Positions 1 to 64,000 of a DNA stretch of 64,000 nucleotides are shown here, in pieces. Numbering within the stretch: position 1 is the stretch's first letter; each line of letters opens with the position of its first letter. A program made the translations under genes and the position numbers. Source of the DNA: Pseudanabaena galeata CCNP1313. Its GTDB lineage: Bacteria; Cyanobacteriota; Cyanobacteriia; Pseudanabaenales; Pseudanabaenaceae. The stretch is taken from positions 1,116,001 to 1,180,000 of the forward strand of contig NZ_CP112874.1 of NCBI RefSeq assembly GCF_029910235.1. The letters run 5' to 3'. A model generated the notes under the pieces. That model had not been told where the DNA came from. It made no database searches and worked only from the letters and a program-made list of their open reading frames with translations.

Positions 1-152
1 TATCTAACATCGATTCACTCAATTCAATTGTAAGTTCGATTTTTACTTTTGTGCCTTCTACACTTATTAACTTTGCCGACATTTTCTTTCTTGATCTCCT
101 TCGTTATTCTTTCATTGTTCTACAATCTTCGTATTATGTCAAGGTCGCACCC
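1..152 (-). mobile_element. ISKra4-like element, 5' end of a second copy (cut by window edge)
   Basis: Positions 1-152 are the reverse complement of the left end of the complete element at 17405-18782, with the same terminal GGGTGCGACC, the same leader and the same first ~27 transposase codons (ATG at 82-80, reading leftward off the window). The visible overlap looks essentially identical, which suggests recent transposition. Whether the copy is intact cannot be seen here. Confidence 0.85.
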
Positions 153-564
153 AATCGCATTCAACCGCCTATCTATGAGTAAATTTATACCAAGCTCATA
201 CTAACTTTCTGGGTTGATACTCATGCTCTGTCTTTAAGTTGTTAAAGAAAAAACGATATTTCTACAGCGCTTTGCGCTCAAACCCAAACCAAGAGAAGAA
301 ATTGAAAGCGTTGCTTTGCAACGCTTTCAATTTCTTTTCTTGTGGCTCGTTTGATCAGCAATTGCTGTAAGTACGATAGTTTCATATTCACAAAAAAAAC
401 AGCAAAATCAAACAGCGATCGCCGCTCTCAAAATCAACTTTCGTCAATTAATCCCTCGTATTCGTCATGTAAACCAATCCAAAACCAATAGTAATCATCA
501 TCTTCTTCTATGGATAGGCGATCGCTGGTTGATTTTTTGAGAGGCGATCGCCATCGTTTTGATG
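153..564. other. Non-coding stretch with a hairpin repeat and a possible gene remnant
   Basis: No convincing gene. A long hairpin lies at about 297-342 (arms around GAAAGCGTTGC/GCAACGCTTTC), preceded by a small CAGCGC-type repeat that recurs near 6610, 53230 and 57690. On the minus strand about 440-560 reads without stops as a short acidic/aromatic peptide ending in a TGA, but no start codon precedes it. It may be the tail of a decayed gene. Confidence 0.4.
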
Positions 565-2517
565 TTATGTTTCTGTCAACCAACAGAACTGATAGCCATG
601 AAGAACAATGCGTTCATCATGTTGAGATGGCTTTTTACCAGTATATAAATCGATAAATCGGCTATAGGCACTAAAACCCTTATTACTTAAGGCTGACAAG
701 TCTAAATATTGCGGATTTACATCAAAATTGGCAACTACTAGCACTTTCTCGGATGGACGCTGATGATCGAAACGAATAAAACCGAGCAAATGTTCATTGT
801 CTAAGTGGAGCAATTCACGATTATTAAAATCGGCAAAGGCTGAGATTTCTTTGCGAATGGAAATCATCTTCTTCATGGCAGTGAAGATTGCATATTGTTC
901 AGTGCCTTGTTTTTTGCGTAGTTCGGCTTTTTCCCAATCAATTTTCGGACGATGCACCCAACGATTATCACTGCTTTTACTAGGATCTTCGCTAAAGCTG
1001 TAATCATTGAGTACACCGATCGCATCACCGTTATAGATCAAAGGAATTCCCCCAAAGGATAGAATAATTCCATGCAGTAAGAGAATTCGATTAATAGCAG
1101 CAGAAATCAAGTTTTTATCTTCCGATTCTAGAGCTGATTCTAGACCGACTAGAGAAGCCAATGACCCACAGACACGTCCATCTCCCGTAGCTTCATTATG
1201 CATAAATTCTAAACCCCTAGCCGAACCGTCAAACTTACCCCTAAAGTAATCAATCAAAAAGCGTCGGTGGGAATGAGGTTCGTAACCCGCTAAGCGAATA
1301 TCGTTATCGTCAAATCCAAAACCAATATCATCATGACATCGGACATAATTTAGCCAAGTCGCTCGTTCCAATTTATTGGGCAAGCTCTTGATCCCTTGAC
1401 TGAGGAGTTTCGTGTTTTTAGTTGCCACGCTATCCCAGAGTAGAGCCATTAAAGTCGCGTTATAGGCGATTTCACATTCTTTGGCAGCGATCGCATCTTC
1501 TCCAAAATACTTAATTACTTCCACAGGTGCAACGATCGCTTCCGCAATAAATAACACCCCAGGGGCAGAAACTTGGCAGCAGTCCTTCATTAACTGCAAA
1601 ATCAGGTGGGCTTTGCGTTCATTTTGACAAGAAGTGCCAATCTTCTTCCACAAAAAAGCCACCGCATCAAGCCGCAAAATATCCACACCTTGATTTGCCC
1701 AAAACAGAATAATGTCCAGCATCTCAATAAATACCGTAGGGTTACTATAGTTCAAATCCCATTGATAATCATGAAAAACTGTCATCACCCATTTTTCCAT
1801 TTCAGGATTCCAAGTGAAATTACCTGGATCGGTTTCAGGAAATACTTCGGGCATACTCTGCTCGAACATATCAGGAACTTCGCGCCCTTCATAAATGTAG
1901 AAATAGTCTTGAAAGCGACTATCGCCTTTGATGGCTTTCTTAGCCCATTCATGTTCGTCAGAAGTATGATTTAGAACAATATCCAGAACCAACAAAATAT
2001 CTCGTTTACGGAAATCTTCGGCAATCAGACGCACATCTTCTAAGTCGCCAACGCGATCGTCAATTTGTCGAAAATCACTGATTGCGTAGCCTCCATCACT
2101 TTTACCTTCAGGACATTTCAAAATTGGCATAATATGCACCATATTGATACCTAATTCTTGAAAATAGCTGGTTTTGCTGACGAGATCCCGTAAATTGTCG
2201 GCAAATCCATTGGAATAGAGAGCCATCCCTACCCATTTTTGCGACAAAAACCAGTTATGATCCTGTTCTCGCTGAATATCCAAACGCTCTAATTCTGGAG
2301 AGCGATCGATATAGCCCTTTGCCATAGTTTCTACTAGGCGCAACATTTGCAATTTAAAATCATCGCGATGTCCATACAGCGTATAGAAAAGCGAATGGAT
2401 TGCATAGAAATTCGCTCCAAGTCGAGTATAAAAATGTCGTAAATCTTGGCGGCGAATTTCAGGCTTTAAATCGTCAAGGATAGAATTTAAAAGTGAGTGA
2501 GAAATCTGTTCGTACAT
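565..2517 (-). CDS. ams: Amylosucrase (GH13 family)
   Basis: 650 aa, close to the ~636 aa of characterised amylosucrases. The family transfers glucose from sucrose onto an alpha-glucan, releasing fructose, and can also cleave sucrose. The GH13 motifs are present: DGGYAISDF (141-149), VLNHTSDEH (181-189), the nucleophile Asp284 in LRLDAVAF, the acid/base Glu326 in FIAEAIV and the transition-state Asp396 in CHDDIGFG. The N-terminal ~90 helical residues fit the amylosucrase-specific domain. It is the last gene of a leftward sucrose operon, 58 bp after spp, so sucrose synthesis and use are coded together. Sucrose hydrolase or sucrose phosphorylase would be the alternative within GH13. Confidence 0.85.
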   Translation of the reverse strand: MYEQISHSLLNSILDDLKPEIRRQDLRHFYTRLGANFYAIHSLFYTLYGHRDDFKLQMLRLVETMAKGYIDRSPELERLDIQREQDHNWFLSQKWVGMALYSNGFADNLRDLVSKTSYFQELGINMVHIMPILKCPEGKSDGGYAISDFRQIDDRVGDLEDVRLIAEDFRKRDILLVLDIVLNHTSDEHEWAKKAIKGDSRFQDYFYIYEGREVPDMFEQSMPEVFPETDPGNFTWNPEMEKWVMTVFHDYQWDLNYSNPTVFIEMLDIILFWANQGVDILRLDAVAFLWKKIGTSCQNERKAHLILQLMKDCCQVSAPGVLFIAEAIVAPVEVIKYFGEDAIAAKECEIAYNATLMALLWDSVATKNTKLLSQGIKSLPNKLERATWLNYVRCHDDIGFGFDDNDIRLAGYEPHSHRRFLIDYFRGKFDGSARGLEFMHNEATGDGRVCGSLASLVGLESALESEDKNLISAAINRILLLHGIILSFGGIPLIYNGDAIGVLNDYSFSEDPSKSSDNRWVHRPKIDWEKAELRKKQGTEQYAIFTAMKKMISIRKEISAFADFNNRELLHLDNEHLLGFIRFDHQRPSEKVLVVANFDVNPQYLDLSALSNKGFSAYSRFIDLYTGKKPSQHDERIVLHGYQFCWLTET

Positions 2518-2543
2518 AGGATTTTTCTAAAATATATTTGTCT

Positions 2544-2584
2544 ATAGAATGATGTGCTGCGCTTAGAGCGGCACATCATTCTAT
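2544..2584. repeat. Hairpin between spp and ams
   Basis: Inverted repeat with 14-base arms ATAGAATGATGTGC/GCACATCATTCTAT and a 13-base loop. It overlaps the spp stop codon and lies about 27 bp upstream of the ams start. It could be a transcript-stabilising or attenuating structure between the two operon genes. No U-tract follows it on the minus strand, so it is not a typical terminator. Confidence 0.6.
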
Positions 2585-3421
2585 CCATTTTTGTGCGTCT
2601 GGATAATAATGGACAATTCCTTCCAAAATTCCTGCACTATAATTCCCATTCATGTCCAAAAAACCACCATGAGCTAAATACAAATTGTGTATATTCCCTT
2701 GTTCCTTTGCTTGTTGTTGAGATTGAGCAATTATATCGACATGGGCATTGGCGACCAAAATCGAAGGCACAGGACTAATCAGTAATGGTAGATCATTACC
2801 ACTATCACCTGCAAAGACTGTATTACTGTGATCAAAATCCAATTGATCCATCAAAAATTCCACTGCATGGAGTTTTGTGGCATGGGCTGGCAAGATATCT
2901 AGTAATCCAATTCCCTTAGCTTCATCAACACTATAGATCAAACTTGCGACAATATTTTGTTCTTCAAGGCGATCGCTGATGTACTGCTGCAAAGCATCTT
3001 TTTCGACATCCAAGGGCAGATAATAACTCAGTTTAAAACGGCTTTGTTGATCGGGTTCTTGCAAAACTAAATGCGATATTTCCTCTAAATCGCTAAACCA
3101 TGGCTCTAAATCTACAGCGTTTAAACCTCGCCAATCAACCGCAATCTGCTGTGTCCAGTTTTGCCAAGATTTCCAGCGATCGCCCTCAAATTTGTAGATC
3201 GTACTACCGACATCACCAACAACCCAATTGGGTGTGGGTAGATCATATTCCTGAATCGCTTCTTGAACTAATGCGAGATTTCTACCGCTTACATATACCA
3301 AACAGACTTCGGGGCGACTGACTAAACGGGAGAATATGGCTCGTGCTTCAGGGGATTCTGGTTGAGTTCCATTGGGTAGTAGCGTGCGGTCAAGGTCAGT
3401 ACAAATCAATAATTTCTGCAT
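2576..3421 (-). CDS. spp: Sucrose-6F-phosphate phosphatase-like HAD hydrolase
   Basis: 281 aa. HAD-superfamily phosphatase of the sucrose-phosphatase type: motif I DLDRTLL (nucleophile Asp9, general acid Asp11), a conserved Lys in HATKLHAVEF and motif III GDSGNDLPLL. The residues QQSRFKLSYYL are shared with the SPP-like domain of the neighbouring SPS. It should hydrolyse sucrose-6-phosphate to sucrose as the second step of synthesis. It lies between sps (upstream) and ams (downstream) on the same strand. Confidence 0.85.
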   Translation of the reverse strand: MQKLLICTDLDRTLLPNGTQPESPEARAIFSRLVSRPEVCLVYVSGRNLALVQEAIQEYDLPTPNWVVGDVGSTIYKFEGDRWKSWQNWTQQIAVDWRGLNAVDLEPWFSDLEEISHLVLQEPDQQSRFKLSYYLPLDVEKDALQQYISDRLEEQNIVASLIYSVDEAKGIGLLDILPAHATKLHAVEFLMDQLDFDHSNTVFAGDSGNDLPLLISPVPSILVANAHVDIIAQSQQQAKEQGNIHNLYLAHGGFLDMNGNYSAGILEGIVHYYPDAQKWIE

Positions 3422-3454
3422 AGGTCAAGATTGTATTGGTTGGTGTAAAAAGTT

Positions 3455-3562
3455 TTCAAGACCCTCACCCCTAGCCCCTCTCCCAAAAGGGGAGAGGGGA
3501 ACAAGAAATTAGTCTTGCTCCTCTCCCTTGATGGGAGAGGGGGCTGGGGGGTGAGGGTTCCA
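3455..3562. repeat. Imperfect inverted repeat, CCTCACCCC type
   Basis: Two arms rich in CCCTCACCCCTAGCCCCTCTCCC and its complement flank a short centre. This class of interspersed repeat is common in cyanobacterial and other bacterial intergenic DNA. It occupies almost the whole gap between sps and spp and can be read as a spurious short ORF. Confidence 0.7.
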
Positions 3563-3574
3563 TATAACATCAGG

Positions 3575-5710
3575 TTATAAATTAAAGAAATCATAATGGG
3601 CGATCGCCTCTAAAATACCGCCAGCATGGGCGCTTTCGGCAAAATAAACGCGATCGCTATCATTCAAAGCCAACAATTCTTCACGGTGACGATTATCAAC
3701 GACCACGCCCAAAGTATTGCCACGTAGCATATCTTCATCACCGCCTGATCCACCATTCACCAAAACCTGCTCTAGCGGAATATTCCATTGTCTAGCAACA
3801 TAGCGCAGAGCAAGCCCCTTAGAAGCCCTTGCAGGTACAAAGTCCAGATATTGACCAAAGGAGAGAGTTGTATTCACCGACAATTCCTGTTGACGCAATA
3901 GAGTCAAAATCTCTTCCATTGATGGGGCAATATTGGCATCGTAGTAATAGGAAACCTTAAACCGACTTTGCTGCTCCTTTGGCTGCGGGGTGATCCCTGA
4001 TAATGGATCGATAATGCGCCGTAATACTTGTGGTGTCCACCAATGATCGATATGGTAATTCCAAGCAATATCCGCATTATAGCGAGGAGGGTAGTAAATC
4101 TCTGTGCCTAAACTGGTAATTAGAACATCGGGAGTAGGAATTCCATAGTTTTTTAAAATCTTGAGAACTGAATCTAAACGCCGACCTGTGGCGATACCAA
4201 ACAGAAATTTTCTGTGTTGTTGGCGAACAAGTTGGATAAATTGCGCCAATGCTTCCGCATCCCCCAATAAGGTATTGTCGATCGCCGTGAAAATCGCCCG
4301 CTTACGATATTGTCCTGCTTTTGGCAAGAATGTTGGCTTTGGTAAAGGTTCCTGTTGCAGTACGAGAGGCTGAACTTTTTGCAAATAGGTTTGAGCATGA
4401 GACTCCCATGAATAGAATTTGGCAACATTTTTTAATCCATTTTCAGAAAATTGCTGCCAGAGATCTGCATCTTCGAGAATCTGCAATAAAGCCTCAGCGA
4501 TCGCCTTCTCATTCAAAGGATCAACTAATAATCCATTCTCACAATTACCAATAATATCCACTGGCCCCCCATTTTCAGTGGCAACCAATGGCAATCCACT
4601 CGCTGCCGCCTCTAATAGCGTTAGTCCAAAAGGCTCAGTGAGAGCAGGATTGATAAAAACACCCTTAGACTTAGTCGCTAATCGATAAATATCCGCAACT
4701 TCACCAGAACTATGGTGCTTCGGTAGAGCTACTCGACCATACAGATCATAGCAATCCATTACCAGCAATAATTCTGTCAAAACACTTTGCGCCCCCTCAT
4801 TTAGATCTCGAATATCCTGTCGATTACCTGCCACAATTACGAGATTAGCTAATTCTTGGAGACGGGTTGATTGACCATAGGCTTCTAAAAGTGTAACGAT
4901 GTTTTTACGCTGATCGGGGCGAGAAAGAGCCAGAATGATTGGCTTTTCAGGATTATTGAGAAACTTGGCGAGAACCTCTTGAAAAGCGATCGCTTGATTA
5001 TTTTCAGTTGGTGGATAAAACTGCTCTAAATCCGTCCCAGGGGGGATGATCGCCATTTTTTCGGGCGTGTAGTAGTCGTAAAGTTCATACTGATCTTCAA
5101 TTTCATTGCGCGTGCTAGTAATCACTAAGTCTGCATTACTGAGGGTGTCTTCTTCAGCACTGACCCTCTGGAGCATATGATAGCGTTCTTCGATCTGTTC
5201 TAGGGGTATTCCTGATCCCAGCAATCTTCGCAACTTATCTCGCCCTAATGAATGTCCCGTATGGATTAGGGGTAAACCCGTTAAATGGGAAAGTCGCGCT
5301 CCCACATATCCCGCATCGGCATAGTGACTATGAATGATATCGGGCAAACGCGGCTGTTTGAGTAACCAAGCAAACAGGCGATCGGTAAAGCCATCCAGAT
5401 GACTCCATAATTCTTCTTTGGGAATATAGCCTTCAGGTCCTGCTTCAATTCGCACGATCTGAGCATTTTCGGCTAAAGGTTCAGTCTCTAAGCCATAGTC
5501 AGCATCTACAGCATCATCAATAATCAGTCTGGTAACCAAATCAACACGCTCTACATTCGACTGTTTGGCAATAGCTTTAGCCAATTCCACAACATATTTT
5601 GTTTGACCTCCAGTATCTGCATCTCGCCCCAATTCTAGATTCTGACCTCTGATCAATCCATGAATGCTGATAAGCAGAATATATAATGGTGTGTGGTTCT
5701 TGTTGGACAT
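3575..5710 (-). CDS. sps: Sucrose-phosphate synthase, two-domain (GT4 + SPP-like)
   Basis: 711 aa. The first ~450 residues form a GT-B glycosyltransferase: N-terminal HGLIRGQNLELGRDADTGGQ, and the nucleotide-sugar site TEPFGLTLLEAAASG with the E-x7-E pattern. It joins UDP-glucose and fructose-6-phosphate to sucrose-6-phosphate. The last ~240 residues are a sucrose-phosphatase-like HAD domain, but its motif I reads AIDNTLLG: the nucleophilic Asp is Ala. The domain is therefore probably structural, and phosphatase activity would come from the separate spp downstream. First gene of the sps-spp-ams operon. Confidence 0.9.
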   Translation of the reverse strand: MSNKNHTPLYILLISIHGLIRGQNLELGRDADTGGQTKYVVELAKAIAKQSNVERVDLVTRLIIDDAVDADYGLETEPLAENAQIVRIEAGPEGYIPKEELWSHLDGFTDRLFAWLLKQPRLPDIIHSHYADAGYVGARLSHLTGLPLIHTGHSLGRDKLRRLLGSGIPLEQIEERYHMLQRVSAEEDTLSNADLVITSTRNEIEDQYELYDYYTPEKMAIIPPGTDLEQFYPPTENNQAIAFQEVLAKFLNNPEKPIILALSRPDQRKNIVTLLEAYGQSTRLQELANLVIVAGNRQDIRDLNEGAQSVLTELLLVMDCYDLYGRVALPKHHSSGEVADIYRLATKSKGVFINPALTEPFGLTLLEAAASGLPLVATENGGPVDIIGNCENGLLVDPLNEKAIAEALLQILEDADLWQQFSENGLKNVAKFYSWESHAQTYLQKVQPLVLQQEPLPKPTFLPKAGQYRKRAIFTAIDNTLLGDAEALAQFIQLVRQQHRKFLFGIATGRRLDSVLKILKNYGIPTPDVLITSLGTEIYYPPRYNADIAWNYHIDHWWTPQVLRRIIDPLSGITPQPKEQQSRFKVSYYYDANIAPSMEEILTLLRQQELSVNTTLSFGQYLDFVPARASKGLALRYVARQWNIPLEQVLVNGGSGGDEDMLRGNTLGVVVDNRHREELLALNDSDRVYFAESAHAGGILEAIAHYDFFNL

Positions 5711-5976
5711 AACTGGTTAATCTAAGGTTAAAATACAACAGATTTGAACAATTCTCCAAATAACACTTTATAAAAGTAAACTATAGCCACTCAAGTGATC
5801 TCGATAGCTGCGGCGCTTTGCGCCGCAACTATCGACTGGGTTTTGTTTTTGTCTTAACATTACTGACTATAGCTATAAAGAGCTATAAAGATATGAGATA
5901 ATTATCTTCGCGCTTCTAGTTTAGAATATCTATCTGAAAATATTTGTAGATTCTAAAAAATTCCTCAAATATCTTC

Positions 5977-6567
5977 CTAATGAATGAGTGAGTTTAAATT
6001 AGAATCTGCACAAACTAAAAATTTAGAACTCACAAAACCTTCAATACCTTTTCCATCAACTATCTTAGTCCAATAGCCGTCAAATCCTTTGTAGGTCACA
6101 ATAGTATCTATTTCCAGAGAACCAATTTTCTTGGCTGACAAGCTGGGAAATTCTCGAATGTTCACATTTGAGCCATCTAAGGTTTTGACCCTCATCTTAC
6201 CGTTAAATGCTAAACTACCATCGGAACTTGCTCTCAAATCTCTACTGCGAACCCATCCTGCCAATCCTCCTTTCAGGCTAATTTCTGACCAATCTCCAGT
6301 TCTATCAGAGACTTGAAAAAGAACTTCAGTCCCAGCAGGTACAAGTTTAATGACCTCAGCCCCACGCTCATCTGCATAGTAATGTGGTTGTTTAAAAACT
6401 TCTGCTGCACTTTCACCATCACCAATAATTCTAAAAGAGTTCCCACAGATATTTTGTGGCACATTTTCTAGCACAACCTCCTCACCAGCATTAATACTTG
6501 TCGCCATAAAAAAAGGCAAAAAGCCTAAAAACAAAGATATTAGCTTGGTGCATAATGGAGTTTTCAT
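5977..6567 (-). CDS. Exported protein with two SH3-like (SH3b) domains
   Basis: 196 aa. Residues ~1-27 are a signal peptide (basic start, hydrophobic core, cleavage near SINAGEE). Two SH3b-like modules follow: about 60-110 (VLFQVSDRTGDWSEI..GWVRSRDL) and 125-185 (VNIREFPSLSAKKIGSL..YWTKI..GFVSSKFL). Such modules usually bind peptidoglycan or peptide ligands outside the membrane. No catalytic domain is attached. It stands alone with repeats on both sides. The molecular role is unknown. Confidence 0.6.
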   Translation of the reverse strand: MKTPLCTKLISLFLGFLPFFMATSINAGEEVVLENVPQNICGNSFRIIGDGESAAEVFKQPHYYADERGAEVIKLVPAGTEVLFQVSDRTGDWSEISLKGGLAGWVRSRDLRASSDGSLAFNGKMRVKTLDGSNVNIREFPSLSAKKIGSLEIDTIVTYKGFDGYWTKIVDGKGIEGFVSSKFLVCADSNLNSLIH

Positions 6568-6604
6568 GTTGTTAACTTCGTTATTTATAGACCTAATTTT
6601 ACTC

Positions 6605-6690
6605 TGTTACAGCGCTTTGCGCTTAGTTAAAACCCAGAAAGATTTTTGAAAGCGCTGCGGAGCAGCGCTTTCAAAAATCTTTCTGGATTA
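6605..6690. repeat. CAGCGCTTTGCGC / long hairpin repeat
   Basis: A small GCGCTTTGCGC hairpin is followed by a long inverted repeat around CCAGAAAGATTTTTGAAAGCG and its complement (about 6629-6686). The same composite (CAGCGC hairpin, then a GAAAGCG hairpin) appears at 260-345 and 57690-57770 with different arm sequences. Confidence 0.6.
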
Positions 6691-6714
6691 CTCTAAACCT
6701 AAGGAGAAATAAAA

Positions 6715-8271
6715 ATGATTGAATCAGGGCTGAAAGATGCAGCGATCGCAGAAAATTTAAAACAATTTTTACTGGTGCTTTCGGTCTCGCTGAGTGTGGC
6801 AACTTTGCCCCAAGTTTTTAGTTGGTTTCGCCGAATTCCCTATACATTACTATTGGTGATTGTTGGTCTAGGATTGGCATTAGCCGATGTGCGATTGATT
6901 AATCTCTCGCCCCAATTGATTTTGTTGATTTTCTTGCCACCTTTGCTATTTGAAGCTGCTTGGAATTTGAAATGGTCACGGTTAAAGCAGGATTTAATTC
7001 CGATTAGTCTCTATGCAGTTTTTGGAGTTGTCATTGCGATCGCAGGAATTGCCATCAGCCTCAATCAATTTGCTCAGATAGCTTTACCAACTGCTTTACT
7101 AATTGGCGCTAGCCTGTCAGCGACCGATCCTGTCTCAGTTACTGCTCTATTTCGAGAGTTAGGCGTGGGTAAGCGTCTAACTACTTTGATGGAAGGTGAG
7201 AGCTTATTTAATGATGGTATGGCAGTAGTTGCCTTTGGCTTTTTGATTGCCTTTTCCCAAGGAACTGCAAATTTGACATTTCAGGCAGTTTTTACTCAGT
7301 TAGTTTTGGTAGTAGGAATTGGGCTAGGTACTGGAGGAATAATCGGGTTTGGCGTTTCCTATTTGACTCAGCGTTTTGATCTGCCTTTAGTTGAGCAGTC
7401 ACTAACTCTGGTGATCGCCTATGGAACTTACTTGATTACAGAAGAATTAGGCGGCTCAGGAGTAATTGCAGTAGTCACAACGGGATTAATTTTAGGAAAT
7501 TTTGGTTCTCTAATTGGGATGAATCCTCGTACAAGAATCATTGTCAGTGAATTTTGGGAATTCTTAGCCTTTTTTGTGAATTCCATTGTCTTTCTATTAA
7601 TTGGCGATCAGATCCGCTTTGCCATTCTAGGTGAAAATATTGGCGCGATCGCCGTGACAATCGCCGCCGTAATTGGCACAAGGGCGATCGCTATTTATAG
7701 TCTGAGTGGATTGAGCAATCACTTTGCGAAGTCAGAAATTCCCATTGCCGAGCAAACGGTACTTTGGTGGGGAGGGCTGCGGGGCGCGGTGTCTATTGCC
7801 CTAGCCTTGAGTGTCCCTGAAAACTTTGAAGGAAGAGAGTTAGTTATTGCAACTGTATTTGGAACGGTGCTATTTACTTTGCTTGTACAAGGATTGACGA
7901 TTCAGCCTGTTCTTCAAAAGCTAAATCTGCTCCAAAAGCAACCAATGCGCCAAAGATATCTAGAAATCATAGCCCGTCAAGCTGCGCTCAGGCGAGTTTT
8001 GCAACGGTTGATCGAAATAGAGCAACATCCAAGGGTTGAGATCGAGTTCTATAACTATCAAGTATCTTTGGTCAAGGGTGAGCTAACTCGACTCCAAGAG
8101 GAAGTTGTTCAGCTTCAAAGCGAATATCCTGATCTAATCACTTTTATCACTGACCAATTGCGTGAAGAACTATTAGCGATCGAGGCTGACACCTATGCTG
8201 AGTTTGTGCGTACAGGTCGATTAAATCAAGAACTCTCTCTATTCTTAGACCAAGAGCCAGCCAAATTTTAA
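6715..8271 (+). CDS. Na+/H+ antiporter, CPA1 (NhaP-type) family
   Basis: 518 aa. About 12 hydrophobic segments fill residues 10-400. It has the CPA1 features LIGASLSATDPVSV (~130-143) and ESLFNDGMAV (the FNDG box with the ion-binding Asp), plus WWGGLRGAVSIALALS in the later half. The C-terminal ~100 residues are cytoplasmic, charged and helical. Expected role: cytoplasmic-membrane exchange of Na+ (or K+) for H+ in salt and pH homeostasis. It is monocistronic. A MITE begins five bases after the stop codon. Confidence 0.88.
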   Translation: MIESGLKDAAIAENLKQFLLVLSVSLSVATLPQVFSWFRRIPYTLLLVIVGLGLALADVRLINLSPQLILLIFLPPLLFEAAWNLKWSRLKQDLIPISLYAVFGVVIAIAGIAISLNQFAQIALPTALLIGASLSATDPVSVTALFRELGVGKRLTTLMEGESLFNDGMAVVAFGFLIAFSQGTANLTFQAVFTQLVLVVGIGLGTGGIIGFGVSYLTQRFDLPLVEQSLTLVIAYGTYLITEELGGSGVIAVVTTGLILGNFGSLIGMNPRTRIIVSEFWEFLAFFVNSIVFLLIGDQIRFAILGENIGAIAVTIAAVIGTRAIAIYSLSGLSNHFAKSEIPIAEQTVLWWGGLRGAVSIALALSVPENFEGRELVIATVFGTVLFTLLVQGLTIQPVLQKLNLLQKQPMRQRYLEIIARQAALRRVLQRLIEIEQHPRVEIEFYNYQVSLVKGELTRLQEEVVQLQSEYPDLITFITDQLREELLAIEADTYAEFVRTGRLNQELSLFLDQEPAKF

Positions 8272-8275
8272 TTTA

Positions 8276-8386
8276 ACGTGAGTTCCATATAGCCATTTGC
8301 GGCGTGCGAAGCACGCCGCAAATGGCGAAAAATGGTAAGAATCGTTTAGCGATTCTTACCATTTTTCGCTTTTGTCGAACTGGCGT
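8276..8386. mobile_element. 111-bp MITE with IS982-type ends (copy 1)
   Basis: Starts ACGTGAGTTC and ends GTCGAACTGGCGT, with two internal hairpins (CCATTTGCGGCGTGC.. and AATGGTAAGAATCG..). It has the same length as the copies at 47763 and 49415. Flanking heptamers TAATTTA and TAAGTTA match at 6 of 7, fitting a decayed 7-bp target duplication. Its ends match those of the IS982-family element at 8926-9928. Confidence 0.8.
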
Positions 8387-8397
8387 TAAGTTAGAAA

Positions 8398-8549
8398 GAG
8401 GGCTTGGAGACCAAGCCCCTACATTTACACATATGTAGGGGCTTGGTCTCCAAGCCCCAATCTCAGCGTTCCACTTTTGTCGAACTGACGTTAAACGAAA
8501 TCAGAAGGAATAGACGGCACTTCGTGCCGTCTATTCCTTCTGATTTCTA
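8398..8549. repeat. Two hairpin repeats and a stray MITE end
   Basis: An inverted repeat built on AGGGCTTGGAGACCAAGCCC lies at about 8399-8458. Then comes a solitary MITE-like right end (TTTGTCGAACTGACGT, to 8491), then a hairpin GAAATCAGAAGGAATAGACGG with its complement (8493-8548) running up to the stop codon of the broken cyclase gene. Confidence 0.6.
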
Positions 8550-8925
8550 GTTGGCGATCGCTACTTGGTTACGTCCATTTTTCTTGGCTGCATAGAGAGC
8601 ATGGTCAGCCGCCGTAATTAAGCTCTCCAACGAATTGCCATGCTGACTGATTACGGCGATTCCTAAACTGATTGTGATTTGAATATTTGATGGTGCGGGA
8701 TTTGTCTCCACATACGAGCGTAATTGCTCGGCAATCTCATGAGCCTGATCGAGGACTGTATCAGGTAATAAAATCAAAAACTCTTCGCCGCCCCATCGAC
8801 TCGCTGAATCTATGTGACGCATTTTGGTTTGCAGAATTTGAGCAAGATGAACCAGCACCATATCACCGCCATCATGTCCATAGACATCATTAACCCGTTT
8901 AAAGAAATCGATATCAATTAAAATA

Positions 8926-9928
8926 ACGTCAGTTCGACGGAGTAGACAAAAGCAAAAGAAAAGCTGAGACTAGGTTTGACAAACTAAAAGCCTCAGCAAT
9001 ATGAACAGTATCGTATCGCACTTGGATATCACGCGAATCTTCTGTGAAGTGGATGATTTTTGCCAAAGCTTTGAAAAACACTGGCAAGAGCAACCAATGT
9101 TGCCATCAATGCAGGGAGAAAGGAAAAGTCGCTCAAGAATGAGGTTGAGTGAAGTGATGACCATCGCGATCGCCTTTCATGGGTCAGGATACAAGACCTT
9201 CAAAGACTTCTATACCCTAACTGTAATACCGTTTTGGCGGAAAGCATTTCCCCACTTGGTAAGCTACACCCGCTTTGTCGAGCTAATGCCTTGGACAATG
9301 ATGTTGTTATGTTGCTTTCTGCATACCCGCAAAGGCGAAGTGACAGGAATATCATTCATCGACTCCACACCGATCAATGTCTGTGTACCATGCCGTGCCC
9401 ATGCCCATAAAGTATTCAAAGGTATGGTCAATTGGGGCAAAAACTCAGTGGGATGGCACTTTGGCTTCAAGCTACATTTGATTATCAATGACAAAGGGGA
9501 ATTGCTTGCCTTCAAGCTCACACCAGCCAATATTGATGACCGACAACCTGTGCCTGAGATGGCTCAAGACCTCTTTGGTCAATTGTTTGGTGACCGTGGT
9601 TATATCTCCCAAAAGTTGTTTGAGAAGCTCTATGAACAAGGTTTACAACTGATTACTAAGCGCAAGAAAAATATGAAAAACTGTTTGGTCAAGTTGATTG
9701 ATAAGATTTTGCTGCGTAAGCGCGCAATTATTGAGTCCGTCAATGACCAACTCAAAAACATTTCTCAGATTGAGCATTCAAGACATCGCAGTTTTTTTAA
9801 TTTTCTTGTCAACCTTTTAGCTGGGTTGGTTGCTTATACATATCGAGAGACTAAACCTGCTTTAGATCTTCTCTTCAAAGGCTTGCCTGCTCTTCCTCCT
9901 GCCATCTTTTAGTGCGTCGAACTCACGT
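8926..9928 (+). mobile_element. IS982-family insertion sequence, complete
   Basis: 1003 bp. Ends ACGTCAGTTCGAC and GTCGAACTCACGT form terminal inverted repeats with one internal mismatch. The 7-bp direct repeat TAAAATA is present on both sides (8919-8925 and 9929-9935). One transposase gene fills the interior. Length, terminal AC and 7-bp duplication suit IS982. Confidence 0.9.
9001..9912 (+). CDS. IS982-family transposase
   Basis: 303 aa and apparently intact. DDE-type residues are seen in GISFIDSTPINVC (Asp), LFGDRGYIS (Asp) and KRAIIESVNDQLKN (Glu), followed by the family-typical EHSRHRS segment. The helical N-terminus (SRMRLSEVMTIAIAFHGSGYKTFKDFY) is characteristic. It cuts and pastes the surrounding element and could also act in trans on the 111-bp MITEs that share its ends. 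Confidence 0.92.
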   Translation: MNSIVSHLDITRIFCEVDDFCQSFEKHWQEQPMLPSMQGERKSRSRMRLSEVMTIAIAFHGSGYKTFKDFYTLTVIPFWRKAFPHLVSYTRFVELMPWTMMLLCCFLHTRKGEVTGISFIDSTPINVCVPCRAHAHKVFKGMVNWGKNSVGWHFGFKLHLIINDKGELLAFKLTPANIDDRQPVPEMAQDLFGQLFGDRGYISQKLFEKLYEQGLQLITKRKKNMKNCLVKLIDKILLRKRAIIESVNDQLKNISQIEHSRHRSFFNFLVNLLAGLVAYTYRETKPALDLLFKGLPALPPAIF

Positions 9929-10692
9929 TAAAATAAGTGCAAAGGAGCGATCGCTACGATAAAACTGATTCATGGCAATCTCAAGCTGATGCATCATCGC
10001 TCGTCGATTAAGTAACCGAGTTAGCACATCAGTATTAGCGGCAAGCTTCAAATCATAGAAAAGCCTCTGACAGACCATCATGATAAATCCAGCCGTCAAT
10101 AGAAATGTGAATACAAACATCACAACTAAGGTGTAAGCATTGATATCATGAGAAAGAAATAATTTTTCTGGCGGATTTCTCACTAAACCAACAATTCTGG
10201 CAATTAATGAGACTAATAACGCAATCATCACGCTTGCCATGAATCTGGATGATCCAATAAAACCCTTATGGGGTGTAGTTAGTAAGCAGTATGCAGATAT
10301 TGAGAAAATGATTATTTGAAAACCAGTTTGATTAATACTTTTAAATATATAAATATCATTGAAAATAAAGAAATATGATTGAACAGAAATGAACAAAAGA
10401 TTAATTATAAATAAGTAACGAAGTTTAATCTTTTTATCCGTAAATTGTGAAATTCCCACACAAGAAATGGAAGTGCCAACGAAAAGAAAAATCCCCGCTA
10501 TAAATAATGTCAAGGAGTAATTGAAAACCTTACTTAAGCTGATTAAATAGCCAGTTGTTGTAAATACCCTACCTATCGCATAGGTATTGATTCCGCGATA
10601 TTGATTTACCAACAAGCTTAAGAAACCTAGTATCAATAATTGCAAAGCCGCATTAATACCCAGCATGAAGCTCATTGTCTGAATGTCAAGAT

Positions 10693-11859
10693 TTACCAAG
10701 CTTGTAAACATTGCATAAAATACTGGATTTGTTCGTGGGTATGATTTGCCATGAGAGTTAGGCGAATACGTGGAGTCGGCACAGTGGGAGGGCGGATGGC
10801 AGGCGCAAAGATTCCATTTTCCCGTAAATGGGTAGCCATTTGTAGCGTTTTAGCAATATCTCCCATCTCGATCGCAACAATCGGTGAGTCAAAGGCGATC
10901 GCCTGAAAGCCCCAATTTTGTAAACCCTGTTTCAAAAATTCCACATTTTGCCAAAGCTTCTCTCGGAGATTATTCTCAGTTTTTATAATCTTAATCGCCG
11001 CGATCGCTGCACCCGTATCCGCAGGTGAAAGCCCTGTCGTATAAATCCAAGTAGCGGCACGATTGCGTAAATAGTCGATTAATTTCGCCGATCCTGCCAC
11101 ATAGCCGCCCAAACTGCCCAAAGCTTTGCTTAGGGTTCCTACTTGGATTAAGTTTTCCTGAATTCCTAAAGACTGAGTCAAACCACCTCCGCGATCGCCA
11201 AATACTCCCGTACCATGCGCCTCATCGACTAACACCATGCAATCGTATTGATGCGCTAAGTCTATAATTTCCCGCAATGGCGCAAGGTCGCCATCCATAC
11301 TAAACACGCTGTCAGTCGTAATCAGACAACGCCGATATTTCGCCCGATGTTCTTGCAATTTGGCGGTGAGATCAGCCAAATTCAAATGCTGATAATCGAT
11401 CGCCGTTGCACCACTGAGCAATCCGCCCTTTTTCAAACAAGAGTGATTGTATTCATCGCCTAAAATCAAATCTCGCGCTCCCACGATCGCCGCAATTGTC
11501 CCTAAATTTGCTAAATAACCAGAACTAAACACTAGGGCTGCTTCCGTATTTTTCAGATCAGCGATCGCCGTTTCTAATTCCTCATGCAAAGCCAGATGTC
11601 CTGTGACTAGGCGCGATCCTGTCGAGCCTGTGCCATACATTTCTGTCGCCCTGATCGCTGCGTCAATCAAGCGGCGATCGCCTGCTAAGCCCAAATAATT
11701 ATTGCTAGCAAACATCAGCATTTCGCGCCCATCAATGGTTGCGATCGTCCCTGCTTTGCTGGTAATGGTTTGTGTAGAGCGATACCAATTAGCCTTGTGG
11801 ATCGAGTCCAAGGAGCGATCAAGCCAGTCGTAGGGAGTAGATATGGGGGGAGTCTTCAC
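10693..11859 (-). CDS. bioF: 8-amino-7-oxononanoate synthase
   Basis: 388 aa, full length for the alpha-oxoamine synthase family of PLP enzymes. Motifs: ASNNYLGLA (51-59), GSTGSRLVTG (78-87), His139 in DEYNHSCL that stacks on PLP, VDEAHGTGVFG (211-221) and the PLP Lys245 in GTLSKALGSLGGY. It condenses L-alanine with pimeloyl-ACP/CoA, the first committed step of biotin ring assembly. KBL or serine palmitoyltransferase are the family alternatives, but the sequence around Lys245 and the C-terminus read as BioF. Its 3' end overlaps the start of the broken cyclase gene. Confidence 0.9.
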   Translation of the reverse strand: MKTPPISTPYDWLDRSLDSIHKANWYRSTQTITSKAGTIATIDGREMLMFASNNYLGLAGDRRLIDAAIRATEMYGTGSTGSRLVTGHLALHEELETAIADLKNTEAALVFSSGYLANLGTIAAIVGARDLILGDEYNHSCLKKGGLLSGATAIDYQHLNLADLTAKLQEHRAKYRRCLITTDSVFSMDGDLAPLREIIDLAHQYDCMVLVDEAHGTGVFGDRGGGLTQSLGIQENLIQVGTLSKALGSLGGYVAGSAKLIDYLRNRAATWIYTTGLSPADTGAAIAAIKIIKTENNLREKLWQNVEFLKQGLQNWGFQAIAFDSPIVAIEMGDIAKTLQMATHLRENGIFAPAIRPPTVPTPRIRLTLMANHTHEQIQYFMQCLQAW

Positions 11860-11917
11860 ACTTCTTTACAAATTAATATTAAAATTAAGCTAGGTATTCA
11901 TTATCTAGGTTTATAAA

Positions 11918-12805
11918 ATGACTGTTGCATATCCCCGTAAATTTCGCGGTCAACTCAGTGCTGAAGACATTCTCGATAATGTAGTGCGTCAGCGTGAAGT
12001 CCACATGACCACTTTAAATCGTTATCGCTTTAGTGAACAGCGTAGTTGCAAAGACCTAACTGGACTGATTGAATTTCTCAATGGCAAGCCCCGTGATTTG
12101 ATTCAAGATCTATCACATCATGTTTCTGACGAAGCGCGTCATGCAGCTTGGTTAACTGATTTGCTGTATGAACTTGGTGAAGAGATCAGCACACCAGATG
12201 GCAATTTGTATATTGATGAATTTAACCGCTTGAGTAAGTACGAAGTCTCCTCCAATCCTGAAGATTTTGTCATTGATGCCTTGGCGGGAATCAATGTTGC
12301 GGAAAAGCGTGGTTGTGAATATTTCGCGGCTCACATTCGCTCTCTCAAGAAAGTTGAGCAAACCCCTGAAAACGTCAAGATCCGCGAAACCATTGAGAAG
12401 ATTCTTCCTGAAGAAGCGGCTCATGTACGCTGGGGTAATCGCAAGCTTGGGGAGATCGCTAAAAAGAGTGAAGCCCATCATGCCAAGGTTGATGCCGCTA
12501 AGCGTAAATATGTAGCGATCGAACATGCTGCATTTGAGTCAGGAATGGATGTTCTTGCTGGTGCAGAAGTGCGCCGCCTTGAGAATTTGTTGAAGATATC
12601 TGAAACTCTGCCTCTATTGGAACGCCCTCAATACTTACTAAATCAACTTCCTGAGACTTTATTCTCTCCTGAGTTGCAAAAGACTCGTATCGATATATTC
12701 AAGAAAGCTTGGACAAAAGATCCTGCTTCCTTTATCGAGAAGTTCATTCCAATGTTCTTTAATGCCAATTTAAAAGATACCGCAAACAAGGCTGGAACCT
12801 ATTGA
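11918..12805 (+). CDS. Ferritin-like diiron protein of unknown function
   Basis: 295 aa. Helical, with metal-ligand pairs expected of a ferritin-like four-helix bundle: E72-x-x-H75 in SDEARHAAW, E129/E134 in NVAEKRGCEYFAAH and E166-x-x-H169 in LPEEAAHVRWG. The C-terminal third (LPQTL-like, no ligands) is a separate helical tail. Substrate unknown; oxygenase/hydroxylase or metal-storage roles are both possible in this fold. It is divergent from bioF with 58 bp between starts, so the two may share regulatory DNA. Confidence 0.7.
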   Translation: MTVAYPRKFRGQLSAEDILDNVVRQREVHMTTLNRYRFSEQRSCKDLTGLIEFLNGKPRDLIQDLSHHVSDEARHAAWLTDLLYELGEEISTPDGNLYIDEFNRLSKYEVSSNPEDFVIDALAGINVAEKRGCEYFAAHIRSLKKVEQTPENVKIRETIEKILPEEAAHVRWGNRKLGEIAKKSEAHHAKVDAAKRKYVAIEHAAFESGMDVLAGAEVRRLENLLKISETLPLLERPQYLLNQLPETLFSPELQKTRIDIFKKAWTKDPASFIEKFIPMFFNANLKDTANKAGTY

Positions 12806-12814
12806 TAAGGATTT

Positions 12815-12851
12815 TCAAAACACAAAATGGCTTAGCCATTTTGTGTTTTGA
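12815..12851. terminator. Bidirectional hairpin between convergent genes
   Basis: Near-perfect stem TCAAAACACAAAATGGCT/AGCCATTTTGTGTTTTGA, one unpaired base, between the convergent ferritin-like gene and rimM. The T-rich flank on each strand suits termination of both. The arm sequence also belongs to the AAAATGGC-T-AGCCATTTT repeat family seen at 14198, 28410, 43730 and 48140. Confidence 0.6.
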
Positions 12852-12876
12852 TACTATATTTGCAGTGCTTAGCAAA

Positions 12877-13428
12877 TCAAACGAGCCATTTGTCGATCAA
12901 TCCCTTCGGAGGATTAATTTCAATTCTTTTTTGACTGATGTCGACAAATGGAACGATCGCTTCGACAAAGGGAATTAATTCGATTTCGTTAATTTCGGGA
13001 TTGCGAACCTCCAAAAGATCATTTCCTGCGGCAATGATGCTAATCACTTCTCCCAATGCCTTACCCGTAGGCTGATGATACACATTGCAGCCCACTAAAT
13101 CTGCAATCATATATTCGTTATGCTCCAGATAGGGGCGATCGCTAGTGGGGATAAACATTAGATAATTACGCAGAGTTTCAGCTCGATCACAATCATTAAC
13201 CCCTTCGAGACGCACTACAAATAGATTCTTTTTACCAGCAATTTCACGTCCTGAGAGCATTATGATTTCTTGCGGTTCATCTTTCTCCGAAGCCGCAATC
13301 CAGCGCTTGCCAGCATTCTCAAAACGTTCTGGAAAATCTGAATAGGACAATATTCTCACCTCACCTTTTAGCCCTTGAGGTGAAACTATCTTGCCAATCA
13401 TTAACCAATCTTCAGTCATATATTTCAT
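12877..13428 (-). CDS. rimM: Ribosome maturation factor RimM
   Basis: 183 aa. The N-terminal RimM domain begins WLMIGKIVSPQGLKGEVRIL and contains the LEGVNDCDRAETLRNYLMFI segment. A C-terminal PRC-barrel follows (DLVGCNVY..GKALGEVISI..NDLLEV..IELIPFVEAIVPFVD). It assists 30S subunit assembly and 16S rRNA processing through ribosomal protein S19. It is 40 bp downstream of rnc on the same strand, so the two rRNA-maturation genes probably form an operon. Confidence 0.92.
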   Translation of the reverse strand: MKYMTEDWLMIGKIVSPQGLKGEVRILSYSDFPERFENAGKRWIAASEKDEPQEIIMLSGREIAGKKNLFVVRLEGVNDCDRAETLRNYLMFIPTSDRPYLEHNEYMIADLVGCNVYHQPTGKALGEVISIIAAGNDLLEVRNPEINEIELIPFVEAIVPFVDISQKRIEINPPKGLIDKWLV

Positions 13429-13468
13429 CCTTGATTTTGAAATTCTTGCTTCGCAAGAATTTCAAAAC

Positions 13469-14152
13469 TTATAACATTCTTTCTATTTGTTCTAATGCAT
13501 CTAAGGCGGCTGCTCGTTCTGCTTCCTTTTTACTAGAAAAATTTCGCATACTCTGACCATATAGGCGATCGCCAACATATACTTTAGACGCAAATTCGGG
13601 CGTGTGATCAGTTCCCCCCACTTTTTCGGTGACATATCTGGGCAAAATGTGACCGATATAGGACTGTACCCATTCCTGTAAGCGATTTTTAGCATCGAGA
13701 TCGGCGCGGGTATTCACTAACTCTGGTGGTACTGAATTAAACAAAGCCTCCACCGCAGGACGCACCGCCTCCACATCACAATTACGATCCAGATATAAAG
13801 CCCCGATCATTGCTTCAAATACACAACTCAAGAGATTGTCGCTCTTATTCCCGCCATCACGTAATGCACCTTTGCCTAAGAGGATTTGAGTATCTAGGTC
13901 TAAGGCGATCGCAAAATTTGCTAACTGTTGCTCATCTACCAAAGCAGCACGACGACGAGTCAACTCATCTTCACCAAGGTCAGCATGTTGACGATAGAGA
14001 TAGGAGCCGCTTAGGAAATTTAAAATGGCATCACCCAAAAATTCTAAGCGCTCATTATCTTCTCCTACGCTAGGATTTTCATGAACATAGGAGCGATGGG
14101 TTAGCGCCATTCGCAATAATTTTTCATCCCTAAAAACAAACAGATCTTTCAT
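13469..14152 (-). CDS. rnc: Ribonuclease III
   Basis: 227 aa from the ATG at 14152. A longer TTG start at 14197 lies at the edge of a hairpin repeat and is unlikely. The catalytic domain has the signature NERLEFLGDAILNFLSG with the metal-binding Glu/Asp, DEQQLANFA, and CVFEAMIGALYLDRN with the last catalytic Glu. A double-stranded-RNA-binding domain follows (AKNRLQEWVQSYIG.., ending GQSMRNFSSKKEAERAAALDAL). It cleaves double-stranded RNA in rRNA precursors and mRNAs. Probably co-transcribed with rimM. Confidence 0.93.
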   Translation of the reverse strand: MKDLFVFRDEKLLRMALTHRSYVHENPSVGEDNERLEFLGDAILNFLSGSYLYRQHADLGEDELTRRRAALVDEQQLANFAIALDLDTQILLGKGALRDGGNKSDNLLSCVFEAMIGALYLDRNCDVEAVRPAVEALFNSVPPELVNTRADLDAKNRLQEWVQSYIGHILPRYVTEKVGGTDHTPEFASKVYVGDRLYGQSMRNFSSKKEAERAAALDALEQIERML

Positions 14153-14197
14153 GCTCACTAATATAACAATCCCCAAACTATTTATACCAAAACACAA

Positions 14198-14290
14198 AAT
14201 GGTATAGCCATTTTGTGTCTTTAAACCCCTTATTGGACTTGGCTTTTAATTCACGGAAGTATGACAACACTTTCGTAAATTGGTATTAGA
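14198..14290. repeat. AAAATGGC / TTCACGAAAGTGT composite repeat
   Basis: Holds a hairpin ACACAAAATGGTaTAGCCATTTTGTGT and then TTCACGGAAGTATGACAACACTTTCG. It is a copy of a composite repeat also found, in either orientation, at 28340-28438, 43660-43755, 48015-48175 (itself interrupted by a MITE) and 49550-49650. Confidence 0.65.
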
Positions 14291-14304
14291 TGGTAAGCCC
14301 TGTT

Positions 14305-15246
14305 TTATCGACAACTTCGGTAGGAGATATTGCCATCGGGTAATATCGTCTGACATATTCTTGCCTCATTCATCCATCCCACATCTAACACTGCATGTTT
14401 TAGATTAGCGCTTTCAAGGTTTACACCGCGTAAATCTGCCCCAGTCAGATCCGCCCCAGTCAAATCCGCATTTGTTAAATCCGCATTCCATAGATTCGCG
14501 CCATTAAAGCAAGCGCCACGCAAAATTGTTCCGCGCAAAATTGCTTTACTTAAATTACTACCAATAAAATTGATATTACTCAAATTTAAACCACTTAAAT
14601 TTGCTAAACGAAGATTGATTTCACTAAAATCTACACGGTCAAGATCAGCTTCCCGTAAATCTACTTCACTTAAATTAGCCCCCCTTAAATTAGCTCCATG
14701 TAAACTAGATTCACTAAGATCGGCTTCACTGAGATCGGCATTTTGCAAATTAGATCGACTCAGATTAGCCCGAAACAAAAAGGCATGATGCAGATTGACA
14801 TGACTCAAATCTGTATTAGAAAGATTTGCTTCTAGAAGGTAAGCTTTTTGCAAATTTGCACCTTGAAAATTTATGCCATGTAAATTTGTACAATTCAGAA
14901 TCGCCAGTCGCAGGTTGGTATTATTAAAGCTCACGTCAGTAAAACGCACACCACTTAATCCTGCATAACTAAAGTTAGTACGAGTGATGTTGGCATTACT
15001 AAGATTAGAATCTAGTAATGATGCACCACACAAATCAGCATCAGATAAATTAGCACCTGATAGATCGGTATTACAGAGAGTTGACTCCCACAGATTCGCA
15101 AAAATTAGATTTGCATTACGTAAAATCGCATTACTGAGATCAACTTTACTTAAATCTAATCCTTTCAAATCCCATCCCTCAAAGTTTCGTTCTCCTTGGG
15201 AATAACGTTCTATCAAATTGCGTTTTTTAGCAATATGATTCAACAT
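14305..15246 (-). CDS. Pentapeptide-repeat protein
   Basis: 313 aa. From residue ~20 almost to the end the sequence is a continuous A(D/N)LXX pentapeptide repeat (e.g. ANLSDADLCGASLLDSNL), predicted to fold as a right-handed quadrilateral beta-helix. A non-repeat tail with two cysteines (RICQTILPDGNISYRSC) resembles the tail of the exported pentapeptide protein at 56948. No signal peptide, so probably cytoplasmic. Function unknown; it stands alone. Confidence 0.85.
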   Translation of the reverse strand: MLNHIAKKRNLIERYSQGERNFEGWDLKGLDLSKVDLSNAILRNANLIFANLWESTLCNTDLSGANLSDADLCGASLLDSNLSNANITRTNFSYAGLSGVRFTDVSFNNTNLRLAILNCTNLHGINFQGANLQKAYLLEANLSNTDLSHVNLHHAFLFRANLSRSNLQNADLSEADLSESSLHGANLRGANLSEVDLREADLDRVDFSEINLRLANLSGLNLSNINFIGSNLSKAILRGTILRGACFNGANLWNADLTNADLTGADLTGADLRGVNLESANLKHAVLDVGWMNEARICQTILPDGNISYRSCR

Positions 15247-15426
15247 AAATATAATATGTTTGTATCAAAAAGAATAAATGCGATTCTCTCTTGCATAAGC
15301 CTATTTAAAAATCAATAAACACCTAATTTTTTAGAGAAAATATTGATTCATGAATCAATATTTTCTCTAAAAAATTAGAATTGTTTAAGCGTACAGTTCT
15401 ATGAAATTGATATTGATAATTGCATA

Positions 15427-17163
15427 TTACTTTGCTTTCGCCTTTTGTTGTTGCTTTTCTTGACGTTTTTCAGCTTGTTTTGCTTTTTCTTTTTCTCTTT
15501 TTAAAGCATCTTTTGCAGCTTTCGCTGCCATTTCTGCTTTATATTTAGACTCCCTTGTTTCCTCCTCTCTTTTTTCTTGATAGTAGGCATAGTCACCTGC
15601 ATACATACAGAGATCGCCATCTCGAATTTCGACAATTTTATTGGCCACTTGTGAGATGAAATAGCGGTCATGGGAGATCACGGCGACTGTCCCTTCGTAT
15701 TCACGCAGAGCTGCCTCTAACATCTCCTTGGCAGGAATATCAAGGTGGTTTGTAGGCTCATCAAGGATCAAGAAGTTTACAGGGGTAAGCAGCATTTTGG
15801 CGAGGGCAAGCCTTGCTTTTTCGCCGCCGCTAAGGTCACGGACTTGCTTAAATACGGTGTCACCACTAAATAAGAACTTACCAAGTACACCACGGACTTC
15901 TTCGTGGGTCATCTTGGGGAAATCATCGTGAATTGTATGAAATACATCCTTATGTAAGTCCAGAGCTTCGGCTTGGTTTTGTTCAAAATAACCAACTAAT
16001 ACGTTATGACCGAGGACAATTTCGCCTTCGTTATAGGCTTCTTTGCCAACCACCATTTTTAATAGTGTGGATTTACCCGCACCGTTGGGTCCCAGAAAAG
16101 CAACGCGATCGCCTCTTTCGATTTCCAGATTTGCTCCTAAAAAGAGGATCTGATCCCCATAGGCATGGGTGAGATCCTTAATCTCCACACTGACGCGCCC
16201 ACTGCGAGATGCAGGTGGAAAATGAAATTTTAAAGTTCTGACATCGCTATCAGGAGCCTCGATCCGCTCGATTTTGTCCAATTGCTTTTCGCGACTCTTG
16301 GCTTGAGTACTGCGCGTGGCACTAGCCCTGAAGCGATCAACGAATACCTGTTGTTTTTCAATATATTTTTGCTGGCGTTCAAAAGCGGCTCCCTGTGCAG
16401 CTTTAGCTTCGGCTTTTTGAGCTAGATAGGAGGAGTAATTACCTAAATAAGTCATCGATACGCCGCGCTCGGTTTCCACAATCGATGTACAGAGGCGATC
16501 TAGGAATTCGCGGTCATGGGAAACAATTACCATTGGGGTACTTAGCGATCGCAGATATTTCTCTAGCCATTCAATTGTTTCCAAATCTAAATGGTTGGTC
16601 GGTTCATCCAATAGCAGCAGGTCAGGCGATTGCAACAAAATCTTGCCCAAGCCCATTCGCATCTGCCAACCGCCACTATATTCGCTGACAAAGCGATCGC
16701 CATCGTCAGTTTTAAACCCTAATTCTGGTAATAGCTTATCGATGCGGCTTTCAAGTTCATAGCCATTGTGATCTTCAAACTGGCGCTGGAGACGATCCAT
16801 CTTTTTGAGAATTGGCTCATAGTCTTCACCATCTTTTAAATTTTCTAGATGATGATGCACTACTGCTAGTTCTTTTTGAATTTCCCGTACTTCCTGAAAT
16901 GCTTGCCACATCTCTTGTTTGACTGTACGAGTCTCTTCGATATCAAATTCTTGACTGAGATAGGCAATTTTGAGACTAGAAGGACGCACTATTTGTCCTG
17001 CGGTCGGTTCGATTTCCCCTGCAATAATCTTTAGCTGTGTTGATTTCCCCGCGCCATTTACGCCGACTAAACCAATGCGATCGCCTGTTTTGACTTCCCA
17101 GTTAACGTCTTTGAGGACTTCGCCAGTAGGATAAATTTTTTGGATGTGTTCGAGACGAAGCAT
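15427..17163 (-). CDS. ABC-F family ATPase (duplicated ATPase, no membrane domain)
   Basis: 578 aa. Two ABC ATPase domains: the first has GVNGAGKST (~34-42), signature SGGWQMRMGL and DEPTNHLDLETIEW; the second has GPNGAGKST, LSGGEKARLALAKM and DEPTNHLDIPAKEM. A charged coiled linker lies between them, and the C-terminal ~50 residues are a Lys/Glu-rich coiled coil. ABC-F proteins of this layout act on ribosomes (translation factor or antibiotic protection) rather than in transport. Uup-like or EttA-like cannot be decided from the sequence alone. Monocistronic. Confidence 0.88.
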   Translation of the reverse strand: MLRLEHIQKIYPTGEVLKDVNWEVKTGDRIGLVGVNGAGKSTQLKIIAGEIEPTAGQIVRPSSLKIAYLSQEFDIEETRTVKQEMWQAFQEVREIQKELAVVHHHLENLKDGEDYEPILKKMDRLQRQFEDHNGYELESRIDKLLPELGFKTDDGDRFVSEYSGGWQMRMGLGKILLQSPDLLLLDEPTNHLDLETIEWLEKYLRSLSTPMVIVSHDREFLDRLCTSIVETERGVSMTYLGNYSSYLAQKAEAKAAQGAAFERQQKYIEKQQVFVDRFRASATRSTQAKSREKQLDKIERIEAPDSDVRTLKFHFPPASRSGRVSVEIKDLTHAYGDQILFLGANLEIERGDRVAFLGPNGAGKSTLLKMVVGKEAYNEGEIVLGHNVLVGYFEQNQAEALDLHKDVFHTIHDDFPKMTHEEVRGVLGKFLFSGDTVFKQVRDLSGGEKARLALAKMLLTPVNFLILDEPTNHLDIPAKEMLEAALREYEGTVAVISHDRYFISQVANKIVEIRDGDLCMYAGDYAYYQEKREEETRESKYKAEMAAKAAKDALKREKEKAKQAEKRQEKQQQKAKAK

Positions 17164-17404
17164 AGATTTAGGGGAGAAACAAAACTTAACTTTTTATTAA
17201 GATTAACATTTTTTTGTAACAAATGCATCGGTCTACCCAAAACCCAAAAAGAAGACAAGTGACCTAAGCGCCTTGCTATAAACCTTAGCTTCTAATCTAA
17301 CGTCAGTTCGACGAAAGCGAAAAAAGGTAAGAATCGCTAAGTGATTCTTACCTTTTTTCGCCATTTGCGGCGTGCTTCGCACGCCGCAAATGGCTATATC
17401 GAAC

Positions 17405-18782
17405 GGGTGCGACCTTGACATAATACGAAGATTGTAGAACAATGAAAGAATAACGAAGGAGATCAAGAAAGAAAATGTCGGCAAAGTTAATAAGTGTAGA
17501 AGGCACAAAAGTAAAAATCGAACTTACAATTGAATTGAGTGAATCGATGTTAGATAGTGAAGGTAATATTCAAGAAGGATTGAACGAAGCAGGGTGTATA
17601 GCAGCTAAGGAAGCAATGAAACATTTAGATACAGATGGTTCAGCAATAAAGCTAGGAGAGAAAACATGGCGAACAAAGGGAGAGGAAGAGAAAGCATATC
17701 AAACTCCTTACGGCGAGGTAGTAGTAGCAAGGCATGTATATCAAAGTGCGGGTGGGGGAAAAACTTATTGCCCCATGGAAAGAAACGCACGAATAGTTGT
17801 GACATCAACACCAAAGTTCGCCAAACAAATATCATCGAAAATGGCTAATGGGGTAGCAAGAGAAGTACAACGAGATTTGCGTGATAATCATGGGCGTGAG
17901 GTAGCAGTATCCTATATTCAGAGATTGAGCGAAGCGGTTGGCAGCATTGTGCAAGCAAAAGAAGAAAGTGACAATTATGAGCCGCCAGAGATAGATGTCA
18001 AGATTGAATCGGTTGGTATAGGGTTAGATGGAACCTGTATGCTGATGTGTGAAGATGGCTGGCGAGAAGCTATGGTAGGGACGATATCATTATATGATAG
18101 TGAAGGAGAACGTCAGCACACGATCTATCTGGGAGCAACACCAGAATATGGTAGGAAGCGATTTTTAGAACGATTAGAGCGAGAAATCAGACAAACAAAA
18201 GATCGATATCCTAATGCAACCTATGTAGGAATTGCTGATGGAGCCGAATCCAACTGGAAATTCTTAAATGAACACACAGAAGAGCAGATCCTCGATTTTT
18301 ATCATGCTTCAGGTTATTTGGGAATACTAGCCGAAGTTCTACATCCTAAGCAAATTCCCGAACAAAAAGAATGGCTTAAAAATAGTTGTCATCAACTCAA
18401 ACATGAAATCGGAAGTGCCGAAAAATTCTACAACCAGATGGTACTGGCGATGACTGAAAATAAGCTAACCGAAACCATGAGGGAAAAGCTCCAAGCTTCG
18501 ATTACTTACTTTAACAATCATTTGTGGCAAATGGACTATGCTCAATTCCAACAGAAAACCTATCCGATTGGCTCTGGTGTGACCGAAGCTGCTTGCAAGA
18601 CTTTAATAAAGCAACGATTATGTTGCTCTGGGATGCGTTGGAAGGACAAGGGGGCGAGCATAATTTTGAGTTTAAGAGCTTTAGTTTTAACTTCTACTCG
18701 TTGGGAGCAATTCTGGGACAATCTCAATCAGTATGGGTTTCCTGCTGCTGTCTAATAATTGTATTGTATTGAGGTCGCACCC
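17405..18782 (+). mobile_element. ISKra4-like insertion sequence, complete
   Basis: 1378 bp. Terminal inverted repeat GGGTGCGACCT / AGGTCGCACCC and 8-bp direct repeat TATCGAAC on both sides (17397-17404, 18783-18790). A second copy is cut by the left edge of the window at 1-152. The GGG ends and the transposase point to ISKra4, though the exact family should be confirmed by search. Confidence 0.85.
17475..18755 (+). CDS. Transposase, ISKra4-like
   Basis: 426 aa, intact. RNase H-like DDE core suggested by SVGIGLDGTCMLM (first Asp), YVGIADGAESNWKFL (second Asp) and the C-terminal YPIGSGVTEAACKTLIKQR (Glu). The segment ILDFYHASGYLGILAEVLHP is typical of this transposase group. A GAAGGAG ribosome-binding sequence stands upstream of the ATG. 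Its role is mobilisation of the element. The region preceding the ATG carries a short leader rather than a second ORF. Confidence 0.85.
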   Translation: MSAKLISVEGTKVKIELTIELSESMLDSEGNIQEGLNEAGCIAAKEAMKHLDTDGSAIKLGEKTWRTKGEEEKAYQTPYGEVVVARHVYQSAGGGKTYCPMERNARIVVTSTPKFAKQISSKMANGVAREVQRDLRDNHGREVAVSYIQRLSEAVGSIVQAKEESDNYEPPEIDVKIESVGIGLDGTCMLMCEDGWREAMVGTISLYDSEGERQHTIYLGATPEYGRKRFLERLEREIRQTKDRYPNATYVGIADGAESNWKFLNEHTEEQILDFYHASGYLGILAEVLHPKQIPEQKEWLKNSCHQLKHEIGSAEKFYNQMVLAMTENKLTETMREKLQASITYFNNHLWQMDYAQFQQKTYPIGSGVTEAACKTLIKQRLCCSGMRWKDKGASIILSLRALVLTSTRWEQFWDNLNQYGFPAAV

Positions 18783-18857
18783 TATCGAACTCACGTTAAT
18801 CTAGGAGCCATTTCATAATTTTCGTCACGGTAGACAGATGACAGATATAACAACGCA

Positions 18858-18934
18858 AGAGATAGATAGTACATAAAACCCAAAAGATGAGTGGCGGTGC
18901 GAAGCACCGCCACTCATCTTTTGGGTTTTATGTA
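18858..18934. repeat. Hairpin repeat, GATGAGTGGCGG type
   Basis: Long inverted repeat around CCCAAAAGATGAGTGGCGG and its complement with a short GTGCGAAGCAC apex. Related hairpins sit at 47930-47985, 53245-53300 and 55860-55890. They lie between genes and often carry short GCTATAG-like flanks. Confidence 0.65.
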
Positions 18935-18978
18935 CTAAGCAAAACTTACATTGCTATAGTTTGTAATTCACGAAAGTA

Positions 18979-19182
18979 TTAAGCAATTCTTCTAGCTTCA
19001 ATGGTTTTTGGTAAATTTAGCGGTTCTTCTAGATTGCCAAAGGCAAGTTCCCATCCATTTGCTAGCGTCATCACCTTGCCATCAGTGGTTTGTTCTTCTT
19101 TGACAACTTCCTCTTCCAAATCTTTTTTAGCCACATAAACCACAAGATGACCGATGTTATTCCGACGTAGCATGACTTTCAT
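18979..19182 (-). CDS. nifT: NifT/FixU family protein
   Basis: 67 aa. Opens MKVMLRRNNIGHLVVYVAKKDLEE, contains the family-typical VMTLANGWELAF and ends LPKTIEARRIA. NifT is a small conserved partner of nitrogenase operons whose exact role is unsettled. Last gene of the left nif arm, 53 bp after nifZ. Confidence 0.9.
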   Translation of the reverse strand: MKVMLRRNNIGHLVVYVAKKDLEEEVVKEEQTTDGKVMTLANGWELAFGNLEEPLNLPKTIEARRIA

Positions 19183-19235
19183 AAAATTTTCCTTGATGAT
19201 TTTAGATAAGAATCGGTGCTTTGTACCGATTCTTA

Positions 19236-19493
19236 TTATTCGACGATTTCTAATTCTTTTTGACGACAGCCGATGATATGTCCTGTATAGAGAAAGTGGA
19301 CAGAGTAGATATAAGAACTTTGGAGGAAAGTTCCAATATTTACTACATAGCCAATTTCTCCTTTCTTAGCAAGAGTTTCGCCAATCTCCTTACCTGGGAA
19401 AGTGCCATCATTGCGAATTAACTTCTTAATTCTGACCTTTTCGCCAATCTCGAAGGTTGGAGGACTATCAAGTTCCACATCGTTATACAGCAT
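19236..19493 (-). CDS. nifZ: NifZ family protein
   Basis: 85 aa from the ATG at 19493, chosen because GGGAG precedes it at good spacing and it removes a longer overlap with nifV. Family features: FEIGEKVRIKKLIRNDGTFPG (SH3-like fold), GEIGYVVNIGTFLQSSYIYSVHF and CRQKELE. In other diazotrophs NifZ helps mature the P-cluster of NifDK. The start overlaps the nifV 3' end by 11 bp, implying translational coupling. Confidence 0.88.
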   Translation of the reverse strand: MLYNDVELDSPPTFEIGEKVRIKKLIRNDGTFPGKEIGETLAKKGEIGYVVNIGTFLQSSYIYSVHFLYTGHIIGCRQKELEIVE

Positions 19494-20613
19494 GGGCAAA
19501 TCTCCCTGATTGAACGAGATTAAGTAATTCGTCGGAAGTGAGACTGCGCTTAACTTGGAGCGATCGCTGACGCACCGCATCTAAGACTGATTGCGCTTTA
19601 TCTTTAGCAAGATCGACACCTTGCTGCTGGAGCAAATTCGCGACGAGATGACGACCTGAATGTTTGCCAGCAACTAGATGACGCTTTGCGCCCACTTCAT
19701 CGGGATTAAATGGCTCGTAGCTGCTGGGATTTTGGAGAACTCCTGCGGCGTGGATACCTGATTCATGGCTAAAGGCATTGCTACCAACGATCGCTTTCCA
19801 AGGTGGCACAGGATTTTGCGATGCCGAGGCGACCAATTGGGATAGTTCCCAGAAGCAACGGGTTTCAATCCCCAAATCGATACGGTGAATTTGTTTTAGT
19901 GCCATCACCACCTCTTCGAGAGCCGCATTGCCTGCCCTCTCACCTAAACCGTTCACTGTAGTATTTAGCGATCGCGCTCCTGCCTGAACACCTGCCAGAG
20001 CATTAGCAGTCGCCATGCCTAGATCATTATGGGTGTGCATCTCTACAGGAATTAAAAGTACCTTGATCAGTAACTTAATCTTGCGATAGGTATTGAAAGG
20101 ATCGAGAATGCCGACGGTATCGCAAAAACGGAAGCGAGAAGCGCCCCATTGTTCTGCGGAAGCTGCTACTTCTAATAGGAAATAATCATCGGCTCTGGAG
20201 GCATCAGCACCACCTACGGACACATATAGACCGCGATCAAGAGCATAGGCAATACTTTCTTGCAGACGTTTCAATACAGTTTCCCGCTTACCGTCAGCCA
20301 TTAGTCCAATCTGCACATCAGAGACAGGTACTGAAATATGGACACGCTTTAACCCACAGGCGATGGAAGCTTGAATATCAGAAATATTTGCCCGATTCCA
20401 GCCCAGTAATTTTGCTTTGAGTCCTAAGTTATTAATGGTGGTGATCGCTTCGGTTTCTGCCCCACCCATGGCAGGAATGCCAACTTCTAATTCTTGTACG
20501 CCAATGCGATCGAGGAATTTGGCGATTTCGATTTTCTCTTCAATGCTAAACGCTACACCAGCAGCCTGTTCGCCATCTCTCAGGGTTGTATCGTTAATTT
20601 GAATGTCAAGCAT
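19483..20613 (-). CDS. nifV: Homocitrate synthase NifV
   Basis: 376 aa. DRE-TIM aldolase family: motif NDTTLRDGEQAAGV at the N-terminus, metal-binding HTHNDLGMATAN, NGLGERAGNAALEE and SHESGIHAAGVL. It condenses acetyl-CoA with 2-oxoglutarate to homocitrate, the organic ligand of FeMo-co. 2-isopropylmalate synthase is the close relative, but the length and the nif context favour NifV. Strong GGAGGA ribosome-binding site before the ATG. It lies after a repeat-filled 384-bp gap from nifK. Confidence 0.92.
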   Translation of the reverse strand: MLDIQINDTTLRDGEQAAGVAFSIEEKIEIAKFLDRIGVQELEVGIPAMGGAETEAITTINNLGLKAKLLGWNRANISDIQASIACGLKRVHISVPVSDVQIGLMADGKRETVLKRLQESIAYALDRGLYVSVGGADASRADDYFLLEVAASAEQWGASRFRFCDTVGILDPFNTYRKIKLLIKVLLIPVEMHTHNDLGMATANALAGVQAGARSLNTTVNGLGERAGNAALEEVVMALKQIHRIDLGIETRCFWELSQLVASASQNPVPPWKAIVGSNAFSHESGIHAAGVLQNPSSYEPFNPDEVGAKRHLVAGKHSGRHLVANLLQQQGVDLAKDKAQSVLDAVRQRSLQVKRSLTSDELLNLVQSGRFAHAV

Positions 20614-20997
20614 GATCGTCCTCCTCTGGCTGTACTTTCTGCTGTGATTGCGTTCGTCAAATAAGCAATATGAATCTGTCTACGGTTTGGGGTTAGATCC
20701 CCCCAGCCCCCCTTATGAAAGGGGGGAGAATTTATTAAGTCCCCCTTTTTAAGGGGGATTTAGGGGGATCTCTTTTCTCCCCTTTATAAGCTACGGTGTA
20801 CACACAAGTTATCAGCTATATCGTGAGTTACTAATGATCCCCCTCAATCCCCCTTGAAAAGGGGGAAGAAGAAAATTTAATTTATTCTCCCCCCTTTTTC
20901 AAGGGGGGCTGGGGGGGATCTAAACCTTAAAACGTAGACAGGAAGACTTGTGTGTACACAGTAGCCTTTATAAGGGGGGTTAGGGGGGATCTAAAAT
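20614..20997. repeat. nifK-nifV gap filled with C-rich repeats and a GTGTACAC MITE
   Basis: Contains several CCCCCCAGCCCCCCTT-type repeats. A 176-bp element lies at 20790-20965 with ends GCTACGGTGTACACACAAG / CTTGTGTGTACACAGTAGC and an 8-bp target duplication CTTTATAA (20782-20789, 20966-20973). No gene is seen. The insertion site is itself inside a C-rich repeat. Confidence 0.75.
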
Positions 20998-22536
20998 CTA
21001 ACGAATCAAGTCGTAGGAAATATCGGTCTTTGATGGGATGTTCGAGTTGCGATCAAGTTCATCGAGGATGGTATTCACAATCCAGTTGAGTAGATTGATT
21101 GCGCCTTGATAGCCGTAGGTGGAATAGCGGTGGAGGTGATGGCGATCGAAGATAGGATAGCCAATGCGTACCAAAGGAGTCTTGGTGTCGCGCCATAGGT
21201 ATTTACCGTAGGAGTTACCAATCAAGAGATCAACTGGCTCGGTGAAGAGGAGCGATCGCAAGTGCCATAGATCCTTACCACCCCAGATGGTGGCATTCTG
21301 ACCGAATGGACTCGAATCAAGCAGAGCGCGTAATTCACCTTCAAAGTTGGCATTGCTGTTACTGACGAGAATATGAATTGGTTCTGCACCGACTTCCAAG
21401 AGGAACTGCACCAAACCAATTACCAAGTCAGGATCACCATAGAGAGCAATGCGCTTGCCATGCAACCATGCTTGAGAATCGGTCAGAGCATCAACGGCAC
21501 GACCTCTTTCTTCTTCCAATTCCTTAGGAATGGGCTTGCCAGTTAGAGCCGAAAGCTTCATCAAGAATTCATCAGTACCACGAATACCGACAGGACGGCT
21601 TACATAGGTCTTTTGATTCCACTCAGATTCGATGTATTCTCTGGTCTTGGTGGTGGCGTATGACTGGAATGCGATCGTGACTTCAGCATTGATCGAGTCC
21701 GCAGCATCTTCTAGCTTGGTTCCGCCTGGATACATTTGGTATTCACCAGTATTAGGAGAATCCAGATATTCGGAATTATCCGCAAGCAAGGTGTAGTTAA
21801 CATCCATCAAATCAGCATAGCGCTTGATTTCGCGCAGGTTGCCAATGTAGGTTTCAAAGCCGGGGATGAAGTTAATCTTACCGTTGGTGGTTTCTTGCTT
21901 TTTACCTGCGGTCAGGTTGGAGAGAATACCCTTGATCATGTTGTCGTAGCCAGTGATGTGGGAACCAACAAAGCTAGGGGTATGGGCGTAAGGAACGGGG
22001 AAAGTTTGAGGAACTGAATTAGCAGCCTTGGCGTTGGTGATGAATGCTTGTAAGTCATCACCGATTACTTCTGCCATACAGGTTGTGCAGACCGCAATCA
22101 TCTTGGGCTTGTAGAGATTGTAGGAAGTTGCCAAGCCTTCAATCATATTCAATTGTCCACCAAAAACTGCTGCATCTTCGGTCATCGAAGAGGATACTGC
22201 TGAGAAGGGTTCTTTGAAGTGACGAGTGAAGTGGCTACGGAAATAGGAAACACAGCCTTGAGAACCATGCACGAAGGGTAATGTAGCTTCAAAGCCAACT
22301 GCGGCTAGGATGGCTCCGAGGGGCTGACAAGCTTTAGCAGGATTGACGGTGAGGGCTTCACGAGCAAAATTCTTTTCGCGATATTCCCAACCCTTCGTCC
22401 AGTCAGCAATCTTAGCAACTTCTTCGGGACTATGTCCACCTTCAAATTCTTTCTTTGCTTGAAATAGCTCTTGGTATTCGTCTTGGTGGAATAACCGAGC
22501 GTGATCTTGAATGTCGTTAACGTTATTCTGGGACAT
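20998..22536 (-). CDS. nifK: Nitrogenase MoFe protein beta subunit
   Basis: 512 aa, standard length. P-cluster ligands Cys70 (NPAKACQP), Cys95 (GSQGCVSYF) and Cys153 (CTTCMAEVIGDD). It pairs with NifD to form the alpha2beta2 MoFe protein, which reduces N2. The order nifH-nifD-nifK is kept, leaving 209 bp of C-rich repeat between nifD and nifK. Confidence 0.97.
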   Translation of the reverse strand: MSQNNVNDIQDHARLFHQDEYQELFQAKKEFEGGHSPEEVAKIADWTKGWEYREKNFAREALTVNPAKACQPLGAILAAVGFEATLPFVHGSQGCVSYFRSHFTRHFKEPFSAVSSSMTEDAAVFGGQLNMIEGLATSYNLYKPKMIAVCTTCMAEVIGDDLQAFITNAKAANSVPQTFPVPYAHTPSFVGSHITGYDNMIKGILSNLTAGKKQETTNGKINFIPGFETYIGNLREIKRYADLMDVNYTLLADNSEYLDSPNTGEYQMYPGGTKLEDAADSINAEVTIAFQSYATTKTREYIESEWNQKTYVSRPVGIRGTDEFLMKLSALTGKPIPKELEEERGRAVDALTDSQAWLHGKRIALYGDPDLVIGLVQFLLEVGAEPIHILVSNSNANFEGELRALLDSSPFGQNATIWGGKDLWHLRSLLFTEPVDLLIGNSYGKYLWRDTKTPLVRIGYPIFDRHHLHRYSTYGYQGAINLLNWIVNTILDELDRNSNIPSKTDISYDLIR

Positions 22537-22659
22537 GATTTTAATTCCAATCTAGGTGAAAATCAATGTGAGTGAAAGATGAGTGAAAAATTCTTGAATG
22601 GGAATGGATTTGGAAAGTTTGCAATTCCCACCCATGAATTTCTGTTTAATGCAGAGGTT

Positions 22660-22745
22660 TGATCCCCCTGCCCTATCGGGCATCCCCCTTGTAAAGGGGG
22701 ACTCGATCTATTCTCTCCCCTTTACAAGGGGGGCTGGGGGGGGAT
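22660..22745. repeat. C-rich inverted repeat between nifD and nifK
   Basis: GATCCCCCTGCCC.. and CCCCTTTACAAGGGGGGCTGGGGGG arms around a short centre, directly after the nifD stop codon. Same family as the repeats at 20700, 25430, 35525 and 39800. Confidence 0.65.
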
Positions 22746-24254
22746 CTATGCAGCTTCCGCAGTTTTCCAAGGAGCGCCAACTAAGCTCCAAGTGGGGCTG
22801 TTGAGGGCAAGATCCATGTCACGGGCAAAGATCGCAAAGCCGTCATAACCGTGGTAAGGACCTGAGTAATCCCAAGAGTGCATCTGACGGAAAGGTAGCG
22901 CCATCTTCTGGAACACATACTTCTCTTTGATGCCAGAGGCGATCAGGTCAGGCTTCAGTTCTTTGACGAAGGCTTCAAACTCGTATGCCGAAACATCGTC
23001 ATAGATCAGAGTGCCATTCTCAATGTAGTGAGTGGTGCGCTTGTAGTCGTCGTTGTGACCAAACTCGTAGCCAGTACCAATCAACTTCATACCGAGATCG
23101 TGGAACGCAGGAACAACGTGGCGAGGACGCAATCCACCAACCATCAAAGCCACGGTTTTACCTTCTAAACGCGACTTATATTTGGCAATGACAGCATCGG
23201 TCTGGGCTTGGTATTTCGCAATCACTTCTTCGGCTTTTGCTTGAATGGTTTCATCAAACTTAGAAGCGATTTCTCTGAGTGAGGCAGCGATTTGGTTGGG
23301 ACCAAAGAAGTTGTATTCTAACCAAGGAATACCATAGGCTTCTTCCATGTGACGGCTGATGTAGTTCATGGAGCGGTAGCAGTGAACCAGATTCAGTTTT
23401 ACAGAAGGAGTGTTGATCATCTCATTGAGAGTTCCGTCACCTGACCATTGGGCGACAACACGCAAGCCAATTTCTTCGATCAAGATGCGGCTAGACCAAG
23501 CATCACCACCAATGTTGTAGTCACCGATAATGGCAACATCATAGGCGGTACTATCTGGAATGTTACCTTCTTTCTTGTTTTTGTCGAATTGTGGGAAAAC
23601 CCAGTCACGGATTGCATCGTTGGCAATGTGGTGACCGAGGGATTGCGATACTCCACGGAAGCCTTCACAACGGACAGGTACAACGGTTTTGCCAATTTCT
23701 TTAGCAGCTTTCTTAGCTACTGCTTCAATGTCATCTCCAATCAAACCGATTGGGCATTCTGATTGAATGGAAACACCACGATTGAGAGGGAAGAGTTCGT
23801 CTAACTCGGTAATCAGTTTCAATAGTTTTTTATCTCCACCGAAAACGATATCACGTTCTTGGAAGTCAGAGGTGAAGTCCATCGTGCCGAAGGAATCAAT
23901 ACCAGTTGTACCGATGTAGTAGTTACGGCGACCAGACCAAGAGTAGTAACCACAACCGACAGGTCCATGACTGACATGGATCATGTCTTTGATTGGTCCC
24001 CAAACTACACCTTTAGATCCAGCGTAGGCGCAACCACGGGTGGTCATTGATCCAGGTACAGACTTGATGTTGGATTTGACACCACAATCAGACTTGCCTT
24101 CTTCAAACACGTTGAGGTGCTTTTCGCGTTTCTTCTTGGCTTTGTCTGGATATGCTTCGATAACTTCTTTGATGAATGCCTTGGTCTCAGGAATGTCATT
24201 AACAGGTGTTGTAGCGGTTGGAGGTGTTAATGTAGCGGATTCTGGAGGTGTCAT
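22746..24254 (-). CDS. nifD: Nitrogenase MoFe protein alpha subunit
   Basis: 502 aa from the ATG at 24254, which has TTGAGG upstream and gives the usual MTPPE start; the ATG at 24293 lies inside a hairpin. P-cluster ligands are Cys75 (TTRGCAYAG), Cys101 ([10 protein letters not shown]) and Cys167 ([11 protein letters not shown]). FeMo-co ligands are Cys292 (LVHCYRSM) and His459 ([12 protein letters not shown]). The gene is uninterrupted, with no sign of the nifD excision element found in heterocystous species. Confidence 0.97.
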
Positions 24255-24291
24255 ATTAGCCTCAAGGAAAAGGGTAAAAGGATTGAGAGTC

Positions 24292-24320
24292 ACTCTGTGC
24301 AGGCTCAGCCTGCACAGAGT
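24292..24320. promoter_or_regulatory. nifH-nifD intergenic stem-loop
   Basis: A 29-base perfect palindrome: ACTCTGTGCAGGCT, one base, AGCCTGCACAGAGT. It sits 8 bp after the nifH stop and 38 bp before the nifD start, with no T-tract. Stem-loops here are known in other diazotrophs to mark a processing site that leaves a stable, more abundant nifH mRNA; the same role is inferred here. Confidence 0.65.
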
Positions 24321-24328
24321 CGAAATTA

Positions 24329-25602
<1,274 letters not shown>

Positions 25603-26487
25603 TTAAACTGCTTCAACAATGAGAGTAGAGAGAACGCGATCGCGTAGTCTCACTTCGATCGCATCTTTTAAAGTAGCGGTGCTGCTAGAGCAGGAACTGC
25701 AAGCACCTTTGAGAATGACTTTGACGATATCGCCATCAACATCGAATAGTTCGACATTGCCGCCATCAGCGATCAGCATGGGACGGACTTCATCAAGAAT
25801 TTCTTGAATCTTGGTGATCTTTTGGACAGTGGTTAACTTACGGCTGGTTTGTTGAATGCGCGTAAGTTCAGCTTCCACTCTGGCGGTTGTCGCTTCCTTA
25901 TCCTTTTCTACGGCTGCGATGATATCTTCAATCCCTGCGAGACAAGAGCCGCAGGAACCACCAGCTTTGATGTAGTTAGTAACTTCTTCAACGGTGGTGA
26001 GATTATTCTCAATGACGATGCGGCGAACGCGGTTATCACTAACTCCGAAGCAGGTGCAGAGGAGTGCGCCTTCGTCTTCTTCATGATGTTCAATCTCTAT
26101 GCCGCGATACTTGAATATAGCCGCTTCTAGGGCTTCCTGTCCCATTACGGAACAGTGCATTTTTGCTTCAGGTAAGCCGCCTAAGTAATCGGCGATATCT
26201 TTATTGCTTACTTTAAGAGCTTCATCTAATGTAATTCCTTTAATCATTTCTGTCAAGGCAGAAGAAGAAGCGATCGCACTAGTACAACCAAAGGTTTGGA
26301 AGCGGGCATCAAGAATGCTATCGGCAGGAACATCAATCTTGAGATGCAGTCTGAGAGCGTCACCGCAGGCAATACTGCCGATTTCGCCAAATACAACCGC
26401 AACATCCTTTTCTTCAGTTGCTTCTATCGCACCTTGGTTTTTAGGATTGTAGAAGAGGTCTAATACTTTATCGGTGTAGTCCCACAT
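25603..26487 (-). CDS. nifU: Fe-S scaffold protein NifU
   Basis: 294 aa with the three NifU modules in order. The N-terminal IscU-like scaffold has IACGDALR, FGCTSAIASSSAL and AKMHCSVMGQEA. The central permanent 2Fe-2S domain has LLCTCFGVSD and AGGSCGSCLAGI. The C-terminal Nfu domain has GACSSCSSST. It assembles clusters from NifS-derived sulfur and delivers them to NifH and NifB. It follows nifS on the same strand. Confidence 0.96.
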   Translation of the reverse strand: MWDYTDKVLDLFYNPKNQGAIEATEEKDVAVVFGEIGSIACGDALRLHLKIDVPADSILDARFQTFGCTSAIASSSALTEMIKGITLDEALKVSNKDIADYLGGLPEAKMHCSVMGQEALEAAIFKYRGIEIEHHEEDEGALLCTCFGVSDNRVRRIVIENNLTTVEEVTNYIKAGGSCGSCLAGIEDIIAAVEKDKEATTARVEAELTRIQQTSRKLTTVQKITKIQEILDEVRPMLIADGGNVELFDVDGDIVKVILKGACSSCSSSTATLKDAIEVRLRDRVLSTLIVEAV

Positions 26488-26601
26488 GGTAAGTAAAAAG
26501 GTAAAAGGTAAAAGTAAAAATAGAAAGCTAGTAATTAGAATTTCAAGATCAAGTAAATTCAGGTAAGAGAAAAATATTTTTTCCTTTTTCCTTTTTCCCT
26601 T

Positions 26602-27807
26602 TTACTTGACCAGAGCCTCTTCTCTTTCTTGTAACCAACCTGCGGCATCGCTGCTGAAGGGGGATAAGGCGCGGAGGCGATCGATGATGCTGGGCATGAC
26701 TTCTAGGACGCGATCAATTTCGGCATCGGTGGTGTAGCGGGAGAGACTGAAGCGGATGGAGCCGTGAAGGATGGTGTAGGGGATACCCATGGCACGAAGT
26801 ACATGGGATGGTTCAAGGGAGCCAGAGGTACAGGCGGAACCAGAGGAGGCGCAAATACCGTAGCGATCAAGGGATAAGAGAATTGCTTCTCCTTCAATGA
26901 ATTTGAAGCCGATGTTGGTGGTGTTGGGTAAGCGATTTTTGGGATCGCCATTTACTTCACAGTCGGCAATGGTTGAAAGGAGAAACTTTTCTAGGCGATC
27001 GCGCAGTTTCTTTTCATGCTGGACGGCATTTGGTAAATGGACTAGTTCCAATTCCGCAGCTTTGCCTAGAGCCACGATACCAGCGACGTTTTCAGTGCCT
27101 GCTCTGCGTCCCCGCTCCTGATGTCCTCCCAGAATGAAGGGACGGAAGCGGTAGCCACGACGGACATATAATGCACCAACGCCTTTGGGAGCGTGTAGTT
27201 TATGTCCAGAGAGGGTCAGCAAATCAATCGTACTGTTTTTCAGGTTGAGTGGGATTTTACCCACCGCTTGCACTGCATCAACATGGAAGGTTGCACCATA
27301 TTCCTTTGCTAAAGAGCCAATTTGCTCTATGGGGAAGATTGTGCCTGTCTCATTGTTGGCATACATGGTGGTGACTAAAGCCGTATTGCCAGTGAGAGCC
27401 GCTTCCAATTCCAATAGATCGATTTGTCCTTTGCGATCTACAGAGAGATAGGTAACTGTATAACCTTGCTTTTCTAACTGCTTGCAAACATTCATTACAC
27501 AGGCATGTTCGACTTGGGTAGTGATGATGTGTTTGCGATCGCTTTGAGCCGCCAGAGCCGCCCGAATAGCGGTGTTGTTCCCTTCCGATCCGCAACTGGT
27601 GAAGATGATTTCTGAAGGTTCGGCTCCAAGCAGTTCGGCAACCTGCGATCGCGCTATTTGGATTGCTTTGCCAACCTGTCCACCAAAGGTGTGCATACTC
27701 GAAGGATTGCCATAGTAGGTGGTGAGATAAGGGAGCATTGCTTCAACAACGAGAGGATCGATTTTGGTGGTCGCGTTGTTATCTAGATAGATTGTCTCTA
27801 CGCTCAT
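26602..27807 (-). CDS. nifS: Cysteine desulfurase NifS
   Basis: 401 aa from the ATG at 27807, with a near-ideal AGGAGGTGA ribosome-binding site; an upstream extension reads through the neighbouring gene. PLP-binding HKLHAPKGVGALY (Lys) and the catalytic-cysteine loop SSGSACTSGS are present. It releases sulfur from L-cysteine for cluster assembly on NifU. The start codon overlaps the stop of the upstream fdxN-like gene as ATGA, so translation is coupled. Confidence 0.96.
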   Translation of the reverse strand: MSVETIYLDNNATTKIDPLVVEAMLPYLTTYYGNPSSMHTFGGQVGKAIQIARSQVAELLGAEPSEIIFTSCGSEGNNTAIRAALAAQSDRKHIITTQVEHACVMNVCKQLEKQGYTVTYLSVDRKGQIDLLELEAALTGNTALVTTMYANNETGTIFPIEQIGSLAKEYGATFHVDAVQAVGKIPLNLKNSTIDLLTLSGHKLHAPKGVGALYVRRGYRFRPFILGGHQERGRRAGTENVAGIVALGKAAELELVHLPNAVQHEKKLRDRLEKFLLSTIADCEVNGDPKNRLPNTTNIGFKFIEGEAILLSLDRYGICASSGSACTSGSLEPSHVLRAMGIPYTILHGSIRFSLSRYTTDAEIDRVLEVMPSIIDRLRALSPFSSDAAGWLQEREEALVK

Positions 27808-28136
27808 GCCGTCACCTCCTGTCCTCTTTGGATCTTGGTCTGAATTTTGGTTTGCAAATCTGCTACTAAGCGATCGTGAGTGGCAAACCATTTTTCCCAA
27901 TAGGGATTAGAGTCTTTAAGCATTACCAAATGCTGCTGGTCGTTGGGAACTACACCAAAAATATAATTGCTAGAACAAGCTAAAATACCTTGGGACAAAC
28001 TAGACTGAAGACAGCTATTACAGAGGCTTTGTTCAATCAAGTAACGTCCATTCGCATCCTGTTGAATCGCTCCCTTAGGACAATGGGATTGGCAAACTTC
28101 CCAAGAGATGTATTGTTGGTCAATTGTGTAAGGCAT
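27804..28136 (-). CDS. FdxN-like protein, degenerate cysteine motifs (copy 1, long)
   Basis: 110 aa in the usual nifB-fdxN-nifS position. A standard FdxN has CxxCxxCxxxCP; here the first two positions are Tyr9 and Trp12, leaving Cys15, Cys19, Cys39, Cys42 and an extra Cys54. The C-terminal ~50 residues have no counterpart in copy 2. Two normal 4Fe-4S clusters are not possible. It shares WEVCxSxCP, a CxxC at 39-42 and overall layout with the next gene, so the pair arose by duplication. The start overlaps the previous gene by 17 bp; GGAGT precedes it. Confidence 0.75.
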   Translation of the reverse strand: MPYTIDQQYISWEVCQSHCPKGAIQQDANGRYLIEQSLCNSCLQSSLSQGILACSSNYIFGVVPNDQQHLVMLKDSNPYWEKWFATHDRLVADLQTKIQTKIQRGQEVTA

Positions 28137-28308
28137 GGCTAGACTCCTGTTGTTGTAGAAATTTAGGAAACTTAGCGTAAAGGCAGTTATGACAAAGATG
28201 CTGATCGATTAGATAATGTCCGTTAGGACTTTGTTGAATAGCTGCTCTTGGACATTGGGAAAGGCAAACTTCCCAGTAGATTTCTTGATTTTCAAGCTTA
28301 TAGGGCAT
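28120..28308 (-). CDS. FdxN-like protein, degenerate cysteine motifs (copy 2, short)
   Basis: 62 aa from the ATG at 28308, with AGGAG upstream. Cys15, Cys19, Cys39 and Cys42 are at the same positions as in copy 1; the first two cysteines of the classical motif are Glu9 and Trp12. Four cysteines remain, enough for one unusual cluster or a metal site but not for a 2[4Fe-4S] ferredoxin. Role in NifB-dependent cofactor synthesis, as for FdxN, is inferred from position only. Confidence 0.72.
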   Translation of the reverse strand: MPYKLENQEIYWEVCLSQCPRAAIQQSPNGHYLIDQHLCHNCLYAKFPKFLQQQESSHALHN

Positions 28309-28339
28309 GACAATACTCCTGATGGCTGTAGATCTTGTT

Positions 28340-28438
28340 ATACAATTCACGAAAGTGTGACAACACTTTTGTGAATTAAGAAACCAACCCGTTAAGGGTT
28401 TTAAAATTAAAAATGGCTACGCCATTTTTAATTTTGGG
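28340..28438. repeat. TTCACGAAAGTGT composite repeat between nifB and the fdxN-like pair
   Basis: ATTCACGAAAGTGTGACAAC, its near complement, the CCCGTTAAGGGTTTTAAAA linker and the AAAATGGC/GCCATTTT hairpin. Copy of the family at 14198, 43660, 48015 and 49550. It could act as a transcript-level structure between nifB and the next gene. Confidence 0.7.
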
Positions 28439-29941
28439 TTAATAGGGAGCTTGCGGGAAAAGAGCTTCTTGCTGAAGAAACTTGGCGTAAAACTCTTTCG
28501 CTACGGTATCGATCGCATCGTAGGCTTCGACTGCTTCGATACCTGATTTGCGAAGGCTTTCTTGAGGACAGTTGCCGATTTTGGAGGTCAGGACGGCTGT
28601 GCAATCAGCAATGGAAGAGATAATTTCTTCGAGAGTTGCTTCTTCGCCATAACCGCTTTGACAATATTGGTCAATCTTGCGATGTCCGACAAATTTAACT
28701 TCAGTGGCATCAACTTCGTAAATTTGGAACTCTTTAGCATGACCGAAGTGTTGATTGACAATGCCACTGCCTTTGGTAGTGACAGCTACAAGGATTTTGG
28801 GAGTCTCCACTGTCTTCTGAATGTTTGTCACCTTAACTTTCTTCTCTTGTAATTCTGCTTGTAAGAGATCGATGCCAGCATGAACCACTTGACGAGCTTC
28901 CAAATCATAGGTGGGAGCCATTTCCATGAACTTGTCTTTGGTAAACTCTTGGGAACGATCTTCACCGAGTAACCCGACAGCATCGGCACGGCATTGACGG
29001 CAGTGGCGCATGATCTTCATGTTGCCTTCAGCACAGTGATCCTGAAGCTTTTTCAACTCCTTCGGATTGGGACCGCGTTGTCCAGTTAAGCCAAAGTATG
29101 TACCATGCTCAGGAGCCGAGATTAGAGGCATAATATTGTGGAGAAATGCTCCTTTCTCACGGATCACCCGACCGACTTCCACTAAATGCTCATCGTTAAT
29201 TCCAGGAATCATCACCGAATTAACTTTGCAAAGAATGTCTGCTTCTCTGAGCAAATCCAAGCTTAGCATTTGACGCTCATGCAGAATTTGAGAAGCTTCT
29301 AAACCTGTGTAGCGTTTACGGTTATAACGAACCCAAGGATAAATCTTAGTGCCGATTTCTGGATCAACCATGTTAATCGTGATCGTCACATGATCGATGT
29401 TTAACTTCTTGATGCGATCGACATATTCAGGAAGCATCAAGCCATTGGTGGAAAGACAAAGCTTAATATCTGGAGCCTGAGCTGCAATCAACTCAAAAGT
29501 GCGGAAAGTCTTTTCAGGATTGGCTAAAGGGTCACCCGGACCTGCAATTCCCAACACGGTCATTTGGGGGATTTTGCCGCCAATTACCATTACTTTGTGA
29601 GCCGCTTCTTCGGGAGTTAATAATTCGCTAACTACTCCAGGACGGCTTTCGTTTGCACAGTCATATTTACGATTGCAGTAGTTACACTGAATGTTACAAG
29701 CGGGAGCTACAGCAACGTGCATTCTTGCATAGTGATGGTGAGCATCTTCGCTATAGCAAGGGTGCTTCGCAATCCGCTCTTGCATACTTTCACTCAAGGC
29801 ATTTTTTTGGGCACTTTTGTTAGAAGTTTGAGAACCCTTAGAGCTACTACAACCACAGTTTCCTGATTTTGACTTTGCAGAAGTTGTAGAAATCTTATTC
29901 TCAACTGGTGAGGCAATGAGAGCTTGTGTCGGTGGTGTCAT
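28439..29941 (-). CDS. nifB: FeMo-co precursor synthase NifB (radical SAM)
   Basis: 500 aa. Radical-SAM cysteines in [13 protein letters not shown] (~115-125), plus [15 protein letters not shown]-like lead-in and further cysteines ([12 protein letters not shown]) for the auxiliary clusters. Residues ~380-480 form a NifX/NafY-like domain ([24 protein letters not shown]). It builds NifB-co, the 8Fe-9S-C core of FeMo-co. First gene of the left arm, divergent from nifP across a 995-bp control region. Confidence 0.96.
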
Positions 29942-30111
29942 TGAAGCTTCCTGATAGGTGGACTGCGGTCAACGTTGAGAACTTTATAGCAGTGACCTTC
30001 AGACAGCTTGGACAAGCGATCGCGATAAGATTTATTAAATACATTAAGCTTGTACTCAAAAACTACACCCCAAACTGAGCCTATATTTAAGCTGTTTCAA
30101 AAAATATTTTG

Positions 30112-30170
30112 GGGTAGGGGTACGAGTATTAATAGGGTAGGGGTTAGGTATTTAAGGGTAGGGGTACAGT
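30112..30170 (+). promoter_or_regulatory. Array of three G-rich repeats upstream of nifB
   Basis: GGGTAGGGGT occurs at 30112, 30135 and 30156, i.e. 23- and 21-bp steps (about two helical turns). The first unit continues ACGAGTATT. The array lies 171-224 bp upstream of the nifB start. It is suited to cooperative activator binding on one face of DNA. G-quadruplex formation is an alternative reading. Confidence 0.75.
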
Positions 30171-30546
30171 TTTGCTTGTACTCATAACAAATCCAGTTAT
30201 AGCAAGCTATACAAACAAAAAATGAGTGCTAATTGCAAGCACTTTTCTATGTACTCAAAAAAGATAACAATTCTTACAAAAAATATAAGATTAATGGCTA
30301 GGAGTCATGTATAGACTTCTTTTTGAGTATTTTTACTAGCTTTTATTGAGGCGATTAATTTTGTATCTAAATTATCATTCCTTCGATAATCTGTAGCAAA
30401 AGGATCAAATTTTTTTAACAATTGTCAGGAGTTGCTTTCTTTCTTCAAAAACCGATTTTAAACGTATCTATATATACAGATCTAAATCCAAAAAATTTAA
30501 ATTTATTCCTTGATTTTTGAGGGCTAGTACAGTAGAGTAATAAATC

Positions 30547-30613
30547 GTAGCTATTAATACAAAATCTTATTTACTCAACAGGAATTGGCTCATTTCTGAG
30601 TACCTATGAGTAC
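30547..30613. promoter_or_regulatory. Two candidate NtcA sites
   Basis: GTAGCTATTAATAC (30547-30560) and GTACCTATGAGTAC (30600-30613) both match GTA-N8-TAC, the consensus of the nitrogen regulator NtcA. They are 53 bp apart, about five helical turns. I could not find a well-placed TAN3T -10 box in either direction, so direct activation from these sites is uncertain. Confidence 0.45.
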
Positions 30614-30717
30614 AATTTGATTTTGCTTATTTTTCTGTCTTCAAACCCTTATCCATGCTTGCGATTAGCATTTAATCTTTAAGTACAGAATTAGCAGAAA
30701 TGGCTGTAAAAATACTT

Positions 30718-30774
30718 ATCCCTATTCCCTTAAATACTAGTACCCCCTCCCAAGAATACTAGTACCCCTATCCC
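30718..30774 (-). promoter_or_regulatory. Array of three G-rich repeats upstream of nifP (mirror of the nifB array)
   Basis: Read on the minus strand: GGGATAGGGGTACTAGTATT (from 30774), GGGAGGGGGTACTAGTATT (from 30751) and the weaker GGGAATAGGGATAAGTATT (from 30729), at 22-24-bp steps. It lies 163-219 bp upstream of the nifP start, nearly the same distance as the nifB array and in the opposite orientation, so each array has the same polarity relative to its gene. Confidence 0.75.
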
Positions 30775-30936
30775 AAAAGAAAAGTTAAACTCCCTAGGAG
30801 TAGGGCTTAAGCCCTTTGAGTACTTGCTTAATTAATTTAATAAATCTTATCCGCAACATTCTTTTTCGTGGGATTGGCAGTACCTGATATAAGCAAGAGG
30901 ACAGAACTCCGCACCTCTTAACTGTCAGAGACTGCA

Positions 30937-31770
30937 ATGCTGCAACCTATCTCTCCCCTAAACACTTTGGACACTCAAGAAATCGATCGCATATATGCCA
31001 CAGCATATCCATCGGATTTCCCATCCAAATCATCTGCACATTCACTCTGGCAGTTTTATCAGGTGCAACTGGCTCGATTGCCATTAGCTCAATCACAAGT
31101 TGTTCATCAATGGCAACAGGTCACAGAAGTTCTACAAGTATTCAAGGCTGATTTCCAAGCGATCACCGATCGCGATCCTGCGGCTCACCATTGGTTAGAG
31201 ATTTTATGCTGCTATCCGGGGCTACATGCCTTGGTGATCCACCGCTTTACCCATTGGTTACACCATCGCCAGATTCCCATACTCCCAAGGTTAATTGCCT
31301 ACTGTGCGCGATTTATCACAGGGCTTGACATTCATCCTGCCGCCACCATTGGCAAAGGGGTATTTATCGACCACGGTATGGGCGTAGTCATTGGTGAAAC
31401 TGCGATCGTCGGTGACTATGTACTGCTCTACCAAGGTGTCACCCTTGGCGGTACAGGCAAGGAAACTGGCAAACGTCACCCAACCATCGGCAACCATGCG
31501 ATCGTCGGTGCAGGAGCTAAAGTCCTCGGCAACATCCACATTGGTGATTATGCGCGAATTGGGGCAGGCTCCGTTGTCCTGCGTGATGTCCCACCCCACA
31601 CCACGGCTGTGGGTGTCCCTGCTCGTGTTTGTCGTATTAATCAGCCAGCCTCGTTAGGGCAAGCCAATCAAGAACAGTTAGCCGATCCATCGGCTGACAT
31701 GTTACAGGCTTTGCTCCTTCGCATCGAGCGGCTCGAACAACAGCTTTCAGACAAAATTTCCCAGAAGTAA
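30937..31770 (+). CDS. nifP: Serine O-acetyltransferase, nif-linked (NifP)
   Basis: 277 aa. N-terminal helical region, then a left-handed beta-helix of hexapeptide repeats (~125-225) with IHPAATIGKGVFIDHGMGVVIGE, the catalytic-type GVTLGGTGKETGKRHPTIG and GAGSVVLRDVPPHTTAVGVPARV. It makes O-acetylserine for cysteine synthesis, supplying NifS during nitrogen fixation. It could be the housekeeping CysE, but its place as first gene of the right nif arm favours NifP. The C-terminal coiled tail is longer than the minimal CysE. Confidence 0.9.
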   Translation: MLQPISPLNTLDTQEIDRIYATAYPSDFPSKSSAHSLWQFYQVQLARLPLAQSQVVHQWQQVTEVLQVFKADFQAITDRDPAAHHWLEILCCYPGLHALVIHRFTHWLHHRQIPILPRLIAYCARFITGLDIHPAATIGKGVFIDHGMGVVIGETAIVGDYVLLYQGVTLGGTGKETGKRHPTIGNHAIVGAGAKVLGNIHIGDYARIGAGSVVLRDVPPHTTAVGVPARVCRINQPASLGQANQEQLADPSADMLQALLLRIERLEQQLSDKISQK

Positions 31771-31814
31771 AAATGAATAGCTCTTAAAAACCTAAAAAAA
31801 TAGAGGAAAAGATC

Positions 31815-31931
31815 ATGACGGAAACCCTAGTTGTCAGTTGCTTGGTGTTAATCACCACATATTTTCAAGATTACATGATGCGTCGAATGCTCAACATCGA
31901 TGAACAAGACTCCCAACGTCAACCTAAATAG
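31815..31931 (+). CDS. 38-aa protein between nifP and the Mo-nitrogenase C-terminal-domain gene
   Basis: ATG at 31815 preceded by AGAGGA at good spacing; stop at 31929-31931. The peptide starts METLVVSC-like (MTETLVVSCLVLITTYFQDY): a short hydrophobic stretch followed by a charged tail MMRRMLNIDEQDSQRQPK. It could be a small membrane-associated protein. It lies 44 bp after nifP and 46 bp before the next gene on the same strand. No family recognised. Confidence 0.55.
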   Translation: MTETLVVSCLVLITTYFQDYMMRRMLNIDEQDSQRQPK

Positions 31932-31977
31932 TTTCTAAATTCCTCAACCCATAGTTATTCATAGAGTCGATACTGCC

Positions 31978-32274
31978 ATGACTACCACTAGATTTTTCTC
32001 CACATTGACCGAGCAGAGTAAACCCAGTAAATCCTTCGCGATCGATATTTTCTCCCCTCTGCGCCAATGGCTAAATCGTATTGAATTTAGCGATCGCCAA
32101 TTCGCCGAGAAAATCTGCCATCTCATTCCCGCTAGTTGCCCCTTTGAACGCGATGTCAGCGCCTTTGGCTATACCTACCATATCCCAGCCCTCTGCAAGA
32201 TCAATCCTGTATTTGAGGAAGTAGTAAACCTCCGCCTCCGCGCCCTAACCTACCTCTCCGAACTCCCCAGCTAA
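31978..32274 (+). CDS. Mo-dependent nitrogenase C-terminal-domain protein
   Basis: 98 aa. Matches the small cyanobacterial family annotated under that name: [60 protein letters not shown]. It is usually found just upstream of nifE, as here. Mechanism unknown. 59 bp before nifEN, so probably co-transcribed. Confidence 0.82.
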
Positions 32275-32332
32275 AGCGCCCCACACTTTTTACTTTTTCC
32301 CTTTTCCTTTTTACTTTTACCAAATTTGTGCC

Positions 32333-35056
32333 ATGAAACTCACACAAGGAAAAATCAACGAACTCCTCTCTGAGACTGCCTGTGAGCATAATCATCACAA
32401 AGATGGGCAGAAAAAGAACAAGGCTTGCTCGCAACAAGCGCAACCAGGAGCCGCGCAAGGGGGCTGTGCCTTTGATGGTGCATCGATCGCTCTTGTTCCC
32501 ATTACCGATGTCGCCCATCTCGTCCACGCGCCGATCGCCTGTGGCGGTAATTCTTGGGGTGCAAGAGGTAGCCTATCGTCAGGATCGACCATGTATAAAA
32601 TGGGCTTTACCACCGACCTCAGCGAAAACGATATTATTTTCGGTGGCGAGAAAAAGCTCTACAGGGCGATTTTAGAAGTGCAGGAACGTTATCACCCTGC
32701 GGCGGTGTTTGTGTACAACACCTGCGTGACTGCCCTGATTGGTGACGATCTTGAAGCAGTCTGTCAAAAAGCATCCGCGAAAGCAGGTATTCCCGTCGTG
32801 CCAATTAATTCACCGGGGTTCGCTGGAACCAAGAATTTAGGCAATCGCATGGGCGGCGAAGCTTTACTAGAATATGTGATTGGCACTGCCGAACCAGAAT
32901 TTACCACTCCCTACGATATCAATCTGATTGGCGAATACAATATCGCGGGTGAAATGTGGAACGTGCTGCCCTTATTTGAGAAATTGGGCATTCGCGTATT
33001 GTCGAAAATCACGGGTGATGCCACCTATCAAGAAGTTTGTTATGCTCACCGTGCCAAACTGAACGTGATCATTTGTTCCAAAGCCTTAATCAACGTCGCT
33101 CGCAAGATGGAAGAGCGCTATGGCATTCCCTACACCGAAGAATCTTTTTATGGGATTGCCGACATGAATCAATGTCTACGCAATATTGCCGCAAAATTAG
33201 GCGATCGCACTGGAGATTATAGTTTACAAGATCGAGTCGAAAAGCTGATCGCAGAAGAATCAGCAAACCTCGATCGCGAACTTGCACCATACCGCGATCG
33301 CCTCAAGGGTAAAAAAGTTGTTCTCTACACAGGTGGTGTCAAAAGCTGGTCAATCATTTCCGCCGCGAAAGATTTGGGTATGGAAGTGGTTGCCACCAGC
33401 ACTAAAAAAAGTACGGAAGAAGATAAAGCAAAAATTCGCGCCTTGCTCAGTAAAGATGGGATCATGATGGAGAAAGGGAACGCCCAAGAATTGCTCAAAA
33501 CCATTGCCAAAACCCAAGCCGATATGCTGATCGCAGGTGGTCGCAACCAATACACCGCCCTCAAAGCGAGGATTCCCTTTCTCGATATCAACCAAGAGCG
33601 CCATCATGCTTATGCGGGCTATGTGGGTATGATCGAGATTGCCAGAGAATTAGAAGAAGCTCTCTATAGTCCAATTTGGGAGCAAGTCCGTCAACCCGCA
33701 CCTTGGGAAGATCCGATTGCATTTAATAAGTCTCTATTGATTGAAAATCATGCTGAGCAAGTTAAAACCGATATCATCACCCCGAAAAAATCTGTCACTG
33801 TTAATGCTCTCAAGCAAAGTCAGCCCCTCGGCGCATCCCTTGCATTTCTGGGACTAAAGGGCGCAATGCCATTAATGCATGGTTCCCAAGGCTGTACAGC
33901 CTTCGCCAAGGTGCAACTTGTCCGCCATTTTCGCGAAGCAATTCCTCTTGCTACCACAGCGATGACGGAAGTTACGACAATTCTCGGTGGTGAGGACAAT
34001 ATTGAGCAGGCGATTTTAACCCTAGTGGAAAAAGCAAAGCCCGAAATCATTGGACTCTGCACTACAGGTTTAACGGAGACTCGCGGTGATGATATGGAAG
34101 GAATTCTCCGAACCTTCCGACAGAAACATCCTGAACTTGATCAACTGGCGATCGCTTTTGCCTCAACTCCCGATTTTCGAGGAGCGTTACAGGATGGCTA
34201 TGCAGCAGTAATTGAGAGCATTGTGCGATCGCTGCCCCAAGCAGGTATCAAAAATCCTCAGCAGGTAACGGTCTTAGCCAGTTCGGCTCTAGCCCCTGGG
34301 GATATCCAAGAGATTAAGGAGATCATTAATTCCTTTGGACTAACGCCAATTTTCATTCCCGATCTTTCGAGTTCCATGGATGGACATTTGAGTGAGAGTT
34401 ACAGCCCTGTCACCACAGGCGGAACCACCCTAGAGCAGATTCACAGTGTTGGTAGTTCTGTATTTACCCTCGCCTTGGGTGAAAGTATGCGAACTGCGGC
34501 TACAATTTTGCAAGAGCGCTTTGGTACTGATTATCAAGTATTTGATCGCCTCACAGGACTAGGTGCAACCGATCTAATCTTGCAACAACTCCATCAATTG
34601 AGTGGAGTTGACGTACCTGAGAAATATCGTTATCAAAGACAACAACTCCAAGATGCAATTCTTGATACCCACTTCTATTTCGGTCGCAAGCGTGTTTCCC
34701 TCGCCCTAGAACCAGATCTGCTTTATAGCGTGGCTTGGTGGCTGTCAGAGATGGGCGTAGAACTGCAAGCCGCTGTCACCACGACGCGATCGCCTTTATT
34801 AGAGAAGTTGCCGATCTCGGAAGTAACGATTGGTGATCTCGAAGATTTTGAAAACCTCGCCGCAGGTTCTGATTTGGCAATAACAAATTCTAACGGAAAG
34901 AGAACTGCTAAGAAATTAGGAATTCCCCTCTATCGTTTAGGCTTTCCCATTCTAGACCGTCTAGGTAATGGACATCGCAGCATCGTTGGTTATCGCGGCA
35001 CGATGGAACTACTTTTTGAACTTGGCAATATTTGGCTGGAAGCCGAAGAAAAGTAA
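32333..35056 (+). CDS. nifEN: Fused FeMo-co scaffold NifE-NifN
   Basis: 907 aa, one uninterrupted frame. Residues 1-~455 are NifE (Cys45 in QGGCAFDG, Cys70 in [10 protein letters not shown], Cys131 in [12 protein letters not shown], Cys248 in VIICSKAL), ending in the usual [13 protein letters not shown]. Then ~30 linker residues, and NifN from ~488 ([21 protein letters not shown], Cys521 in [12 protein letters not shown]). NifEN normally is an alpha2beta2 of two gene products on which NifB-co is turned into FeMo-co. Here both chains are covalently joined, fixing 1:1 stoichiometry. No internal stop or start with a ribosome-binding site was seen at the joint. Confidence 0.93.
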
Positions 35057-35111
35057 AAAGTAAAAAGGCAAAAGTAAAAAATAATTTTTTGGGTTGATTA
35101 GGAGAAATGTT

Positions 35112-35513
35112 ATGAAGGTTGCTTTTACTACTAGTGATCGCATTCATATTAATGCCCACTTTGGATGGGCTAAGGAAATTGATGTCTATGAGGTCTCGAC
35201 TGAAGGATATCAATTTGTGGATACGCTTAGCTTTAAAGGTGATTTAAAGGAAGATGGCAACGAAGACAAACTCGTTCCCAAGATCGAAGCATTAGCTGGT
35301 TGTACCATCGTCTATGTTTCCGCGATCGGTGGTAGCGCTGCTGCCCGTCTGATTCGTAAGCGGATCACCCCGATTAAAGCGAGGTCTGAAGAAGAAGAAA
35401 TCGCGGAGGTCTTGGGGAAATTGGTGCTAACCCTGCAAGGCAATCCTCCTCCTTGGTTGAGGAAAGCTCTGCAACCACAACCTCAAAACTTTGACGATCT
35501 AGAAACTGGTTGA
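35112..35513 (+). CDS. nifX: NifX, FeMo-co precursor carrier
   Basis: 133 aa from the ATG at 35112 with TAGGAGA upstream; an earlier in-frame ATT/ATG extension lacks a site. MKVAFTTSDRIHINAHFGWAKEIDVYEV and TIVYVSAIGGSAAARLIRKRITPIK are typical. It shares the fold of the NifB C-terminal domain and carries NifB-co/VK-cluster to NifEN. 55 bp after nifEN. Confidence 0.93.
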   Translation: MKVAFTTSDRIHINAHFGWAKEIDVYEVSTEGYQFVDTLSFKGDLKEDGNEDKLVPKIEALAGCTIVYVSAIGGSAAARLIRKRITPIKARSEEEEIAEVLGKLVLTLQGNPPPWLRKALQPQPQNFDDLETG

Positions 35514-35849
35514 GAATTGGAAGAGATCCCCCTAGCCCCCCTTATGAAAGGGGGGAAAGAGTTAAATTAATTCTCCCCCCTTTACAAGGCTAACGTGTAC
35601 ACACAAGTTATCAGCTATAGCATGAGTTACTAAAGATCCCCCTCAATCCCCCTTGAAAAGGGGGAAGAAGAAAATCCTCCCCCCTTTCTCAAGGGGGGCT
35701 GGGGGGATCAAAACCTTAAAACGTAGACAGGAAGACTTGTGTGTACACGGTAGCTTTACAAGGGTGGCTGGGGGGGATCTAAACCCCAAAACGTAGTCAG
35801 ATATTTAGATCTAACAGTAAATCCAAATAAACCCAAACAGGAGCCCCCT
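35514..35849. repeat. nifX downstream gap with a GTGTACAC MITE in C-rich repeats
   Basis: The element at 35589-35754 (166 bp) starts GCTAACGTGTACACACAAG and ends CTTGTGTGTACACGGTAGC, with 8-bp target duplication TTTACAAG at 35581-35588 and 35755-35762. Its core is a C-rich hairpin similar to the host repeat. Same family as 20790-20965 and ~40008-40182. No gene is seen. Confidence 0.78.
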
Positions 35850-36350
35850 ATGACCGCAACAGTTACATTACTTTCAACTCCAGAAACTACTACCCCTATC
35901 AATGGTGCAGAAGTAATTAAACAAAGTCCATTTTTACAAGCACTAGTCCAGCAAATTCGTGTTAATGATGGCTATGGAACCTATCGCAATTGGGCAGATG
36001 AATTGCTGCTTAAGCCATTCATTCTCACCAAACAACAAAAGCGCAAAATTTCTGTTGATGGTGAGGTCGATCCCATCACTAAAAGTCGAGTTTTTGCCTT
36101 CTACCGCGCGATCGCACTTCGCATTGAGCAGCAATCGGGACTTCTTTGCCAAGTAGTTGTCGATCTTAGTCATGAAGGCTTTGGTTGGGCGTTGATTTTC
36201 TCTGGTCGATTGTTGGTGACGACTCGTACATTGCGCGATGCTCAACGCTTTGGTTTCGACTCCCTAGAGAAGTTAGGCGAAGAAGGTGAAAAACTTGCCC
36301 AAAAGGGTGTGGAATATGCCACCAACTTCCCTGAAGTTGCTCAAGCCTGA
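35850..36350 (+). CDS. NifX-associated protein (DUF269)
   Basis: 166 aa. Fits the NifX-associated family: SPFLQALVQQIRVNDGYGTYRNWADELLLKPFIL, DPITKSRVFAFYRAIALRIEQQSG and VDLSHEGFGWALIFSGRLLV. Always found in nif clusters next to nifX; biochemical role unclear. Good AGGAGCCCCCT upstream of the ATG. Next nif gene follows after ~107 bp. Confidence 0.88.
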   Translation: MTATVTLLSTPETTTPINGAEVIKQSPFLQALVQQIRVNDGYGTYRNWADELLLKPFILTKQQKRKISVDGEVDPITKSRVFAFYRAIALRIEQQSGLLCQVVVDLSHEGFGWALIFSGRLLVTTRTLRDAQRFGFDSLEKLGEEGEKLAQKGVEYATNFPEVAQA

Positions 36351-36457
36351 CTTCGGCTTCGCTCAGTCAGCTTAGGTTTTCGTTAACTGAGTGAAGTCGA
36401 AGTTAATGAAAATTGAAGTTAACGTTGTTGTTTGATCTTATCCCCTAGGAAATGATT

Positions 36458-36697
36458 ATGGTGCAAGTGACAGATACAGCGATCGCAGGGCTTAGCATTG
36501 ACGAACTCAAAACTAAGATCAAGCGGTTGAACAGCAAGGCAGGTCAAATGAAAATGGATCTGCACGATCTCGCGGAAGGGCTACCCACCGACTACGAACA
36601 ACTGATGGACGTAGCAGCTAAAACCTATGACATCTTTCATCAAATTGATGGATTGAAGAAACAATTAATCATCCTCGAACAGAATAGGAGCGACTGA
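36458..36697 (+). CDS. CCE_0567-family small nif-cluster protein
   Basis: 79 aa from the ATG at 36458: CTAGGA lies seven bases before it, while the alternative ATG at 36452 is too close to that site. Helical hairpin IDELKTKIKRLNSKAGQMKMDLHDLAEGLPTDYEQL. The family is a small metal-binding coiled protein found next to nifW in cyanobacteria and proteobacteria. One base separates it from nifW. Confidence 0.8.
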   Translation: MVQVTDTAIAGLSIDELKTKIKRLNSKAGQMKMDLHDLAEGLPTDYEQLMDVAAKTYDIFHQIDGLKKQLIILEQNRSD

Positions 36698-36698
36698 T

Positions 36699-37028
36699 AT
36701 GGTTGGTACACTTAGCGAATTTCAGAAATTGACCGATGCGGAACAATATTTCGAGTTTTTCGAGATTGACTACGATCCGCAAGTTGTAAATATCAATCGC
36801 TTGCACATTCTCAAAAAATTCTCGCAGTCTCTAGAAGAAATCGACAAAAAACTTTCGGAATCAGATGAAGAACAGCAGTTGAATTTCTATAGGGAAGCTC
36901 TGGAAAATTCCTACACCACTTTGCAAACCTCCAATGCGATCGAGCAGAAGTTATTCAAAGTCTTTCACCAAAAGCCTCAGAATATCGTCATGTTGAGCGA
37001 CATAGGTACGGATGAGGAGGATGAATAA
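36699..37028 (+). CDS. nifW: Nitrogenase-stabilising protein NifW
   Basis: 109 aa. The family core is FQKLTDAEQYFEFFEIDYDPQVVNINRLHILKKF followed by REALENSYTTLQTS and a terminal KVFHQKPQNIVML. NifW is needed for full MoFe-protein activity and may protect it from oxygen. It has an acidic tail. Tightly packed: 1 bp after the previous gene and 2 bp before hesA. Confidence 0.92.
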   Translation: MVGTLSEFQKLTDAEQYFEFFEIDYDPQVVNINRLHILKKFSQSLEEIDKKLSESDEEQQLNFYREALENSYTTLQTSNAIEQKLFKVFHQKPQNIVMLSDIGTDEEDE

Positions 37029-37030
37029 TC

Positions 37031-37870
37031 ATGATCTCTCTAACACCTACAGAAATAGAACGTTATCGCCGCCAAATGATGCTGTCTAACTTTGGAGAAG
37101 AAGCGCAACAAAAGCTCAAATCTTCCACAGTTTTGGTCACAGGTGTGGGCGGATTGGGTGGCACAGCCGCTCTCTATCTTGCCGTTGCAGGTATTGGCAA
37201 ACTTATCCTTGTTCGTGGCGGAGATCTGCGTCTCGATGACATGAATCGCCAAGTCCTGATGACTGATGATTGGGTTGGGAGTCCTCGCGTTTTCAAGGCG
37301 CAGGAAACCCTGCTTAGCATCAATCCCGATGTGGAAATTGAAGCGGTGAATGATTATGTGACTGCCGATAACGTTGATGAGCTTGTCCAGTCCGCAGATA
37401 TTGCCCTTGATTGCGCCCACAACTTCACTGAACGCGATTTGCTTAATGCTGCTTGTGTCCGTTGGCGATGTCCAATGGTCGAAGCAGCGATGAACGATAT
37501 GGAAGCCTATCTCACCACCATCGTTCCCCATGAAACGGGATGTCTATCTTGTTTATTCCCCGAAAAACCCGATTGGGATCGGCGCGGCTTTGGAGTGCTG
37601 GGTGCAGTGTCAGGGACTTTAGCCTGTTTAACGGCTCTGGAGGCAATTAAATTCTTGACAGGATTTAGTTCGCCTTTGCTATCACAGCTTTTGACGATGG
37701 ATCTAGGACGCTTAGAGTTTGCCAAACGTCGTACCCATCTTGATCCAGATTGCCCCGTATGCGGACAGCAGAGAAACAAGCGATCGCCAATTCCAACGAC
37801 TAAGAAAGTCACCAGTCAGCGCATTTCCTCTTTCTCAAAACTGCTAGTCCAAACTTCTTCTCACTATTGA
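37031..37870 (+). CDS. hesA: HesA, ThiF/MoeB-type adenylyltransferase
   Basis: 279 aa. Rossmann-fold E1-like enzyme: start ERYRRQMMLSNFGEEAQQKL, nucleotide motif TGVGGLGGTAALYLAVAGIGK, and zinc-binding Cys pairs (GCLSCLFPE and DCPVCGQQ). The partner carrier is unknown; in cyanobacterial nif clusters HesA acts with HesB, probably in Fe-S or molybdenum-cofactor supply. Last ~35 residues are Ser/Thr/Lys-rich. MoeB/ThiF identity is less likely given the context. Confidence 0.9.
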   Translation: MISLTPTEIERYRRQMMLSNFGEEAQQKLKSSTVLVTGVGGLGGTAALYLAVAGIGKLILVRGGDLRLDDMNRQVLMTDDWVGSPRVFKAQETLLSINPDVEIEAVNDYVTADNVDELVQSADIALDCAHNFTERDLLNAACVRWRCPMVEAAMNDMEAYLTTIVPHETGCLSCLFPEKPDWDRRGFGVLGAVSGTLACLTALEAIKFLTGFSSPLLSQLLTMDLGRLEFAKRRTHLDPDCPVCGQQRNKRSPIPTTKKVTSQRISSFSKLLVQTSSHY

Positions 37871-37926
37871 GGAGTGTGGTGTAAAGCACCTGACTCTCTT
37901 AACCCCAAAATTTCAAGGAGATTTCT

Positions 37927-38295
37927 ATGTCAATTATTCTCACCGAAAAAGCTGAATTGCGATTACGCACTTTCCTCAGAGGCACGGGCGATCGCGCTGT
38001 ACCTGACAAGGGTATCCGTCTGGGGGTCAAAGATGGTGGTTGCAACGGCTATCAATATACCCTCGACATCACCAACAAGCAAAAGCCTGATGACATTGTG
38101 GAACAGTTGGGCAAGGTGCGCGTTTACATTGACTCTCAAAGCGCCCCCTTACTCAATGGTGTCGTTGTTGATTACGTTGACGGCTTACTAGAGAGTGGAT
38201 TCAAATTTGATAACCCCAATGCCACGGGTTCTTGCGGCTGTGGTCAATCCTTCCAAGCTGGCAACTGTACCCCTGCGGCTGTGCCTTGCAGCTAG
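37927..38295 (+). CDS. hesB: HesB/IscA-family A-type Fe-S carrier
   Basis: 122 aa. A-type scaffold: KGIRLGVKDGGCNGYQYTLDI (first Cys) and the C-terminal GSCGCGQSF pair. It holds and delivers Fe-S clusters, here likely for nitrogenase. The extra tail ends GNCTPAAVPCS. AAGGAG lies before the ATG; 56 bp after hesA. Confidence 0.92.
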   Translation: MSIILTEKAELRLRTFLRGTGDRAVPDKGIRLGVKDGGCNGYQYTLDITNKQKPDDIVEQLGKVRVYIDSQSAPLLNGVVVDYVDGLLESGFKFDNPNATGSCGCGQSFQAGNCTPAAVPCS

Positions 38296-38402
38296 CAATT
38301 CCCCCTGTAGGGGCAATCCCCCCGTGGTTGCCCAGATCCCTACGGGGTAGGCACGGGGGCGCTACCCCTACATAAATCTAAATTATTGCAATTATTTCGG
38401 AG
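38296..38402. repeat. GTAGGGGCA inverted repeat upstream of fdxH
   Basis: CCCTGTAGGGGCAATCCCCCC and matching arms ending CGCTACCCCTACA. This widely scattered cyanobacterial hairpin could act on the hesB-fdxH transcript. It does not resemble the G-rich nifB/nifP arrays in spacing or context. Confidence 0.6.
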
Positions 38403-38411
38403 GTTTTAAAT

Positions 38412-38711
38412 ATGGCTACATACAACGTGCGACTGTACAACAAGAAGAAACAAATTGACATCACGATTCCCATTGATGAGGACACAACCATTCTGCAAGC
38501 CGCAGAGGATGCAGGGATAGAACTTCCATCTTCCTGTAATGCAGGATCTTGTTCTAGTTGTGTCGGCAAAGTAGAACAAGGCACTGTCAACCAAGAAGAT
38601 CAGAATTTTCTGGATGATGAGCAAATCGAGAAAGGGTTTGCTCTCCTTTGTGTCGCTTATCCCCTTTCAGACTGCACGATTCGCACCCATCAAGAACCAT
38701 ATCTTATCTAA
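38412..38711 (+). CDS. fdxH: 2Fe-2S ferredoxin FdxH (nitrogenase-linked)
   Basis: 99 aa. Plant-type 2Fe-2S site: CNAGSCSSC (Cys at ~42, 47, 50) and LLCVAYP. Opens [19 protein letters not shown]. FdxH donates electrons to NifH in cyanobacteria. Vegetative PetF is the alternative, but the position in the nif operon and the KKK-containing N-terminus favour FdxH. CGGAGG precedes the ATG. Confidence 0.92.
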
Positions 38712-38728
38712 TAGGAGAGAATTTAATC

Positions 38729-39031
38729 ATGGCAACTCTAACTGGTTTAACCTTTGGCGGCAAAGAATGGCTTCCAAAATTTGTGCAAGCGATCGATCAA
38801 CATAAATGTATTGGTTGCGCTCGATGCTTTAAAGTATGCGGACGCGGCGTTCTCGGACTCATGGGCATGAATGATGAAGGCGAATTTGTGGATGATGAAG
38901 ACGAGGATGAAATCGAGAAGAAAGTAATGAAGATCGCTAATGCTGCTAACTGCATTGGCTGTGAAGCTTGTTCGCGAGTTTGTCCAAAAAACTGCTATAC
39001 CCACGAAACCTTAGCTTTAGCGATCGCCTAA
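38729..39031 (+). CDS. fdxB: 2[4Fe-4S] ferredoxin FdxB (nif-specific ferredoxin III)
   Basis: 100 aa from the ATG at 38729 with AGGAG at the right distance. Two cluster motifs: [16 protein letters not shown] (~27-40) and [16 protein letters not shown] (~75-90), separated by an acidic stretch [11 protein letters not shown]. It is a low-potential donor for nitrogenase or cofactor assembly. It follows fdxH by 17 bp. Confidence 0.92.
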
Positions 39032-39100
39032 TCACCAGACAAGGGGCTTAAGCCCCTTGTCCAAAGCAAAAAACATTCTCAATTACCTTGCTCGATAAGT

Positions 39101-39745
39101 ATGATTAGTCTTTCTTTCCACCGCATGAATAGCAAAGATTGGATTGTCACCGATGACGGACATTGCGAATCTCGCCCTGCCTCTAGGGAATGGGACTTGA
39201 TTAGGGACAAATATTATTTCCATGAGTTTCTAACCGAGATTATCAATTTGCTGCGGAACATATCCAATGAGGAAGATGAATGGGACTATTTACCGCAAAT
39301 TCGGATGCGCGTTAGGCAGTTAGTGATCAACTCCTATTGGTTGCATACTCAATATTCAGAACCTTCTCCAAAAACTGGGATGGCAACGCGGACTCTATAC
39401 AATGAGATCGGTTATCCGCTCACCGTACAGACTGCAACCTTTGCGCCCAATGTCTCCTCAAACATCCACAATCACGGTACATGGGGAGTAGTGGCAGTTC
39501 TTAAGGGACAGGAAAGACATACTTTCTGGAAGCGCGTTGACGATCCACAGTTTCCTAACAAAATCGAGATGGTGGGTGAGAAGATTGTCAAGGCGGGAGA
39601 AATCATCAGTTTTACGCCCCTTGCGATTCATCAAGTCACTGCCATTGGCAACGAACCTGCCTTTAGTTTCACTATGTATGGCGATCTGCTACCGCGATCG
39701 CGGTTCATTTTTGATACGACAAAGCACACTGCAAAACCTTTCTAA
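39101..39745 (+). CDS. Cupin protein, cysteine-dioxygenase-like
   Basis: 214 aa. Cupin motif 1 is SNIHNHGTWGVVAVLKGQERHTFW (metal-binding His residues) and motif 2 contains FTPLAIHQVTAIGNEPAFSFTMYG. The layout resembles cysteine dioxygenase-type thiol dioxygenases. A link to nif could be sulfur handling, but that is inference. It ends the compact fdx block and is followed by ~610 bp of repeats. Confidence 0.7.
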   Translation: MISLSFHRMNSKDWIVTDDGHCESRPASREWDLIRDKYYFHEFLTEIINLLRNISNEEDEWDYLPQIRMRVRQLVINSYWLHTQYSEPSPKTGMATRTLYNEIGYPLTVQTATFAPNVSSNIHNHGTWGVVAVLKGQERHTFWKRVDDPQFPNKIEMVGEKIVKAGEIISFTPLAIHQVTAIGNEPAFSFTMYGDLLPRSRFIFDTTKHTAKPF

Positions 39746-40357
39746 GTTCGCTTATTGTCGCATTGCGACAATAAGTGAACCATTTAAGAATTGTCTAGAT
39801 CCCCCCTAGCCCCCCTTAAAAAGCTACGGGTGTACACACAATTCTCTCTAGCTACGTTTTAATGTTTTGATCCCCCCCAGCCCCCCTTGAAAAAGGCTAC
39901 GGTGTACACACAATTCTCTCTAGCTACGTTTTAAGATTTCGATCCCCCCCAGCCCCCCTTGAAAAAGGGGGGAGAATAAATTAAATTTTCTTCTTCCCCC
40001 TTTTTAACTACCGTGTACACACAAGTCTTCCTGTCTACGTTTTAATGTTTAGATCCCCCCCAGCCCCCCTTGAAAAAGGGGGGAGAATAAATTAAATTTT
40101 CTTCTTCCCCCTTTGCAAGGGGGATTGAGGGGGATCTTTAGTAACTCACGCTATAGCTGATAACTTGTGTGTACACCGTAGCTTAAAAAGGGGAGAGAAT
40201 TTAATTCTTCCCCCCTTTTTAAGGGGGATTGAGGGGGATCTCTTAAGGCTTTTGACCGCAAGAAGCAATTCTTAAATGCTTTCTTAAGCGAAGAACTATA
40301 GGTGAACCGTTAAAAACTATTGATTGGTGATTGTAGATTGATTAGAGCGAGGTAAAA
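39746..40357. repeat. Repeat-filled gap with nested GTGTACAC MITE pieces
   Basis: Contains a full-looking element at ~40008-40182 (CTACCGTGTACACACAAG to CTTGTGTGTACACCGTAGC) and two shorter left ends at ~39830 and ~39897 (GCTACGG.TGTACACACAATT..), each inside CCCCCCAGCCCCCCTTGAAAAA repeats. The pattern looks like repeated insertion and partial loss. A plausible promoter for the next gene would lie in the last ~100 bp. Confidence 0.7.
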
Positions 40358-40693
40358 ATGTCAGGTAATAATAGAGCAATAGAAATTCAAGACTTAACTG
40401 GATTAAGTACGGGACATTTTGCGGATTTGATTCGCCTTACCCAATTGATCTTTGATCCGACGGGAGGATTGCCACATAAAACCGTCGATGTGGATTGGAA
40501 GATGCTTGGCATTCCTAAAGGCGTTGTCAATAATCTCTGGGCGCTAGGCAAAAAATATCAATACTGCTCTCCCTATATTGAAATCGATGTGGTTTGGGAG
40601 CAGTTAATTCCAGAATCTCGTAATTGGATGATGGAAAACAAACGCAATCTCTGGAAACTAGAAGAATATTTTCCCGCGAGGGATGAGGATTAA
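40358..40693 (+). CDS. Small nif-island protein, unrecognised (111 aa)
   Basis: 111 aa, with GAGGTAAAA before the ATG. Sequence highlights: STGHFADLIRLTQLIFDPTGGLPHKTVDVDWKMLGIP, YCSPYIEIDVVWEQLIPESRNWM, acidic end. Soluble, no cysteine pairs for a cluster (one Cys). I do not recognise a family. It abuts the next gene (stop and start adjacent), so the pair is a two-gene unit. Good coding character: HIP1-rich neighbours, clear start. Confidence 0.7.
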   Translation: MSGNNRAIEIQDLTGLSTGHFADLIRLTQLIFDPTGGLPHKTVDVDWKMLGIPKGVVNNLWALGKKYQYCSPYIEIDVVWEQLIPESRNWMMENKRNLWKLEEYFPARDED

Positions 40694-40957
40694 ATGACTA
40701 CAACTACAGATCCAACCAAAGAGCAATCAGATCGTGAAAACTTGTATGCCGCTTTGATTGACAAATTATTTCAATGCCCCTCTGGAGGAGAGCCTGAAGT
40801 ACTTGATGCCCATAGCGATCTTCTTGATGAAGGATTGGTCAAAATGCTGGTTAAAGTGGCAACTTATTATGCTCACCATGACAATCAAGATGCGGCAAAA
40901 TTTTTAATTCATGTTGCGAGGGAGTTAGCCAAACAGTTAGGATTACAACCAAATTAA
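40694..40957 (+). CDS. Small nif-island protein, unrecognised (87 aa)
   Basis: 87 aa. Starts directly after the previous stop codon. Helical; the segment LVKMLVKVATYYAHHDNQDAAKFLIHVARELAKQLG resembles a TPR-like helix pair with His residues. No signal peptide or cluster motif. Its function would most likely be tied to that of the 111-aa protein because of the adjacency. Confidence 0.68.
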   Translation: MTTTTDPTKEQSDRENLYAALIDKLFQCPSGGEPEVLDAHSDLLDEGLVKMLVKVATYYAHHDNQDAAKFLIHVARELAKQLGLQPN

Positions 40958-40988
40958 CCATCGAATTAACAAGGTTGAAAGAAAACTC

Positions 40989-41627
40989 ATGAACCCGACG
41001 TTAGATTCTTCTGAACCAACCACAGTTGACCGTGATTGGTCGGCATATTACCAAGCTGTGGCAGGTCGCCCACCTCGCGGGACTTTACTAAAAGCGCTAG
41101 ATTTCTTTGATCTAGAGAAATCCCCAAAATCACCTCGATTTGCGATCGATCTTGGTTGTGGCGATGGGCGCGATACGGTGGAACTGCTTGAACGTGGATG
41201 GCAAGTATTGGCAATTGATGGGAATGAAGAGGCGATCGCTAAATTATACGATCGCAAGGACATTGATTTAACATGGTTAGAAACTCAGGTGATGCGCTTT
41301 GAGTCTCTTACTTTGCCAAATTCTGTAGATTTAATTAATTCGAGTTTCGCATTACCCTTTTGCTGTCCTGATGATTTTCCTAACTTGTGGCATAAAATCA
41401 TTGCATCATTGCGAAGTGGAGGCAGATTTTGCGGTCAATTATTTGGCGATCGCGATACTTGGGCGACGACTTATCCTAATATGACCCACTATCCCAAGGA
41501 AAAGGTCGAGGAGTTACTTCAATCCTTTGAGGTGGAATATTTTGAAGAAGAAGAACATCATGGAGAAACTGCTATTGGTGAACAGAAATACTGGCATATA
41601 TTCCATATTGTAGGTAGTAAGAAGTAA
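40989..41627 (+). CDS. Class I SAM-dependent methyltransferase
   Basis: 212 aa. SAM-binding motif I AIDLGCGDGRDTVELL, then WQVLAIDGNEEAIAKL (acidic loop). The start WSAYYQAVAGRPPRGTLLKALDFF is typical of TehB-like methyltransferases. Substrate unknown. 31 bp after the 87-aa gene on the same strand, so possibly in the same transcript. Confidence 0.82.
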   Translation: MNPTLDSSEPTTVDRDWSAYYQAVAGRPPRGTLLKALDFFDLEKSPKSPRFAIDLGCGDGRDTVELLERGWQVLAIDGNEEAIAKLYDRKDIDLTWLETQVMRFESLTLPNSVDLINSSFALPFCCPDDFPNLWHKIIASLRSGGRFCGQLFGDRDTWATTYPNMTHYPKEKVEELLQSFEVEYFEEEEHHGETAIGEQKYWHIFHIVGSKK

Positions 41628-41714
41628 TCAAAGCAGATAGATAAAGCTTCACCCCTCAGATCTTCATAAGCCAAGTTTTGTAATTCATCTAAAAATTTAT
41701 AAGGAGAAATAGTG

Positions 41715-41924
41715 ATGAAAATTAGCGCTCGTAATTCTTTCAAGGGAATCGTGAAAAAAATTACTATCGGTGCTGTCAATGCGGAAATTTCGATTGAGAT
41801 TTCTTCAGGAGTAGAAATTACTTCCATTATCACCAAATCTTCTGCTGAAGCCCTTGGATTGCAAGAAGGCAGCGAAGCCTATGCTGTAGTTAAGGCTTCA
41901 GATGTGATGGTAGCGATTGATTAG
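41715..41924 (+). CDS. Mop-type molybdate-binding protein
   Basis: 69 aa from the ATG at 41715, preceded by AAGGAGAAA. A single Mop/TOBE domain: KISARNSFKGIVKKITIGAVNAEISIEI..ITSIITKSSAEALGLQEGSEAYAVVKASDVMVAI. Such proteins form hexamers storing molybdate or tungstate, which fits FeMo-co synthesis. It sits 145 bp upstream of a broken modA. Confidence 0.9.
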   Translation: MKISARNSFKGIVKKITIGAVNAEISIEISSGVEITSIITKSSAEALGLQEGSEAYAVVKASDVMVAID

Positions 41925-42068
41925 CAACGTTTTTATTCTATTAGAGGTGTTTAAGATGTGTTAGCGATCGCATAACGCATCATTTGTGTTTATTGGGTGC
42001 GTTACGCTGAGTCTAACACACCCTACGAGAGCTACGAGAGCTAAAAAACACTTCCACTAGTGATTCCT

Positions 42069-42472
42069 ATGAATAAGAAAAAGATTATCACTTTTCTCTC
42101 TCTGATCGCTGTTACGCATTGACTAAACTAGAATTATTCAAAGATTTGCAATCAAAATTTGTCTTAGGAAATAACGTGCGCCAAGTTTTGCAATTTGTAG
42201 AATCTGGTAACGCCCAAGCAGGAATTGTCTATGCGACAGATGCTAAAACCTCTACTAAAGTTAAAGTTATCCAAGTAATTGATGCTAAACTTCATAACCC
42301 GATTGTCTATCCGATCGCTGTTTTGCAAAAAAGCTCCCATCCAGAAAGCGCAAAATCCTATGTAGAATTTCTATCCAGCGAACTAGCTAAGACTATTTTC
42401 GAGAAATATGGATTCAGTGGCCTAGTGGCTCAGCATTGTTATAAACCAAGTTATAAACCAACCCCAAAATGA
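42069..42472 (+). pseudogene. modA: Remnant of modA (molybdate ABC transporter binding protein)
   Basis: An ATG at 42069 opens a signal-peptide-like start (MNKKKIITFLSLIAVTH) that ends at a TGA at 42120-42122. From 42119, in a different frame, comes the C-terminal third of a ModA: LGNNVRQVLQFVESGNAQAGIVYATDAKT..NPIVYPIAVLQKSSHPESAKSYVEFLSSELAKTIFEKYGF. About half of the normal ~250-residue protein, including the first molybdate-binding lobe, is missing at the joint. It is best explained by an internal deletion with frameshift. Confidence 0.8.
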
Positions 42473-42494
42473 ATGACTGTCCGCTATAAAAGCA

Positions 42495-42520
42495 GGCATA
42501 TTACTATATAGCAATATGCC
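42495..42520. promoter_or_regulatory. Palindrome upstream of the ArsR-type gene
   Basis: 26-bp imperfect palindrome, GGCATATT..AATATGCC with an AT-rich centre (one mismatched pair). It lies 50 bp before the start of the ArsR-family gene, a usual spot for an autoregulatory operator. It could also be a weak terminator for the preceding region. Confidence 0.45.
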
Positions 42521-42569
42521 AAGATTAAGTTATAATAATCTAAAATAGTTTAAGCTACCCTCTGCCGTT

Positions 42570-42965
42570 ATGACCTTCAATCCTTCTGCCCTGACTCAAA
42601 TCGCCGATTACTTTAAGGTATTATCTGAACTTAGCCGATTGCAAGTGTTGTGTTCTTTGAAATCAGGCTCAAAGAATGTTACCGAAATTATGGAAGAAAC
42701 AGGATTGGGACAAGCAAATGTCTCAAAACATCTCAAAATTTTAGCTCAGTCAGGGATTGTCTCTAGAACTCCTCAAGGAGTCAGCGTATATTATGAGATT
42801 GTTGAGCCTTTCATCTTTGATTTGTGTGAACTGGTCAGCGATCGCCTCTCTATTCGATTGCAAGAGCAGTCGCATCAGCTAAAGCAACTTGAAGGATTAC
42901 GCCGAGCTGAACCGCTTAAATCTAGCCACAAGAATAGTAAAGTCAAAGTCAAAAGTTATGCATAA
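42570..42965 (+). CDS. ArsR-family winged-helix regulator
   Basis: 131 aa. Helix-turn-helix: SELSRLQVLCSLKSGSKNVTEIMEETGLGQANVSKHLKILAQSGIVSRTPQGVSVYYEI. No ELCVCDL-type metal site, so it may sense something other than a soft metal, or respond to redox via Cys42/Cys-type residues. The C-terminal ~25 residues are Lys/Ser-rich. Next gene (NUDIX-like) starts 32 bp downstream, probably co-transcribed. Confidence 0.82.
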   Translation: MTFNPSALTQIADYFKVLSELSRLQVLCSLKSGSKNVTEIMEETGLGQANVSKHLKILAQSGIVSRTPQGVSVYYEIVEPFIFDLCELVSDRLSIRLQEQSHQLKQLEGLRRAEPLKSSHKNSKVKVKSYA

Positions 42966-42997
42966 AGGATTTTAGAAGGTCAGACTATAGAAGTACA

Positions 42998-43570
42998 ATG
43001 GATAAAGTGCAACCCAATATTCAAACAACTTGGCAGGTTCAAGATCGCTTCCTAGAGATGCATTCGCGTTGGATGACTCTCATTGGCGAACATCTACAAG
43101 ACGATCACGGCAAAATTTTGGAGTATTGGCGCATTGAGAAAGCTGACTCGGTAATTGTTATCCCCATTCAAGGCGATCGCCTCTTACTGCCCAAGCCAAG
43201 TTATCGTGCTGGTATTGGGCAGTCAACGCTAGACTTCTCTGGTGGTCGAGTAACCACAGGACAAAATCCTCAACCTGCGGCGATCGCTACCCTAAAACGC
43301 GAGTTAGGAATCGAAGCATCGGCGATCGCGCAATTGATTCCTTTGAACAATGAAGGTTGGGCTGTAAACAGTTCTTTTTCCAATCAAAAGCTTTACGGAT
43401 TTGTTGCCCATTTAGAACAGAAGGCAAAGCTAAGCCCTGATTTTGACATAGTTACCTATCCCGCAACTTTAGATGGATGTCAGAACTTACTTAGGGAAAT
43501 CACTTGTCTACAATGCAGAGCCGTCTTGATGGAATGGATATTGAAAGAATTTAGTCGGAATTTTAGTTGA
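42998..43570 (+). CDS. NUDIX-like hydrolase with a degenerate Nudix box
   Basis: 190 aa. The fold is suggested by EYWRIEKADSVIVIPIQGDRLLLPKPSYR and LDFSGGRVTTGQNPQPAAIATLKRELGIEAS, the region of the Nudix box. The canonical REx2EE is reduced: AIATLKREL lacks the paired glutamates needed to bind Mg2+. It may be a non-catalytic or altered ADP-ribose/nucleotide-binding protein. Similar to ADP-ribose pyrophosphatases in layout. Follows the ArsR-type gene, so it may be its target or partner. Confidence 0.65.
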   Translation: MDKVQPNIQTTWQVQDRFLEMHSRWMTLIGEHLQDDHGKILEYWRIEKADSVIVIPIQGDRLLLPKPSYRAGIGQSTLDFSGGRVTTGQNPQPAAIATLKRELGIEASAIAQLIPLNNEGWAVNSSFSNQKLYGFVAHLEQKAKLSPDFDIVTYPATLDGCQNLLREITCLQCRAVLMEWILKEFSRNFS

Positions 43571-44067
43571 TTAAGGACAAAGGCGGCAGAAAGCAAGTAC
43601 CTGTGTTACCTATAACCTTCACTCCCAAACTCCCTTGACCTTGGGGAGTGATCCCAACTTACGAAAGTGTTGCCACACTTTTTGGGATTAAAAAACAGAC
43701 CCATTAAGGGGTTTCAAAACGCAGAATGGAGTAGCCATTTTGCGTTTTGGTATAATTCTTGAGTGGGAAATGAGTAGTATTTGGATGAGCGATCAGGATA
43801 ACATGAATATTTTGCGATTTCTTGAAATACTATTTCAGTCAGTAATTCTCATTATAAAAATTAGCTTTTTGAAAGTCTGCCGTTGACAAACTTTCAAAAA
43901 GCCGATTTTAGTATTTCCAGCACCAGAATTGCTGAAAATACTAAAATCGGCTTCATAATGAGAATTACTGTATCTCGGTTTAATCCATAGCGATAATCCG
44001 ATCTCAGACTATAATTTAATTTACAACACAAGTAGGAATCAATAATCTACGCAAGGACATCACAATT
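43571..44067. repeat. Gap with composite repeat and a 131-bp inverted-repeat element
   Basis: First a copy of the ACGAAAGTGT/AAAATGG composite repeat (~43665-43755). Then a MITE-like element at 43840-43970 with perfect 16-bp terminal repeats CAGTAATTCTCATTAT / ATAATGAGAATTACTG and two internal hairpins. The last ~95 bp before leuC carry no repeat and presumably its promoter. Confidence 0.7.
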
Positions 44068-45387
44068 ATGGGAATGACACTCACCGAAAAGATTTTGGCA
44101 AAAGCGTCGGGCAAAATTAACGTTAGCCCAGGCGAAAATATTTGGGTGAATGCTGACCTGCTAATGACCCATGATGTCTGTGGTCCTGGCACAATCGGAG
44201 TATTTAAGCGCGAATTTGGTGAAGATGCCAAAGTTTGGGATAAGGAAAAATTAGTATTAATTCCCGATCATTACATTTTTACTAAAGATGCAAGAGCTAA
44301 TCGTAATATTGATATTTTACGTGAGTTCGCCAGAGAACAAGGCATTAAGTATTTTTACGACATCACTGATTTATCAGACTTTAAAGCAAACCCTGATTAC
44401 AAAGGCGTTTGCCATATTGCTTTAGCCCAAGAAGGTCACACCCGTCCAGGAGAAGTGTTATTCGGCACTGACTCCCATACTTGCAACGCAGGAGCATTTG
44501 GGCAATTTGCGACAGGTATTGGTAATACCGATGCCGCTTTTGTCATGGGTACGGGAAAGCTCTTGCTCAAAATTCCTGCTTCGATGAAGTTTGTCTTTGA
44601 TGGCGAAATGCCACCTTATCTCTTGGCTAAGGATTTGATCTTGCAGGTCATTGGCGATATCGGTGTAAATGGCGCAACCTATCGAGCATTGCAAATTGAA
44701 GGAGATGCGATCGCCAAAATGACCATGGAAGAACGGATGACCATCTGCAATATGGCGATCGAAGCTGGCGGCAAAAATGCCACGATCGCCCCAGATCAAA
44801 CCACTTTTGACTATGTGCGATCGCGCACTGATAAGCCCTTTGAGTCGCTCTATGCCGATGCTGATGCTGAGTACTACTATGTCAAGCATTACGATGTTTC
44901 TAAGCTCGAACCAGTTGTCGCTAAGCCCCACTCCCCCGATAACCGCGCCCTTGTGCGTGATGTCCAAGACGTGAAGATTGATCGCGTCTATATTGGTTCT
45001 TGCACTGGTGGTAAAACTGAAGACTTTTATCACGCGGCTCAATTGATTAAAGGGCAACAGGTTAAGGTTCCTACCTACCTTGTACCAGCCACACAAAAGG
45101 TTTACAATGATTTGTTTAGCTTGAAGATTGATGGCTTAACTCTTTCTGAAATCTTCTTGCAAGCAGGTTGTATTGAACCTGCTTCCCCTTCCTGTGCTGG
45201 TTGCTTGGGTGGTCCCCAAGATACTTTCGGACGAGTTAACGAAGCAGAAGTTTGTGTTTCGACTACAAACCGCAATTTTCCTGGTCGGATGGGTAATAAG
45301 CAAGCCCAGATTTATCTTGCCTCTCCCTATACGGCTGCTGCTTCTGCTTTGACAGGACATATCACCGATCCGCGTGATTTTATGTAA
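44068..45387 (+). CDS. leuC: 3-isopropylmalate dehydratase large subunit (aconitase family)
   Basis: 439 aa, size of the archaeal/HacA-type LeuC. The substrate/cluster motifs are LFGTDSHTCNAGAFGQFATGIGNTD, IGSCTGGKTEDFYHAAQ (first cluster Cys) and SPSCAGCLGG (other two Cys). It isomerises isopropylmalate in leucine synthesis together with a LeuD not in this window. Homoaconitase is the alternative in this subgroup; leucine synthesis is more likely in a cyanobacterium. AAGGA lies before the ATG. Confidence 0.85.
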   Translation: MGMTLTEKILAKASGKINVSPGENIWVNADLLMTHDVCGPGTIGVFKREFGEDAKVWDKEKLVLIPDHYIFTKDARANRNIDILREFAREQGIKYFYDITDLSDFKANPDYKGVCHIALAQEGHTRPGEVLFGTDSHTCNAGAFGQFATGIGNTDAAFVMGTGKLLLKIPASMKFVFDGEMPPYLLAKDLILQVIGDIGVNGATYRALQIEGDAIAKMTMEERMTICNMAIEAGGKNATIAPDQTTFDYVRSRTDKPFESLYADADAEYYYVKHYDVSKLEPVVAKPHSPDNRALVRDVQDVKIDRVYIGSCTGGKTEDFYHAAQLIKGQQVKVPTYLVPATQKVYNDLFSLKIDGLTLSEIFLQAGCIEPASPSCAGCLGGPQDTFGRVNEAEVCVSTTNRNFPGRMGNKQAQIYLASPYTAAASALTGHITDPRDFM

Positions 45388-45420
45388 TTTTTGCTTAAAG
45401 CCAGTATGTCAGGATGATAA

Positions 45421-46089
45421 ATGTGTTCAGGTAGTTCGATTATTAATAGTTTGGTCAAAACAAAAGTTATTGAATGTTATAGTTCGCAGGGATATGAAGT
45501 TGTTCTCCAACCTCATACCCATCAGCTACCATTTGATTTAAATGGATATTGTCCTAACTTATTGATGAAAATATCCACAGAGCGGGGGTTTATTGTTGAG
45601 GTTAGGGATGTTGCAACAAACTTAGCAGTTGCCTACTATCGAGATATTGCTAAAATTGTTGCAGAGCATAGTGGTTGGCGCTTTTTACTGATTACGGGAG
45701 AAGATGCCACCCCGATCGCCGAGGAAGATATGAACGACGATAAACTCACGCGATCGCAGATTTTGCATCGCAAGGAGCGGATCGCCAAATTAATCTCGGT
45801 TGGAGAGCATGAAGCCGCATTTCTATCGCTATGGATATTTGCAGAGATCTTGATGCGAAGACATGCAAGACAATTATTGATACCTATTGATCGCTTACCA
45901 ACCATATTAATGATTCATCACCTATATACTCAGTTGGCAATTTCCCCTGACCAATTTGAAAGAGCGATCGCCTTAAATGAAATTAGAAATCGGGTTGCCC
46001 ATGGATTTCCCGTAAATTCAATTAATCTCAATGAGGCGATCGAACGACTCCTAAATTTAGTGGATGAGTTTATTGCCATGCAAGCATAA
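45421..46089 (+). CDS. HEPN-type protein with REase-like N-terminus
   Basis: 222 aa. Residues ~1-100 (VIECYSSQGYEVVLQPHTHQLPFDLNGYCPNLLMK..GFIVEVRDV) look like the restriction-endonuclease-fold AHJR-like domain. The C-terminal ~100 form a helical bundle with RNRVAH (R-N-x3-H) near the end of the third helix, the HEPN ribonuclease signature. RNA or DNA cleavage is therefore possible. No toxin-antitoxin partner is visible next to it. Starts 33 bp after leuC on the same strand. Confidence 0.6.
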   Translation: MCSGSSIINSLVKTKVIECYSSQGYEVVLQPHTHQLPFDLNGYCPNLLMKISTERGFIVEVRDVATNLAVAYYRDIAKIVAEHSGWRFLLITGEDATPIAEEDMNDDKLTRSQILHRKERIAKLISVGEHEAAFLSLWIFAEILMRRHARQLLIPIDRLPTILMIHHLYTQLAISPDQFERAIALNEIRNRVAHGFPVNSINLNEAIERLLNLVDEFIAMQA

Positions 46090-46109
46090 GTAGCTACGCC
46101 AAAGAAAAG

Positions 46110-46178
46110 CCTGTAAAATTGCGCCCCTGCGGGGCGCAATTTTATATAAAGGAAAGGGCGTGCAAAGCACGCCCTTTC
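46110..46178. terminator. Two hairpins between convergent genes
   Basis: CCTGTAAAATTGCGCCCC..GGGGCGCAATTTTA and AAGGAAAGGGCGTGC..GCACGCCCTTTCCTT stand back to back between the HEPN gene and malic enzyme, which converge. They probably end both transcripts. Confidence 0.6.
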
Positions 46179-46180
46179 CT

Positions 46181-47572
46181 TTATGCGTTGGCTAGTCCTT
46201 GCTGACGTGCGACCGCATGGACAGCAGCAGCAACGGCATGGGAGACGCGGGGATCAAATACAGAAGGAATAATAAAGTCAGGCGCAAGATCGCTGCTGCT
46301 GACTAAAGAGGCGATCGCTTGAGCCGCTCCTAAATTCATCTGTGTGGTAATCTGTGTCACCCGTGCATCAAGCGCACCACGAAAAATACCTGGGAAGGCT
46401 AGAACATTATTAATTTGGTTGGCATAGTCACTGCGACCCGTGGCGATCACAGCAACATCATTTTCTACAAGTTCGGGCTGAATTTCGGGATTAGGATTTG
46501 CCATCGCAAAGACGATCGGCGCGGGAGCCATACTTCTTACCATTTCGGGAGTGAGCGCACCCTTGACGCTCAGACCGACAAACATATCGGCTCCTTTGAT
46601 TACATCTGCTAGGGAACCAGAGCGATCGCTAGCAAACTCATGTTTTTCGGGAGTGAGATCGGGACGATCTTTGCTAATGCATCCTCTGGAGTCACACATC
46701 TCTATTCGCTTTACACCTGCTTCACGGAGGAGTCTTGCCACGGCTATTCCTGAAGCCCCTGCTCCATTCATAACGATGCGAACAGTATCAATTGGTTTGC
46801 TGACAACTTTAAGTGCGTTGATCGTTGCTGCGACAACGACGATCGCTGTGCCATGTTGATCATCGTGATACACAGGAATATCTAGCTCTTCTTTGAGGCG
46901 CTTTTCGATTTCAAAGCAACGGGGGGCGCTAATATCTTCGAGGTTCACGCCACCAAATGCTGGTGAAATGCGTTTTACAGTTTCCACAATTTCATCAACA
47001 TCTTTTGTGTTCAGGCAAATTGGAAACGCATCCAGTCCTGCAAATTGTTTAAATAGCATCGCCTTGCCTTCCATGACAGGCATCGCCGCTTCAGGTCCTA
47101 TGTCTCCTAATCCTAGGACAGCCGTACCGTCGGTAACTACGGCGATCGTGTTGCATTTAATCGTGTAGTCATAAACCTTGCGCTTATCTTCGGCGATCGC
47201 CATACATACGCGCCCCACCCCGGGGGTATATACCATGGCAAGATCGTCCTGTCCTTTAACAGCTACTTTAGCTTCGAGATGGATTTTGCCCCCTTTGTGA
47301 ATTTGGAAAGTACGATCATAAACATCGAGAACACGAATTTCAGGGACAGCCTTGACGACGGCAATCAATTTGTCCATATGCTCAGTGCTGTAAGCATTGA
47401 CGGTAATATCTCGTACCGAAATCTTGCGGGTTTGTTGGATCAGGTCTATCTGTCCTAGGTTCCCTCCCGCTTCAGCCAAAACGCGAATGACAGAAGATAG
47501 CATTCCTGCGCGGTTGAGGAGTTGCACGCGAATGGTCAAGCTAAAGCTGGGATTAGGTGTTAGTTGTTGCAT
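46181..47572 (-). CDS. NAD(P)-dependent malic enzyme with N-terminal ACT domain
   Basis: 463 aa from the ATG at 47572; a longer frame to 47752 runs through hairpin DNA and is unlikely. Residues 5-80 are an ACT regulatory domain (FSLTIRVQLLNRAGMLSSVIRVLAEAGGN). Then the malic enzyme: YTIKCNTIAVVTDGTAVLGLGDIGPEAAMPVMEGKA, NLEDISAPRCFEIEKRL, VYHDDQHGTAIVV and the dinucleotide motif GAGASGIAVARLL. It converts malate to pyruvate and CO2. The ACT domain suggests allosteric control by a small ligand such as an amino acid. Monocistronic. Confidence 0.88.
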   Translation of the reverse strand: MQQLTPNPSFSLTIRVQLLNRAGMLSSVIRVLAEAGGNLGQIDLIQQTRKISVRDITVNAYSTEHMDKLIAVVKAVPEIRVLDVYDRTFQIHKGGKIHLEAKVAVKGQDDLAMVYTPGVGRVCMAIAEDKRKVYDYTIKCNTIAVVTDGTAVLGLGDIGPEAAMPVMEGKAMLFKQFAGLDAFPICLNTKDVDEIVETVKRISPAFGGVNLEDISAPRCFEIEKRLKEELDIPVYHDDQHGTAIVVVAATINALKVVSKPIDTVRIVMNGAGASGIAVARLLREAGVKRIEMCDSRGCISKDRPDLTPEKHEFASDRSGSLADVIKGADMFVGLSVKGALTPEMVRSMAPAPIVFAMANPNPEIQPELVENDVAVIATGRSDYANQINNVLAFPGIFRGALDARVTQITTQMNLGAAQAIASLVSSSDLAPDFIIPSVFDPRVSHAVAAAVHAVARQQGLANA

Positions 47573-47762
47573 CGTGAGGAGTAAGTAATTGCATAGAGCC
47601 AAGCAAAGTTTGACTCTATGCAATGTTAACTGATTGTTTGTTAGAGTTGCGTTACAAATCACACGATTTTGTGAAAGTAACAGATTTCTACATTTGTCTA
47701 TAGCAATCCTAAATAGGTTGTGAGAGTGCGCCCCTTCGTGGCGCACTCTCACAACACTCTTA

Positions 47763-47873
47763 ACGTGAGTTCGATATAGCCATTTGCGGCGTGCGAAGCC
47801 CGCCGCAAATGGCGAAAAATGGTAAGAATCGCTTAGCGATTCTTACCATTTTTCGCTTTCGTCGAACTGACGT
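47763..47873. mobile_element. 111-bp MITE with IS982-type ends (copy 3)
   Basis: ACGTGAGTTCGATATAG to GTCGAACTGACGT, with the same two internal hairpins and the same length as copies 1 and 5. Flanking heptamers ACTCTTA and TCATTTA do not match, so the original duplication has decayed or been recombined. Confidence 0.8.
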
Positions 47874-48061
47874 TCATTTAAGAGCGCTATAGCAATGGTC
47901 GGTTTTACTTGCAGCAATTACCGATCAAACTCAAAAAGATGAGTGGCGGCGCTTCGCGCCGCCACTCATCTTTTTGGGCTTATGTCCTAGCTATCTCTTG
48001 CGATGCTGTATGTCAGACAATTTGTGAATTAAAAACCAGACCCAGTAAGGATTTTAAAAAG

Positions 48062-48128
48062 AAATGAGTTCGATATAGCCATTTGCGGCGGGCGAAGCAC
48101 GCCGCAAATGGCTATATCGAACTGGCGT
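48062..48128. mobile_element. 67-bp short MITE with IS982-type ends (copy 4)
   Basis: Only the outer hairpin is left (GAGTTCGATATAGCC to GGCTATATCGAACTGGCGT). Perfect 7-bp target duplication TAAAAAG at 48055-48061 and 48129-48135. It interrupts a copy of the composite TTCACGAAAGTGT/AAAATGGC repeat. A shorter derivative of the 111-bp element. Confidence 0.82.
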
Positions 48129-48205
48129 TAAAAAGACAAAATGGCGTAGCCATTTTGTCTTTTGGTATAACTCGTGTTTGGATATCTGCTAATAGCGTTC
48201 CATCT

Positions 48206-49273
48206 TTAAATATGTTTTTCAAGTGCCAACTCTACGAGCCGATCGCATAGTTCTGTAAACGGAATTCCCGAATATTCCCATAACTTGGGATACATACTTA
48301 ACGATGTAAATCCAGGGAAAGTATTGATTTCATTAATTAAAACCGTTCCCGTGGCTTCTACATAAAAGAAATCAACTCTGGCTAAACCTGAACCTGCCAC
48401 AGTTTGAAAAGCTTTCACCGCCATTGATTGCACCGCTTGAGTTACGTTGTCAGGCAACTTGCTGGGAATGATCAGATCTGCCAGCCCTGCGGTGTACTTA
48501 GTTTCGTAGTCGTAAAAATCACTTGTAAAAGTAATCTCACCGATCGCGGAAGCTTGGGGTTGTTCATTACCAAGAACTGCACATTCAATTTCGCGAGCAG
48601 TTACACCTTGCTCAATAATAATGCGCGGATCGTAACTGGTGGCACTAGCGATCGCCTCCTGTAACTGTTGGCGATCGCGTACTTTAGAAATTCCCACCGA
48701 TGAGCCAAGATTTGACGGTTTCACAAAGCAGGGATAGCCAAGAGTAGCTTCAATATGTTCACTCCAAGCCTGCTCGTCCTGCTGCCATTGCCAACGGTTC
48801 AGCGCTACATACTTAACCTGAGGCAAACCCGCATTCGCAAAAATTGCCTTCATCGCGATCTTATCCATTCCCACCGAAGAGGCAAGCACCCCATTACCGA
48901 CATAGGGCTTATGCATCAATTGCAATAGTCCCTGCACCGTTCCATCTTCTCCATTTGGTCCATGCAAAACAGGGAACCAAAGATCGACTTGTTGAACTTC
49001 CGTTGGCAGGAAAAAAGCAGCATTGGTTAATAATTCTGAATCTTGTAAACCTTTGCCAGTTTCTAAAACCTTTTGAGAGATATCAGGACTGCGCCATGTT
49101 CCATCACGCTGAATGTAGAAGGGTTGAACTTTGTATCGAGAGTTTTGATTGAGGGCTGAAGCGATCGCTTTTGCAGATGTAATTGACACATCATGTTCGC
49201 CTGATTGTCCACCAAATAACAAACCGACATAGAGAGGGGATTTCGCTTTCAAACCTATCGATATACCTGTCAT
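48206..49273 (-). CDS. ddl: D-alanine--D-alanine ligase
   Basis: 355 aa. ATP-grasp enzyme. N-terminal [22 protein letters not shown], then [32 protein letters not shown], and the Mg2+/product site [27 protein letters not shown]. It joins two D-alanines for peptidoglycan precursors. No vanA-type features. Monocistronic, surrounded by repeats. Confidence 0.93.
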
Positions 49274-49414
49274 TAGTAAACACCCTCGTCAAATTGATCT
49301 CAAACTTTTAGTATTGAATACTTTACATTAAAGTTTTGAAGTATAACTATGCCCATCAATTTTAGAAATCAAAATAGAGTGGTAGCACGAAACACAACCA
49401 CTCTATTTTGATTA

Positions 49415-49525
49415 ACGTGAGTTTGATATCGCCATTTGCGGCGTGCGAAGCACGCCGCAAATGGCGAAAAATGGTAAGAATCGCTTAGCGATTCTTACCA
49501 TTTTTCGCTTTCGTCGAACTGACGT
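49415..49525. mobile_element. 111-bp MITE with IS982-type ends (copy 5)
   Basis: ACGTGAGTTTGATATCG to GTCGAACTGACGT, 111 bp, with perfect 7-bp target duplication TTGATTA at 49408-49414 and 49526-49532. The clean duplication makes this the best example that the repeat moves as a discrete element. Confidence 0.88.
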
Positions 49526-49750
49526 TTGATTAAAGCTTTAATAGACCATACAAATTCACAAAAGTATCGCTACACTTTCGTGAATTACAAATCAAATCTA
49601 GTAAGGCTTTTAAAGCACAAAATTGCATAGCTATTCATGCTTTGCTATTGATACTAGTAACGATATCTAAGCTTGGTCTGAGAGGTATATTCCTTTGTAT
49701 TGATCTATACAGAAACTTATTTTCTACTCACCTTAAATACAAGTTAGTTT

Positions 49751-49765
49751 TGTATACAGTATACA
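49751..49765. promoter_or_regulatory. TGTATACAGTATACA palindrome
   Basis: Perfect 15-bp palindrome (centre A) 22 bp upstream of the binding-protein ATG. It includes a TATACA -10-like hexamer, so a bound repressor would block RNA polymerase. The form resembles operators of GntR-type regulators, but no regulator gene is adjacent. Confidence 0.5.
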
Positions 49766-49786
49766 TTTTAACTCTACAGGGCAATA

Positions 49787-50935
49787 ATGCTTCACACCTT
49801 TCAGAAACAGTTAAATAGAATTCTCCTTATTGCCGTCTCAACAGCTTTGCTTGCTGCTTGTAATTCTGCACCATCAACTACAGGCACAACTTCTGGAGAC
49901 AAGACTGCTGCTCCTACTACTGATTCGTCTCCCCAAGCTAGTAGTACAGACAAAAAGGAAAAACAAAAGATTCGTGTACAATTGCCCTTTTTGAAACAAA
50001 GTCTTGACGCTCCTTTGATTTGGGCGATCGAAAAGGGCTACTTTGCTGAAGAAGGGTTGGATGTCAGTTATGAACGTGGGTTCGGTAACGCTGACACGAT
50101 CAGTAAGCTTGGTACTGGCAAGTATGATATTGCCTTTAGCGATCTCTACAATGCGATGGAATTCAATGACAAGAATCCTAATGACAAGATCCTTGCAGTA
50201 GCCTTTTATCAAAACAAAGCTCCTTTTTCGATCATTACTTTCAAAGACAAAGGGATTAATACACCTGCTGATTTAGTTGGTAAGAAGCTTGGTGCACCCG
50301 CAGGTGATGGACCTCGCAAACTTTTTCCACTTTTTGCTAAGGAAGTAAAGATTTCACCTGATTCGGTAACTTGGGATACGATGGAACCAAAGTTACGTGA
50401 AACCTTCTTGCTTCAAGGTAAAGTTGATGCTGTTAGTGGATTTTTTACTTCAGTTATTCCCTCATTGATCAAGGGAGGGAAGACTATGGATGATCTACAA
50501 ATCTTCTTCTATAGTGATTTTGGTTTGGATTTCTATGGCAATGGAATTTTGGTTAAACAAGATTTTATGACCAAAAACCCTGAGGCTATTAAATCATTCC
50601 TTAAAGCTTACTTCCGTGGTATGCAGGAAGTCGTCAAAGACCCCAGTGCCGCTCTTGATCTAGTTATTTCTACAGATCAAAGTAAGTTGATGGATCGAGA
50701 TGCCGAGAAACTTCGCCTGAAATTGGCACTTGAACGGATGTACGTGACTCCAGAATTGGAAGCCGCAGGGTTTGGAGGCGTAGACATGAAACGCCTCGAA
50801 AAGAGTATTACGCAGACAGTTGAAGGGTTCAATTTGAAACCTGTTACTTCTGCCGATGTTTTTACAGATAAGTTCTTACCTCCTAAAGAGCAACGCATGG
50901 TTCCTCCTGCTAGCGATCGCAAACCACTGCTTTAA
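49787..50935 (+). CDS. ABC transporter substrate-binding lipoprotein, NMT1/SsuA-like
   Basis: 382 aa. Lipoprotein signal with lipobox LLAACNS (Cys25), a Thr/Ser-rich linker, then an NMT1-type periplasmic fold (RVQLPFLKQSLDAPLIWAIEKGYFAEEGLDV..YDIAFSDLYNAMEF..GKKLGAPAGDGPRKLFPLF). Family ligands include pyrimidine precursors of thiamine, sulfonates, nitrate and riboflavin. The sequence alone does not settle the ligand. First gene of the transporter operon. Confidence 0.82.
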   Translation: MLHTFQKQLNRILLIAVSTALLAACNSAPSTTGTTSGDKTAAPTTDSSPQASSTDKKEKQKIRVQLPFLKQSLDAPLIWAIEKGYFAEEGLDVSYERGFGNADTISKLGTGKYDIAFSDLYNAMEFNDKNPNDKILAVAFYQNKAPFSIITFKDKGINTPADLVGKKLGAPAGDGPRKLFPLFAKEVKISPDSVTWDTMEPKLRETFLLQGKVDAVSGFFTSVIPSLIKGGKTMDDLQIFFYSDFGLDFYGNGILVKQDFMTKNPEAIKSFLKAYFRGMQEVVKDPSAALDLVISTDQSKLMDRDAEKLRLKLALERMYVTPELEAAGFGGVDMKRLEKSITQTVEGFNLKPVTSADVFTDKFLPPKEQRMVPPASDRKPLL

Positions 50936-50942
50936 CTACAAT

Positions 50943-50989
50943 CAAACAAATCAAAAAGATTGGCTGAGCCAATCTTTTTGATTTGTTTG
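50943..50989. repeat. Perfect 47-bp hairpin after the binding-protein gene
   Basis: CAAACAAATCAAAAAGATTGG.. 23-base arms around a single base, ending TTTGTTTG. It starts 7 bp after the stop codon. It could partly terminate or protect the binding-protein message, giving more binding protein than ATPase and permease. It also overlaps the longer, unlikely start of the next gene. Confidence 0.65.
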
Positions 50990-51034
50990 GGAATTGATTT
51001 ACAAATTTTCCCACACAATAATGGCATAACTAAA

Positions 51035-51859
51035 ATGGTACAGCCTTTAACTTCTACATCCACTGAAGCCAATGTTTCTTCTACGCCCTTGCTAGAATTT
51101 GATCATATTGGTTTGGAATATCCATTTGGTGAATCGATACGTCGCATCATTCAGGAAGTATCTCTCAGCGTTCAACCTGGGGAATTTGTCACATTTGTTG
51201 GTCCAAGTGGATGTGGTAAAACCTCAATTTTAAGAATGGTTTCGGGATTAAGTCCGACCAAAATTGGTGAGTTGCGTTGTCATGGACAGGCTGTGACTAA
51301 GCCCCTTAAAAATGTTGGTATCGCGTTCCAAAATCCTGTGCTGCTTCCTTGGCGACGCACAATTGATAATGTTTTATTGCCTCTAGAAATAGTATCTCCC
51401 TACAAACGAGACTTTAAGGTTAATCATGCGCGATATTTAGAGATGGCGCAAAAACTCTTGCAAGCAGTGGGCTTAAAGGACTTTCAGCAGCAATTTCCTT
51501 GGCAATTATCAGGAGGAATGCGTCAGAGAGCGTCTCTATGTCGTTCCTTGATTCACCAACCTGAGATTTTGCTATTAGATGAACCCTTTGGCGCACTAGA
51601 TGCCTTTACCCGTGAAGAAATGTGGGTGATGCTCCAAACCCTTTGGATGGAGGCAAAGTGTGTTGGGATTCTGATTACTCACGATTTGCGTGAGGCAGTA
51701 TTTCTATCTGACACAGTGTATGTGATGAGTCCTAGACCCAGTGAGATTGCCTTCAAGCTAAAAATCGATCTGCCCCGTCCGAGAACCTTAGAGATGTGCC
51801 TCAGTGACGAATTCGCACATCTCGCCGCCGAGTTGCGTCGCCATATTCATAAAAGCTAA
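51035..51859 (+). CDS. ABC transporter ATPase, SsuB/TauB-like
   Basis: 274 aa from the ATG at 51035; the longer frame from 50960 reads through the hairpin. Walker A GPSGCGKTS, Q-loop VGIAFQNPVLLPWR, signature LSGGMRQRASLCRSL, Walker B ILLLDEPFGALD and the switch His in LITHDLREAV. It powers uptake with the permease downstream. Confidence 0.88.
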   Translation: MVQPLTSTSTEANVSSTPLLEFDHIGLEYPFGESIRRIIQEVSLSVQPGEFVTFVGPSGCGKTSILRMVSGLSPTKIGELRCHGQAVTKPLKNVGIAFQNPVLLPWRRTIDNVLLPLEIVSPYKRDFKVNHARYLEMAQKLLQAVGLKDFQQQFPWQLSGGMRQRASLCRSLIHQPEILLLDEPFGALDAFTREEMWVMLQTLWMEAKCVGILITHDLREAVFLSDTVYVMSPRPSEIAFKLKIDLPRPRTLEMCLSDEFAHLAAELRRHIHKS

Positions 51860-51862
51860 ACA

Positions 51863-51945
51863 AATAATCTGGCAAAGCCAGATTATTAGTAGTCCTAAAT
51901 AGATAGGGATAGGTGGCGCTTCGCGCCGCCTATCCCTATCATATA
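51863..51945. repeat. Hairpins between ATPase and permease genes
   Basis: AATAATCTGGC/GCCAGATTATT (51863-51887), followed by a GGATAGGTGGCGC/GCGCCGCCTATCC hairpin (~51908-51938). The ATPase-permease gap is 158 bp, so transcription of the permease presumably reads through. Confidence 0.55.
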
Positions 51946-52017
51946 AATCTTTTGCTTTTTAGGACTATCAGATTATTTGTTATTACAAGTTTTTGCAGTT
52001 AGTAATGAGGAAAATAT

Positions 52018-52827
52018 ATGCAAGGAACTATTGAGAGTGCAAGGCGATCGCCTAAAAAGTTTGATCTTGACGCTTTTTTAAACACGAAATTAGCAACGAT
52101 TATTTTGCCCGCGATCGCTACCGTTGTGCTTTTTTTGGTCTGGGAATTAGCAGTATGGCTCTTGAAGATTCAGCCTTTTAATTTACCTGCTCCTTCCAAA
52201 ATTTTAGAAGCTGCCATTAAATTTGCCCCACAGCTTACAGAAAACTCTTTGCGAACAGTCTGGACAACCTTTGCGGGTTTTGCGATCGCGAGCTTAGTTG
52301 GTGTAGTTCTAGGTTTTCTGATTGGTTATTCCAAATTTATTTACTTAACTTTCTATCCATTACTAGTTGCTTTTAATACAATTCCCAAATCTGCACTAGT
52401 ACCACTACTAGCGGTCTGGTTTGGGGCTAATGCTATTCCTGCGATCGTCACTGCTTTTTTGCTTGCGTTCTTCCCAATTGCGGTTAACGTTGCTCTGGGA
52501 CTAGAAACGATTGAGCCTGAGATGAAGGATGTTTTGTATGCCTTGGGTGCAACTGATTTTGAGATTTTCCAAAAGGTGGGCTGGCCACATACGTTACCCT
52601 ACGTATTCGCCTCTCTCAAAATTGCTGTTTCCTTCTCCTTTATTGGCGCTGTAATTGCAGAGTCGATCGCTTCTAATGCGGGTTTAGGTTATCTGATCGT
52701 CCAAGCAGCGTCTGACTTCAATGTACCTCTAGCCTTTGCGGCGCTGATAGCCCTTGCAATTTTAGGTGTAATGCTCTATGCCCTATTTGTAGCCATTGAG
52801 AAAAAAGTCATTTACTGGGCAAGATAA
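52018..52827 (+). CDS. ABC transporter permease, SsuC/TauC-like
   Basis: 269 aa. About six membrane segments and the permease-ATPase coupling loop EPEMKDVLYALGATDFEIFQKVGWPHTLPYVFASLKIAVSFSF. It should be the membrane channel for the NMT1-type binding protein and the ATPase upstream. GGAAAATAT-spaced start at 52018. Confidence 0.88.
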   Translation: MQGTIESARRSPKKFDLDAFLNTKLATIILPAIATVVLFLVWELAVWLLKIQPFNLPAPSKILEAAIKFAPQLTENSLRTVWTTFAGFAIASLVGVVLGFLIGYSKFIYLTFYPLLVAFNTIPKSALVPLLAVWFGANAIPAIVTAFLLAFFPIAVNVALGLETIEPEMKDVLYALGATDFEIFQKVGWPHTLPYVFASLKIAVSFSFIGAVIAESIASNAGLGYLIVQAASDFNVPLAFAALIALAILGVMLYALFVAIEKKVIYWAR

Positions 52828-52845
52828 TCTTCTAGCAAATTCTAA

Positions 52846-52884
52846 GCATAAAAAAAGCGGTGCAATGCGCCGCTTTTTTTATGC
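52846..52884. terminator. Terminator hairpin after the permease operon
   Basis: GCATAAAAAAAGCGG and its complement with a TTTTTTT run on each strand, 19 bp after the permease stop and abutting the stop of a small minus-strand ORF. Good candidate for a bidirectional intrinsic terminator. Confidence 0.7.
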
Positions 52885-53043
52885 TTATTTAGGTTTTGGC
52901 AACCAAGCCCAATGACAGTAATTAGGGTGTAAGTGGTCTTTTGGCTCATGGTTTTCGTTTGTGTCTTCACAAATTTGGCGATCGCGATAATCGCTGTATT
53001 TTTGTTGTTGATGCTCACGGTTGACTTTCATTTTTTTATCCAT
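52885..53043 (-). CDS. Possible 52-aa hydrophilic protein
   Basis: Open frame from ATG (53043) to TAA, charged and aromatic: start MDKKMKVNREHQQQKYSDYR, middle QICEDTNENHEPKDHLHP, end NYCHWAWLPKPK. It contains His/Cys/Trp residues that could bind metal. No clear ribosome-binding site. The codon pattern is plausible and a terminator-like hairpin lies just behind the stop, but a chance ORF cannot be excluded. Confidence 0.4.
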   Translation of the reverse strand: MDKKMKVNREHQQQKYSDYRDRQICEDTNENHEPKDHLHPNYCHWAWLPKPK

Positions 53044-53423
53044 AAATTAACTTTCATATTTGTATTATAAACTACAAAAAGGCTGAGATAGCACAAAAGT
53101 TATGAGGCGATGACATTTTGGATGGTGTCTGGAGATCGCCTCCGCCTGAGTACAGCCTCGCATTTCACACCAATTCACGAAAGTGTTGCCCCTAATAGAT
53201 CTATAGCAATGTAAGTTTTGCTTAGGACATACAGCGCTTTGCGCTCAAACGAAAAAGATGAGTGGCGGCGCGAAGCGCCGCCACTCATCTTTTTCGTTCG
53301 ACGATGGGAATAATAAAATCAGTTTCACAATGAAAATGCTGGCTAAAAATCCTTTGCTGCTGTCTACATTTGTAGCAGGGTATAATTATTTCCTATCTCA
53401 AAATACAGCGATCGCAGGCAATC
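53044..53423. repeat. Upstream of era: hairpin repeat and non-coding DNA
   Basis: A GATGAGTGGCGGCGC hairpin lies at ~53245-53300, with a CAGCGC mini-hairpin before it and a partial AATTCACGAAAGTG sequence at ~53173. The last ~120 bp before era carry no repeat and probably the promoter. Confidence 0.55.
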
Positions 53424-54332
53424 ATGATTCCAGAATCGGGCGAAGGTTTTAAATCGGGCTTTGTAGCATTAGTAGGACGACCAAATGTCGGCAAGTCTAC
53501 ACTGCTCAACGCCCTCATCGGTCAAAAGATTGCGATCACTTCCCCTGTTGCTCAAACTACACGCAACCGCCTACGCGGGATTTTGACATTGCCTGAAGCC
53601 CAAATTGTCCTTGTTGATACCCCTGGAATTCACAAACCCCACCATTTACTTGGTCAAACCATTGTCAAAAATGCGATCGGTGCGATCTCTTCAGTGGATA
53701 TGACAGTTTTGCTGGTTGATGGTAGCGATCGCATGGGAACAGGCGATCGCTTTGTTGCCGAAACAATCTTACAGAGCAAGGTTCCGACGATTTTAGGTAT
53801 CAATAAAATCGATATTCTTAATGACGATTCGGGGGATACCTTTACGGGTTATGAGAGCTTTGCTGAGGAGCATGGTTGGCAAGTTGCTAAGTTCTCATCG
53901 GTCACGGGGGAAGGATTAGAAGCCTTGCAGACAATGATGTGCGATCGTTTGCCCCTTGGACCCTATTATTATCCACCTGATTTAGTCACCGATCAGCCTG
54001 AGCGCTTCATTATGGGTGAGCTAATTCGTGAACAGATTCTCTTGCTTACTCGCGAAGAGATTCCGCATTCTGTGGCGATCAGTATTGATCAAGTGGATGA
54101 ACAGCCAAAAATCACAAGGGTAATGGCGACAATTCATGTGGAGCGAGATTCACAGAAGGGAATTCTCATTGGCAAGAAGGGACAAATGCTGAAGGAGATT
54201 GGGACTCAGGCAAGATTGCAAATGCAGAAGATGATTATGGGTTCTGTGCATTTGGAAATGTTTGTTAAAGTTCAACCTAAATGGCGCTCATCAAGGTTTC
54301 AACTATCAGATCTTGGCTATCGCGTAGAATAA
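53424..54332 (+). CDS. era: GTPase Era
   Basis: 302 aa. G1 GRPNVGKST (~17-25), G2 TTRNRLRG, G3 DTPGIHKP, G4 NKIDIL, and the C-terminal KH domain with IHVERDSQKGILIGKKGQMLKEIGTQAR. It binds 16S rRNA near its 3' end and couples 30S assembly to growth. Monocistronic, convergent with the EcfT-like gene. Confidence 0.95.
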   Translation: MIPESGEGFKSGFVALVGRPNVGKSTLLNALIGQKIAITSPVAQTTRNRLRGILTLPEAQIVLVDTPGIHKPHHLLGQTIVKNAIGAISSVDMTVLLVDGSDRMGTGDRFVAETILQSKVPTILGINKIDILNDDSGDTFTGYESFAEEHGWQVAKFSSVTGEGLEALQTMMCDRLPLGPYYYPPDLVTDQPERFIMGELIREQILLLTREEIPHSVAISIDQVDEQPKITRVMATIHVERDSQKGILIGKKGQMLKEIGTQARLQMQKMIMGSVHLEMFVKVQPKWRSSRFQLSDLGYRVE

Positions 54333-54367
54333 AACAGAAAGAATTGCAAAGCAATTCTTTCTGTTTT
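54331..54367. terminator. Bidirectional terminator between era and the EcfT-like gene
   Basis: AAAACAGAAAGAATTGC/GCAATTCTTTCTGTTTT stem with a 3-base loop. A-tract on one side and T-tract on the other serve both convergent genes. Confidence 0.72.
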
Positions 54368-55289
54368 AGAAGTCATTGCCATAGTAAATTCTGACACCCC
54401 ACATTGCGACTAAGAGAACTAGTAGCACTATGTCGCGAAGAAAGAATTTGAGAGGATTCCAAACGACAACGTGAGTATTAGGAGTTGTAAAACCGCGTAC
54501 TTGCATAGCGCTTGCTGTCTGTGCGGCGCGGATGAATAGATTATCTATCAGTCGCTCTGCAAGGATTAGCCAAATTTGAGTAGTTCCCTTAAAACCCAAT
54601 CTTTTCCAATTAATCGAACGAGTTCGCATGGCTCGACCAAGGTTTTGAACTTCTTCTAAAACTAATGGGACAAAACGCAGTGCAAGGGTCAGCGTCAGGA
54701 CAATTTCAACAACGGGAACTTTAAAAAATTTTAATGGAGCAAAAATTGCGGCGATCGCGGCTGTAATTTCTTCGGGAGCCGTGACTAGCAAAAATAGGGT
54801 TGGTGCGTAGAGATAGGTGAAAATTAATGTGCAGACCCTCACTCCTAAATCTAGAGATTTGCGGGTAATCTTAATGCTACCTGCTTTCCAAACTACATAA
54901 CTATAGGATGTTGGTTGAGGAAGTTTGATCGTTAATGATGGCGTATTTTGAGCTTGGCTAGCGGTGATATTTATGTCAGGGATAGGGCGACGGGGTTGAG
55001 CAGTTATATTAAAACCATCGGGGGAAATAGTAGCGATCGCTAAGGTCATAAAGGCAAGTAATAGCAAAACTCCCATTTGCTGTTTCCAAACTCGCATGGG
55101 AATTTGTGAAGCTAAGGTGAGGATGATCAATAAAACGGCGATCGCTACGCGCCAAAGCTCATTAGCTTGAATGGGCGTTAGTAAAAAAGTGAGTAGTCCA
55201 AACAGTTTGATGCGTGGATCGAGTCGATGTAACCATGTAATCGGTTGTTCGAGGTAGAGTCCGATAGGAAGCGATCGCAGTATATCCAC
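54366..55289 (-). CDS. EcfT/CbiQ-family transmembrane protein of an ECF-type transporter
   Basis: 307 aa. At least five membrane segments, with the family start LDPRIKLFGLLTFLL and the conserved EcfT coupling regions VPLVLEEVQNLGRAMRTRSINW and RAAQTASAMQVRGFTTPN. EcfT joins substrate-specific S components to the ATPases EcfA. No ATPase or S component lies near, so it probably serves subunits encoded elsewhere. A ~40-residue insertion (about 95-140) precedes the coupling region. Confidence 0.78.
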   Translation of the reverse strand: MDILRSLPIGLYLEQPITWLHRLDPRIKLFGLLTFLLTPIQANELWRVAIAVLLIILTLASQIPMRVWKQQMGVLLLLAFMTLAIATISPDGFNITAQPRRPIPDINITASQAQNTPSLTIKLPQPTSYSYVVWKAGSIKITRKSLDLGVRVCTLIFTYLYAPTLFLLVTAPEEITAAIAAIFAPLKFFKVPVVEIVLTLTLALRFVPLVLEEVQNLGRAMRTRSINWKRLGFKGTTQIWLILAERLIDNLFIRAAQTASAMQVRGFTTPNTHVVVWNPLKFFLRDIVLLVLLVAMWGVRIYYGNDF

Positions 55290-55359
55290 TATATTCTGAT
55301 ATTTTTCGGGGGTTTTATTCTTGCAGTTTCCAATATACCAAAAACGCTGTAAAACCCAA

Positions 55360-55396
55360 TCGAAAGTTGCGGCGCAAAGCGCCGCAACTTTCGATT
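55360..55396. repeat. Hairpin between the EcfT-like and BolA genes
   Basis: TCGAAAGTTGCGGCGC/GCGCCGCAACTTTCGA, almost perfect, ending at the BolA stop codon. It may terminate the BolA transcript on the minus strand. A similar GTTGCGGCGC/TGCGGCGCTTTGCGCC arm occurs at ~5810. Confidence 0.6.
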
Positions 55397-55658
55397 AGTT
55401 AACCTGAACCTGCATACTTTCCCATTGGGATAAGCTATAGGTTTTTAGTTGCAATGCGTGAATTGCACCAGTATCCAGATGCTCTTGGATTGCCCCATAT
55501 ACAAGTTTGTGTTGCTTAATCATCGATAAGCCTTCAAATTGCTCAGCAACGACGATCGCCGCAAAGTGTTGACCATCATGATTAGGATCTTCAACTTGAA
55601 CTTTGGCATTAGGTAAAGCGGCGCGAATTAATTCGGCTATGTTGTTATGGGAAATCAT
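55395..55658 (-). CDS. BolA/IbaG-family protein
   Basis: 87 aa from the ATG at 55658; a TTG start 15 bp upstream is possible. BolA fold: NIAELIRAALPNAKVQVEDPNHDGQHFAAIVVAEQFEGLSMIKQHKLVYGAIQEHLDTGAIHALQLKTY, with the conserved His in KQHKLVY. These proteins bind monothiol glutaredoxins and act in iron-sulfur handling. The glutaredoxin partner is not in the window. Confidence 0.88.
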   Translation of the reverse strand: MISHNNIAELIRAALPNAKVQVEDPNHDGQHFAAIVVAEQFEGLSMIKQHKLVYGAIQEHLDTGAIHALQLKTYSLSQWESMQVQVN

Positions 55659-55730
55659 GCTAGGCAAACTCAAAATTTAGAAAATATAAATTACTGTTTA
55701 GATTGTGACATGAACCATAATGTTTATGCT

Positions 55731-55975
55731 GTTATAGCAATTCTAAATGGTTTGAGAGAGTGCACCACTAAGGGGCGCACTCTCTCAAACCATTTAATCT
55801 CACAAATAAAATAGGATTGCTATAGCTGTCGCTAGTCTTGTGAGGACACAAAACCAGAAGACTAGTGGCGGCGCTTCGCGCCGCCACTAGTAGACTGCCA
55901 AAGGAAATTTGCGGGGTTATCGAAACGAGCAAAGCTCGTTTCGATAACCCCCAACTAGTCAAAGTTCTAGTGGCG
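55731..55975. repeat. Run of hairpin repeats upstream of xthA
   Basis: AATGGTTTGAGAGAGTGC hairpin (~55748-55797), then a GGCGGCGCTTCGCGCCGCC hairpin (~55865-55890), then a GGGGTTATCGAAACGAGC hairpin (~55912-55952). No gene is seen. They lie between the BolA gene and xthA. Confidence 0.6.
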
Positions 55976-56054
55976 GACTACTAGTTTCTTGGGTTTTGAT
56001 TTATCCGAATACAAGTGACGACAGATATATATAGGAATTTGATATAGGAATTTC

Positions 56055-56846
56055 ATGAAAATTGCCACTTGGAATGTCAACTCAGTTCGTACAAGAATCA
56101 CCCATGTTTGTGATTGGTTGCAGGCAAATCCTGATGTTGATGTGTTGTGCTTACAAGAAACTAAGGTGATCGATACAGACTTTCCCCTTACACCATTTAC
56201 AGACTTAGGCTATCAAACCTACATTTATGGACAAAAATCCTATAACGGTGTAGCTCTGATCTCGCGATCGCCTTTACAGGATATCCAAACAGGCTTTGCA
56301 GGAGTATTAGGCGAAATTGATGATCCCAGCTTGGATGAGCAGAAACGTCTCATCACTGCTAAATATGGCGATGTCCAGATCGTGAATATGTATGTCCCCA
56401 ATGGCTCAGAGGTGGGAAGTGAAAAATATGAATATAAATTGCGTTGGCTGAAGCTATTAAAAGCATATTTGCAAGCATTGCTAGATAAAAATGCCAATGT
56501 GCTGATTTGTGGCGATTTTAATGTGGCGATCGCCGATCTAGATATTTATGATCCCAAGGGACGCGAAAACAAGGTGATGTCCACGGATATTGAGCGAGAA
56601 GCCCTTGCGGAAGTTTTAAACCTTGGCTTTAAAGATATATTTCGGAAATTTGAAACTGATGGCGGTTACTATAGCTGGTGGGATTATCGTTCTGGAGGTT
56701 TTCAACGCAATCGTGGCTGGCGGATTGACTATCACTTCTTAACAGAGTCTCTATATGAGAGAGCTACAGCCTGTGTGATTGATATAGAACCCCGCAAACT
56801 TACTCAGCCCAGCGATCATACCCCTGTGATTGTGACAATTGATTAG
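56055..56846 (+). CDS. xthA: Exonuclease III
   Basis: 263 aa. Exonuclease-endonuclease-phosphatase fold: KIATWNVNSVRTR (Asn), LCLQETKV (metal Glu), GDFNVAIADLDIYDPKG, GWRIDYHFLTE and the final PSDHTPVIV with the catalytic His. AP-endonuclease and 3'-exonuclease in base-excision repair. Monocistronic. Confidence 0.93.
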   Translation: MKIATWNVNSVRTRITHVCDWLQANPDVDVLCLQETKVIDTDFPLTPFTDLGYQTYIYGQKSYNGVALISRSPLQDIQTGFAGVLGEIDDPSLDEQKRLITAKYGDVQIVNMYVPNGSEVGSEKYEYKLRWLKLLKAYLQALLDKNANVLICGDFNVAIADLDIYDPKGRENKVMSTDIEREALAEVLNLGFKDIFRKFETDGGYYSWWDYRSGGFQRNRGWRIDYHFLTESLYERATACVIDIEPRKLTQPSDHTPVIVTID

Positions 56847-56947
56847 ATGATAATGTTCTTCGGGTTACGCCATTTTTGATGGCATAGCTTTGCCACAATA
56901 TCAAAAATTGAATTTGTTAATAGATGTAAATATAGAGATCTTTGGAT

Positions 56948-57394
56948 ATGAAATACCGCATCTTTTTAGCGATCGTGCTACTCATTTTATTTCTGTTTCC
57001 TTTGCCCGCATGGGCCTTGAATCCTAGTCAAGTTGTCCAATTGCAAACTACTAAAAACTGCCAAGTTTGTGATTTGACTGGCGCTTATCTTCCAGTTAAT
57101 AACTTAGACTATACCTATTTACTCGCCTCCGATCTTAGTAGTGCAAATTTAGTAGGTGCGAGTATCACTTTCTCTAATCTTAGTCGAGCTAACCTCAGTG
57201 GGGCAAATCTGAGTTCTGCCAACCTCAAGCATACCAAAATGCTCCTAGCTAACTTTGCCAACGCTATCTTGGATAAAACAGACCTTACTGAAGCTGACCT
57301 AACTAGCGCCAATATATCGGAAGCACAATTAGCCAAAGCAAAGCTCTGTAAGACAGTTCTCCCCAATGGATTAACATCAAATCGTGATTGTTAA
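56948..57394 (+). CDS. Exported pentapeptide-repeat protein
   Basis: 148 aa from the ATG at 56948. Signal peptide with a clear hydrophobic core and AWA-L cleavage site (~24). After a CQVCDL pair, pentapeptide repeats run from ~55 to ~125 (ANLSGANLSSANL). The tail with a Cys pair (AKLCKTVLPNGLTSNRDC) matches the tail of the 313-aa protein at 14305. Function unknown; likely periplasmic or thylakoid-lumenal. Confidence 0.8.
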   Translation: MKYRIFLAIVLLILFLFPLPAWALNPSQVVQLQTTKNCQVCDLTGAYLPVNNLDYTYLLASDLSSANLVGASITFSNLSRANLSGANLSSANLKHTKMLLANFANAILDKTDLTEADLTSANISEAQLAKAKLCKTVLPNGLTSNRDC

Positions 57395-57881
57395 GTACCT
57401 GTGCCAAAATAAATTACCCAAACCCGTAAAGTTGCGCCCCGCAGGGGCGCAACTTTACGGGTTTGGGTTTGTAATTAATTATGCCCATCTACTTAAAGCG
57501 CTACGCTCTCAACCCCAAGCTAAGAAATTTTGTGAAAGTATCACAAAACAACACTTTCACAAAATTTCTTGTAGTGTAAAGCGTTTATATAGATACAGCG
57601 ATGTGCGCCGCATCTATTGGTTGTTAGCTAGATGTTATAAAACATCACCAGCAACTCTACAAATTCGCTACCCTTCAAGAATCTTCTCAGGCAGCGCTTT
57701 GTGCTCAACCCCAAACCAAGCAAAGTTTTGAAAGCGCTGCAAAGCAACGCTTTCAAAACTTTGCTTGTGGCTCATTTGATCGGCAATTGCTGAAAATGCG
57801 AGTGTAAAAGGCGATCGCAGATACATTCCAATCTAAATAATTGTCTAGCCACCGTCAATTCCCATTTCTAAGGGGGATTGC
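57395..57881. repeat. Gap with three hairpin repeats
   Basis: CCCGTAAAGTTGCGCCCC/GGGGCGCAACTTTACGGG (~57424-57470). Then AAATTTTGTGAAAGT/ACTTTCACAAAATTT (~57527-57562). Then AAGTTTTGAAAGCGCTGC/GCAACGCTTTCAAAACTT preceded by CAGCGC (~57693-57765), as near position 300. No gene is seen. Confidence 0.6.
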
Positions 57882-59178
57882 TTAGTGGTGCAGAAAAGTC
57901 TGAGAAAGGTTGCTAGGCATAGAGTCTCAAAATGAGACAAGAGGGATAAAAGGGACAAGAGATGAGATACTCAAGTTCCTCAACAAAAGATCTTATCCAT
58001 GCCCCACCTATATCTTCAGCTACAACAACAATTGCGTCAATGGATCAAGCCAAAAGATAAGCGACATCTCCAAGGATTTGCGGAGTCTGTAGCTGCGATA
58101 TTGCAATCAGGAAGTGCGAGTCTGAGTCATTGGTTGCCCTATTTAAGCCATCGAGAGTGCCAAGCCAGAAGTCAGATGGAAAGACTAAGCTACTTTGTGC
58201 ATAATCCACATATCATCGCCGAGACATTCTATAACCCATTGGTGAAGCACTTTCTCCAAGCATTTGCAGGAGCATCGTTGGAACTAGCTCTCGATACGAG
58301 TATGCTGTGGGATAAATTCTGTCTGATCGAAATATGCTTGATTTGGGGTGGAAGGTCGATTACTTTAGCGCAAGTGGTATTAGAGCATGGAAGCGCTACT
58401 GTTGGCTTTGAGCATTACCGTCCCGTATTAGAACAAGTACTCACCCTATTGCCGCCAGAAAGCAAAGTGACCTTACTTGCCGACCGAGGCTTTGAACATG
58501 GGGAATTAATCCGATGGTTACAGCAAAATCAATGGTCTTGGGCATTTCGCGCAAAGTCCGATCTGCTAGTGACTTTGCCGACAGGTACAACCAAGCGCGT
58601 CGAACAACTGATACCTCCCACAGAGCAAGCTTATCTAGTTCCCAATGTCACCGTACTCGGTGATGTTAATTGTCACTTAGCGACGGCTAACCTAGACATG
58701 GCTAACGGTTCATGGGCTGTCCTTACCGATATTCCCCCTTCATTACAGACTTTTGCTCTCTATGGCAAACGCTTTGGCGGTATTGAACCTCATTTTAAGG
58801 ATTACAAGTCGGCGGCTTTTAATGTGGTTAGCTCGCATCTCCGTGATGCTCAATCTCTTACCTGTTTGTTTATGCTCCTTGCCACTGCTAACCTGATTGC
58901 TGTAATTCTTGGCATAATGTTGGTGCGTTTGGGGCAAAGGGCGGCTATTGATTGGCACGATCATCGCGGCTTGAGTTTTCTGCAACTCGGTCTCCGTCAG
59001 CTTCACACCCTTCTTTACCAACAAAAACCTCTTCCTCTTTTGCAGATTTTCCCTAGAACTAATCCTCCACCTGCCTGTGCTTCTATTGCCAAACGCGAAA
59101 AGTTAGATTTTCGTATCGAATTTGCTCGTATTACCATTGTCTCATCTTGAGACTCTCCTGAGTTTTCTGCACCACTAA
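57882..59178 (+). mobile_element. IS4-like insertion sequence
   Basis: 1297 bp. Terminal repeat TTAGTGGTGCAGAAAA / TTTTCTGCACCACTAA. A single transposase gene lies inside. It sits in a GGGGGATTG repeat (sequence of the same kind as near 40220). No clean direct repeat could be assigned because the flanks are themselves repetitive. Possibly intact. Confidence 0.82.
57999..59150 (+). CDS. IS4-like transposase
   Basis: 383 aa, intact. Catalytic Asp residues appear in LELALDTSMLWD and TLLADRGFEHGELI. The Tyr/Arg/Glu/Lys segment near the third acidic residue is YGKRFGGIEPHFKDYKS. The N-terminal helices (HRECQARSQMERLSYFVHN) are typical of the group. Function: transposition of the flanking element. 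Confidence 0.88.
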   Translation: MPHLYLQLQQQLRQWIKPKDKRHLQGFAESVAAILQSGSASLSHWLPYLSHRECQARSQMERLSYFVHNPHIIAETFYNPLVKHFLQAFAGASLELALDTSMLWDKFCLIEICLIWGGRSITLAQVVLEHGSATVGFEHYRPVLEQVLTLLPPESKVTLLADRGFEHGELIRWLQQNQWSWAFRAKSDLLVTLPTGTTKRVEQLIPPTEQAYLVPNVTVLGDVNCHLATANLDMANGSWAVLTDIPPSLQTFALYGKRFGGIEPHFKDYKSAAFNVVSSHLRDAQSLTCLFMLLATANLIAVILGIMLVRLGQRAAIDWHDHRGLSFLQLGLRQLHTLLYQQKPLPLLQIFPRTNPPPACASIAKREKLDFRIEFARITIVSS

Positions 59179-59624
59179 GGGGGGATTGATGGTGGTCTAC
59201 AAGAGCTTTTGACTGTAAGAAGTAATTCTTAAATGCTTTCTTAGAGAGACCCAAGATATTCCCTTGTTTTTTGAGACCACTTAACATAAACATTACCTCA
59301 ACCTCCATTCAAATCATCTAGGGGAAAAAGTAGGAATGGTTAGGAAATGACTGACTTTATTCCTTATGTATTTTTTGAGGTTTCAGATTGATATAAATTG
59401 TTTTCATGATTTTTGCAGTATTCTATAGTTGTCAAAAACAATTTTCAGTTAGCAATTGATAGGTTATTAAACAATTCATTTTTATTAAGCCAATTAATTA
59501 GATATAGATGATAGTTATATGTAAAAATGTATAGGATATATATCTTCTCAAAAAAATTTGACTAGTAGTACAATTATCTTAGATACTAATGTACAAATAT
59601 TAAATATTAAACTGTTAAGAACAA
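59179..59624. other. Upstream region of the cyAbrB gene
   Basis: Starts with a remnant of a repeat (TTTTGACTGTAAGAAGTAATT.., also near 40245). The rest is AT-rich, about 70-75% A+T from 59340 on, and lacks repeats or genes. It probably holds the cyAbrB promoter(s), but I can point to no specific site. Confidence 0.5.
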
Positions 59625-60005
59625 ATGGCAAAAATCAAACAACCAGTGCAACTTTCTGGTGATGCATTGTTACAGAAAGTCAAAGAACTAGAACATCTGT
59701 CGAAAGAAGAAAAAGCTAAGGCTTGTGGATATGCTACTGTTACCAAAAATAATCAAGCTCGTGTTAACTTGATGAAGTTTTATAATGCCTTGATGGAGGC
59801 TGACGGAGTTGAACTAGAAGCGAAAGGTAGTGGTAAAGGTGGTCGCAGTGCTAGTTATAGAGTTAGTGTTCAGAAAAATGGCAATCTACTAATTGGCTCA
59901 GCTTATACACAATTGATGGGTTTGCAAGCTGGTGATGAATTGGAAATTCGCCTTGGACGCAAACATATTCATTTACGACAAGTTGGTGCAGACGACGACG
60001 AATAA
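59625..60005 (+). CDS. cyAbrB-type transcriptional regulator
   Basis: 126 aa. The cyanobacterial AbrB family: LSGDALLQKVKELEHLSKEEKAKACGYATVTKNNQARVNLMKFYNALMEADGV followed by the basic KGSGKGGRSASYRV and a C-terminal AbrB-like swapped-hairpin DNA-binding domain. Cyanobacterial paralogues cyAbrB1 and cyAbrB2 influence nitrogen, carbon and hydrogenase genes; this could be either. Acidic tail DDDE. Confidence 0.88.
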   Translation: MAKIKQPVQLSGDALLQKVKELEHLSKEEKAKACGYATVTKNNQARVNLMKFYNALMEADGVELEAKGSGKGGRSASYRVSVQKNGNLLIGSAYTQLMGLQAGDELEIRLGRKHIHLRQVGADDDE

Positions 60006-60049
60006 AAAGTACAAAACAAGCTTGCAAAGCAAGCTTGTTTTGTACTTTT
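60005..60049. terminator. Bidirectional terminator between cyAbrB and recF
   Basis: 21-bp stem AAAAGTACAAAACAAGCTTG.. and complement with an AAA loop. It serves both convergent genes. Confidence 0.75.
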
Positions 60050-61179
60050 CAAGGTAAAATTTTGCCATTTTCTACTTGAAAAATTCGGGCGGAATTTAGC
60101 CACTGAGCGTCAAATGAGCCAAGATGTGTAGTTGTAATAATTGTCTGGACGCGATCGCCAATCGCATTTAGCAGATGATCTTGCCTTTGGAGATCAAGTT
60201 CAGCCAAGACATCATCTAATAGCAATAAGGGTGGTTCTCCCACCACCGATTCCAGCAATTCTAATTCAGCAAGTTTGAGTGCTAGCACTAAAGTACGCTG
60301 TTGACCTTGAGAGCCATATTCTCGCGCAGGTGTCGTATTAATTGTTAGAGAAACTTCGTCACGATGGGGACCAACTAAGCTTGAGCCTTGATGTTGTTCA
60401 ATGATTGCTTTCTGCAAAATCACCTCAAAAAAAGCTTGATGAATTTGCTCTACTGTATCCGTTGGGGCAAAAGTGAATTTGGGAATGTAAGTTATTTCTA
60501 AATCCTCACTACCACCGCTAATTGCTTGATGCCAAGTCCTTGCGATCGGGGTTAATCTCTCTAATAAACGCGATCGCCTCCGAATCAAACGTGTCCCCGC
60601 AGTTACTAATTGAGCATCCCACAGCGCCATTTGTTGAGGTTCATAGGTGATTTGTCCCTGCTTGATTGACTTTAATAATGCATTCCGTTGCCGCAGAACT
60701 TGATTATATTGTTGTAATAGATTGATATAAATCGGCTCTAGTTGAATCAAAACCGTATCCAACCAATTGCGCCGACTTTCAGGACTCCCTCGCACCAAGT
60801 CCAAATCTAAACTCGAAAACATGACCGCATTCAAATTTCCCAAAAAATCAAGAGATCTTGCTTGATTGACTCCATTCACATTGAGAGTACGCTTGCCGCT
60901 AGCTCGCAGCCGCATCAATAATTCTATGGGGTAGCTCTCAGGTATGCGCGATCGCTGACAAGTTGCGCTGATTTCCCCCATCGCTTCACCATTACGCACT
61001 AAGTCACGATCCTTACTAACTCGATGCGATCGCAGAGTCGCCAATAGCAAAACTGCTTCGAGTAAGTTAGATTTTCCTTGAGCATTATTCCCCACGATTA
61101 ACGTCTTGGGTGCTGTGAAGTTAACTTCTTGATCGATATAATTGCGAAATTGCTTGATGTGTAGAGATTTAAGGTACAT
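60049..61179 (-). CDS. recF: DNA replication and repair protein RecF
   Basis: 376 aa. SMC-like ATPase: N-terminal LHIKQFRNYIDQEVNFT and Walker A VGNNAQGKSNLLEA, signature SQGQQRTLVLALKLAE, Walker B PPLLLLDDVLAELD, and a D-loop/H-switch ITTTHLGSFD. It loads RecA at gaps with RecO/RecR. The next gene upstream on the strand is 55 bp away and unrelated in role. Confidence 0.94.
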   Translation of the reverse strand: MYLKSLHIKQFRNYIDQEVNFTAPKTLIVGNNAQGKSNLLEAVLLLATLRSHRVSKDRDLVRNGEAMGEISATCQRSRIPESYPIELLMRLRASGKRTLNVNGVNQARSLDFLGNLNAVMFSSLDLDLVRGSPESRRNWLDTVLIQLEPIYINLLQQYNQVLRQRNALLKSIKQGQITYEPQQMALWDAQLVTAGTRLIRRRSRLLERLTPIARTWHQAISGGSEDLEITYIPKFTFAPTDTVEQIHQAFFEVILQKAIIEQHQGSSLVGPHRDEVSLTINTTPAREYGSQGQQRTLVLALKLAELELLESVVGEPPLLLLDDVLAELDLQRQDHLLNAIGDRVQTIITTTHLGSFDAQWLNSARIFQVENGKILP

Positions 61180-61234
61180 TACGGGGTGTTTTTCTTAATT
61201 TTGCGAAATATAGCTATACTTCGCAGAATTGGGA

Positions 61235-61561
61235 TTAGAAGCGATCGCAAAATTTGTAACAACTCTCTAAAGCTTGTTTAAAATCTGCAATAGGCAATTC
61301 TAAGCTTAGTTCAGTTTCTGTGTACTCACTCCAAATATTTGCAGTTTTTGGGGTAAGTCTTAAACCATAGGCATTACCGATCCCTTCAGCCTGAATGCGA
61401 TCGCCGATCTCAATCTCTTGGATTATTGCTAAAATCTCTGCACATACAGCCGCCACACCTTGGATTTCTGATTGCAAGTATTGACTGAGTAATTGATATT
61501 CAGGGTCTGTATCAGCTTGAAAGTAGCCTTCTTCATCTCGATAGAATTTGATATTGATCAT
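61235..61561 (-). CDS. Small acidic protein, candidate immunity partner of the EndoU gene
   Basis: 108 aa. Starts MINIKFYRDEEGYFQADTDPE; about 19 Asp/Glu against 8 Lys/Arg, net charge near -11. No signal peptide, so cytoplasmic. It follows the secreted EndoU-type gene by 53 bp on the same strand, the usual toxin-then-immunity order. Size and acidity suit an inhibitor of the basic (net near +17) nuclease. That pairing is inference; a plain conserved hypothetical protein unrelated to the nuclease is the alternative. Confidence 0.6.
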   Translation of the reverse strand: MINIKFYRDEEGYFQADTDPEYQLLSQYLQSEIQGVAAVCAEILAIIQEIEIGDRIQAEGIGNAYGLRLTPKTANIWSEYTETELSLELPIADFKQALESCYKFCDRF

Positions 61562-61614
61562 TATGCTTTAGGGAAAATGCTGTAAATGGGAATGTGATGC
61601 TTTGTACATTCCGA

Positions 61615-62178
61615 TTACCTACGGTAAATGGGATAAGCCGTGGTAATTGTATTGGTCACTTTATTATAATAACCTTCAATTCTTAACCCACTGGTTGAAG
61701 TACCTTGCCAAGGTTCTTTAGATTTGTTTGCTGAGTTAAAAGCGCTTTTAATTTCTGACAAAACTTGAGACTGAGACCAGCGATCGGGGAAAAAAGAAGA
61801 ACTAGAAATTTTGCTAACCCATTGACCATTGGCAGGATTACGAATCTCAACACGACCGATGTAAACGCCTTGCCGATTTGGCAACCCTGTAATTTTGACC
61901 ATTTTTGCGTTCTTAGCATCTTTGCCATTAGGACGATGATGATAACCAACTGCCAAGCCTCGGCGATTAATTTCCCCAAGAAAAATGTGGGCTTTATTAA
62001 TTTTCAACGCCTTAACAATAGGCGCTTTAGCGATCGTGGTAAGGCTGAAATTCTGGACTGTTGGGACAGAAAGTTGAGTTTGAGGAGTGGTAGCCTGTGG
62101 ATTAAGAAAAACTGTGCTAAATACCGCACCCAGTGAAGTTAAACCAACTACTAATTTAGAGATTATTGTACTTGCCAT
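61615..62178 (-). CDS. Secreted EndoU-family nuclease
   Basis: 187 aa. N-terminal hydrophobic segment ~8-25 acts as a signal peptide or anchor. From residue 60 the bacterial EndoU domain: HIFLGEINRRGLAVGYHHRP (His64, His80/81), GVYIGRVEI, WVSKISSSSFFPDRWS, and GLRIEGYYN..ITTAYPIY at the end. Most such domains sit at the C-terminus of large polymorphic toxins and cleave RNA; here the domain is almost alone. It could be an exported or periplasmic RNase. The small acidic gene downstream may protect the producer. Confidence 0.75.
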   Translation of the reverse strand: MASTIISKLVVGLTSLGAVFSTVFLNPQATTPQTQLSVPTVQNFSLTTIAKAPIVKALKINKAHIFLGEINRRGLAVGYHHRPNGKDAKNAKMVKITGLPNRQGVYIGRVEIRNPANGQWVSKISSSSFFPDRWSQSQVLSEIKSAFNSANKSKEPWQGTSTSGLRIEGYYNKVTNTITTAYPIYRR

Positions 62179-62461
62179 AGTTTTATTTAAAACTGTTCTA
62201 AAAAATGGGGGTGAAAAATTGAGATAATCTATGTCTCACTATGTCTCAATTTGGTTATGCTTTATGATTACAAATTAACCCTAAAACTTGATTATTATAC
62301 AAAGAAGAGAGTTCTTAAACTTAAACTGTGGAGATCGCATCTTTGCGCTCAAACCCAAAGCATCGAGAAGACTTTCTATGGAAGCTTGTCCTGAATCTAG
62401 TAAATATCTGGTCAGCATAAAATCTCAAATAAATCTAAATTAAAGATCATAGGGAAAATCG

Positions 62462-64000
62462 ATGTTCTTTTGGCAGTTTATTGTAAATCTGAAGTCCAAA
62501 AGCTCTAAATTGCTAAGCTACATAATTGTTGGCACTTGTACAGCCATACTGACAATGCTATTAGGCTGGAATCCTCAACCTAGTATTGCCAATAATCCAT
62601 CGAAAGACTTAACAGATTTAGTTCCTACTCAATCTTTACCAAATAGCCCCTCAACTCTTTTCCAGAATGGTAAACAGCTTTATCATGCAGGGCAATATGC
62701 TAAGGCGATCGCCAGTTGGCAACAAGCATTAAACATATATATGAAGCAAGGCGATCGCCTCAATCGCGCCATTGTGCTTAATAATCTCGCCTTAGCTTCT
62801 CAACAACTTGGGCAATGGCATGATGCAGATCGGACGATCGCCATGAGTTTAGAAATTCTAAAATCCGAGCCACAACAGGAAAAATTACTAGCTCAGGCTC
62901 TCAATATTCAAGGCAGTATTCAACTTATTCAAGGTAAAGCTCAAGAAGCATTAACAATTTGGCAAATGGCTACAGCAAGCTATGAGCAAGTTGGAGACAA
63001 AGATGGAGCCATGCGGAGCAAGATTAACCAGAGTCAAGCCATGCGAGCGCTAGGTTTGTACCCCAAAGCCAAATCTCTACTTCAGCAAGTCCAAATAGAA
63101 CTCAGGGAACAGCCAGACTCTTCTCTCAAGGCATCTAGTTTGCTCAATCTTGGTGACACCTTGCAACGAAGCGGCGAACTCGAAGATGCCAAAGTTGTAT
63201 TGCAAGAAAGTCTGGCGATCGCCAAGCAAATCAACAATCCAGCAATCATAGCTAACACACTTCTGAGTTTAGGAAATACTACCTATAGATTGCAACAACC
63301 TGCTGAAGCGATCGGCTACTATCAGCAAGCAATTAATACGGCTACTGCTCCGATCCTAAAACTCCAAGCTCAGCTAAACCTACTGCGTCTCCAAATAGAT
63401 ACGCAACAATCCGAATCCACGCAATTGTTATTAACCGCAATCCAAACCCAACTGCCCAACCTTCCACCCAGTCGCGACTCAGTTTATGCCAAGGTAAATT
63501 TTGTCCAAAGTCTTACTAAACTGAATCTCCCGTCAAGTAATCGTCAAGCCGCCGCCCAGATTCTCGCCATAGCAGCCCAACAAGCAAAAGATATGGGAGA
63601 TCCTCGCTCCGAGTCCTATGCGCTCGGCTATCTGGGCGAACTCTACGAACAAAATCTGCAATACTCAGAAGCCCAGCAGCTAACCGAAAAGGCACTCATC
63701 CTAGCTCAAACCAATAACGCTTCGGACATGTCCTATCGCTGGCAATGGCAGCTTGGAAGAGTTTTCAAGTCTAAAGGCGAAAATTCTAAGGCGATCGCCG
63801 CCTATAGCGAAGCTGTCAACACCCTTGCTTCAATTCGTGGCGATCTTGTATCTAGTAATGCCGATATCCAGTTTTCCTTCCGTGATAGTGTTGAACCTGT
63901 TTACCGTCAGCTTGTGGCGCTGCTATTGATGCATGAAGATGGCAAACCAGTGAGTCAAGAAAATCTCAAATCTGCTCGGACAGTTATCGAGTCTTTACAG
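62462..64000 (+). CDS. Large TPR protein, N-terminal part (runs off the window)
   Basis: 513 codons visible, in frame to the edge. A hydrophobic segment (~20-38, LLSYIIVGTCTAILTML) acts as signal or anchor. From ~65 a series of TPR units follows (e.g. FQNGKQLYHAGQYAKAIASWQQAL, LNNLALASQQLGQWHDADRT, LLNLGDTLQRSGELEDAKV). Cyanobacterial proteins with this layout often end in a CHAT protease domain, which is beyond the window, so that part is only a guess. GGGA-type site before the ATG at 62462. Confidence 0.75.
   Translation, partial: MFFWQFIVNLKSKSSKLLSYIIVGTCTAILTMLLGWNPQPSIANNPSKDLTDLVPTQSLPNSPSTLFQNGKQLYHAGQYAKAIASWQQALNIYMKQGDRLNRAIVLNNLALASQQLGQWHDADRTIAMSLEILKSEPQQEKLLAQALNIQGSIQLIQGKAQEALTIWQMATASYEQVGDKDGAMRSKINQSQAMRALGLYPKAKSLLQQVQIELREQPDSSLKASSLLNLGDTLQRSGELEDAKVVLQESLAIAKQINNPAIIANTLLSLGNTTYRLQQPAEAIGYYQQAINTATAPILKLQAQLNLLRLQIDTQQSESTQLLLTAIQTQLPNLPPSRDSVYAKVNFVQSLTKLNLPSSNRQAAAQILAIAAQQAKDMGDPRSESYALGYLGELYEQNLQYSEAQQLTEKALILAQTNNASDMSYRWQWQLGRVFKSKGENSKAIAAYSEAVNTLASIRGDLVSSNADIQFSFRDSVEPVYRQLVALLLMHEDGKPVSQENLKSARTVIESLQ

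Follow-up and report, generated by a model that had tools for sequence, protein, structure and literature searches.

The nifB and nifP promoters of Leptolyngbya boryana are reportedly CnfR-dependent, as described by Tsujimoto, Kamiya and Fujita in 2014 and 2016, and their cis-element is said to be defined in Mol Microbiol 2016;101:411. CnfR drives divergent transcription of nifB and nifP in this organism, where the truncated nifB promoter includes the CnfR motifs I-IX (PMC5943405). These motifs likely include some of the 22-bp units considered below. In A. variabilis, three conserved cis-elements are regarded as probable CnfR sites, and nifB1 transcription falls by 75% when two of the conserved sites are lost (PMC8510180); three TGAGTATA motifs, one further motif and an extended -10 have been described for the same gene, with the start at -328 (PMC4284476).

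Here, we compare with these systems the region between nifB and nifP in a window of 64,000 nt (the whole stretch of DNA analysed; G000:C1:1116001-1180000) from the genome (5.84 Mb) of a Pseudanabaena cyanobacterium. The closest relative of its nifB outside the window, that of Pseudanabaena sp. UBA1465, is 95% identical, and the serine O-acetyltransferase gene of the window occupies the position of nifP in L. boryana. An earlier note on this DNA had reported two mirror-image arrays of three G-rich repeats between these genes, and on re-checking the sequences and coordinates of both arrays proved correct: GGGTAGGGGT occurs on the plus strand at 30112, 30135 and 30156, and the nifP-side units start on the minus strand at 30774, 30751 and 30729. 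The distances given for them, 171-224 bp upstream of nifB and 163-219 bp upstream of nifP, are also right, and each array has the same polarity relative to its own gene (nifB 30111-30169; nifP 30710-30774). In the whole window, triples of the unit at a spacing of 18-26 bp are limited to the two in the intergenic region, and none of 2000 dinucleotide shuffles of that region gave a G-rich unit triple at such a spacing.

Each array is embedded in a larger conserved promoter module of about 270 bp, and the intergenic region consists of two diverging copies of one module, one per gene arm. Read toward the gene, the module runs from TGAGTAC box 1 over about 73 bp to TGAGTAC box 2 and three direct repeats of about 22 bp (coding-strand sequence AAATACTMGWACCCCNACCC), and continues with an A/T tract, TGAGTAC box 3, a TTTAATAAATCTTATC block and an extended -10. 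The features are as follows:

28439..29941, minus strand: nifB (TIGR01290, 673 bits)
29982..29991, minus strand: nifB putative extended -10, TGCTATAAAG, assigned by sequence
30024..30039, minus strand: nifB conserved block TTTAATAAATCTTATC, shared unchanged with the nifP module
30042..30058, minus strand: nifB box 3, TGAGTACAAGCTTAATG (TGAGTAC from 30058)
30111..30131, minus strand: nifB array unit 3, TAATACTCGTACCCCTACCCC on the coding strand
30135..30153, minus strand: nifB array unit 2, AAATACCTAACCCCTACCC
30156..30169, minus strand: nifB array unit 1, CTGTACCCCTACCC, 5′ half degenerate
30169..30184, minus strand: nifB box 2, TGAGTAC (from 30184)
30244..30257, minus strand: nifB box 1, TGAGTAC (from 30257)
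30597..30613, plus strand: nifP box 1, doubled TGAGTAC, copies at 30597 and 30607, 10 bp apart
30701..30708, plus strand: nifP box 2, degenerate, TGGCTGTA, aligned where nifB has TGAGTAC
30710..30729, plus strand: nifP array unit 1, AAATACTTATCCCTATTCCC
30732..30751, plus strand: nifP array unit 2, AAATACTAGTACCCCCTCCC
30754..30774, plus strand: nifP array unit 3, GAATACTAGTACCCCTATCCC
30817..30831, plus strand: nifP box 3, TGAGTACTTGCTTAA
30836..30851, plus strand: nifP conserved block TTTAATAAATCTTATC
30885..30894, plus strand: nifP putative extended -10, TGATATAAGC, assigned by sequence
30937..31770, plus strand: nifP (serine O-acetyltransferase; TIGR01172)

Both modules hold three TGAGTA-type motifs, all of them exact TGAGTAC at nifB, boxes 1 and 3 exact and box 2 degenerate at nifP, and a putative extended -10 precedes each gene. 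TTAAGTAC at 30680 was considered as nifP box 2, but the alignment places the start of the array elsewhere, so that its presence is probably a coincidence. Three exact GTAN8TAC (NtcA-type) sequences occur between both modules, at 30464, 30547 and 30600, the last of which overlaps the doubled nifP box 1. Further along the window, nifE and nifN are fused into one gene of 907 aa (32333-35056), the counterpart of which in the close relative Pseudanabaena sp. ABRG5-3 is annotated as bifunctional NifEN. In ABRG5-3, a whole nif cluster, with cnfR, modAB and bchE, is on plasmid ABRG53d (NZ_AP017564.1, L237; 125.5 kb); the nif cluster of the window's genome is on a 4.9-Mb contig.

One shared architecture is present in most of about 60 cyanobacterial nifB upstream regions: TGAGTAC, a gap of 70-80 bp (mostly 71-73), TGAGTAC, three AAATACTMGWACCCCNACCC repeats of about 22 bp and an A/T tract, followed by GGGTTT...TTTGAGTACA, TTAAT.AATCCAATAAATTCTATCC and the extended -10 TGNTATAA. 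In an alignment of 40 modules (A1), information is highest at AAATAC, CC and the third box and weaker in the C/G run; conservation in the module peaks at and around box 3. Within the unit, the G-rich half is the less conserved one and AAATACT.G.ACC the best-conserved part, and Trichodesmium nifP has three well-formed units in which C/G runs are nearly absent. The emphasis that the earlier note had laid on the G-rich part was therefore misplaced.

A profile without secondary structure, R1, was built from A1, its training set consisting of nif promoters only. In the window's own genome it finds only the nifB (E 6.7e-29) and nifP (E 7.1e-24) copies, the next match having an E of 0.16. It matches 56 of 57 cyanobacterial nifB loci, Gloeomargarita included, many of the 56 being in the training set, and none of 16 proteobacterial nifB loci. 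A divergent pair of modules is present in 32 of the 56 loci, less than 1 kb apart in 23 of these 32, and each of the 25 nifP genes that these loci were found to contain carries a module of its own; thus the mirror-image pair is common in cyanobacterial nifB-nifP regions and no peculiarity of this strain. These counts also bear out the conservation of the arrays in related nif clusters, on which the earlier note had made its reading depend. When a module is called at E<=1e-6, 120 of 390 genomes of the class have both module and NifB, 9 the module only and 8 NifB only; the corresponding numbers for a strong CnfR are 117, 12 and 4, with several of the exceptions being incomplete assemblies and the co-occurrence of module and CnfR partly reflecting co-inheritance with nif.

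The units are spaced by 21-23 bp, about two helical turns, as had been proposed from the window alone. The distance from the end of the array to box 3 is 53 bp at nifB and 43 bp at nifP, and the two modules of the window differ in length by 10-11 bp, about one helical turn, with 67-68 bp from box 3 to the extended -10 in both. Among the 150 best R1 matches listed, counted irrespective of relatedness, module lengths relative to the model are bimodal, 45 lying at 0 (+-2), 105 at -9 to -14 (about -11) and none between; the two length classes, about one helical turn apart, both occur within the same genomes. Gain or loss of a full helical turn thus seems to be tolerated, that of half a turn not, as expected if the proteins at the array and at box 3 must share one face of the DNA.

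The likely regulator is the single CnfR-type protein of this genome (C1:1801468-1803102; L119:5469-7103), which has 544 aa, two N-terminal 4Fe-4S motifs and a C-terminal HTH_3 domain and is 47-60% identical to the Fe-S CnfR from nif loci of other genera. The sequence upstream of cnfR itself has neither TGAGTAC nor an R1 match. In a PDB profile search only the ferredoxin-like and HTH ends were matched, the middle domain being unmatched among the matches listed, and a search of viral contigs found no CnfR. An AlphaFold2 model of the CnfR relative L071, made from a two-row alignment, had a mean pLDDT of 34 and was discarded. Around cnfR (L119, G000:C1:1796000-1806000) lie an ABC transporter with an extracellular solute-binding protein, which looks like sulfate uptake, a Rrf2-type regulator and an apparent cysK gene. 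In a divergent nif-linked branch (L070, L071, L244-L248; Gloeomargarita and others), the two 4Fe-4S motifs of CnfR are replaced by an N-terminal CxxCP, and TGAGTAC-type boxes are retained.

A module is also present in some genomes lacking NifB, together with a relative of CnfR at about 40% identity. These relatives are without the N-terminal iron-sulfur motif and, in an unrooted tree, group as a single clade (100/99) apart from every nif-linked CnfR. Relatives occur in 38 plasmid records, one of these hits, ABRG53d, being a true nif-linked CnfR. R1 matches directly downstream of the relative's gene (E 3.4e-10, 4.9e-8, 3.3e-7 ... to 2e-6 in 383 kb), and the best of these matches align end to end and almost gapless. 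A 20-25-bp tandem array lies at most 1 kb downstream of 17 of 36 relatives at P<=0.005, compared with three arrays upstream at P<=0.05; about half of the 36 have no significant tandem array within 1 kb. In 14 genomes with relatives, 17 of 63 occurrences of CTAGAACCCCNACCC (<=1 mismatch), a pattern picked after such arrays had been seen, are within 1.5 kb of a relative, 0.014 being expected.

The genes downstream of the relatives include those for replication proteins (AEP primase plus DnaB helicase, DUF3854, PriCT_2). In pSYN7502.01 of Synechococcus sp. PCC 7502, the relative (WP_015146346.1) is followed by a sevenfold repeat of ACACTAGAACCCCACCCCT, accompanied by TGATTACA boxes and TGGTATAA, and then by WP_015146345.1, annotated as 'plasmid replication protein, CyRepA1 family'. 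In pGLO7428.02 of Gloeocapsa sp. PCC 7428, the order is ParB, the relative WP_015328669.1, four TCTAGAACCCC units, TGTTATAA and a DUF3987 protein. Plasmid3 of Leptolyngbya sp. NIES-3755 has ParA, ParB and the relative BAU16141.1, and in Nostoc sp. UHCC 0302 the relative is more distant and is accompanied by three 22-bp units and a PriCT-2 protein. One plasmid-array unit, TACACTAGAACCCCACCCC, is close to unit 3 of the window's nifP array (AATACTAGTACCCCTATCCC). In two genomes of one multi-copy family, with 3-4 modules per genome, an additional CnfR-type module stands before a conserved set of genes beginning MKAKLLNVLTV or MKVKLLNVLTV (L191:12462-12619, L196:7040-7196). Two other matches, in G131:C43 (L188) and G297:C89 (L185), are weak.

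Situated upstream of nifB and nifP in a cyanobacterium whose genome encodes CnfR, the arrays and modules of the window belong, judged from sequence, to the already known class of CnfR-dependent nif promoters. It is quite probable that each array is the upstream activating part of such a promoter. In the earlier note the array was taken for the platform of a CnfR-like activator, and this idea has gained from its conservation, its co-occurrence with CnfR, its two-turn spacing and its recurrence beside plasmid relatives, the stress on G-rich sequence being the part to be given up. The note's further proposal, that the arrays might balance the expression of the two arms, concerns modules that differ by about one helical turn and, at nifP, in a degenerate box 2. 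We infer that CnfR touches the array directly, how many protomers take part and in what order things happen. Most likely, at low oxygen and under nitrogen starvation, several CnfR protomers would load co-operatively along the same side of the helix, covering the boxes as well as the three phased units, and would recruit RNA polymerase to the extended -10 promoter. In nif, the iron-sulfur N-terminus would tie activation to low oxygen, a sensing step taken from the CnfR literature.

A second reading, which we consider unlikely, is that CnfR reads the TGAGTAC boxes only and that a different protein, acting in the same promoters, occupies the 22-bp array. Boxes and array are indeed separate blocks, with conservation greatest around box 3, and the dependence proved in the papers concerns whole promoters or unspecified conserved sites, so that another protein could read the array. 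Between plasmid clades, both the box sequence (TGATTACA, GTTACA, GTCACA, GTAAACA) and the recognition helix vary, which suits an HTH reading the box: TGAGTAC goes with SQSWIRD of nif CnfR, TGATTACA with SQGLISL, GTTACA with STSWVKL, GTCACA with SVSWVKM and GTAAACA with TKMWISL. The correspondence is not one-to-one, because in one plasmid pair (L187, L207) TGAGTAC occurs with the helix SQKMISM. However, the array too varies by clade along with the CnfR relative and stays beside the relative's gene on nif-less plasmids; any such additional protein would need to have accompanied CnfR onto each of the plasmids, and none was seen. This covariation of boxes and units by clade supports, without proving, a CnfR-type protein that would read both elements.

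It is very improbable that the G-rich strand acts as a structure, a G-quadruplex serving, for example, as a transcription block or a redox-sensitive element. There are six G runs per 60 nt, and half of the 40 modules have four GGG runs when loops of up to 20 nt are allowed, but the strict motif (four runs of at least 3 G, loops 1-7) is found in none of the 40 nif modules and in neither array of the window; moreover, the conserved half of the unit is AAATACT and not the C run, and the Trichodesmium nifP units are almost without such runs.

We give hardly any weight to the idea that the arrays are iterons of a replication origin, for which one could cite the related arrays preceding CyRepA1 and primase genes on plasmids and the location of nif and cnfR on plasmid ABRG53d (125.5 kb). 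In the window, the genes that follow the arrays are nifB and nifP and no replication gene, as would be found at a plasmid replication operator, the module ends in an extended -10 promoter, and the nif cluster lies on a 4.9-Mb contig, the same module being present on multi-megabase contigs in other genomes. That the arrays are decayed, functionless copies of the genomic repeat GGCTAGGGGTGAGGGTCTT, a dispersed element with a similar core in the same genome, has a negligible chance, as the position of the array is conserved across the phylum, R1 recovers only the two nif copies in the genome, and GGCTAGGGGTGAGGGTCTT is a different element that is absent at nif. With about 30 dispersed copies on several contigs (one at about 3458 of the window, minus strand), GGCTAGGGGTGAGGGTCTT itself looks like an interspersed repeat.

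The CnfR-dependent promoter, as read here, can be written as a parts list of the nif switch: boxes, three 22-bp units in phase, spacing that varies by one turn, and an extended -10, with each operon arm having its own module. This amounts to a precise, phylum-wide description of the cyanobacterial switch and is useful for moving nif clusters into new hosts. The plasmid CnfR relatives with their CyRepA-type genes provide an independent handle on what CnfR recognises. Regulator and operator appear from these comparisons to form a family wider than nif, and the link to plasmid replication is new as far as found, none between CnfR/PatB and plasmid replication having been met in the literature searched. 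A shared ancestry is supported both for the regulators and for the operators; a direction from plasmid to nif is without support, because the tree is unrooted. The chances are evenly balanced that CnfR and its operator are members of a wider family of cassettes for plasmid replication control. CnfR would then be an HTH regulator of the plasmid type to which a ferredoxin-like oxygen/redox sensor has been fused, and the nif promoters would be re-used operators of that cassette (box, 22-bp array, box, extended -10). The plasmid link thereby offers a testable hypothesis for the origin of oxygen-controlled nif regulation.

Of the known systems, that of L. boryana resembles the window in having a divergent nifB-nifP intergenic region and CnfR in the same genome, and a locus from the genus Leptolyngbya (L238) has the same mirrored pair of modules; in L. 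boryana, however, cnfR is inside the nif cluster, whereas in the window's genome it is 0.66 Mb away. The nifB1 and nifB2 promoters of A. variabilis share the three TGAGTA-type motifs and the extended -10 (PMC4284476, PMC8510180), but the text of these papers names TGAGTATA and one further motif and describes no three-unit array. The plasmid replication operators (e.g. pSYN7502.01, CyRepA1) differ in that the downstream gene encodes a replication protein, the adjoining CnfR relative has no N-terminal iron-sulfur motif and the box sequence is another one; they nevertheless share with the nif modules tandem repeats of 22-23 bp whose core is CTAG.ACCCC, spaced boxes, an adjoining regulator of the CnfR type and, in one clade, the extended -10 TGNTATAA.
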